Below are positions 1 through 33,912 of a stretch of 33,912 bases of DNA, piece after piece. The stretch covers positions 1 through 33,912 of the forward strand of contig CAMBAN010000021.1 in assembly GCA_945864145.1 (NCBI GenBank). The letters run 5' to 3'. The stretch is from an uncultured Lachnospiraceae bacterium. Its GTDB lineage: Bacteria > Bacillota > Clostridia > Lachnospirales > Lachnospiraceae. How positions within the stretch are numbered: position 1 is the stretch's first letter; each line of letters starts with the position of its first letter. The notes under the pieces were generated by a model. The model worked only from the letters and a program-made list of their open reading frames with translations, did no database searches and was not told where the DNA came from. The position numbers and the translations under genes are program-made.

Positions 1-31
1 TAATGACATATTTTCTCTGTATTCTTAAAAT

Positions 32-628
32 CTAACCCTTCGGATCAGTGACAACATAAGACGAGTGCATCTGCATCAGGTTTGGTTTCACAAAAAAGCG
101 AGTCTTGCCGGAACCAGAGCCACCAATAACAAGAATATTTTTATTTCTTGCGTACTTCGGCTCTTTCGGTCTGCCGGACATCATCAGCCGTTCCGTCTGT
201 GTCAGAAGGACATTATTTTCAAACACAGAGTCCATATATGGCTCTATGTCCTTGGCATTTCCCCATCTTGCCGAACCGTATTCTACGCCCTGCCGGAACT
301 TCTTGGCATTCTTGGCTTTGTAATACACCACAAGGCGGAGCACTATGCCACCTGCCACACCAATCAGTAAATCTCTTGGGTGGAAGCTGGGCAAAGGATT
401 GGCAAACAGCTTATCAAAACGGTTCATGACTGCCATCATCTTATCAGAAGCATTTGTACCTTCTGATACTCTCCACAGCCATGCAACCTTATCACAGAAA
501 TATCCAACAAAGATATAGGGCAGATTCAAAAGCACCAGCTTCTTGGTATCCATACCGCCGGCTTTTGCTTTCAGATTTTTCGGGATAGCCTTCAGGTCTT
601 TGGTTATGCCTTCAATGATGTTACTCAA
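32..628 (-). pseudogene. VirD4/TraG-type type IV coupling protein, C-terminally truncated
   Basis: This is the N-terminal third of a conjugation coupling ATPase, which normally passes the relaxase-DNA complex to the type IV secretion channel at the inner membrane. Two hydrophobic segments (about residues 31-48 and 83-103) are the membrane anchor. A Walker A motif GGSGSGKT lies at residues 169-176, and the family motif VVTDPKG follows. The frame then ends at TAG after 198 residues, whereas family members run to roughly 600 with Walker B and the all-alpha domain. The start is TTG and overlaps the pcfB stop by four bases (TTGA), which indicates translational coupling. The loss could come from an insertion, a frameshift or a local rearrangement. 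Only 31 bases remain to the left, so the cause cannot be seen. A product of this length could not work as an ATPase. Confidence 0.85.
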
Positions 629-1101
629 AGGCTCTGCCCCCTGTCCTTATTCTTTTCCCGGCTCCGTTCTCTGTTCTTATTCTGTGATACTGCATCCCTG
701 AAGCGTTTCAGTTTCTCCCTTACGGAAGTCCTGCCCTTTCGTTTCTCATTACCATAAACAAATTCCTTGAATGCCTGTGCTACCGCATCGGCATCCCTGC
801 CCTTGAAAAATACCACATATTTCGGTGGGTCCGTTGTCTTGTCTTTCTTGACGGCGAAATCAACATTATATTTACGAGCTACCCGCTCAAAGGATTTGAT
901 ATTGCCGTCCGTCACTTCGATAGACGAAACTCCCACGCCTTCGCCAACCAGCTTTTTCACAGAAGTTTTACCATGCGTTTTCTGTGCTTTCTGTCTGCGG
1001 TGGTTCAGATACATCCGCATTGCAGCCTTCAAGACGTTGGCATCCAGTTTAGCGGTCTTAATTACAAGAGCGATTGTTTTCTGCGTTACTTCCTCTTGCA
1101 T
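625..1101 (-). CDS. PcfB family protein (DUF3801)
   Basis: A basic soluble protein of 158 residues. It matches the PcfB/DUF3801 family found immediately before virD4/traG in Tn1549-like elements and conjugative plasmids such as pCF10. PcfB is thought to help load the relaxosome on the coupling protein. The N-terminal half carries the typical lysine-rich helix around residues 25-55, and the C-terminal 40 residues are very rich in Arg and Lys, suiting nucleic acid contact. The ATG start has a good ribosome site (CGGAGG, five bases away). The stop overlaps the TTG start of the coupling protein. Family assignment is from recognition of sequence and position. Confidence 0.8.
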   Translation of the reverse strand: MQEEVTQKTIALVIKTAKLDANVLKAAMRMYLNHRRQKAQKTHGKTSVKKLVGEGVGVSSIEVTDGNIKSFERVARKYNVDFAVKKDKTTDPPKYVVFFKGRDADAVAQAFKEFVYGNEKRKGRTSVREKLKRFRDAVSQNKNRERSREKNKDRGQSL

Positions 1102-1140
1102 AAGTACCTCCGATCTGCATTTCCATGTGCGTATGCTCCG

Positions 1141-1179
1141 CTAAGGTGGAACATACAGCCGATGTAATAAATACCTCAT
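1141..1179 (-). CDS. 12-codon ORF in the pcfB leader
   Basis: A short frame encoding MRYLLHRLYVPP follows an AGGAGAG ribosome site, which sits only about four bases from the ATG. It lies between a terminator/palindrome module and the separate ribosome site of pcfB. In the second copy of the module (near 3.7 kb) the same ribosome site serves a full-length gene. This ORF may therefore be a leader peptide for pcfB, or a fortuitous frame left where a gene once started. Nothing in the peptide suggests a function. Confidence 0.3.
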   Translation of the reverse strand: MRYLLHRLYVPP

Positions 1180-1193
1180 AACTCTCCTTTCTG

Positions 1194-1216
1194 CTTCTGG
1201 ACATCGTGTCCAAAAG
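1194..1216. repeat. 23-bp palindrome, copy 1
   Basis: On the minus strand the arms are CTTTTGGACA and TGTCCAGAAG around a CGA centre, with one mismatch between arms. The same palindrome recurs at 3715-3737 and, with small changes, at 4590-4612. It lies just after a terminator and just before a ribosome site. It could be a protein operator, a partition (parS-like) site for the element's ParB, or an RNA hairpin in the leader. Confidence 0.75.
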
Positions 1217-1220
1217 CAAT

Positions 1221-1260
1221 AAAAAAGGGCAGCTATAAATCTCTCGACTTATAACTGCCC
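1221..1260 (-). terminator. Intrinsic terminator after the cargo operon
   Basis: Read on the minus strand, the arms at 1249-1260 and 1227-1238 form a 12-position stem (GGGCAG core, one mismatch). Six T residues follow at 1226-1221. It lies 27 bases after the last cargo gene and separates it from pcfB. Confidence 0.85.
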
Positions 1261-1286
1261 TGACGCTGTTAACTTAATATTATCTA

Positions 1287-2153
1287 TTACTCATACTCTT
1301 TCCTTGAAAGAGCTTTATTTAAACATTCCACTATTATGATGACAAAATTTCTAAAAAAATTAATTTTATGTGGCTTACATATAATAATATTGCCTACTGG
1401 ATTATTAAAAAAATCGTCATCATCATCTTCTTCATCATCATAATAAAAAGTTACTAACTCCATTATCATGCTCTTCGAATCCATAATACAAGAAATCTCA
1501 TGTGCATAATTTTGTAATAACTTATCCATATTTTTTTTAAATCGTTCTGTCAGTCGTCCTCCAGCATGCATATATACATTCCTGATTTCTGTATAATATT
1601 CCCATACGAATTTAACTTCATTTTCTTTTGTAAGTATCTCATTTGTACATTGTGAAATCAATTTTATATAATCATCTACTATTTCTTTTTCTCTCAATAT
1701 ATCAAAGAATTGTATCATCATTTTTCTTTCTTTAAATTTAGCCATATCAAAATCACAGCTTGACAAAAAATCTTTTATTGTCTGCTCACACACAGCATAT
1801 AACTGCATAAATTCATTTGCTTGCAAATACCATTTCAAAGGATCAACTTTCATATTGTTTAAATCACTAAACAATGATATATCCAAACCCCTTTCTTCAT
1901 GACTACTCATTTGTAAACTTGGGTCATAAATCCCCATACCTATGCTATAAACAGCATTTCTTTGTATTTCAAATCCATCCAAAATCAAATTATCAACCAA
2001 TAACTTTCGTTCTTCATCTCCTAAAGAATCTAAAAGCTCATTCATAATTATATCATTGATTTGTATCATACTATATTGTTTGTAAAATGCTTCATAAAAG
2101 TCTTTGCATTTTTCGTTTGGCTTCAATGGGCTAAATGTTGGAATCATCATCAT
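1287..2153 (-). CDS. HEPN-like protein, last gene of the ICE cargo operon
   Basis: No named family is recognised. The 288-residue protein is mostly helical and AT-rich in codon use compared with the conjugation genes. Residues 191-196 read RNVYMH inside a predicted helix. This matches the RNxxxH catalytic signature of HEPN ribonucleases, which are common in toxin-antitoxin, abortive infection and CRISPR effectors. An acidic run (DDEEDDDDD, about 239-247) sits near the C-terminus. The preceding gene ends 50 bases upstream and also encodes a HEPN-like motif. The function is inferred to be RNA cleavage in defence or addiction, on the motif and the mobile-element context only. The ATG follows GGTGG at six bases and a GAGAGGA farther up, and two more in-frame ATGs follow directly. 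Confidence 0.7.
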   Translation of the reverse strand: MMMIPTFSPLKPNEKCKDFYEAFYKQYSMIQINDIIMNELLDSLGDEERKLLVDNLILDGFEIQRNAVYSIGMGIYDPSLQMSSHEERGLDISLFSDLNNMKVDPLKWYLQANEFMQLYAVCEQTIKDFLSSCDFDMAKFKERKMMIQFFDILREKEIVDDYIKLISQCTNEILTKENEVKFVWEYYTEIRNVYMHAGGRLTERFKKNMDKLLQNYAHEISCIMDSKSMIMELVTFYYDDEEDDDDDFFNNPVGNIIICKPHKINFFRNFVIIIVECLNKALSRKEYE

Positions 2154-2203
2154 TTGTTTCCACCGTCCTCTCTAACATTTGTTGAAATCTATCATGTAAT
2201 CTT

Positions 2204-3025
2204 TTACATAAATGCCATAGGTGAAGGATCTACTGCTGTATTCAAAAATTCTAGCAGTTTCTGAATATATGGGAATAAAATATCATCGTCAAAATGTATT
2301 AATTCATTTATTCCTTGTTCCAATCCCACTATCTTTTGAACATCTCGAATATCAGATGGATACTCTTCTTTATTTATCAAAAGCCGCATAGCTTTTCCTC
2401 CACGAAATTCTTCAATTTCTCTATACGCTGGCTTTCCTTTATGTTTTATATAATTGTATAGGTTTCTTATATCGCTTTTCGAAAAATCCTTCCAAAAATC
2501 AGCAATTAAATCGACTGCAAGAGAAAATTCTGGCACCATTTTTTTCAGATATGCAAATGGATTTCCTTCAGCATGAGGTGTAGAAACACCATTTTCAGTT
2601 TTTCGCAATAAATCATATGCTTCTTCGATTGGGTGCATACAACTAACATCTTCTGCATTAGTCACATTTCCGTCTTTGTCGAAAGAATATAAAACATATT
2701 CCGCAGAAACATATGTAATTGTCCATGATAAATCTACCAAAATATTATAGTTCAACAATGCCGTTTCATACAAATTTGACTTAAAAATTAATTCCACAGC
2801 TTTTTGCACATCAGGCTTATCAATTCTATTAAACCAATAATCCCAGTCTTCTTCTTGTGTCTTTCTCAAAAAAATTCTTGCTGTACTGTATCTTTCAAAC
2901 AGTTCATTCCACTTTGATGCAAAATATATGTCTTGATTAGTTGGAAGTGAAGTTCCCTCCTTTATTATAGCTCCATGTGGTGGCTCCAACGTTCCAAATA
3001 TTTCATTTTTAAACATATCTTTCAT
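2204..3025 (-). CDS. HEPN-like protein, middle gene of the ICE cargo operon
   Basis: A 273-residue helical protein with no family I can name. Residues 187-195 read RNLYNYIKH, combining an RN-x6-H pattern with an N-x2-KH pattern. Both are seen in HEPN-superfamily proteins of the Cthe_2314/MAE-like kind. The ATG at 3025 was chosen over an in-frame TTG at 3037 because GGGGGA lies just upstream of it. The gene begins 18 bases after the 216-residue gene ends, with the second HEPN-like gene 50 bases downstream, so all three are probably one transcript. Base composition is more AT-rich than the element backbone, suggesting separate acquisition. The pair could form a heteromeric ribonuclease or an effector/inhibitor couple, which is inference. 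Confidence 0.7.
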   Translation of the reverse strand: MKDMFKNEIFGTLEPPHGAIIKEGTSLPTNQDIYFASKWNELFERYSTARIFLRKTQEEDWDYWFNRIDKPDVQKAVELIFKSNLYETALLNYNILVDLSWTITYVSAEYVLYSFDKDGNVTNAEDVSCMHPIEEAYDLLRKTENGVSTPHAEGNPFAYLKKMVPEFSLAVDLIADFWKDFSKSDIRNLYNYIKHKGKPAYREIEEFRGGKAMRLLINKEEYPSDIRDVQKIVGLEQGINELIHFDDDILFPYIQKLLEFLNTAVDPSPMAFM

Positions 3026-3043
3026 AGAATCCCCCAATTCTAG

Positions 3044-3694
3044 TTATGATAAAATACTTATTGTATGCAGCTCAACATATATTTTATCATATTCTGTTTT
3101 TATATCATCAAATAACAGTGCTTGAAACAAAACCGCCCCTACATTCTCCAGCCTTACCATTCTATACTCTTTTTCTGTAAGCCCTTCAATCTGCATCCCC
3201 TGTATGGCAGCCTCTTTTCTTGCCACCAGACAATGCGTATATAATGCCATGATATACTTATCCGACATAGGAAAGGCGTATGTTTCGTTCCCTTGATATG
3301 TATATCGGCACTTTTCCAGATTTTCTTGCGGTATATCGAAATAACATCTGACCGTTTCCAGATATACATCTCCATCATACTGCGGCTTTAGCTTCTTTGC
3401 ATACCTTCTGATTGTTGCAAATATATTATTTCTTTCCATAGCTGTCTTTGTTCGCTTAAATACAGTCTTTTTTCCACGCAAGTCCATATAAACATTATTT
3501 AGAATCGTCTTTCCGGCGTACTGCTTGAAATCACCTATCCGCAACAAATACGATAACACCTCTAGCAATTTCTCTTTTGATGTTATCTCCTGATACGAAT
3601 AATCTCCAAATTCAATATGATCCAGTTTCAAAGGGCAACTCCCCTTCGCTATCTCACGCTCCATTACCCTGTTAATATCTCTCATTGATTCCAT
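3044..3694 (-). CDS. Unknown protein, first gene of the ICE cargo operon
   Basis: A 216-residue soluble protein with no recognised family. It has a basic central section (GKKTVFKRTKTAMERNN, about residues 73-90) and a mixed alpha/beta look. There is no signal peptide or membrane segment. The ATG has a good site (AAGGAGAG, eight bases away) supplied by the terminator/palindrome module directly upstream. It starts a likely three-gene operon with the two HEPN-like genes. A role as regulator, specificity subunit or antidote is possible, but nothing in the sequence decides this. Confidence 0.65.
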   Translation of the reverse strand: MESMRDINRVMEREIAKGSCPLKLDHIEFGDYSYQEITSKEKLLEVLSYLLRIGDFKQYAGKTILNNVYMDLRGKKTVFKRTKTAMERNNIFATIRRYAKKLKPQYDGDVYLETVRCYFDIPQENLEKCRYTYQGNETYAFPMSDKYIMALYTHCLVARKEAAIQGMQIEGLTEKEYRMVRLENVGAVLFQALLFDDIKTEYDKIYVELHTISILS

Positions 3695-3714
3695 CTATAT
3701 ATCTCTCCTTCCCG

Positions 3715-3737
3715 CTTCTGGACATCGTGTCCAAAAG
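3715..3737. repeat. 23-bp palindrome, copy 2
   Basis: Identical in all 23 bases to copy 1 at 1194-1216. It again lies between a terminator and a ribosome site, here in front of the 216-residue cargo gene. The surrounding 90 or so bases (about 3705-3795) align with 1184-1275 as one repeated junction module. Confidence 0.75.
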
Positions 3738-3740
3738 CAC

Positions 3741-3775
3741 AAAAAAGCAGCTACAAGTATTTCACTCATAACTGC
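3741..3775 (-). terminator. Intrinsic terminator before the cargo operon
   Basis: On the minus strand, arms at 3764-3775 and 3747-3758 pair over 12 positions when G-U pairs are allowed. A run of six T follows at 3746-3741. It lies just after the 120-residue ICE gene and is homologous to the terminator at 1221-1260. Confidence 0.8.
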
Positions 3776-3793
3776 TCTAACGCTGTTAGCTGA

Positions 3794-4156
3794 TTATTCT
3801 ATTCCTGCCGTTTTTGCAAATCCGGCTTTTCTATTCATAAGTTCCTCTTGTTTCTCCTTTGGCAGACACCGGAATATCTCATTATATCCCATTCCTGCCA
3901 TTGGTGTTCCTTTTGCCAGAAGAAAAAGCTGCGTGTCAAACCATTCCTCCCACAAGTTCTCAAACATGCTCCGGCTGTCCGTAAAGGTTATTGCATCTTC
4001 AAAACCCTCTGGCGGTCTATAATACTGTAACTTAACAAATCCGTATCTTCCCGCATCCACGACAAGTATATTCTCAATCTCATACAGCTCTGCAAAAGCA
4101 TCTGCAACTTTTCTGCATTTCTCCCTTTCATCGTCTGTAATGTATATTTCTTTCAC
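3794..4156 (-). CDS. Small ICE-associated hypothetical protein
   Basis: A 120-residue soluble acidic protein of a kind often seen in Tn1549-like elements; I cannot give it a family name. It contains several aromatic residues and no membrane segment. It starts with GTG, preceded by AGGAGG at ten bases. It is followed by the repeated terminator module, so it is probably transcribed alone or as the end of a short unit. Its start lies about 170 bases from the divergent HTH gene, so that regulator may act on the shared intergenic region. Confidence 0.7.
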   Translation of the reverse strand: MKEIYITDDEREKCRKVADAFAELYEIENILVVDAGRYGFVKLQYYRPPEGFEDAITFTDSRSMFENLWEEWFDTQLFLLAKGTPMAGMGYNEIFRCLPKEKQEELMNRKAGFAKTAGIE

Positions 4157-4253
4157 AATTAACCATCCTCCTGTTTCAAAACCACACTACCTGCATCTAT
4201 ATCCTCAATCTCCAGAAATAAACCATTATTGTCTTTACCATTTGCATATTATG

Positions 4254-4271
4254 TGGTGCTTACACGCACCA
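4254..4271. promoter_or_regulatory. Inverted repeat in a divergent intergenic region
   Basis: TGGTGC and GCACCA form a perfect 6-bp inverted repeat around a six-base spacer, about 55 bases upstream of the HTH gene and in an AT-rich region (TATTAT nearby). Small phage-type repressors usually bind such dyads, so this is a plausible autoregulatory operator. No convincing -35 element was found. Confidence 0.4.
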
Positions 4272-4325
4272 TATTATTATAAGTTCCCTGCCATTAAAAT
4301 ACAAGGTAGGAAAGGAGTTGCCTGT

Positions 4326-4532
4326 ATGATTAAATACGATCCACTTTGGCAAACGCTTAAGGCTAAGAACATCAGTCAGTACCAGCTCATTAAAGATTAT
4401 GGCATTGACAAAGCACAGCTTCAGCGGCTCCGGCAAAATATGGTAGTAAAGACCATTATTCTGAACAGGCTATGTCAGATACTTGACTGCCGGATTGAAG
4501 ATATTATGGAATATGTTCCAGATGACAAGTAG
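4326..4532 (+). CDS. Small Cro/CI-type HTH regulator
   Basis: A 68-residue protein of the XRE helix-turn-helix superfamily, the only plus-strand gene in the mobile element part. The HTH covers about residues 10-60: ISQYQLIKDYGIDKAQLQRL is the helix-turn-helix core, and the ending ILDCRIEDIMEYVPDD is the typical last helix of this group. The ATG at 4326 was chosen because AAAGGAG lies eight bases upstream; the open frame extends farther left without a better start. Proteins of this type commonly act as element repressors or in decisions on excision. The inverted repeat at 4254-4271 could be its target. Confidence 0.85.
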   Translation: MIKYDPLWQTLKAKNISQYQLIKDYGIDKAQLQRLRQNMVVKTIILNRLCQILDCRIEDIMEYVPDDK

Positions 4533-4584
4533 AGGTATTGTTTATGATTGATTGACAATGCCTTTTTTGTTGCTCTTTTTTCTT

Positions 4585-4914
4585 TTACACCTTTGGACAT
4601 TGTGTCCAGAAGTGTCCTGCTATTACTTTTATTATCTCCGTAATTATAACAATAATCCTCACAAGAACAATAATACCACCAATCAGACCTCCAACGATAC
4701 AATTCAGTGCCAGTATTCCCATACTTCCTGCAATTCCAAAATTCTTCGGCACAAGAAACATACACATTTTTCTGATACCATAGGGACATCCTACCAAAAT
4801 CCAATAAAGGAAATAATCAAACCCATCTGCTTTATCGCAAACCGGATAACAGGTAATCATCCACAGAACAAGAACGCATACCGGAATAATTATTTTAAAC
4901 AATGCCTTTTTCAT
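4585..4914 (-). CDS. DUF6050-like small membrane protein
   Basis: A 109-residue membrane protein with two or three hydrophobic segments: about residues 5-22, a middle stretch, and a long IVGGLIGGIIVLVRIIVII segment near the C-terminus. It resembles the DUF6050 family of ICE-encoded membrane proteins, assigned by recall. The start was placed at MKKALF (4914) because GGAGGTG lies just upstream; this start is inside the end of the initiator gene, with a 20-base overlap, so the two are translationally coupled. The third copy of the 23-bp palindrome overlaps its last codons. Function unknown. Confidence 0.65.
   Translation of the reverse strand: MKKALFKIIIPVCVLVLWMITCYPVCDKADGFDYFLYWILVGCPYGIRKMCMFLVPKNFGIAGSMGILALNCIVGGLIGGIIVLVRIIVIITEIIKVIAGHFWTQCPKV
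4590..4612. repeat. 23-bp palindrome, copy 3
   Basis: Arms CCTTTGGACA and TGTCCAGAAG around TTG on the plus strand. It is a close variant of copies 1 and 2, but here it covers the stop codon end of a coding gene rather than a leader. That argues that the DNA or RNA dyad itself, not a fixed place in a leader, is what is conserved. Confidence 0.65.
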
Positions 4915-5965
4915 GCCAGCCACCTCCATACATATCATGTTGCACTTCCTGCTGATAATAATGATTCATCGTTGAGGGTGCATTATAAAGAGCAGTAACC
5001 ATATATGCCTTGATATTGGTTATTTTCGTATTTGTATCATGCATACAGCCAATCACATACTCCAGATGTCCACTATTCAGCTTCAGGAATTTAGATTTTA
5101 CAAGCTCATAAGGATAATCCTCGCCTGCAATCCGGATCGTTGTACGTTTTACACATACAACCTCACAGATAACCTCAAAAAGCTCCTCATACAAAGCCTT
5201 GTTCTGCCAGTCATCATACTTCATGTGATGCTCATATTCGATGTTATCCTTAATCAGTTCTATGTATGCATTGACATCATCCATCACATCAGTCCTGTCT
5301 GGATTATCTTCACTACCAGATTGATTGATTGGATTGATATAATTTATATCATTATGACTCTGGTTGTTATAGTTAGTATTGTTATAATTAGGGGCAAAAT
5401 CGTTTACTTCTTGAGGTTCAGTTTCTTTACTTTCAGAAGTCAAATTTCTTTCCCTCTTGAGGTCAGATTCCTTTACCTCTTGAAGTTCAATTTTTTTACT
5501 TCCAGAAGTTAAATTCTTTTGCTTCTTGAAGTTAAAATCTTTTACTTCTGTGGAAACATCAGGGTTTGAAGGCTCTTTTTCTTCTTTTTCATCCGGAACG
5601 GAAGCAAAATTTTTCACATAAATGATGTCCGGTTTGCCAAGACCTCTCCGTTTCTTCTCAATCAATCCGATGCCATTGTCAGAATCCAGCTCACGCATAA
5701 TTTTTGTGCAAGTGGGTTTGGAACATCCCAAATCTTCCATAATGGCATCCACTGTGTAGATGATGTATGCCCGGTTTTCATCATCCAGCCATCCGTTTTT
5801 CATGGATAATGACATTCTGTCAAGCATCAGTCCATAGAGGAGCTTAGCATCACTGCTAAGCCCCTTAAATCTCTCGTCTTTAATCAAAAATCGGGGAACA
5901 CGATAAAAAGAGAACTGCTCTGCTTCAATTCCGTAGTAATAATCAAAGTTTATTGTATCGCCCAC
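4895..5965 (-). CDS. RepA_N-type replication initiator (with DUF6017-like C-terminus)
   Basis: A 356-residue initiator protein. The N-terminal 110 or so residues match the RepA_N winged-helix domain: FYRVPRFLIKDERFKGLSSD, then KLLYGLMLDRMSLS, and a second helix pair around GCSKPTCTKIMREL. The middle (about residues 135-215) is low in complexity with a 23-residue repeat and an Asn/Tyr-rich stretch. The C-terminal 120 residues look like the DUF6017 domain seen in ICE initiators. In RepA_N plasmids the origin lies in the central part of the gene itself, and this gene carries iteron-like repeats there. It follows parB by 15 bases, giving a replication/partition module that could maintain the excised circle. 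Confidence 0.85.
   Translation of the reverse strand: MGDTINFDYYYGIEAEQFSFYRVPRFLIKDERFKGLSSDAKLLYGLMLDRMSLSMKNGWLDDENRAYIIYTVDAIMEDLGCSKPTCTKIMRELDSDNGIGLIEKKRRGLGKPDIIYVKNFASVPDEKEEKEPSNPDVSTEVKDFNFKKQKNLTSGSKKIELQEVKESDLKRERNLTSESKETEPQEVNDFAPNYNNTNYNNQSHNDINYINPINQSGSEDNPDRTDVMDDVNAYIELIKDNIEYEHHMKYDDWQNKALYEELFEVICEVVCVKRTTIRIAGEDYPYELVKSKFLKLNSGHLEYVIGCMHDTNTKITNIKAYMVTALYNAPSTMNHYYQQEVQHDMYGGGWHEKGIV
5336..5392. other. AT-rich stretch beside the repeats, candidate unwinding element
   Basis: A very AT-rich stretch inside the initiator gene, encoding an Asn/Tyr/Ile-rich segment. It directly abuts the 23-bp repeats. Together they have the usual layout of an iteron origin: binding sites plus an easily melted region. 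This is inference from layout only. Confidence 0.4.
5388..5548. repeat. Seven degenerate 23-bp tandem repeats (candidate iterons)
   Basis: Units start at 5388, 5411, 5434, 5457, 5480, 5503 and 5526. On the plus strand most begin TTGAAGTT, TTGAGGT or CAGAAGT, run through a T-rich centre, and end in ACTTC, CCCTC or ACCTC. The first unit is the most decayed (17 of 23 bases match the last). Because 23 is not a multiple of three, the encoded protein repeats every 69 bases (23 residues). Constant length with DNA-level likeness across three frames suggests selection on DNA, as expected for initiator binding sites. Confidence 0.75.
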
Positions 5966-5980
5966 TTTACCGTGCCTCCT

Positions 5981-6874
5981 TTACTGCTTATTCGTCGCCT
6001 TTCCGGTGTTCCATTCTTCCAATAGCTGATAGATAATATTTTCTATATCTTCACTGGAATAATCCTCCGTAAAATATCTGCTGATTTTATCAGCTTTGAT
6101 TGTAACTTTTCTTTCCTTTGGCTTTTCCTCCGTCAATATCAGTCTTACCATTGGCAGAGTCAGCTCGCCGTTTTTCCCATATTCCTTTAACTTTGATGAT
6201 TGGGTAGTCGAGATAGCTGCACCCGTTTCTTCAAGAATGACCTGCACCCATTCCTGTGCCTGCTCTGTCAGAAAAGATATGTCAACACCCTGTACCAGAC
6301 CGATTTTTTTCTTATCAACCATATCCAGCAATTCATCTGACAAACGTGCAAGCCATATATAACGCTGAACCGTCTTGCCACTCTCTCCGGCTGCTTCTCC
6401 CACTTCATCAAGACTGCTTCCATTTCCTTTTTTGCCCTGATGCTTCATGGCTTCATACTTCATGGAATAGGCTTTTGCCTTTTCACTTGGGAGAATATCT
6501 TCCCTCTGGATATTAGTATCTACCATAATCACCGTAGCTTCATCATCATTGTAATCTCTGATAAACATAGGCATGGTGGAAAGACCTGCAAGCTCACAGC
6601 CATGTTTTCTGCGGTGTCCGGCGATTATCTCATAACCACCCTCTGCCCTCGGTCTTGCAATACCGGGCATAAGCACACCATAGTTTCTGATGCTCTCCAC
6701 TGTCTCCTGCATCTTTTCATCATCCAGCACCTTAAAAGGGTGTCCTCTGAACTCATAAAGCTCTGAAAGCGGTATCTCCTGCACCTGATCGGTGACTGCT
6801 GTCATATCAGAAACACCGAATAAATCATCAAAACTGTTTAGCTTTACCTTTGCCGCACTTCCTGCCTTACTCAT
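5981..6874 (-). CDS. ParB-like partition protein
   Basis: A 297-residue ParB/Spo0J-family protein. The N-terminal domain has the CTPase/nuclease-fold signatures YEIIAGHRRKHGCELAG (GHRR box) and TNIQREDILPSEKAKAY. An HTH follows (EVGEAAGESGKTVQRYIWLA), then a variable C-terminus. It should bind a centromere site and work with ParA to keep the excised or replicating element in daughter cells. The ATG at 6874 is preferred over TTG at 6880 because AGGAGG lies nine bases before the ATG and only three before the TTG. It overlaps the end of parA. The 23-bp palindromes in this element are candidate binding sites. Confidence 0.88.
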   Translation of the reverse strand: MSKAGSAAKVKLNSFDDLFGVSDMTAVTDQVQEIPLSELYEFRGHPFKVLDDEKMQETVESIRNYGVLMPGIARPRAEGGYEIIAGHRRKHGCELAGLSTMPMFIRDYNDDEATVIMVDTNIQREDILPSEKAKAYSMKYEAMKHQGKKGNGSSLDEVGEAAGESGKTVQRYIWLARLSDELLDMVDKKKIGLVQGVDISFLTEQAQEWVQVILEETGAAISTTQSSKLKEYGKNGELTLPMVRLILTEEKPKERKVTIKADKISRYFTEDYSSEDIENIIYQLLEEWNTGKATNKQ

Positions 6875-7649
6875 TGCCAAGCACCTCCTCCGTCAAAGAC
6901 TGATAGGCACTTGCTACTTTTCCCTTTGGGTCATGCTGATAGATGCTGACGCCCTCTGCCGAAATCTCGGCAGCTCTTACGGAAATCGGAATACTATTCT
7001 CAAATATCCTTACTTTGCTTCCATAATTCTCAATCAGTAATGCACTGATGTCCTTTGCATAATTTGTTCTGCTGTCAACCATGGTCAGCAAAATACCCTC
7101 AATGGACAGCTTCGGATTTATCTGACGCTTCACCTTACCAATCGTCTTAATAAGCTGTTCCAGACCTTTCACTGGCAGATATGCCGCCTGTACCGGGATT
7201 AAGATACTATCCGCACAGGCAAATGCATTTATGGTTATCATGCCAAGTGAAGGCATACAGTCAATCAGGATATAATCATATCTTTCTTTCACCTGCTCTA
7301 TGTAGGAACGCATCACAAGCTCTCTGCTCATGACATTTACCAAGGATACCTCCAGACCGGATAATTCGATATTGCCCGGCATAAGGTCAATTCCTTCCTC
7401 ATGCCTTAAAATACCGTAATCATCTTCCATTTCCACATCATTGATGATATTTGCCATCACAGTCGCAAGTGTTTCCTCCAGCTTGTCCGGCTCTGTAAAT
7501 CCTAGACTTGCAGTCAAGCTACCCTGTGCATCGGCATCTATCAGCAGAACTCTCTTTCCCTGCTTTGCTAATCCTATTCCCAAATTACTTGTTGTGGTGG
7601 TCTTTCCGACTCCACCTTTCTGATTTGCGATTGCTATAACTCTACACAT
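6867..7649 (-). CDS. ParA family partition ATPase
   Basis: A 260-residue Soj/ParA-type ATPase. The deviant Walker A QKGGVGKTTTT is at residues 9-19, the A' motif LLIDADAQGS at about 35-44, and the Walker B-type LIDCMPSLG near 127-135. There is no N-terminal HTH, so it is of the small Soj-like kind. It forms dynamic nucleoid-bound patterns and moves ParB-DNA complexes. Its last codons contain the ribosome site of parB, so the pair is coupled. Confidence 0.93.
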   Translation of the reverse strand: MCRVIAIANQKGGVGKTTTTSNLGIGLAKQGKRVLLIDADAQGSLTASLGFTEPDKLEETLATVMANIINDVEMEDDYGILRHEEGIDLMPGNIELSGLEVSLVNVMSRELVMRSYIEQVKERYDYILIDCMPSLGMITINAFACADSILIPVQAAYLPVKGLEQLIKTIGKVKRQINPKLSIEGILLTMVDSRTNYAKDISALLIENYGSKVRIFENSIPISVRAAEISAEGVSIYQHDPKGKVASAYQSLTEEVLGNE

Positions 7650-7669
7650 GATAAATTCTCCTTTGCTTT

Positions 7670-7849
7670 CTACTGATTTTCTTTTACGTTGCTTTTTCTG
7701 ACTTCCACATAAGCCCTGTGGAATTTCTTTGTTCCTTTATTCGGGTATAAATCTGAAAACTCTGTTACTTCAATCTTGGGATTTCTCTGCAAAATCTTCC
7801 CAAACCATTTAATATCATTCTTTGTTCCCATCAATCGAACTTTTAACAT
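7670..7849 (-). CDS. Small ICE protein, DUF3970-like
   Basis: A 59-residue basic protein (MLKVRLMGTKNDIKWFGKIL start) resembling the DUF3970 group of short proteins found next to parA in related elements; the assignment is by recall. The ATG at 7849 overlaps the stop of the upstream gene (TGATG) and has GGAGGAG seven bases before it, which favours it over an in-frame TTG three bases earlier. Function unknown. Confidence 0.6.
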   Translation of the reverse strand: MLKVRLMGTKNDIKWFGKILQRNPKIEVTEFSDLYPNKGTKKFHRAYVEVRKSNVKENQ

Positions 7850-8322
7850 CAATCTGCTCCTCCAAACAGGGCATACAGTTTCCGGTTATAGGTTGCATAT
7901 TCCGGATACCGGATTTGTATCGCCTGCCAAAAATACGGTGCGTAGGCACAGCAGAACAATTCTTCCACCGTATACTGCCTACACTCATTGATCTGCTCCT
8001 CTGCGTCCTTGTAATCGTCAACGCTTGGTGTACCGTTGCAGTACAGATTAAACGCCATTCTGACTACTTTCACGCTTCCGCTGGTCTGCCAGCCTTCCTG
8101 TAAACATTCTGTCTTTACACAGCCTGTCTTAAAATCATAAATGCGGTTCGCATTTCTTCTGGTATCATCACTAATGCCAAGACAATAGCAAAGTGCCTTG
8201 TGGTATACATCCTGATACCTTACTTCTTTTAATTTCTCGTAGTAGAATTTCTCATGTGCTTCACTGATAAAAATAATGCTCTCTTTCTTTGTGTTTTCTG
8301 CTCCTAACGCTGTACTATTCAT
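7849..8322 (-). CDS. DUF6075-like ICE protein
   Basis: A 157-residue soluble protein, Cys- and Tyr-rich (FYYEKLKEVRYQDVYHKALCYCLG near residues 25-50). It resembles the DUF6075 family carried by Lachnospiraceae and Clostridium elements; the name is from recall. The ATG has GGAGGAA nearby. It is the outermost element gene before the lysS junction and probably starts the replication/partition operon (this gene, DUF3970-like, parA, parB, repA, DUF6050-like). No function can be read from the sequence. Confidence 0.6.
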   Translation of the reverse strand: MNSTALGAENTKKESIIFISEAHEKFYYEKLKEVRYQDVYHKALCYCLGISDDTRRNANRIYDFKTGCVKTECLQEGWQTSGSVKVVRMAFNLYCNGTPSVDDYKDAEEQINECRQYTVEELFCCAYAPYFWQAIQIRYPEYATYNRKLYALFGGAD

Positions 8323-8440
8323 GCTTTATTCCTCCAATTCTTTATTTTTGACCATAACCACACTCGCAGCGTAGCTGCTCGTTGTCGCGGCATTCGCCAA
8401 ATGCTCATGCAAGCATGGCACTTGGCTCATTGCAACACGC

Positions 8441-8480
8441 AAAAAGGACACTTCCAAATTCTCACTTGGAAAGTGTCCTT
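8441..8480 (-). terminator. Intrinsic terminator between lysS and the ICE genes
   Basis: On the minus strand a 14-bp stem (AAGGACACTT core, with one bulged T) is followed by TTTTT. It lies downstream of lysS and the presumed attachment site, so it would stop transcripts of the argF-lysS operon from running into the element. Confidence 0.8.
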
Positions 8481-8515
8481 GAAGTACAAAATATAAAATT
8501 GAATGTCGCACAAAA

Positions 8516-8545
8516 CGTATTATTAAGTATTATTCCGTATTATGC
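8516..8545. repeat. Three 10-bp tandem repeats at the ICE end
   Basis: CGTATTATTA, AGTATTATTC and CGTATTATGC stand in a row directly beside the 11-bp repeats. They may be further integrase or excisionase binding sites. Confidence 0.5.
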
Positions 8546-8576
8546 GTAGCAAATTTGTAGTAAATTTGTAGTAAAT
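8544..8576. repeat. Three 11-bp tandem repeats, candidate integrase arm sites
   Basis: GCGTAGCAAAT followed by two exact copies of TTGTAGTAAAT. Short direct repeats of this kind, 40-70 bp inside a junction, are typical arm-binding sites of Tn916-family tyrosine recombinases. Together with the next about 40 bp up to the lysS stop codon they mark the right end of the element. The integrase gene itself is not in the window. Confidence 0.6.
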
Positions 8577-8620
8577 CACAACTTGTAATCGCTGAAACCC
8601 TTGATTTTACTGGATTTATT
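8577..8620. other. Presumed ICE attachment junction at the 3' end of lysS
   Basis: The stretch between the arm-like repeats and the lysS stop codon changes abruptly from chromosomal operon to element. Integration directly after (or across) the last codons of a conserved gene is usual for such elements and leaves the gene intact. The core cannot be defined without the other junction. Confidence 0.45.
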
Positions 8621-10235
8621 TATCTAAAGACTTCATCGTCGGGAACAGCAACACATCTCTAATCGCCTGGCTATCTGTTAACAGCATAACCAATCTGTCG
8701 ATACCGTATCCGATACCGCCTGTTGGTGGCATACCGATGCTAAGAGCATTTAAGAAATCTTCGTCTGTATGCTGAGCTTCGTCGTCGCCGGCTTCTGCGT
8801 TCTTGTCCTGCTGAGCGAAACGTTCTCTCTGGTCGATTGGATCGTTTAACTCAGAGTATGCGTTACACATTTCCCAGGTGTTGATGAATAATTCAAAACG
8901 CTCTACCTTGTCCGGGTCACTTGGTTTCTTCTTGGTAAGTGGAGAAATGGCAAGTGGATGATCCATGATGAAAGTAGGCTGGATTAAATTCTTTTCACAA
9001 TACTCTTCGAAGAAGAGGTTGATGATATCGCCCTTTGTATGGCGCTCCTCAAATTCGATGTGATGCTCTTTTGCAAGAGCCTTTGCTTCTTCGTCAGAAG
9101 CAACTGTATCAAAATCAATGCCTGCATATTTCTTGATGGCATCGTTCATAGTCAGTCTTTCAAATGGCTTTCCTAAGTCAATTTCAATGCCGTTGTAAGA
9201 AATCTTTGTGGTACCACAAACCTTCTCAGCAACGTATCTGAACATACTCTCAGTTAATTCCATCATTCCTTCATAATCTGTGTATGCCTGATATAACTCC
9301 ATAAGAGTGAACTCAGGGTTATGTCTGGTATCAACACCTTCATTACGGTATACACGACCAATTTCGAATACTCTTTCAAGACCACCTACAATCAGTCTCT
9401 TTAAGTAAAGCTCTAAGGAAATACGAAGCTTTACGTCCTCATCTAAAGCATTGTAATGTGTCTCAAATGGTCTTGCGGCTGCACCACCTGCGTTTGAAAC
9501 AAGTGTTGGAGTCTCTACTTCCATGAAATCACGGTCTGCCAAGAAGTTACGGATTTCTTTGATAATCTTTGATCTCTTGATAAATACTTCTTTGCTTTCC
9601 TGATTCATGATAAGGTCAACGTATCTCTGACGGTAACGAGTGTCTGTATCTGTAAGTCCATGGAACTTTTCAGGAAGAATCTGTAAGCTCTTTGCAAGCA
9701 TGGTCATCTCTACTGCATGGATAGAGATTTCACCTGTCTTTGTTCTAAATACATATCCCTTGATACCATAAATGTCACCAATGTCAGATTTTTTGAAATC
9801 AGCATAAGGCTCTTCACCGATAGCATCTCTTGCAACATATACCTGAATATTTCCCTTTAAATCCTGAATATTGCAGAAGGAAGCTTTACCCATGACACGT
9901 TTGAACATCATACGTCCGGCAATGGAAACCATGATTGGACTTGCATCCATGATTTCTCTTCTCTCATTATAATCCTGATTCAGCACTTCTTTCGCCTGTG
10001 CCTCATCCATACCAGTCACATCCGGCTCTTTTCTGCCTGCAAGAAGCTTAGCTTCATGTGCGGTATAAAGCTCCTTTGCATCGTCTGTATGATGTGTCTG
10101 ATCATATTTTGTAATCTGGAAAGGATCTTTGCCTGCTTCCTGAAGAGCTGCTAACTTCTCTCTTCTTACCTTTAATAACTGGTTAATATCCTGTTCCTGA
10201 TTTTGTCCGTTCTTGTTATTCTGTTCCTGTGCCAC
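8616..10235 (-). CDS. lysS: Lysyl-tRNA synthetase, class II
   Basis: Cytoplasmic class II LysRS charging tRNA-Lys. It has an N-terminal OB-fold anticodon-binding domain (about residues 85-200) and a class II core: motif 2 around [21 protein letters not shown] and motif 3 [26 protein letters not shown] at the end. The length of about 540 residues includes a 40-residue charged N-terminal extension. A GTG start at 10235 is preferred because GGAG lies eight bases before it; an in-frame TTG at 10241 is only two bases from GGAG. It is the last gene of the argF-lysS operon, 30 bases after greA. The mobile element sits just past its stop codon. Confidence 0.97.
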
Positions 10236-10265
10236 GTCCAAAACTCCTCTCTGTCTTTCTGAGAC

Positions 10266-10754
10266 TTAGTCCTCTTTAAAAATATCTAAAATAGTATACT
10301 CGATTTCTCCTGCAGGTGCTTCAACAGTTACAACGTCACCCTTCTTTGCACCGATTAATGCTTTTCCAAGTGGAGACTCATTGGAAATCTTACCCTTTAA
10401 GCTGTTTGCCTCTGTTGCACCAACAATTTTGAAGTTCATCTCATCGCCGAACTCGTTGTCCTTTACGCGTACAGTTAAACCAAAGCTTACCTTTCCTAAG
10501 TCGTTTGATTCTTCCTCTGTATCAACAACTTCTACGTTCTTTAAAATTGCCTCTAACTCTTCGATTCTTGCTTCGATGTCACGCTGCTCGTCCTTTGCTG
10601 CATCGTATTCAGCATTCTCTGATAAGTCTCCCTGCTCTCTTGCTTCCTTGATTTTCTGAGCTACTTCTCTTCTTCTGTTTACTTTCAGTTCATGTAATTC
10701 GTCTTCGTACTTCTTTAAGCCTTCACGTGTTAATAAATTCTTCTTTGCTTCCAT
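10266..10754 (-). CDS. greA: Transcription elongation factor GreA
   Basis: A 162-residue GreA, close to the usual 158. The N-terminal coiled coil (residues 10-75) carries the conserved tip SENAEYDAAKDEQ. Its acidic residues reach the RNA polymerase active site and stimulate cleavage of backtracked transcripts. The C-terminal FKBP-like domain contains the family ending SNESPLGKALIGAKKGDVV. It stands directly before lysS and 61 bases after dusB, with no terminator, in a greA-lysS order common in Firmicutes. Confidence 0.97.
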   Translation of the reverse strand: MEAKKNLLTREGLKKYEDELHELKVNRRREVAQKIKEAREQGDLSENAEYDAAKDEQRDIEARIEELEAILKNVEVVDTEEESNDLGKVSFGLTVRVKDNEFGDEMNFKIVGATEANSLKGKISNESPLGKALIGAKKGDVVTVEAPAGEIEYTILDIFKED

Positions 10755-10815
10755 GCGATTGCACCCTTTCGTTCTCTATATTTTTTATATCATTAAAGCC
10801 ATTTTTCCTAATAAA

Positions 10816-11793
10816 CTAAGACATTATAGCTTTTTTTCCTATGAGTGTCAAGCTAGCCTCCAGGTCTTCAAACGTCTCTATTTCATTTACCTGCTGCCTG
10901 AGCTTTGCTGAATGTGGGTATCCGGCTGTATACCAGGCAATGTGCTTACGCATCTCCCGCATACCGATGTACTCACCTTTGTACTTAAGTTGTAACTGTG
11001 CATGACGTAAAATCGTACTCCTGACTTCTTCCAAAGAAGGGCGCTCCGGCATGACTCCTGTATCTAAATATTGCGTGATTTCTTTAAAAATCCATGGATT
11101 TCCGCGGCTTGCCCGTCCTATCATAATACCGTCACAGCCTGTTTCCTCCACCAGCTTTTTAGCAGTATAGGCATCTGTCACATCCCCATTTCCAATGACA
11201 GGAATGCTTACTGCTTCCTTTACCTGTCTGATGATATCCCAATCAGCTTTTCCTGAATAATACTGTTCTCTGGTGCGTCCATGCACTGCTACTGCTGCCG
11301 CACCACAGGCTTCTGCGATTTTTGCGATTTCTACTGCGTTCACATGCTCATCATCAAAGCCTTTTCTGATTTTTACCGTCACAGGCTTGTCGATGGCTTT
11401 TACCAAAGCGGTGATGATTTCCTCTACCAGCTTGGGATTTTTCATGAGTGCACTTCCCTCATGATTGTTCACAACCTTGGGAACGGGACAGCCCATGTTG
11501 ACATCTAAAATGGCAAATGGTCTTTCCTCTATTCTTTTTGCCGTTTCTGCCATGATATCCGGCTCTGAGCCAAAAAGCTGTAAAGAAACAGGCTGCTCGT
11601 CCGGATGAATTTCCAAAAGTGCTTCTGTATTTTTATTGTTATAATGCACTGCCTTGGCACTGACCATTTCCATGCATAAAAGACCTGCGCCCTGCTCTCT
11701 GCACAATAACCGAAAAGGTAAATCCGTTACACCTGCCATCGGAGCTAATATTACATTATTCTCCAAGGTGACATTTCCTATCTGTAATTTCAT
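10816..11793 (-). CDS. dusB: tRNA-dihydrouridine synthase, DusB type
   Basis: A 325-residue FMN enzyme that reduces uridines in the tRNA D-loop. It shows the N-terminal LAPMAGVTDLPFR flavin motif, the active-site loop NMGCPVPKVVNNHEGSAL with the catalytic Cys, RKGFDD, AVHGRTREQYYSG, GNGDV for phosphate binding, and DGIMIGRASRGNPWIF. The C-terminal helical domain contains the typical MRKHIAWYTAG. It is ten bases after coaX and part of the same operon. Confidence 0.95.
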   Translation of the reverse strand: MKLQIGNVTLENNVILAPMAGVTDLPFRLLCREQGAGLLCMEMVSAKAVHYNNKNTEALLEIHPDEQPVSLQLFGSEPDIMAETAKRIEERPFAILDVNMGCPVPKVVNNHEGSALMKNPKLVEEIITALVKAIDKPVTVKIRKGFDDEHVNAVEIAKIAEACGAAAVAVHGRTREQYYSGKADWDIIRQVKEAVSIPVIGNGDVTDAYTAKKLVEETGCDGIMIGRASRGNPWIFKEITQYLDTGVMPERPSLEEVRSTILRHAQLQLKYKGEYIGMREMRKHIAWYTAGYPHSAKLRQQVNEIETFEDLEASLTLIGKKAIMS

Positions 11794-11802
11794 GAAAAAC
11801 CT

Positions 11803-12573
11803 CTACTTACAATTCTTTTCATAAATGATACGAAGACCTTCCAAGGTCAACGCACTGTTGTATTCCTGAATAAGTGTGGTTTCCTCGGCAATGATACGAC
11901 CAAGTCCACCTGTTGCTACCACCTTCATATTTTTGTAGCCACTTTCCTCTGCTACCCTTTTGATAATATATTCTGCCTGACCAATCTGTCCATAGACAAG
12001 TCCTGCCTGCATACTGGAAATTGTTTCCTGCGCCAGAATAGACTTTGGCTTCTTAATTTCAATCTCAGGAAGCTTTGCCGTATCCTCCCAAAGAGCCTTG
12101 GCAGAAATGCGGATTCCCGGTGCAGTAATACCTGCTGTAAAACAGCCATCCTCTGTCACCAGGTCATAAGTAGTCGCTGTACCGAAATCAATCACAAGAA
12201 TTGGTCCGCCATAAAGCTCATAGGCAGCAACAGCATCTACAATTCTGTCAGGTCCGATTTCTCTTGGATTTTCCGTCACAATGCGAATACCTGTCTTTAC
12301 ACCCGGTCCTACCGTTAAAATATGCGGATGTACATATCTTTTGACAGCTCCTGTCAAAGCATGCATAACATTTGGTACGACGCTTGCAATAATCACACCT
12401 TCAATTTTTGCAATCTCTACTTTATTCTTATTCAAAAGCTCTGTAATCATGACACCATACTCATCAGAGGTTCTTGGCATCTTGGTCATCAGACGAAATG
12501 TGGTAATCAGATTTTTCTCCTCATAAACGCCAAACGTAATATTTGTGTTTCCTACATCAACTACTAGAATCAT
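11803..12573 (-). CDS. coaX: Type III pantothenate kinase
   Basis: A 256-residue CoaX of the ASKHA fold. It phosphorylates pantothenate in the first step of coenzyme A synthesis. Visible motifs are [12 protein letters not shown] at the N-terminus (phosphate 1), [16 protein letters not shown] with the catalytic Asp region, DFGTATTYD (phosphate 2), [21 protein letters not shown] and the C-terminal VVATGGLG. Its ATG overlaps the stop of the DUF6145 gene (ATGA), so translation is coupled. It stands next to birA, a frequent arrangement in Clostridia. Confidence 0.95.
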
Positions 12574-12932
12574 ATTTCTTCCTGCTCCTTTAACAGCTCA
12601 TCAAAACTTTCATGTTTGATAAAAACACGATAATACATACTTAAGGACTCTAACAACTCCTGTCTATGCATTCTGATTTCCTTTACTAAAAGACCACTGC
12701 TGATTTCATCATATAAAAGGTCCTCTTCATAGCATTCCGTATCAAAGCTGACACTTCCATCCTCTTCAAATACAATAGAAAACACACCGCCTACTTCCTC
12801 TGTAAAGAGAACGCAGATAATATGGAGCTCGTCCTGAATAGACTTGGGAATACTCTTAAACTGTTCATTAAAATAATATTTCTTTTCGTACGCATTTGCA
12901 CCGCACAAAACGATACGTTTGTCATTTTCCAT
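12570..12932 (-). CDS. DUF6145-like protein
   Basis: A 120-residue acidic cytoplasmic protein with no signal or membrane segment. It resembles the DUF6145 family, restricted largely to Lachnospiraceae, by recall. It begins [20 protein letters not shown] and is rich in Glu and Asp. It lies between birA and coaX, with 17 bases before it and a 4-base overlap after it. The tight packing suggests a link to cofactor metabolism, or merely co-transcription. Function unknown. Confidence 0.7.
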
Positions 12933-12949
12933 AACAAAACCAACCTTTC

Positions 12950-13930
12950 CTATACATAACCATAAATACCACGAACAGAGACCTCACCTGCATACACAGC
13001 AATCAGCTCGCCATCCTTTTCCACTAACAGCTCACCCTTTTCATTTATGCCCTGTGCCACGCCTTCATACTCACCCTTCGGGTCAAGCACACGTACCTGT
13101 TGTCCACGGTTAAGCAAAAATCCATTATACTTTTCCAAAAGTCCGGACATATCCCAGGTCTTTTGAAAAATCTCATAATTCTTTTCAAAATAGTACATAA
13201 CTCTTGCCACCAGCCTGGAGCGGTTTGCCTTTTTTCCTGTCTCTAAAAAAATAGACGTAGCTGTGTCCTTAATATCTTCTGCAAAAGAGGTCTGATTGAC
13301 ATTGATACCAACACCGGGTACAACGTAGTGAATAGACTCCATATCTGTGCTCATTTCTGTCAAAATACCACACATTTTCTTTTTGTTAATCACAATGTCA
13401 TTTGGCCATTTAATACCAACGATATCTCCGGTAAGCTCCTGAACTGCCTCTAACACTGCAAGAGCCATAACTAAGGTAATACCGCTTGCCTTATCAGGTG
13501 TACACCTTGGACGCAAAAGCAGAGACATGTAGATAGATTCCCCCGCCGGTGAAATCCATGCACGTCCCCGTCTTCCTCTTCCTGCATTCTGCCTGTCAGC
13601 CACAACAAGGGTACCTTCCCGGGCACCCTCTTCTGCCAGTTGCTTCACATCTACATTAGTAGAACCTGTCTCCTTATGAAAAAACAGATTCTTGCCCATA
13701 GATGTCGTTTCCATATGTCTGGCAATTTCCATACCAGACATCATATCATCATTTTCCTGCAATAAATATCCTTTATTATTTACCGCCTCTATTTGGTAGC
13801 CTTCCTTTTCCAGCTGTTTGATGGCTTTCCATATCGCTGTACGGGAAACTCCAAAATGTTCACAAAGCTCCTGTCCGCTGACATAGGTGTCAGCTTCTGC
13901 AAGCATCTGTAATAATTCTTCTTTTTTCAT
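12950..13930 (-). CDS. birA: Bifunctional biotin ligase / biotin operon repressor
   Basis: A 326-residue BirA of the two-domain kind. The N-terminal winged HTH (residues 1-60, GQELCEHFGVSRTAIWKAIKQLEKEGY) allows repression of biotin genes. The catalytic domain has the biotinyl-AMP loop GRGRRGRAWISPAGESIYMS and the KWPNDIVINKKKMCGILTE motif. The short SH3-like C-terminal domain follows. It activates biotin and attaches it to carboxylase carrier proteins. It starts three bases after argF. Confidence 0.95.
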   Translation of the reverse strand: MKKEELLQMLAEADTYVSGQELCEHFGVSRTAIWKAIKQLEKEGYQIEAVNNKGYLLQENDDMMSGMEIARHMETTSMGKNLFFHKETGSTNVDVKQLAEEGAREGTLVVADRQNAGRGRRGRAWISPAGESIYMSLLLRPRCTPDKASGITLVMALAVLEAVQELTGDIVGIKWPNDIVINKKKMCGILTEMSTDMESIHYVVPGVGINVNQTSFAEDIKDTATSIFLETGKKANRSRLVARVMYYFEKNYEIFQKTWDMSGLLEKYNGFLLNRGQQVRVLDPKGEYEGVAQGINEKGELLVEKDGELIAVYAGEVSVRGIYGYV

Positions 13931-13933
13931 GTT

Positions 13934-14926
13934 CTAATTTGCTCCAAGTGTAGCAGCCATAACTGCCTTGATTGTATGCATACGATTTTCTGCTTCATCA
14001 AAGACAAGAGACTGTGCAGACTCAAATACCTCATCTGTCACTTCAAGCTCTGTAAAGCCATATTTTTCACCCTGCTCCTTACCAATCTTTGTCTTCAAAT
14101 CATGGAAGGCTGGTAAGCAGTGTAAGAAAACAGCCTGTTCCCCGGCATTCTGCATAACTTCCTTTGTTACCTTATAAGGAGTCAACACCTTGATACGTTC
14201 CTCCCATACTTCCTCAGGCTCGCCCATAGATACCCATACATCTGTGTAAATGACATCTACACCTGTTGTGCCTGCCTTTACATCCTCAGTCAGGGTAACG
14301 CTTCCGCCTGACTCTGCTGCATATTCCTTACAAAGTGCTACAAGCTCAGCATTTGGGAAGTATTCCTTTGTCGTGCAGGCTGTAAAATGCATACCAAGCT
14401 TTGCACAGGCAATCATTAAAGAATTTCCCATATTGTATCTGGCATCTCCCATATAAGTCAGCTTAATGCCCTTTAATTTACCAAAATGCTCACGAATCGT
14501 CAACATATCAGCCAACATCTGTGTCGGATGGTACTCGTTTGTCAAACCATTCCATACAGGAACACCTGCATATTCTGCAAGCTCCTCTACGATAGACTGC
14601 TCAAAGCCTCTGTATTCAATGCCCTCATACATTCTTCCAAGCACTCTTGCTGTATCTGCAATGCTTTCCTTTTTACCAATCTGAGAGCCTGTTGGGTCAA
14701 GATAGGTAGTTCCCATTCCCAAATCGTGTGCTGCTACTTCAAAGGAGCATCGGGTTCGCGTACTGGTCTTTTCAAAAATGAGTGCAACATTCTTACCTCT
14801 TAAAGTGTCATGAGGAATACCCTTTTTTTTCTTTTCCTTATACTCACTTGCCAAATCGATGAGGTAAAGAATTTCCTCTTGTGTAAAATCTTTAAGTGTT
14901 AAAAAATGACGTCCTTTTAAGTTCAT
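13934..14926 (-). CDS. argF: Ornithine carbamoyltransferase
   Basis: A 330-residue OTCase making citrulline from ornithine and carbamoyl phosphate, in arginine synthesis or in the reverse arginine deiminase pathway. The carbamoyl phosphate motif [16 protein letters not shown] is at residues 55-70, with [12 protein letters not shown] and the ornithine-side HCLPAFHD near the C-terminus. It is the first gene of the argF-lysS operon, with GGAGGAG upstream. No arc genes are nearby, so direction of use cannot be told from context. Confidence 0.96.
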
Positions 14927-14961
14927 ACGCTCCTCCGTTCCTCTGCAGTATTCGTCTGCAA

Positions 14962-14991
14962 ATTATCTCAAGTTTTTCATTATTGTGTCTA
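14962..14991 (-). promoter_or_regulatory. Candidate promoter of the argF operon
   Basis: On the minus strand TAGACA and GATAAT stand 18 bases apart, about 35 bases before the argF start. There is no terminator hairpin after patB, so some read-through into argF is also possible. Confidence 0.5.
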
Positions 14992-15003
14992 TTCTACTAC
15001 TTT

Positions 15004-16188
15004 TTACAGACTTGGGCAACTTGAAACTGCGGTTCGGATACGCTTTAATGCCTCCTCTAAGGTTTTTCTCGGACAGGCGATGTTGATACGCTCAAAGCCC
15101 TCGCCCTCAGGTCCGAAAATATCCCCTTCATCCAGCCATAATCCTGCTTTTTCTTCAATCAGCGTATGTAATGCTTCCTTAGTGAGTCCTAATGCTCTGA
15201 AATCCAGCCAGATTAAGTAAGTTCCCTCCGGCTCGATGAGCGTTATCTGTGGCAGCTCTTTTTTCAGATACTCTCTCAAAAAATCCAGATTTTCCTTTAA
15301 ATATACCTTTAACTGCTTTAACCATTCCTCTCCATAAGTATATGCCGCCTTACAGGCTACAATACCGGGCAATCCTACCTGACTATAGCCTGCCTGTGCT
15401 ACTGCTCTCTCAAACTGTTTTCTTAATTCTTCGTTTGGTATAAAAATGTTGGAAATCTGGAGCCCCGCCAAATTAAAGCTTTTACTTGGTGAAGTGCAAA
15501 GAATGGAAATCTGTTCAAATTCCTTTTTAATGCTTGCAAATACCGTATGGGCAAAGCCTGGAAATGTAAAATCACAATGTATTTCATCGCTTACCACAAG
15601 CACATGATTTCTGACACATATGTCACCTATTTTGGTTAACTCCTCCTTTGTCCATACTCTGCCAACCGGATTGTGAGGATTACAAAGTAAAAACAGTTTC
15701 GTTTTCTTTTCTACAATTTGTCTTTCAAAATCCTCAAAGTCAATTTCATAGTGTCCATTTTTTAATACTAAGGAATTTACCGCCACTTTTCTGTCGTTTA
15801 CTTCAATCGTCTCTCTAAAAGGATAGTAAACAGGTGACTGGATAAGTACGTAATCTCCTTTTTTCGTATAAGCCCTGATGGCCTGTGCGATGGCAAATAC
15901 GACACCCGGTGTCTTTACCAGCCATTCCTCCTTTAATGAATATTGATGCTTTTGTAAAAACCATTTCTGAATTGCTTCAAAGTAATCCTTTTTACTTTCA
16001 CTATATCCATAAATGCCGTGTTTCACACTTTTTTCTAACGCTTCTATAATTTCAGGGGCAACCATGAAGTCCATATCTGCTACCCAAAGTGGTAAGATGT
16101 TTTCGTCTCTTCCTCTTTCCACTGCAAAATCATATTTTAACGAATTAGTATTTTTACGATTAATAATGGTATCAAATTGTGAACTCAT
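15004..16188 (-). CDS. PLP-dependent C-S lyase, MalY/PatB family
   Basis: A 394-residue fold-type I PLP enzyme of the MalY/PatB group. These cleave cystathionine or cysteine (beta-elimination), giving homocysteine or sulfide. NPHNPVGRVW, SDEIHCDF (PLP-ring Asp) and SPSKSFNLAGLQ (Schiff-base Lys) are all present. It has a good ribosome site, GGAGGC, seven bases from ATG. Being last in the amidohydrolase-metN-metI-metQ unit ties it to sulfur amino acid use. In principle it could also be a histidinol-phosphate-type aminotransferase, but the motifs favour a C-S lyase. Confidence 0.9.
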   Translation of the reverse strand: MSSQFDTIINRKNTNSLKYDFAVERGRDENILPLWVADMDFMVAPEIIEALEKSVKHGIYGYSESKKDYFEAIQKWFLQKHQYSLKEEWLVKTPGVVFAIAQAIRAYTKKGDYVLIQSPVYYPFRETIEVNDRKVAVNSLVLKNGHYEIDFEDFERQIVEKKTKLFLLCNPHNPVGRVWTKEELTKIGDICVRNHVLVVSDEIHCDFTFPGFAHTVFASIKKEFEQISILCTSPSKSFNLAGLQISNIFIPNEELRKQFERAVAQAGYSQVGLPGIVACKAAYTYGEEWLKQLKVYLKENLDFLREYLKKELPQITLIEPEGTYLIWLDFRALGLTKEALHTLIEEKAGLWLDEGDIFGPEGEGFERINIACPRKTLEEALKRIRTAVSSCPSL

Positions 16189-16215
16189 AATGATTGCCTC
16201 CTGTCTACTTATATT

Positions 16216-17043
16216 TTACTGCAATTCTCCAGGAATGTACCATAATCCGTCATTATTTTCTGCAATATAGTCCTTAAATTCCTGAGAATGATATGCATCT
16301 ACAATGGCTTTTGCCCATTCACTGTCTTTGTTTTCTTCCTTTACTACGACCTGTAACAGTAAGTGTTCTGCCACATCCTCCTGTAATAAAGCAGTGGATG
16401 CATCAATACCTGCGTTGTAAACGATACTTCCTGTAATGACTGCAAAATCAAATTCATCCAAAGACCTTGGAATAATGGAGGAGTCTAACTCTGTAAATAC
16501 GATATCATAAGGATTTTCAACGATATCATCCTGTGACAGAGTAGAGATGTCTGCATCCTGATTTAAGGATATCCAACCTGCTTTTTCCAATAAGCGATAG
16601 GCTCTTGCTGTGTTGGAAGCATCATTGGGAACTGCTACCTTTGCCCCTTGTGCAATTTCTTCTATTGAAGTATGGTTTGCTGAGAAAATGCCTGCCGGTA
16701 CTGTAGGGATTGGAGAAAGTGCAACCAAATCGCCGTCCTGTGTATTGTTGAAGTTTTTCAAATAAGCGGTATGCTGTTCCACATTGACATCAATGTCACC
16801 TTCATTTAAAGCTGTATCATTTTGTAATAAATCTGAAAACTCTACGCAGGTAAATGTGTAACCCTCTTTTTCTAATATCGGTATAATTGCGTCTTCAAAT
16901 AATACTGTATAAGGGCCTGCTGCCTTTCCATAGGTAATATTTTTATCATCTGCTGCCTTTGCCTGGCTTGCATTTGAGCATCCTGTTGCTCCAAGTGCTA
17001 CTGTTGTAATAAGTGCTAATCCTGTAATAATTTTCTTAAACAT
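16216..17043 (-). CDS. metQ: Methionine ABC transporter substrate-binding lipoprotein
   Basis: A 275-residue NlpA/MetQ-family lipoprotein. A signal peptide ends in a lipobox, ALGATGCS, with the lipidated Cys near residue 22. The body has VEFSDLLQNDTALNEGDIDVNVEQHTAYL and VAVPNDASNTARAYRLLEKAGWI, both typical of the family. It binds methionine (or its oxide or D-form) outside the membrane and delivers it to MetI/MetN. The start at 17043 was chosen for GGAGG at eight bases; an earlier in-frame codon adds six residues that include the ribosome site. It lies 28 bases after metI. Confidence 0.95.
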   Translation of the reverse strand: MFKKIITGLALITTVALGATGCSNASQAKAADDKNITYGKAAGPYTVLFEDAIIPILEKEGYTFTCVEFSDLLQNDTALNEGDIDVNVEQHTAYLKNFNNTQDGDLVALSPIPTVPAGIFSANHTSIEEIAQGAKVAVPNDASNTARAYRLLEKAGWISLNQDADISTLSQDDIVENPYDIVFTELDSSIIPRSLDEFDFAVITGSIVYNAGIDASTALLQEDVAEHLLLQVVVKEENKDSEWAKAIVDAYHSQEFKDYIAENNDGLWYIPGELQ

Positions 17044-17071
17044 AATTTTTTCCTCCTGCATTTAAAATCAT

Positions 17072-17746
17072 CTATTGATGTGTTCTTAATTTTTTAGCAA
17101 TGGCATTTCCAATGCCCTGTATAAGCTGTACGAATAAAATTAAAATAATAACTGTTGCAAGCATTAATGCATTGTTAAATTTCTGATAGCCGTAGGTCAG
17201 TGCCAAATCTCCGATTCCGCCGCCTCCGATAGTACCTGCCATTGCTGTCGCACCAAGTAAACCAATACTTCCTGTTGTCAGTGCCAGTACCAGAGATGCC
17301 TTTGCCTCCGGAATTAAAAAGTAACGAATAATTTCAAAGGTCGATGCCCCCATTGCCTTTGCCGCCTCAATGATACCCGGTTTTACCTCTAAAAGAGAGC
17401 TCTCAATCAATCTTGCAAGATAAGGTGCTATGTAAAAAACAAGTGGTACAATTGCTGCCTTTGTTCCAATTCTTGTTCCTACCAGAAATTTGGTAAAGGG
17501 TGCAATAAATACTAATAAAATGATAAAAGGAACTGACCTTACTAAATTGACAATACCGTTTGTAATAAAATAAATGACCTGATTGCTTTTGATTCCTCCT
17601 TTTCTTGTCAGTACTAAAGTGAGTCCTAGTGGAATCCCAAGTAAAGTGCCAAAGAAAAGGGACCAGCCAAGCATATAAATAGTCTGTATGCCCGATTCTA
17701 TCAGTTTTTCTGCGCTAATGTCCAAAATTGTTTCAATCATGTGCAA
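17072..17746 (-). CDS. metI: Methionine ABC transporter permease
   Basis: A 224-residue integral membrane permease with five or six membrane helices. The cytoplasmic EAA loop is EAAKAMGASTFEIIRYFLIPEA, which docks on MetN. ATAMAGTIGGGGIGDLA follows, as is usual in MetI. Either TTG at 17746 (better spaced from AAAGGA) or ATG at 17740 may start it. Both overlap the end of metN, which points to coupled translation. Confidence 0.95.
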   Translation of the reverse strand: MHMIETILDISAEKLIESGIQTIYMLGWSLFFGTLLGIPLGLTLVLTRKGGIKSNQVIYFITNGIVNLVRSVPFIILLVFIAPFTKFLVGTRIGTKAAIVPLVFYIAPYLARLIESSLLEVKPGIIEAAKAMGASTFEIIRYFLIPEAKASLVLALTTGSIGLLGATAMAGTIGGGGIGDLALTYGYQKFNNALMLATVIILILFVQLIQGIGNAIAKKLRTHQ

Positions 17747-18755
17747 TCACTATCCTTTCTACCTCTACATCCTGTGTCTGTAGGAAACTGTATGCTCTGT
17801 CTGTTTCTGCTTTCTCTCCCTGTAGCTGTAATATGATGATACCAAGTATCGTGCCCTGCAATTCATTCACTGAGGCAAATAGAATGGTCGTATTTACATC
17901 AAATTCTTTATTGATTTTTGACACCAGTGCCTGTGTAGCATTTTCTCCAAAAAAGGTGAGCTTTACGACCGGTGCGTCCGGATGAATCTGTTCTACAATG
18001 GTTTCCGGAATTTCACTGTTAATGACCGTTCTTACAAAGTCCTTTGTCATTGCTTCCTGTGGTTTGCTGAATACCTTTATGGTTTCCCCCTGCTCAATGA
18101 CCTTACCTTCTTTCATAACAGCTACTTTATTGCATATTTTTTTGATAACATTCATTTCATGGGTGATCAATAAAATGGTAATGCCAAGCTCTTTATTGAT
18201 TTTCTGTAAAAGCTGTAAAATTGACTCTGTAGTCTTTGGGTCTAAGGCACTGGTTGCCTCGTCACAAAGTAAAATTTTAGGGTTGGTAGCAAGTGCTCTT
18301 GCAATACCGATTCTTTGCTTTTGCCCTCCGGAAAGCTGTGATACATATACATCACTCTTGTTTTCCAGCTCTACAAAGGATAAAAGCTCCTGTACTCTTT
18401 TGTTTATGACACTCTTGTCAGAATGTTCCAATAACAGTGGTATGGCAATGTTGTGAAATACCGTCTGATTTTCTAACAGATTGAACTGCTGAAATACCAT
18501 GCCGATTTCTTTTCGCTGTTTTCTAAGCTCCTTTTCATTTAAAGCAGAAAGGTCTACCCCATCGATAAATACTTTTCCTGTGTCTGGTGTTTCCAATCTG
18601 TTTACTAATCTGATTAAAGTAGATTTTCCTGCCCCGGAATAACCAATTACTCCAAAGATATCTCCCTTTTCTACCTCTAAGGAAACATGGTCCAATGCGT
18701 GTACTGCACCGTTTTTTGTCTGAAAGACCTTGTCTGCCTCTTGAATTTTTATCAT
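17733..18755 (-). CDS. metN: Methionine ABC transporter ATP-binding protein
   Basis: A 340-residue ATPase. Walker A GYSGAGKST is near residue 38, signature LSGGQKQR near 140, Walker B ILLCDEATSALD near 160 and the switch His in LITHEM. The C-terminal 75 residues are the NIL/ACT-like domain found in MetN, which in homologues binds methionine and inhibits transport when the cell is replete. GGAG lies eight bases before ATG. It is the second gene of the operon, 34 bases after the amidohydrolase. Confidence 0.96.
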   Translation of the reverse strand: MIKIQEADKVFQTKNGAVHALDHVSLEVEKGDIFGVIGYSGAGKSTLIRLVNRLETPDTGKVFIDGVDLSALNEKELRKQRKEIGMVFQQFNLLENQTVFHNIAIPLLLEHSDKSVINKRVQELLSFVELENKSDVYVSQLSGGQKQRIGIARALATNPKILLCDEATSALDPKTTESILQLLQKINKELGITILLITHEMNVIKKICNKVAVMKEGKVIEQGETIKVFSKPQEAMTKDFVRTVINSEIPETIVEQIHPDAPVVKLTFFGENATQALVSKINKEFDVNTTILFASVNELQGTILGIIILQLQGEKAETDRAYSFLQTQDVEVERIVIAHD

Positions 18756-18789
18756 GATTTCAACTCCTTTTTCAGTATTGTCTCACGCA

Positions 18790-19929
18790 CTACTTTATTC
18801 TTGCTGCTGCCTGTATACCAAGCTCTGCTACATACTCTGCCGCAATGGAAAGTGCTGCCGGATCAACTTCAAATTTGGGATGATGATTCGGGTAAGTTTC
18901 TCCTGTTCCAATCTGTATAAAGCTGCCCTTGATTGTCTGCTGATAGAATGCAAAATCTTCACCACCAAGACTTGGATATGGCTTTTCGATTCCCAAGCCC
19001 TGTTTTCTTGCGATTTCTCTTGCAAATTCTGTCCATTCCGGGTCATTATCTGTTGCAGGCGGTCCTGCAATCCAGATAACCTCTGCCTCCACTCCGTAAG
19101 CTTTACCAATAAACTCTGTCTGTTCTCTGATTCGTTTTTCAATGTAAGCTCTTGTTTTTGGGGAAAGTGTTCTTACAGTTCCCTCTAAAAAGGCTGTTTC
19201 CGGAATAACATTCCAGGTATTTCCTGCTTCTAAATGGGTAACACTTATCACTGCCGGGTCAAAAGGATTGATATTTCTGCTGACTATGGTCTGTAAACCG
19301 TTTATCAGTGCTGTTGCTGCAATGATTGGATCCTTTCCTGCATCCGGATGTGCACCATGTGTGCCAAATCCCTTTATCTTTATCTGGAAGGTATCCACAG
19401 CTGCGGTTATATTCCCTTCTGTTATCCCCAAAGTTCCGACCGGGAACTGGGAAGAACTGTGGATTCCAAAAATGACATCTACGTCATCTAATGCTTTTGC
19501 TTCAATCACCTTTAAAGCTCCTAAGGAAGATTCCTCCGCCGGTTGAAACAGTAGCTTTATCGTTCCCTTGATTTCCTTTTGTCTTTCCTTTAATAAAAGG
19601 GCTGTTCCATAAATTGCTGTGGTATGGAAATCGTGTCCACATGCATGCATTTTATTTGGTGTTTGTGATTTCCAGGGAAGTGTCGTTTCTTCCTGAATTG
19701 GCAATGCATCAATATCACTTCTAAGTGCAACCACCGGACCTTTTTCCTCTCCTCTTATCACGGCAACCACTCCGGTTTCTAATGGTGCATCCAGGATTTC
19801 TATATCATGTGCTTTTAAAAGCTCCTTTATTTTTTTTGTTGTTTCATATTCCTCATAAGATAACTCCGGGTGTGAATGAAACCATTGAAACTGTTCCTCT
19901 AATTCTTTTTGTAATCTATCTCTACTCAT
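18790..19929 (-). CDS. M20-family N-acyl-amino acid amidohydrolase
   Basis: A 379-residue binuclear-metal hydrolase of the M20D (hippurate hydrolase/IAA-amino acid hydrolase-like) group. Ligand motifs seen are MHACGHDFHTTA (Cys/His/Asp), LFQPAEESSLGA (catalytic Glu pair), GIHSSSQFPVG and the C-terminal SLGGEDFAFY. It removes acyl groups from N-acylated amino acids. Lying first in a methionine transport and C-S lyase operon, it probably releases methionine or cysteine (or related thiols) from N-acyl forms, which is inference. AAAGG precedes the ATG by about eight bases. Expression should depend on the attenuator directly upstream. Confidence 0.9.
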   Translation of the reverse strand: MSRDRLQKELEEQFQWFHSHPELSYEEYETTKKIKELLKAHDIEILDAPLETGVVAVIRGEEKGPVVALRSDIDALPIQEETTLPWKSQTPNKMHACGHDFHTTAIYGTALLLKERQKEIKGTIKLLFQPAEESSLGALKVIEAKALDDVDVIFGIHSSSQFPVGTLGITEGNITAAVDTFQIKIKGFGTHGAHPDAGKDPIIAATALINGLQTIVSRNINPFDPAVISVTHLEAGNTWNVIPETAFLEGTVRTLSPKTRAYIEKRIREQTEFIGKAYGVEAEVIWIAGPPATDNDPEWTEFAREIARKQGLGIEKPYPSLGGEDFAFYQQTIKGSFIQIGTGETYPNHHPKFEVDPAALSIAAEYVAELGIQAAARIK

Positions 19930-19953
19930 ATCTTTTCCTTTCTTTTATTAGAC

Positions 19954-19984
19954 AAAAAAAGAGATGTATGCTCACATACATCTC
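19954..19984 (-). terminator. Attenuator terminator in the leader of the methionine operon
   Basis: On the minus strand GAGATGTATG (19984-19975) and CATACATCTC (19970-19961) form a perfect 10-bp stem with a 4-base loop. Seven T follow. It lies between the Met/Cys-rich leader ORF and the amidohydrolase start, so it can only act on read-through into the operon. The AGATGT of its 5' arm recurs in the leader ORF, and its complement ACATCT also occurs there. Confidence 0.9.
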
Positions 19985-20014
19985 AGACTCTTTGCAAACT
20001 TATTTGTTTTACAA

Positions 20015-20155
20015 TTATCTTCTATCCGGATATTTGTCAACATGAAAAACATCTATATGGTTTTTTAACATACAGTCACACATCATGCACATAGTGCACA
20101 TCATATTCATTTCCATAGATGTTCTTCTTGTGTTAAATGTGTTTGCTGTTCTCAT
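20015..20155 (-). CDS. Methionine/cysteine-rich leader peptide
   Basis: A 46-codon ORF with ATG, an upstream AGAGG site nine bases away, and TAA. Residues 14-29 read MEMNMMCTMCMMCDCM: eight Met and four Cys in sixteen. It sits after a good promoter and 30 bases before a perfect intrinsic terminator, ahead of the amidohydrolase-metNIQ-patB operon. This is the classic layout of amino acid attenuation, in which a ribosome stalling at scarce codons changes RNA folding. Within the RNA, ACAUCUAU (near codons 12-14) can pair with AUAGAUGU (codons 33-36), enclosing the Met/Cys run. The same ACAUCU can pair with AGAUGU in the terminator arm. No S-box or T-box core was found here. Translation and control are inferred, not shown. 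Confidence 0.85.
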   Translation of the reverse strand: MRTANTFNTRRTSMEMNMMCTMCMMCDCMLKNHIDVFHVDKYPDRR

Positions 20156-20220
20156 GTTTCGTTTCCTCTCTTTCCCGAAAATCTTATTTCATATATTTCC
20201 TACATGATTAGTATGGTATT

Positions 20221-20249
20221 AATTTAACACTAAAATTTACCATTGTCAA
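20221..20249 (-). promoter_or_regulatory. Promoter of the methionine operon leader
   Basis: On the minus strand a perfect -35 TTGACA (20249-20244) and a -10 TAAATT (20226-20221) are 17 bases apart. Transcription would start about 60 bases before the leader peptide ATG. Confidence 0.75.
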
Positions 20250-20334
20250 CTACTTATTTCAAAAATATTTATATTTATACAAAAATGTATGTTATACTCT
20301 ACAAAGAAAAAATAGGTAAGAATGGAGGGCGTAT

Positions 20335-20751
20335 ATGAAAGTGCTTGTAAGTGCCTGTTTATTGGGCGAAAACTGTAAATACAGCGGTGGAAATAATTAC
20401 AATGAAAAAATTGCAGAATTTGTAAAAGGTAAAGAAGTCATCCCTGTTTGTCCGGAAGTTGCAGGTGGTCTGCCAACTCCGCGTACACCGGCTGAAATTG
20501 TAAATGGTGTCGTTACGGCAAAGGACGGTAATGTTGTAGATAAGGAATTCCGTCTTGGTGCCAGACGCATTATAGAAAGTATTGACCCGAAAGAAATCGA
20601 ATTTGCCATTTTGCAGGCAAGAAGTCCTTCCTGCGGCAGCAAACACATCTATGATGGCACCTTTTCCGGGAAACTCATCGAAGGGCAAGGTGTCTTTGCA
20701 AAGGCACTATGTGACCTTGGTGTGAAAGTCATAGATTCAGAAGAATTATAA
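20335..20751 (+). CDS. DUF523 / TudS-family desulfurase
   Basis: A 138-residue protein of the DUF523 family, of which TudS (thiouracil desulfurase) is the characterised member. The three motif cysteines are present: ACLLGENC (C8), PVCPEVAGGLPTPR (C39) and SPSCGS (C100). In TudS these hold a [4Fe-4S] cluster used to remove sulfur from thiouracil. GGAGGG precedes the ATG at seven bases, and TATACT at 20293-20298 may be its -10. It is divergent from the methionine operon, which fits a link to sulfur use, though co-regulation is not shown. Confidence 0.88.
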   Translation: MKVLVSACLLGENCKYSGGNNYNEKIAEFVKGKEVIPVCPEVAGGLPTPRTPAEIVNGVVTAKDGNVVDKEFRLGARRIIESIDPKEIEFAILQARSPSCGSKHIYDGTFSGKLIEGQGVFAKALCDLGVKVIDSEEL

Positions 20752-20848
20752 ATAACATTTCCTTTCATGTTTCATGTGAGAGATTTACCTAACTTGTTTG
20801 CATAATACTTCCGTTATTAATTTATTGCAGCATGCGATAACATAAAAA

Positions 20849-20877
20849 CTATTAATTGATAGTTATAATAGCTTTTT
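20849..20877 (+). terminator. Weak possible terminator after the DUF523 gene
   Basis: CTATTA and TAATAG can pair around an 11-base loop, followed by CTTTTTG. The stem is short and AT-rich. The rest of the about 220-base gap up to the next gene shows no other gene. Confidence 0.3.
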
Positions 20878-20975
20878 GTCTGAAAGATATTGTAAATAGC
20901 ATATTTGAATGTTACAATTTATTTACCAATTTTGCATATATACGGTATTTATGAAACATAGGAGGAATAATCGAA

Positions 20976-22691
20976 ATGAAGAAAAAGAAAATTATGGCAT
21001 TACTTTTGATGTCATCTGTCATGGTAACCTCGCCGACCTTACTTGCTAATCCAATGGTTGTTTTCGCAGAAGAAAATACGGAAACGCCACCAGAAGTTGA
21101 ACCACAGATTATAGAAAAGAACGAAAGTACTATTGCAGAAAATACAGATGTCATAGAGGATAATCAAGGTACTGTTGAAACAAATAATGGCATAATCGAA
21201 TGCAACAATGGAGCAATCGTGACAAATAATGCAGAAGTTCAGGACAATAAGGGTGTAGGTGTTATTGAAAGCTTTGAGGAAAATAATAAAGATATAGCAG
21301 CCGCTACCGGAGATGGCATAAAGATAAATTCCGGTACTGTTAAGGAAAACAATGGTGATATTCTCATTAATCAAAGTGAAATAGTAAACAATAAAGAACA
21401 TGTTTTCTCTAATGACGGTGTTGGAGTAATCATTGAAAACAATGGTTTTGTAACAAATAATCATAATTTGGTTAAGACAAATAATAAAGAGATAAACTAT
21501 AATGACGGTGATGTAGAAACAAATAAAAATTATATTCAAACTAACGGTAGTTCAAGCAATTCTAATGCCCTTGTTACAAAAAATGAGGGAACCATATTCA
21601 ATAACTATGGTATTGTTAGTGATAATGCAGGTGTCGTTGGTGTAAACAGAAAAAATGGCTACGTTAATAACACAACCGGTAAAGTTGGAGAAAACTATGG
21701 AATTGTTGATATTACGATAGATGCTGCTACAGCGAATGAAGACCTGGAAAAGATTGCCAAGAATACTGTAAAAAGCAATTACAATGAAGTCCATCTGAAA
21801 AAGAGTGAATCTGATATTACAACATTTTTTGGAATGAGCGGCTATAATGGACTAACTAATGATGATTATTATCATCCTTATCTGGACAGTATCGTTGCTG
21901 GTGGAACATTTACCCTCAGTATTCCTTCCTATTGTGGTATTGATGGATTAATTACCCTTCCAAGCTCATCCTTTGCTAAATTAGATCTAATGGGAGAAGA
22001 AACTTTGGAACAGAACGAAAATGGTGATTATATTGTTCCAATCGGTACAAAATTTATTGTTCATGGCAGTGTAGAATTTATGGGAAAATGGTACAGAATC
22101 GTCGTATCCAATGGTTCAGTTTCAGTTGAAGAGGTTGTACAGAATGTAGAACCTGCTACATCTGCTCCTGCCGAGACACCACAACAGTTTGTATCCAGTG
22201 TTGCCGGTGTAGAAATCAAAAACTGGGATGATGTTTCAAAGGTAATGGAATCAAAAGCAGATTTGATTGAAGCACAACCAAATTCAGATATAAAGTTATT
22301 CCAGCTTGAATTATCTAAAGATAAGCTTACTATTCCAACTAATGTTGTATCCAGCGTAGCTACCTCCGCAGTTGATGGCTTACACTGCTTTATCGGTAAT
22401 GGTAATGCTATTACCTTTGTAGATAATGGAACACTTGAGAATTATATTCCAACTGATTTTACCTTTAAGGATAGCCAGTCAGATACAATGAAGGTAATTG
22501 ACTTTGCAAAACCACAATCAATTGGTGCAACAGTCGTTTTCTCTACACGAGTACCGGTTAAAAATGCTCCTGTAGCTGTATGGATGTGGGTAGATGGAGA
22601 GTACCAGTTATTAGGTCAGTATTCCGCAAACGAAACAGGAAATATTGCATTCCCTATTACAAGTACCGGAAAAATTGTATTAACATACTAA
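20976..22691 (+). CDS. Secreted protein with Asn/Gly seven-residue repeats
   Basis: A 571-residue exported protein. A signal peptide (residues 1-31, ending VVFAEE) is followed by an acidic linker. From about residue 50 to 245 there are many seven-residue repeats of the form x-[IV]-x-x-N-N-G, for example TVETNNG, IIECNNG and AIVTNNA in a row. Regular Asn ladders with alternating beta-branched residues suggest a solenoid of short beta strands. The C-terminal half (about 280-571) is mixed, with a possible adhesion or SH3-like part (KFIVHGSVEFMGKWYRIVVSNG). There is no LPXTG, lipobox or C-terminal anchor, so it is either released or bound non-covalently. GGAGGA precedes the ATG at eight bases. 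No named family is recognised. Confidence 0.8.
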   Translation: MKKKKIMALLLMSSVMVTSPTLLANPMVVFAEENTETPPEVEPQIIEKNESTIAENTDVIEDNQGTVETNNGIIECNNGAIVTNNAEVQDNKGVGVIESFEENNKDIAAATGDGIKINSGTVKENNGDILINQSEIVNNKEHVFSNDGVGVIIENNGFVTNNHNLVKTNNKEINYNDGDVETNKNYIQTNGSSSNSNALVTKNEGTIFNNYGIVSDNAGVVGVNRKNGYVNNTTGKVGENYGIVDITIDAATANEDLEKIAKNTVKSNYNEVHLKKSESDITTFFGMSGYNGLTNDDYYHPYLDSIVAGGTFTLSIPSYCGIDGLITLPSSSFAKLDLMGEETLEQNENGDYIVPIGTKFIVHGSVEFMGKWYRIVVSNGSVSVEEVVQNVEPATSAPAETPQQFVSSVAGVEIKNWDDVSKVMESKADLIEAQPNSDIKLFQLELSKDKLTIPTNVVSSVATSAVDGLHCFIGNGNAITFVDNGTLENYIPTDFTFKDSQSDTMKVIDFAKPQSIGATVVFSTRVPVKNAPVAVWMWVDGEYQLLGQYSANETGNIAFPITSTGKIVLTY

Positions 22692-22695
22692 AACG

Positions 22696-22730
22696 AAAGT
22701 GCTGTCATACGCAATGTACGACAGCACTTT
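22696..22730. terminator. Bidirectional intrinsic terminator
   Basis: AAAGTGCTGTC and GACAGCACTTT form a perfect 11-bp stem, extended by TAC/GTA inside the loop. It lies between two convergent genes and has T-rich sequence on the plus side (ATTTTAT) and TTTCGTTTT on the minus side, so it can serve both. Confidence 0.85.
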
Positions 22731-22775
22731 ATTTTATATACTTAATTCTTTTGCTTATCAGCAAAACTCAATATC

Positions 22776-23990
22776 TTACTGCACGTTTGCATTCTCCATT
22801 AAGTAGTCCATAACAGCCTCTGTAATCTGTGTCTGTGCCAAATAACTCTCACCGTAGGTTTCCTTCATGTTTGTTACAGTATCGTCACCGCTTGTCTCTG
22901 CAAGTTCTGCGTAGTAAGCATCCATATCAATGCTTAAGCCTGCTTTTTCAAAAATAGCCTGATATACCATTGCCTGCTTTACAGAATCCTGTGCGCGTTC
23001 CTTTAACTCTTTCTCATATGCCATTTCATCGTCAATACCATCTCTGATATCCCATGGGTTCTCATAACCACCCATACCATAGCTTGCAAACATCTGATTA
23101 TAATAAGAAACCGTATATTCATCATTGTACTTCAATAATGATTTTACCTGTTTTACAAAGCTCTTTGGATAAGAAGTCACATTTGAATTTTCAATAATAT
23201 AATTACTGATGTATTCCTTTAAATGAGACTGATAATAATTATCCTCTATCAATGTGCGATATTCCTCTGCTGTTGAAGCCTGGTCTGATAAATTTGCCTG
23301 TACAAATTCATCTGTTAGCTCAGGTGTCACATAAATACCATGAATAGTTACAGCAAAGCTTGCATCCTTACCGGCAACATCTTCTGACTGATAATCATCA
23401 GGGAAGGTTACTTCTACTGTCATTTCTTCACCCGGATGATGACCGATTAACTGCTCCTCAAAATCATCAACAAAGGAACCTGAACCGATTGTCAAGTCAT
23501 AGCCTGCTCCGTTACTGTCGCCACCATCAAAAGCAACGCCGTCAATCGTTCCCACATAATCAATGCTTACTTTATCTCCGTCAGCAATCGTTAAGTCAGC
23601 ATCTTCCTTTAATTCCTGATTACTCTCTAAGGTATTCTGAATATCAGCATTCACTTCTTCTTCAGTTGCTGCTACTTCGTCCATAGGGATTACCATATTT
23701 TCATAGTCTACCAAATCAAGACTTGCTAACACATCTACACCGTCAATCAGACCTTCGCTTGTAAGACCTGCACTGAAATCTGAGCTCGAAGTTGTTCTAT
23801 TTACATTTTTATAAATCTGATAGCCTGCAAATCCAACAATCGCTGCTACAACCACCACTAAAACGACAATTCCGATTACTTTATGAATAAGCTTTGCGCG
23901 TTTCTCCTTCGCTACCTCTTTATGACGTTTTTCCCTTTTTTCCTTACTTTTACTAATTACTTCTGTTTCTTTACCAGTTTTCTTTGCCAT
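22776..23990 (-). CDS. Membrane-anchored FKBP/trigger-factor-like peptidyl-prolyl isomerase
   Basis: A 404-residue protein. A highly charged cytoplasmic N-terminus (residues 1-36) is followed by one membrane helix (about 37-58). Outside lies a region like the trigger factor PPIase and C-terminal chaperone domains: ADGDKVSIDYVGTIDGVAFDGG is the FKBP start, FVDDFEEQLIGHHPGEEMTVEVTFPDDY the middle, followed by a long helical arm. Unlike true trigger factor it lacks the ribosome-binding domain and is anchored on the outer face of the membrane, where it probably folds secreted proteins. The start at 23990 was chosen for AAGGTAAGG at eight bases; the open frame extends 22 codons farther without a better site. 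Confidence 0.88.
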   Translation of the reverse strand: MAKKTGKETEVISKSKEKREKRHKEVAKEKRAKLIHKVIGIVVLVVVVAAIVGFAGYQIYKNVNRTTSSSDFSAGLTSEGLIDGVDVLASLDLVDYENMVIPMDEVAATEEEVNADIQNTLESNQELKEDADLTIADGDKVSIDYVGTIDGVAFDGGDSNGAGYDLTIGSGSFVDDFEEQLIGHHPGEEMTVEVTFPDDYQSEDVAGKDASFAVTIHGIYVTPELTDEFVQANLSDQASTAEEYRTLIEDNYYQSHLKEYISNYIIENSNVTSYPKSFVKQVKSLLKYNDEYTVSYYNQMFASYGMGGYENPWDIRDGIDDEMAYEKELKERAQDSVKQAMVYQAIFEKAGLSIDMDAYYAELAETSGDDTVTNMKETYGESYLAQTQITEAVMDYLMENANVQ

Positions 23991-24121
23991 TACAATAACC
24001 TTACCTTTCTGGGCAAATTTCCTTTTGTGTAAAACCCCACCTTGATAACGTAACATAAAATAAGAAAAAAAGAAACACCAAGATGAAAATTCACAAAGTT
24101 TTCAAGATTTTTTGCCATTGC

Positions 24122-24151
24122 TTGACAAGGAAAGCAACCACAGAATATAAT
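24122..24151 (+). promoter_or_regulatory. Consensus sigma-A promoter
   Basis: Perfect TTGACA and TATAAT hexamers 18 bases apart, about 40 bases before the start of the next gene. It drives the 113-residue gene and probably the lipoprotein gene after it. Confidence 0.85.
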
Positions 24152-24193
24152 TTTATTAGAAGTATACATTTTTTTGGGAAGCAGGTGAGGGAA

Positions 24194-24535
24194 ATGGATG
24201 TAAATGAAATTCCAATACCAGCCGTCGCAACCATTAAAGTCAGCAAGGAAGGTAAGTCGGCAGTATTTGATACGACAGTAATTCAAACGACCGATAATAA
24301 ATACATATATGTAATGCCTGTCAGACGTGACAAAAAACTTGTCAGTTTTGAGGGAGAAGGCTTGATGAAGGAAATTCGAATTCAGTTCGACAGAGAAGAT
24401 ATTTATTCATGGAGAAATATCTCTATTGCGAAATTTATTGAAGGCAAAAATTTGTTTTTGCGTATTAAAACGAGAACTCCGGGTATCAGGTCTACAAGAA
24501 TCGTTGAAAAAAAGAAATCGAAAAAAAGCAGTTAA
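24194..24535 (+). CDS. Short protein resembling the N-terminal domain of PilZ/YcgR-type proteins
   Basis: A 113-residue basic protein starting MDVNEIPIPAVATIKVSKEG. The beta-rich pattern and the stretch VSFEGEGLMKEIRIQFDREDIYSWRNISIAKF look like the N-terminal domain of Lachnospiraceae PilZ proteins, from memory and not certain. Those continue with an RxxxR motif and a c-di-GMP-binding barrel. Here the protein ends soon after SKKSS, with no PilZ domain and no obvious remains of one before the next gene at 24558. It may be a stand-alone regulatory domain or an old truncation. AGGTGA precedes the ATG. The lipoprotein gene follows after 22 bases. Confidence 0.6.
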   Translation: MDVNEIPIPAVATIKVSKEGKSAVFDTTVIQTTDNKYIYVMPVRRDKKLVSFEGEGLMKEIRIQFDREDIYSWRNISIAKFIEGKNLFLRIKTRTPGIRSTRIVEKKKSKKSS

Positions 24536-24557
24536 CCGTTTAGGAAAGGCATAATTT

Positions 24558-24968
24558 ATGAAACGTTTTGTATTCGGTGGATTAGGGATGGCGGCATTGC
24601 TTTCAGCAAGTTTGACCTCCTGTAAAGCTATGATGCCTGAGACAGTACAATCTCAAATTGATACCATCAAAGAAGATGCAACAGATAAAATAGCCGAGGA
24701 TGCGAAGGAAACCTTTTTATCGCAGCTGGATGAATTTATCCAAAATGATGCTTTAAACAGCAGTATTGGATTTTCTGAAGAAGAAAAAGAAGCATTAGAA
24801 TCTTCTATTGATGACTATCTAAACAACTATGACTGGAACACCGAAGAACTGGAAAAGACAAAGTCTGATTTTTCTTCCTTTTTGGAGGAACTTTCAAAAC
24901 AAGCTGAGTCCTCTTCTTTAACCAAAGAGGATATTAACAAAAAATTGGATGAAATTTTAAAAAAGTAA
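24558..24968 (+). CDS. Small acidic lipoprotein
   Basis: A 136-residue precursor with a basic start, a hydrophobic stretch and a lipobox-like ASLTSC (Cys at residue 22). The mature part is strongly acidic and helical (EDATDKIAEDAKETFLSQL, then EEKEALESSIDDYLNNY), suggesting a short coiled coil. No family is recognised. It probably shares a transcript with the preceding gene and ends at a strong terminator. AGGAAAGG lies before the ATG. Confidence 0.75.
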   Translation: MKRFVFGGLGMAALLSASLTSCKAMMPETVQSQIDTIKEDATDKIAEDAKETFLSQLDEFIQNDALNSSIGFSEEEKEALESSIDDYLNNYDWNTEELEKTKSDFSSFLEELSKQAESSSLTKEDINKKLDEILKK

Positions 24969-24971
24969 CGC

Positions 24972-25019
24972 AAAGAACCGTCTTATGCATAGCTTACTAT
25001 AGCAACAAGACGGTTCTTT
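24972..25019. terminator. Intrinsic terminator, usable from both sides
   Basis: AAAGAACCGTCTT and AAGACGGTTCTTT form a perfect 13-bp stem with a 22-base loop, followed by a T-rich end on the plus strand. On the minus strand it stands downstream of the interrupted gene at 25041-25334. Confidence 0.85.
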
Positions 25020-25040
25020 TGTTCGTCAATCATGTAATTT

Positions 25041-25334
25041 CTAATCCTCTTCCGGATAAATCCACTCGCAGTTCTCATAAGCAGTTAAATCTACGGCACC
25101 GTCTGCAAAAGCCTTCTTTACCAGCTCCTTGCAAACCTCTTTTCCTAAACCGTAAAAATTTACAATTGCGTTATCATAGGTACAAAGCCATAAGCCCTCC
25201 TGCTTTTCGGCTCAAAATAAATTTGCATTTTCACCTGATTCCAAATTATTCAAATCGTCACTATATCCAAGCTCACATGCCATAACAGCACGTACAGAAT
25301 CATCGGTTTTGTCATAGATTAATGTTCGAAACAT
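25041..25334 (-). pseudogene. Small gene interrupted by one in-frame TGA
   Basis: A 97-codon frame from ATG to TAG with a single TGA at codon 41 (25214-25212) and otherwise sensible coding on both sides. The part before it reads MFRTLIYDKTDDSVRAV and the part after includes EGLWLCTYDNAIVNFYGLGK, with EWIYPEED at the end. No frameshift is needed. It is most simply a nonsense mutation (for example TGG to TGA). Selenocysteine is the other reading, but the hairpin after the TGA has its loop only about ten bases away, closer than bacterial SECIS elements usually allow. No family is recognised. The ribosome site is weak. Confidence 0.6.
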
Positions 25335-25445
25335 ACTACATAACCCCATGCCTTTCTTTTCACCTGTTTTCTACTTGGTATCTTAACATTTTTCACCATA
25401 AAATGCTATGATGAATTTTTGTTAATAAAAAAAATTTTGTTACTA

Positions 25446-26375
25446 TTACCAATCAAGGTCAAAAGAAGAAAAAGCATCTGCTTTTGCAAAATGTGTTTCT
25501 TTATATTGAAAGAAATAGCCTTTGATTTGCGCGTTGACCTCCTGCATATCTGCAATCAATAAGTCAAAATTATCCTCCGTCACACAACCTGCCTCTGCAA
25601 ATACCTGGAAATAGCTTAAATCGTCCCTGTGCTCTTCTATGACAATATCCCATCCCTCCGGCTCCTTTGTGCCTTTTGTGTGAGACCTGATATACTGCTG
25701 CAAAAATTCCTTTGTTTCTGTTGCTAATCCTACCGGATGAAGCAGGCGGAAAAAAGCCAATCGAAGCTTGCTCTTTCTTTTTTCCACCGGATAAGATTTG
25801 ATATCATAATCTTTTCCTTCGTAGTCCTCTTCTCCGCAGGTCCAAAGCTCTTCAAAGCCATCTAAATCATCTGTCGTTATGACTTTTAACAGCTGCTCAT
25901 CCCATTTGGCAATCCATTCCTTACTGCGTGAGCCTGTCGTGTCCAGCAGATAATAGTCATGAAGTGCTGTTACGGCAATCGCAAGCATACGAAAAATACC
26001 ATCCTGCTTGTCTTGTGCCATAACCTCATCTTCCCCGGACAGTCTGATTTCCTGTAACCTTTTACACCCCAAAAACAGCTCCTTTCCCTTTATCAGCTCT
26101 TTTCGAGGTAAAGTGATTTTACGAAGTGCCTCTGTATGGGCAAATGCCCAGTCTCCTATGCGCTCTATCGTATCCGGTAATATGATTTCTCTTAGACTTT
26201 TACAGCTTAAAAAGGTTTTTCTATCAATTTCTGTAACAGGGAATCCATCAATTTCTGCAGGAACTACTGCTATCTGCCCAATGCCTCGATATCTTTTTAT
26301 TACAATCTGTTCCTTTTCCATGTAATAGGCCAGTGTGCCCTCTTCTATGGAAAGAACCTTTTCTTCTACTGCCAT
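25446..26375 (-). CDS. Leucine-rich-repeat (BspA-type) protein, last gene of the MoxR-vWA unit
   Basis: A 309-residue protein without a signal peptide. Residues 25-115 hold three or so BspA-type leucine-rich repeats (EIDRKTFLSCKSLREIILPDTIERIGDWAFAHTEALRKITLP region). The remaining 190 residues are helical and not recognised, with three sections that look like a degenerate repeat of short helices. Cytoplasmic LRR proteins usually act in protein binding. It starts 15 bases after the MoxR gene, so it may be the substrate-recognition part of that ATPase system. This is inference. Confidence 0.75.
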   Translation of the reverse strand: MAVEEKVLSIEEGTLAYYMEKEQIVIKRYRGIGQIAVVPAEIDGFPVTEIDRKTFLSCKSLREIILPDTIERIGDWAFAHTEALRKITLPRKELIKGKELFLGCKRLQEIRLSGEDEVMAQDKQDGIFRMLAIAVTALHDYYLLDTTGSRSKEWIAKWDEQLLKVITTDDLDGFEELWTCGEEDYEGKDYDIKSYPVEKRKSKLRLAFFRLLHPVGLATETKEFLQQYIRSHTKGTKEPEGWDIVIEEHRDDLSYFQVFAEAGCVTEDNFDLLIADMQEVNAQIKGYFFQYKETHFAKADAFSSFDLDW

Positions 26376-26390
26376 ATGTTACCTCTACGC

Positions 26391-27908
26391 TTACAAATCT
26401 AATTCTGTGATTTCCTGTAAAAGTTCATCCTGTCTTTCATGAAGCATCAGCTCCTCATTATGACGTGTATAATCCTCGCTGCCATAAGTTGCAATAAAAC
26501 GGGCACTATACGTGTTGACTGTCAGCTCGGTCATTAGTATCAGAAGCTCATTGCCATCCATAAATGCCACTTCACAAAAGCCAAATACATGGTGCAGCCT
26601 TTCCTTTATCTGTGTGTTTTCAGCCTTCATATCGGCCACCTTCTTATCAAAGGCAGCTTTTAACAGCATAAATCCTTCTTTTGCGGTAGTCAGCTGCTTC
26701 ATTCTGATTTCTCTTGCGCAATCCTCTAAAAAGCTGATAACAAGTCTTTGCTTTTGTTTTTCCTCTTTGGATAAGGTACCTGCCTTTGTCATGGTATCCA
26801 TCAGTTTTCTACGACTTTCTGCCTGCTTTGTACAAAGCTGTGGTACAAGCTCTACGCTATCCTCATCAGAAGCATTTGCTTTCATGATTTTTAGTGGCTT
26901 CATCAGCTCTGTTAAGAAATCTGCTGTTTCCAGATTTTCCTTCATTTCACTGATAAGCTTGTCTAAAATCATACCAATTAAGGCAATTCTTTCATCAAAT
27001 TTCGCAATTCTTGCACGCTCCTGCACCTGGGCAGAGTAAGTACCTGCAAGGATTTCTTCGATTTTGTAATCCTTTTTATATTTATTGTACAATTCGTAAT
27101 AGGCAGTAAATTCCTTCACGATTTTTTCGTTATGGATATACTGGGCAACCAGTGTTTCATCTACAGTAATGCCCTCTTCTTCACAAAGAAGCATCATCAC
27201 AGAAAGATCCTCCCAGCCTCTGGCTGTCACATAGGATTTGCCTCCCACATTTGTTTCCACACGATAAAAGTCATCCTTTTTCATATCCAGATATGTGGTT
27301 ATCGCATTGTGAATGCCTCTTGCTAACGCATATTCCTTCCAAGTAGCATAATCTGCCTCTACCTCCACAAGCTTCATTCTATCCATCGTAACCACGTCAA
27401 ACTCTCGCACGGATTTATTGTATTCAGGTGGATTTCCTGCTGTTACAATGACCCAGCCCTCCGGGACCTGATGTCTGCCAAATACCTTATACTGTAAAAA
27501 CTGTAGCATAGACGGTGCCAGGGTCTCAGATACACAGTTAATTTCATCCAAAAATAATATACCCTCTTCAATGCCTGACTGCTCCATCGTTTCGTAAATA
27601 GAAGCAATGATTTCACTCATCGTATATTCAGATATTTCAAAGGACTGTCCCCCATATTCCTTGTGCGTAATAAAAGGAAGTCCAAGCGCTGACTGTCTGG
27701 TATGATGTGTCATGGAATAAGAAACCAGGGCAATGCCAAGCTCCTGTGCCACCTGCTCCATAATAGCCGTTTTTCCAATACCCGGTGAGCCTAACAAAAA
27801 CAGCGGTCTTTGCCTTACCACCGGAATACGGTATTCACCAAATTCATCCTTTTTCAAATACAAAGTTACAGCATTTTTTATATGCTCTTTTGCCTGCTTG
27901 ATATTCAT
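26391..27908 (-). CDS. MoxR-type AAA+ ATPase
   Basis: A 505-residue AAA+ protein. Walker A GSPGIGKTA is at residues 40-48 and Walker B GILFLDEINCVSETLAPSML near 117. A sensor-type VTAGNPPEYN and the MoxR-like VEADYATWKEYA follow. The C-terminal 200 residues are helical and acidic, unlike short MoxR proteins. MoxR ATPases act as chaperones with a vWA partner, using ATP to remodel or insert metal into targets. Here the vWA gene lies two bases upstream and an LRR gene follows, which makes a three-protein system likely. Confidence 0.9.
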   Translation of the reverse strand: MNIKQAKEHIKNAVTLYLKKDEFGEYRIPVVRQRPLFLLGSPGIGKTAIMEQVAQELGIALVSYSMTHHTRQSALGLPFITHKEYGGQSFEISEYTMSEIIASIYETMEQSGIEEGILFLDEINCVSETLAPSMLQFLQYKVFGRHQVPEGWVIVTAGNPPEYNKSVREFDVVTMDRMKLVEVEADYATWKEYALARGIHNAITTYLDMKKDDFYRVETNVGGKSYVTARGWEDLSVMMLLCEEEGITVDETLVAQYIHNEKIVKEFTAYYELYNKYKKDYKIEEILAGTYSAQVQERARIAKFDERIALIGMILDKLISEMKENLETADFLTELMKPLKIMKANASDEDSVELVPQLCTKQAESRRKLMDTMTKAGTLSKEEKQKQRLVISFLEDCAREIRMKQLTTAKEGFMLLKAAFDKKVADMKAENTQIKERLHHVFGFCEVAFMDGNELLILMTELTVNTYSARFIATYGSEDYTRHNEELMLHERQDELLQEITELDL

Positions 27909-27910
27909 AT

Positions 27911-29209
27911 TTAACCTCCAATATCATCTCTCGAAAGCACCAGTTTAATTGCCCAGGGCGGTATCTGTGGCTGCTCATAATCATCATCTAAAAATACAAA
28001 GGCGGTCTCATAGGGAGGCTTTTGCTCCGGAAAAACGCCATAGCCATCCGTAAAATAAATCAAACCCTTTAGATTTTCAAACTCTTTTTTCTCGATACAG
28101 CTATTTACATATTGGAAAACCGGGCGGAAATCTGTAGACCCAAATCCCTCCAGCTGTCCCTCCTTCATAAAGGCTTCAAATTCCTCATCACAAGTGATTT
28201 TCGTATCACTTTGCACCTGACTGTCACATTGGATGATGTGAATATTTACCTTTCTGAAAAAGTTTTCACTGCTTTTTAAAATGTCATAGGTTTTTTGTAA
28301 AAAGGTCTGTACAATTTTACCTCTACAGGAAGCCGAGGTATCAATTGCTACCACAAATTCCTTAATTTTATTGACATCCTTATATTCCAGGGGCTCCACA
28401 AGGGGTAGATTACCATAAAGCTTTAAGCCATACGTATAATACACATAGTCAAACTCATCATCATTGACCATCATATCCTCACCGGCTACACAAAACTTCT
28501 TTAAGAAATCCCCATAGTCATAATGCTCTCTGGTAGCTTCCTCCAGATTTTGCACCATGCTTTGCTTTTTATCCATTTTATCCTGAGAAAATGCTTTTAA
28601 CTCAGCCTTCACGCGCTCACTGATTTTTTGCCATTGTGCCTGCGAAATCTCATAGTTTTCAGGCTTGGTCCACCTGGTGTGCATGTCTCTTTGAAACAAA
28701 ATACCAAGAGAAGACAAATCCTCAGAATCCATCGGATTATCTCTTAGTACATGATATATCCTTTCAGCAGTCAGTGCACCTGCCTTTTTTTTCCACTGCG
28801 CAAGCTCCTGCACTCGTTTATCATCACGACTGACCTTAAAGCCTGTAATTCCCATTTCCAAAACAGCATTTTCAATTGCCATATCCGATGCAATATCCCA
28901 TAAATCCTTTTCCACCTTTTCATATCGAAAGGCGTGGTTAAAAATACAGTGCAGTAATATATGCAGATAACATCTGGTAATCAGCATCGGTTCTTTTTTA
29001 TACCTGTGAATGACATACAATGGGTCATAATAAATAACACTACCATCGCAGGAAATACTTTCCATACCAAATCTGGCACGAAAGGTCAGCTCCGATAATG
29101 CTACATTCAAAAAACGCAGATGTACTAATATCTGGTCCTTTGCTAATTTCCATATGTGTAGTGCTATTTGTTCTGCTTTATCTAATTTTTCCTTATCTAC
29201 CTTTTCCAT
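27911..29209 (-). CDS. vWA-domain protein with DUF2201-like N-terminus
   Basis: A 432-residue cytoplasmic protein. The N-terminal part resembles the DUF2201 putative metallopeptidase domain: residues 83-92 read HILLHCIFNH, an HxxxHxxxxH pattern in the position of HExxH. The usual catalytic Glu is replaced by Ile, so it may bind metal without being a protease. The C-terminal vWA domain has the MIDAS start DTSAS at residues 290-294 and ending motifs such as YFTDGYG. It is partnered with the MoxR ATPase directly downstream. It follows the oxidoreductase gene by four bases. Confidence 0.88.
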   Translation of the reverse strand: MEKVDKEKLDKAEQIALHIWKLAKDQILVHLRFLNVALSELTFRARFGMESISCDGSVIYYDPLYVIHRYKKEPMLITRCYLHILLHCIFNHAFRYEKVEKDLWDIASDMAIENAVLEMGITGFKVSRDDKRVQELAQWKKKAGALTAERIYHVLRDNPMDSEDLSSLGILFQRDMHTRWTKPENYEISQAQWQKISERVKAELKAFSQDKMDKKQSMVQNLEEATREHYDYGDFLKKFCVAGEDMMVNDDEFDYVYYTYGLKLYGNLPLVEPLEYKDVNKIKEFVVAIDTSASCRGKIVQTFLQKTYDILKSSENFFRKVNIHIIQCDSQVQSDTKITCDEEFEAFMKEGQLEGFGSTDFRPVFQYVNSCIEKKEFENLKGLIYFTDGYGVFPEQKPPYETAFVFLDDDYEQPQIPPWAIKLVLSRDDIGG

Positions 29210-29213
29210 GCTT

Positions 29214-29795
29214 TTAAAACTCCGTAATGGTCGCCTGCTCTAACAGGGCATTCACATCGGCTCCTTCCATATCAAGTCCCTGCGCACTGACAAAATGCAC
29301 ATGCTCAACACCAAAAAGCTTACTTAAAGCGCTGATATATTCAAAGCCAAAATTACATTCTCCAATCAATCCACCACTTGTTGTCACATAATATAAGTCC
29401 TGTGCGGCACAAAGTCCCTGCGGTGTTCCATCTTCTGCATAAGTATAGGTAATGCCTTCTACGCTTGCTGCCTCTAAGAAGATTTTCAGCATAGACGGGA
29501 AAGACATATTCCAAAAGGGAGCTGCAATGACAAGCATGTCAGCTTCCTTTACTGCATTTGCGTAGTCAAACATCGTGTCTTCAAAGCATCCGTTTGCCAA
29601 AAGCTCCTCTCTTCTTTGAAGCCTTTCATAATTGAGAGGTAATAAATTTTCTGTAGAAAGTCTGATTTCTTCTATGTGAAAAGCCAAATCCTTTTTATTT
29701 TCTTCCTGAATACGAGCTAAAAGCTTTTCGCAAAGCTGCAGGGTCCTGGAATCCTTTCCCCTGATACAAGCATTAATCAATAAAAGTGTCGGCAT
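29214..29795 (-). CDS. NAD(P)H-dependent FMN oxidoreductase (azoreductase/flavodoxin fold)
   Basis: A 193-residue protein of the flavodoxin-like fold. The N-terminal LLINACIRGKDSRTLQL is the phosphate-binding loop of this family. PFWNMSFPSMLKIFLEAASVEGITYTY and VTTSGG are the AzoR/MdaB-like FMN-binding and dimer motifs. It reduces quinones, azo or nitro compounds with NAD(P)H. The start at 29795 was chosen for AAGGAGA ten bases upstream and because the loop starts at once; the open frame runs back into the MATE gene. It lies 16 bases after that gene. Confidence 0.88.
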   Translation of the reverse strand: MPTLLLINACIRGKDSRTLQLCEKLLARIQEENKKDLAFHIEEIRLSTENLLPLNYERLQRREELLANGCFEDTMFDYANAVKEADMLVIAAPFWNMSFPSMLKIFLEAASVEGITYTYAEDGTPQGLCAAQDLYYVTTSGGLIGECNFGFEYISALSKLFGVEHVHFVSAQGLDMEGADVNALLEQATITEF

Positions 29796-29811
29796 TTGTC
29801 TTAAGTCTCCT

Positions 29812-31167
29812 TTAAATGTGTATCTTTGTCCATTTTCCCTGCATAAATCGAATCGATGCAAACAGGAAACGTGATAGCTGGTCTGCCAGAACACCAAGCC
29901 AGATACCTACCATACCAAGGCCAAGTGTAAAGCCTAAAAGATAAGATGCTGCTGTTCTGATAAAGGTTACGCTGATAGTAGATGCCATAGCTGTGTAGGT
30001 GGTATCTCCCGCACCACGCAGACATCCCATATAAATGACCTGCGAAACCTGAAATAATACTATTACCATAATAACACGAATAATCTGAATACCATAGGTA
30101 ATTATTTCTTCTTCTTCAAAAAATAAGTGATACAATGCCTCTCCGCCAAAGAAATAAACCACAGCAATGCACAAAGAAATGCATAATCCAATAAGCTGAC
30201 AGGTTTTTCCATATACGCGTGCTTTATCCGGGTTGCCTTCACCAAGGCTTCGTCCAATCAAAGCTACTGCTGCCACCTGCATGCCATCCCCAAAGGAAAA
30301 GGTTAAGCTCATGATATTCATTCCCACCTGATGCGCTGCCATGGCCGCTGTACCCATGCCTGCTGCCATCATAGCTGTTGACATAAAACCAATTCTCATT
30401 AAAATCTGTTCAATGAATACAGAAAATCCCAGCTTTACCATGCTAACAATCGGTCTCATGGAAAACTTAATTTTCTTTTCCAGCATATACGGAATGCTAA
30501 CAAAGTTATCTCTTCGGAATAAGGATAAAAAGCTCATTATACAAGCAACTACGGTACCCAAAACAGTTGCTAAAGCAGCACCCATCATACCAAGAGCCGG
30601 AAATCCGAAATGTCCCTGTATCAATAAATAGTTAAAAATCATATTTACCACATTAGAGGTAACATTGGTCCTCATGGCAATCATGGTATTGCCGGAGCCT
30701 CGCTGCGCCGCATTAATCGCCATGGAAAGTACATTAAAAATCATACCGCCCATAATAATCCGATAGTAAAGCACTGCCGGCTCATGCGTATCCTCTGAAG
30801 AACCACAAAAACTGATAATCTGATTGGCAAAACCTACACAAATAGTGGATACAACAATCGTTGCTAAAATAACAAAAACGAATACTGCCATCAAAAGCTG
30901 ATTCGCTGCATCCTTTCTCTGTTCCCCTCTTCTTCTTGCAACAAGTGCAGAAACAGAAACGTTCACTGCAAAGAACAGAGCAAGTCCCATGAATTTAGGC
31001 TGTGTAGTCAGACCCACAGCAGCTACGGCAGAAGCACCCATGGAGCTTACCATGAGGGAATCTACCATTCCTGCAAGTGCGACAAAAAAGGATTCGCAAA
31101 CAGCTGGCCATGCCATTTCGATTGCTTCCTTCACAATACTGATGCTCATTTTTTCTTTACTTTTCAT
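29812..31167 (-). CDS. MATE family efflux transporter
   Basis: A 451-residue integral membrane protein with about 12 helices in two homologous halves, typical of MATE (MatE, NorM/DinF-like) exporters that use Na+ or H+ gradients. Family features include AWPAVCESFFVALAGMVDSLMVS at the start and GAALATVLGTVVACI and GRSLGEGNPDKA in the middle. The substrate cannot be told. It follows the SGNH hydrolase by nine bases and precedes the oxidoreductase, so the two may serve detoxification together. Confidence 0.93.
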   Translation of the reverse strand: MKSKEKMSISIVKEAIEMAWPAVCESFFVALAGMVDSLMVSSMGASAVAAVGLTTQPKFMGLALFFAVNVSVSALVARRRGEQRKDAANQLLMAVFVFVILATIVVSTICVGFANQIISFCGSSEDTHEPAVLYYRIIMGGMIFNVLSMAINAAQRGSGNTMIAMRTNVTSNVVNMIFNYLLIQGHFGFPALGMMGAALATVLGTVVACIMSFLSLFRRDNFVSIPYMLEKKIKFSMRPIVSMVKLGFSVFIEQILMRIGFMSTAMMAAGMGTAAMAAHQVGMNIMSLTFSFGDGMQVAAVALIGRSLGEGNPDKARVYGKTCQLIGLCISLCIAVVYFFGGEALYHLFFEEEEIITYGIQIIRVIMVIVLFQVSQVIYMGCLRGAGDTTYTAMASTISVTFIRTAASYLLGFTLGLGMVGIWLGVLADQLSRFLFASIRFMQGKWTKIHI

Positions 31168-31176
31168 ATTAATCCC

Positions 31177-32337
31177 CTACCACAAAAGCTCGTTCGGAAC
31201 CACTTCTGCCATTTTCCGGTAAGCTAAATCCGACGGATGTAAATGGTCTCCGCTGTCATAGCCTTCAGCAAAGGCTTCCGGCTTGTCCAAAGCTCTTACA
31301 GCCTTGTCAAAATCAATACAGCCATCTATCTTATCTGTCGTTCTTATCCACTCATTGACCTCATTTCTTAAGTCATTTCTAAAAGGCTCGTAGGTACGCC
31401 AACCATAAACAGGAAGCAAAGTACCCATGTACACCTTCAAACCATAATCTCTTGCAATCTCAATATAGCTTGTTAAGCCCTCAATCATTTCCTTTGCTGT
31501 TGGTAAATCACTCCAGGGTCTGAAAGGATTCACCTCCACGCCCACCGGATGGATAATATCGTTGATACCATGCTGGATAATTACCGTATCAGCACCGGAA
31601 ACCCTTGCCTCTCTTGGAAAACGGATTGCACCCTTTAAACCGTAAGAGTCATAGGTAATATTATCATATTGTCTTAAAATTCTTGTACCGCTTGCAGCTC
31701 TTCTTACAATAGCAGTATGTCCCTTTTTTTCTGCTTCTACACGCAGTGCAAGATAATCAGGCCACGCCTGGGAAGTAATAGAGTCTCCATAACAAATGAT
31801 GCTTCTGTTTTCTTTTTCTGTCAGCACCTCAATATTACTTAGAAAATAGAACCAGTTGGTATTTCTGGTAAGTTCCAAAGGAAGTACCTGCTTTGCTGCA
31901 AAATTGCCAACAGAATAAAACCCCTTGGATAAAGGACCTGTAATCAATACTGCTGAACGCATCTGTGTAAAGTCTGCAAGATAAATACTGACACTAATGT
32001 CAGTTCCTTTTTTTACTGCAAACGGGATTTCATCACTGACAACCGCTTCTTTTTGGGGAATCGTCACACTTTGTTTTCCTCCAAAAGTCACAGGTACAAC
32101 AGTCTCTTCCACAATTTCTTTACTGCCTTGTGCCTTGGCTGTTGCTACATACACCTCAGAAATCGTCACATTTTCTGTTCCACAAAAATTATCTAACGTA
32201 ATTTTTAATTTATCTCCATCAAAAGCTGGATGAATCGGATAACGCAAAGTCAGATTTTTCGCATAATTCTCCGGCTTGCGGTCTGCAATGGATATGGCAT
32301 TGCCCCACATAGATACAAATTTTTTCTCTTTCATCAT
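31177..32337 (-). CDS. SGNH/GDSL-type hydrolase
   Basis: A 386-residue protein. The N-terminal 170 residues form a beta domain. The catalytic SGNH part follows: ICYGDSIT (block I Ser), AASGTRIL (block II Gly), QHGIND (block III Asn) and SGDHLHPSDLAY (block V Asp/His). It has no signal peptide, so it is probably a cytoplasmic esterase or carbohydrate deacetylase. The ATG at 32337 has AAGGAG six bases upstream; another ATG follows at once. That ribosome site is inside a perfect hairpin, so translation may be controlled. The preceding surface-protein gene ends 48 bases upstream. Confidence 0.9.
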   Translation of the reverse strand: MMKEKKFVSMWGNAISIADRKPENYAKNLTLRYPIHPAFDGDKLKITLDNFCGTENVTISEVYVATAKAQGSKEIVEETVVPVTFGGKQSVTIPQKEAVVSDEIPFAVKKGTDISVSIYLADFTQMRSAVLITGPLSKGFYSVGNFAAKQVLPLELTRNTNWFYFLSNIEVLTEKENRSIICYGDSITSQAWPDYLALRVEAEKKGHTAIVRRAASGTRILRQYDNITYDSYGLKGAIRFPREARVSGADTVIIQHGINDIIHPVGVEVNPFRPWSDLPTAKEMIEGLTSYIEIARDYGLKVYMGTLLPVYGWRTYEPFRNDLRNEVNEWIRTTDKIDGCIDFDKAVRALDKPEAFAEGYDSGDHLHPSDLAYRKMAEVVPNELLW

Positions 32338-32343
32338 AAAATA

Positions 32344-32370
32344 CTCCTTAGAGGGTTTTCCTCTAAGGAG
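32344..32370 (-). promoter_or_regulatory. Hairpin enclosing the ribosome site of the SGNH gene
   Basis: CTCCTTAGAGG and CCTCTAAGGAG form a perfect 11-bp stem with a 5-base loop. The 3' arm on the minus strand contains the AAGGAG ribosome site and ends six bases before the start. Folding would hide the site. The stem is followed by TATTTT, so it might also act as a weak terminator for the upstream gene. Confidence 0.7.
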
Positions 32371-32385
32371 ATTATAACACAATTC

Positions 32386-33912
32386 TTACTTATTTTTTAC
32401 TAAACTCTGTTTTCTTTTTACAAAGAGAACACCACCGGTCGCAAGCATGCCCAAAAATATTGTTCCTGCTATTGCTTTTGGTGAATGGATATATTGAATC
32501 CAGATATTGGTCGTCACAAAAAAGCCCTTTGCAACCTCCTCATTTTCCGGTAATACTACCAGCTCATTACCTGCCATATCTGTTGCCTGATAGGTCAACG
32601 ACAGCTTTTCATCACTGCTTGGTAAGTCAATGGTCACTACCTCTCCCTGTGATGTCAGCGTCAAATAATCCCAGCTTTGTAAAATATTACCTTCTGCATT
32701 TCGCAGATAGAATACAGCATCCTTTAATTCAAAATTGTCCTGTACAAGTACGTTGACCTGCTTACTTTCCGTCCGATAAACCTGATTGTTTTCTACCCCT
32801 TCCAACACTACCTGCGGTATCGTATTATCAATGACAAACTGCGTTTTGGCATCCTTATCTGCTAACGTATTATTGACCTCATTGCCTGCTCTGTCTTTAG
32901 AATAAAAGGTCAGATTGTAAAAACCCTCTGCTTCAAAATTTTCTTTGTAAATACGATAAATATTTGTATAGCCAAGCTGCTCATTTCCTGTCTTCTCTAC
33001 CTCGTAACGCATTTCTTCTCCACTATGATGTGGTCTTTTTCCCTCTTTTGCAGTAAGCATTCTGCCGTTTTTTGATAAATAAAGCTCATACTCCTCAATA
33101 CGGTCTACGTTCATTTCTATGATTTCCACATCTGTCATATCCAAAAAGCGATGGTATTTTTGCTCCACCAATCTGGAAATTGCAGAAATATCATAAGTCG
33201 AGCCAAATCTATTTAAAGAATAACGATAGGTCAGACTTTCCAAATTGCCGGCCTTATCCTCTGCCTCTACTGTCAAATAATAAATAGCATCTTCCATTCC
33301 TGACAAGTTTGTCAGTTTATAGTGATACGTCGTTTGTTCCTGTATCAGCTGTTGTTCTACAGGCACATCCTTTCCTAACCCTGTCTTTACAAAAATATGC
33401 ACTCCCTCAGGATATAGATTCGTATCCTGTACCACTACCTGCGGTTCGATACTTCCCTTGTTTGCAGAACCATCTGCCACACCAAGAACAGTAAGCTGTG
33501 GTGCTGTCATATCAATGGTAAAGCTTTCCGGTGTCATAGGCTCTATTTCATTTCCTGCCAGGTCTATACCTGTGATTTCATACTGATATTCCTCATCCTG
33601 TGTAAAGGAAATCGTTGCTGTATGTACATCGCCCTGATGTCTCCAGCCAGATAAAGAAACTGACTGTTCACACAAAAGTTTTATCTCCTCCTCCGCAAAA
33701 TTATGCTCTACAATCTGTATCGTTGCCTGCCTTGGTCTTTTATAATATCCTGTAAGTCTTTCCTCCTGATTATCATAGCTAATCTGTAAAACAGGCTTTG
33801 TTATATCTACGGTAAAAAGCTCTGTTTCTACCCTTTCTGCCTCATTATCCGCTAAGTCCTTGCCTTCTGCCCAAAGTACATAATCTCCATCCTCAGTAAA
33901 AGTTATGGCTGT
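32386..33912 (-). CDS. Ig-like domain surface protein with C-terminal membrane anchor, cut by the window edge
   Basis: The C-terminal 508 residues of a larger exported protein; the frame stays open to the right edge, so the start is not in the window. It has several repeated Ig-like beta-sandwich modules of about 90-100 residues, each with a linker like FTVDITKPVLQ, FTIDMTAPQLTVLG or FVIDNTIPQVVLEG, and AGN or DLADNE turns at their ends. The protein ends in a hydrophobic helix (AIAGTIFLGMLATGGVLFV) and a basic tail KRKQSLVKNK, giving a membrane anchor without an LPXTG motif. It may be an adhesin or cell wall protein. An in-frame TTG at 33675 is not a convincing start. Confidence 0.85.
   Translation of the reverse strand, partial: TAITFTEDGDYVLWAEGKDLADNEAERVETELFTVDITKPVLQISYDNQEERLTGYYKRPRQATIQIVEHNFAEEEIKLLCEQSVSLSGWRHQGDVHTATISFTQDEEYQYEITGIDLAGNEIEPMTPESFTIDMTAPQLTVLGVADGSANKGSIEPQVVVQDTNLYPEGVHIFVKTGLGKDVPVEQQLIQEQTTYHYKLTNLSGMEDAIYYLTVEAEDKAGNLESLTYRYSLNRFGSTYDISAISRLVEQKYHRFLDMTDVEIIEMNVDRIEEYELYLSKNGRMLTAKEGKRPHHSGEEMRYEVEKTGNEQLGYTNIYRIYKENFEAEGFYNLTFYSKDRAGNEVNNTLADKDAKTQFVIDNTIPQVVLEGVENNQVYRTESKQVNVLVQDNFELKDAVFYLRNAEGNILQSWDYLTLTSQGEVVTIDLPSSDEKLSLTYQATDMAGNELVVLPENEEVAKGFFVTTNIWIQYIHSPKAIAGTIFLGMLATGGVLFVKRKQSLVKNK

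Follow-up and report, generated by a model that had tools for sequence, protein, structure and literature searches.

Background

Ribosome-mediated attenuators of the trp, his and leu type in enterobacteria combine a short translated leader, control codons, a terminator and a competing antiterminator. Polycysteine ORFs of mycobacteria were reportedly treated by Canestrari in 2020. Among the Firmicutes, published passages describe a Leu-rich attenuator peptide at the ilv-leu operon of Staphylococcus aureus (PMC5794164) and His leaders in Bacilli (PMC2965389). Cysteine leaders appear in passages on the cys operons of Mycobacterium and cbs of Bifidobacterium (PMC1262725) and, as uORFC-8-2, at cysS of Rhodobacterales (PMC8632094). 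The Met and Cys genes of Clostridium perfringens are placed under S-box and T-box RNAs, with cysteine T-boxes before cysKE and ubiGmccBA (passages in PMC2940859). No description of Met/Cys leader peptides in Clostridia was recognised in the literature searched, which was mostly open-access and was covered by title, abstract or passage.

The locus described here lies in a window, meaning the whole stretch of 33,912 nucleotides that was analysed, from an uncultured Lachnospiraceae bacterium. It is probably a ribosome-mediated transcription attenuator, one that gauges how much charged tRNA-Met and tRNA-Cys is available. On the best reading of the sequences compared, this attenuator would be one of a regulon in Lachnospiraceae and their neighbours. 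Comparative support is strong for the leader class, and support for the predicted switch is moderate.

Structure of the leader locus

All leader parts lie on the minus strand, in the 405-nt intergenic region that separates the start of the amidohydrolase (19929) from the divergent gene (20335). The preliminary description of this DNA placed a promoter, an ORF of 46 codons whose residues 14-29 include 8 Met and 4 Cys, and a perfect terminator ahead of an amidohydrolase-metNIQ-patB operon. The ORF is as described, and both the promoter-like site and the terminator are located on the minus strand. The features are as follows.

20221..20249, minus strand: promoter-like TTGACA-17-TAAATT (promoter scan)
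20197..20202, minus strand: TAGGAA element between the -10 and the leader (sequence)
20165..20170, minus strand: Shine-Dalgarno-like GAGAGG of the leader ORF (sequence)
20015..20155, minus strand: leader ORF, 46 codons, ATG start, Met/Cys-rich (sequence, predicted ORF)
20069..20116, minus strand: control-codon block, codons 14-29, 8 Met and 4 Cys (sequence and shuffles)
20113..20122, minus strand: region 1 core ACAUCUAUGG, before/at the first control codon (in the pre-block:post-block duplex)
20039..20060, minus strand: region 2 CCAUAUAGAUGUUUUUCAUGUU, 3' of the control codons (folding)
20023..20037, minus strand: putative antiterminator 5' side ACAAAUAUCCGGAUA, codons 40-45 (pairs with 19989-19975)
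19975..19989, minus strand: putative antiterminator 3' side, including the terminator 5' arm at 19984-19975 (folding)
19954..19984, minus strand: intrinsic terminator, 10 perfect pairs and a U tract (terminator finder)
18790..19929, minus strand: M20 amidohydrolase, operon gene 1 (Pfam/NCBIfam)
17733..18755, minus strand: MetN-type ATPase with NIL domain (Pfam/NCBIfam)
17072..17746, minus strand: MetI-type permease (Pfam/NCBIfam)
16216..17061, minus strand: MetQ/NlpA lipoprotein (Pfam/NCBIfam)
15004..16188, minus strand: PatB family C-S lyase (Pfam/NCBIfam)

The terminator hairpin (19984-19961) has a 4-nt loop and a T7 tail and begins 30 nt 3' of the leader stop. It is the sole terminator in the region, and shuffles are expected to yield 0.0. 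Promoter-like matches in the scanned region are not above chance (3 versus 3.4 expected). The window ORF contains 12 Met and Cys in 16 residues, while the maximum in 5000 dinucleotide shuffles of the 405-nt region is 7 and no shuffle (0/5000) reaches 8 or more. Short ORFs outside long ORFs have at least 7 Met and Cys in 2 of 358 cases, both leader-like, in 59 other loci (172 kb) that are not a neutral sample, 29 having come from the peptide search and 30 from a Met-Cys-Cys-Cys codon pattern. The leader peptide of the window has no Pfam match.

The control codons appear to match the amino acids handled by the operon, with the substrate of MetNIQ assigned from its family. The divergent gene (20335-20751, plus strand) encodes a 2-thiouracil desulfurase (PF04463) family protein and is another sulfur-linked gene on the same intergenic region. 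Elsewhere in the window, positions 32-7649 (minus strand) contain genes resembling conjugation coupling, ParB-like and ParA-like proteins, their translations judged by eye. This region is probably an integrated or plasmid-like element.

Neither a T-box (RF00230) nor a SAM riboswitch (RF00162) is present in the window leader in the Rfam scan, and no Rfam family reaches its gathering threshold anywhere in the window. The absence of S-box and T-box RNAs given in the preliminary description is thus borne out for the window. The source genome contains a single SAM riboswitch, upstream of metK, together with 14 T-box matches, of which 11 exceed the cut-off, which indicates that the organism uses both systems elsewhere.

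Leaders at metNIQ and amidohydrolase loci

In a sequence search of 200 family genomes, the leader peptide finds only itself, and the remaining matches have E >= 0.01. The 29 loci taken from these weak matches contain no leader on scanning. The amidohydrolase has matches at E <= 1e-60 in 4 of 38 genomes of the genus, its own included, and the other three are just 40-41% identical. No close amidohydrolase occurs in the 37 further genomes of the genus, so near relatives of the locus are lacking.

Across the family, 11 of 397 genomes, again including its own, have the amidohydrolase at 1e-90 or better. The two nearest relatives (63% and 62% identity) are both preceded by a Met/Cys-rich ORF and then a terminator; the next two (53%) have no such ORF and terminator. 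One of the two nearest operons reads leader-M20-metNIQ-CGL. The other has CGL-patB, then leader-M20-metNIQ-NifS-like-TtcA-like, where NifS-like and TtcA-like are labels assigned in this analysis.

The comparison of metNIQ leaders across Lachnospiraceae suggested in the preliminary description extends to other genera. A MetQ-alignment scan of named genomes gives 19 loci, 12 with a Met/Cys-rich leader before the operon. Two of the 12 (L060 and L067) belong to the two nearest amidohydrolase genomes. Carriers include Hungatella sp. UBA5385, Thomasclavelia saccharogumia DSM 17460, Lacrimispora celerecrescens 152B, in which the leaders are Cys-rich, and Clostridium fessum. Since Thomasclavelia belongs to the Erysipelotrichia, more than one class is involved. 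The seven MetQ loci where no leader was found are L058, L062, for which the search covered 185 nt upstream of metN, and five Propionibacteriaceae records. L066, labelled Alistipes, has a clostridial-type operon and an S10-Clostridia leader; this bin is probably mislabelled.

Leaders before other sulfur genes

The same leader type occurs before cystathionine synthase/lyase type genes, O-acetylhomoserine sulfhydrylase (metY) and cysteine synthases (cysK), as well as before an amino-acid ABC system, an SsuC-like transporter and one CO-dehydrogenase-like gene. Among 30 CGL loci, drawn from 68 listed matches, the 11 from close relatives (>=65% identity) include 6 with a leader upstream, and the 19 from remoter ones (<=53%) include none. 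The six include the L198 leader, although an overlap filter removed it in one scan. At L200 the leader precedes the gene upstream of CGL. A weak candidate at L209 was rejected as lying inside a long ORF. Matches to cysK occur in 167 of 200 genomes; of the best 30 loci, 29 were parsed (L227 was left out), with a leader at 6 and none at 23.

The MCCCM pattern has 88 matches in 76 of 397 family genomes and its reversed control has 1, a contrast that is no evidence because most matches are other frames of longer genes. Nine matches were accepted as leaders on ribosome-binding site, length, downstream gene and terminator. Eight of them come from 87 loci, two of these repeating L068 and L060, and the ninth is L054. 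A class-wide pattern that includes a Shine-Dalgarno sequence gives 44 listed matches in 38 of 391 genomes, many of them in other frames, versus 3 for the reversed control. Thirty of these loci were scanned for short ORFs and contain two leaders, L187 and L172, which are outside the counts of 33 given below. L187, from outside the family, has its leader before a trans-sulfuration gene.

Two further loci have less usual downstream genes. In L172 (1486-1602), also from outside the family, a Cys-rich leader and terminator precede a nitrogenase component 1-like gene; as a guess, this is perhaps a reductase supplying sulfur for methionine. In L130 (1956-2078), a Met/Cys leader and terminator precede a gene resembling the CO-dehydrogenase catalytic subunit, with a match below the curated cut-off.

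S-box and T-box RNAs are absent from the leader loci scanned, a set that excludes L070, L172 and L187. They are also absent from 9 leaderless loci and from 20 leaderless cysK loci, so their absence alone does not mark leader loci.

Composition, terminators and promoters of 33 leaders

The 33 leaders were picked by Met/Cys content and downstream gene, and their Met/Cys bias therefore does not count as independent evidence. For most of them the choice made no use of terminator, pairing or Met:Cys ratio, the terminator having helped for the nine pattern-derived leaders. The peptide sequences are poorly conserved, yet Cys (15%) and Met (12%) are the dominant residues. The leaders have a median length of 38 codons, and the densest Met/Cys window is at codons 12-18. 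The downstream genes are sulfur or transport genes in all cases except L130.

A terminator follows the leader in 31 of 33 cases (25 by a first finder and 6 by a wider one), with a median of 29 nt (range 1-117) from leader stop to terminator start. In 20 rounds on shuffled sequences, the second finder averages 0.2 per 33 and never exceeds 2. The two leaders where neither finder sees a terminator, L240 and L244, are Cys-rich and precede cysK; they may work on translation.

The ratio Met/(Met+Cys) of the leader follows the pathway. It is 0.52 for metNIQ (n=12), 0.44 for CGL/CGS/metY (n=9), 0.27 for cysK (n=8) and 0.42 for others (n=4). The metNIQ and cysK groups differ at P = 0.0008 (Fisher) and P = 0.0006 (Mann-Whitney).

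Upstream of the leaders, TTGACA occurs in 24 of 33 cases versus 1.0 expected from mononucleotide shuffles, and TAGGAA in 15 of 33 versus 2.0 expected. Many of the 33 have CCTAT...ATAGGAA elements between promoter and leader, including the window at 20202-20197. TAGGAA and the longer form presumably resemble the CymR operator and are possibly part of a CymR-like site.

RNA pairing across the leaders

Six segments were defined in each leader: 5' UTR, pre-block, Met/Cys block, post-block ORF, gap, and the terminator 5' side extended by the preceding 12 nt. For all 15 segment pairs, the duplex energy of a leader's own segments was compared with that of cross-pairs between leaders in 20,000 permutations. 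In the 31-leader set, the post-block segment pairs specifically with the pre-block (P = 0.00005, the permutation floor), the Met/Cys block (P = 0.00025) and the terminator 5' side (P = 0.00075). Its pairing with the 5' UTR has P = 0.0066-0.014, varying with the L246 start used. Every segment pair below P 0.01 includes the post-block segment.

The three main post-block pairings persist in 25 leaders, with 8 similar ones dropped, and the terminator-side pairing has P = 0.0034 without L246, L240 and L244. An earlier run with 27 leaders also finds pre-block:post-block specific. In the 13 metNIQ-type leaders alone, this pairing again has P = 0.00005, and post-block:terminator side does not reach significance (P = 0.15). 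Against the bare terminator 5' arm, the post-block pairing has P = 0.06 in 22 leaders; with the 12 nt before the arm, P = 0.003. The terminator-side pairing is clearest in L150 and L198 (18 and 15 pairs). By raw count, 27 of 33 leaders have a best pre-block:post-block duplex that covers at least 5 bases of the Shine-Dalgarno/start region of the same leader.

These whole-set pairings suggest that the post-block segment is the exchangeable element, equivalent to region 2 of a trp-type attenuator. Given the permutation P values, the likelier wiring sets 1:2 (5' part with ORF 3' part) against 2:3 (ORF 3' part with terminator 5' side). The preliminary description proposed another wiring, in which the 5' of two segments bracketing the control codons would pair with the terminator arm. 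The two segments, ACAUCUAU (20122-20115) and AUAGAUGU (20056-20049), exist and can pair, and their helix is part of the 1:2 pairing. The pairing of the 5' segment with the terminator arm finds no such backing, with P = 0.14-0.17 for pre-block:terminator 5' side across 31 leaders. That wiring is dropped, the specific terminator-side pairing belonging to the post-block segment. The broader interpretation of a recurrent Met/Cys leader and terminator before a sulfur amino-acid operon stands. At the level of sequence, the ORF, its bias, the terminator, the recurrence before sulfur genes and the set-wide specificity of both pairings are demonstrated.

Pairing in the window leader

Taken by itself, the window leader gives the switch little structural support. 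Its pre-block:post-block duplex has an energy of -20.6 kcal/mol and ranks 7 of 27. The best duplex of post-block and terminator side (20037-20023 with 19989-19975) has -9.8 kcal/mol and ranks 12 of 31. Region 2 (20039..20060) has region 1 or the start-codon region 20158-20147 as partner. The 1:2 and 2:3 helices coexist in the ribosome-free fold, which suggests that in the window disruption of 2:3 by the ribosome may outweigh competition with region 1.

In truncated RNA, antiterminator pairing in the window stands at 0.79 until the A site reaches about codon 23, falls to 0.60-0.67 across about codons 24-31 and returns to 0.8 as far as about codon 36. It then drops to zero around codons 41-42 and finishes at 0.45-0.50. 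While the ribosome is early in the block, the helix joins 20037-20023 to 19989-19975; once the ribosome is further along the block, the best fold draws on 20059 onward instead. This modelled profile fits read-through on stalling and termination on advance into the 3' third. The antiterminator in truncated transcripts is above shuffles in 22 leaders combined (P = 0.004; window alone, P = 0.093). Averaged over the leaders, antiterminator pairing falls from 0.67 while the ribosome occupies the block to about 0.33 as it nears the stop, part of this drop being unavoidable because less RNA is left. When the full terminator is present, equilibrium folding forms it at 0.77 or above in 18 of 22 leaders, even if the ribosome sits in the block. 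Any switch must therefore be kinetic and act before the terminator 3' arm is made.

Proposed mechanism and alternative explanations

The proposed mechanism would require that the ORF is translated, that ribosomes stall in it and that antitermination responds to Met and Cys. When both amino acids are plentiful, the ribosome would pass the block into the 3' third of the ORF and mask the antiterminator segment, and the terminator at 19984-19961 would stop transcription. When Met or Cys is short, the ribosome would stall in codons 14-29 and leave the post-block segment free. This segment would then pair with the terminator 5' side, and the polymerase would continue into the amidohydrolase-metNIQ-patB operon. 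The 5' part, which takes in the ribosome-binding site, the start region and the codons up to about codon 14, would compete for the same 3' region.

A translated leader could also sense Met and Cys and act on translation, RNA decay or Rho access instead of through an intrinsic antiterminator, a mode of action proposed for actinobacterial cysteine leaders. The two leaders of 33 that lack a terminator would suit such an action, as would equilibrium folds that favour the terminator and a post-block:arm pairing that is not significant in metNIQ-type leaders alone. Cysteine leaders that lack terminators are also described in Mycobacterium (passages in PMC1262725). This alternative is nevertheless improbable, given an intrinsic terminator in 31 of 33 leaders and a post-block segment that, across the whole set, pairs specifically with the terminator 5' side.

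Motifs such as MMCCCMQM resemble metal ligands, and the ORF might encode a functional Met/Cys-rich small protein, metal-binding or modified, with its own terminator. Such a protein is hardly to be expected from a peptide that is poorly conserved and, in the window, unmatched in Pfam. It would also sit poorly with downstream genes for sulfur or transport in all but L130, a Met:Cys ratio that tracks the pathway, and an ORF 3' part constrained as RNA. Control of the operon by a CymR-kind repressor at the promoter, with no part for the leader, would account for the excess of TAGGAA (15 of 33 versus 2.0 expected). It would leave the Met/Cys bias, the terminators and the pairing unexplained, promoter and leader controls may coexist, and repression as the whole explanation is very improbable.

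Ribosome-mediated attenuation is the preferred reading for the window. A fuller version is more tentative and somewhat easier to doubt than to accept. It would comprise leaders of transporter, trans-sulfuration, cysK and metY genes behind a CymR-like operator, with Met:Cys tuned to the product and an ORF 3' end that alternates between closing the ribosome-binding site of its leader and opening the terminator. Such a layered switch would replace the cysteine T-boxes of Clostridium.

If true, leader peptides at the same kinds of gene in related bacteria would represent a swap of sensors, and 35 short ORFs (the 33, L172 and L187) would gain a role. Transcription and translation would also be coupled closely enough here for ribosome-mediated attenuation. 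Coupling that close is doubted for Bacillus subtilis.

Comparison with known systems

Like the trp, his and leu attenuators of enterobacteria, the locus has a short leader ORF, control codons, an intrinsic terminator and a candidate competing antiterminator. Unlike in these, Met and Cys control codons occur together, the predicted antiterminator segment is within the leader ORF, and the competing 5' partner often takes in the leader's own ribosome-binding site. The S. aureus ilv-leu and Bacilli His leaders share leader-peptide attenuation with a terminator in Firmicutes; in the passages on them, the amino acids and genes are different ones and include no clostridial sulfur operon.

Known cysteine leaders likewise have runs of Cys codons before cysteine-related genes, but they are from Actinobacteria or Alphaproteobacteria, and the passages describing them mention no Met. 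By the same passages, a conserved terminator is present at Rhodobacterales cysS and there is none in the Mycobacterium leaders. The cysteine T-boxes of C. perfringens, in the passages on them, read tRNA-Cys charging via premature termination, as is proposed here, at the same kinds of gene. Their RNA senses the tRNA with no leader ORF, whereas the leader loci scanned here are without a T-box. The class of mechanism is old; what appears new is the pair of amino acids, the bacterial group, the breadth, and the part played by the start region of the leader itself.
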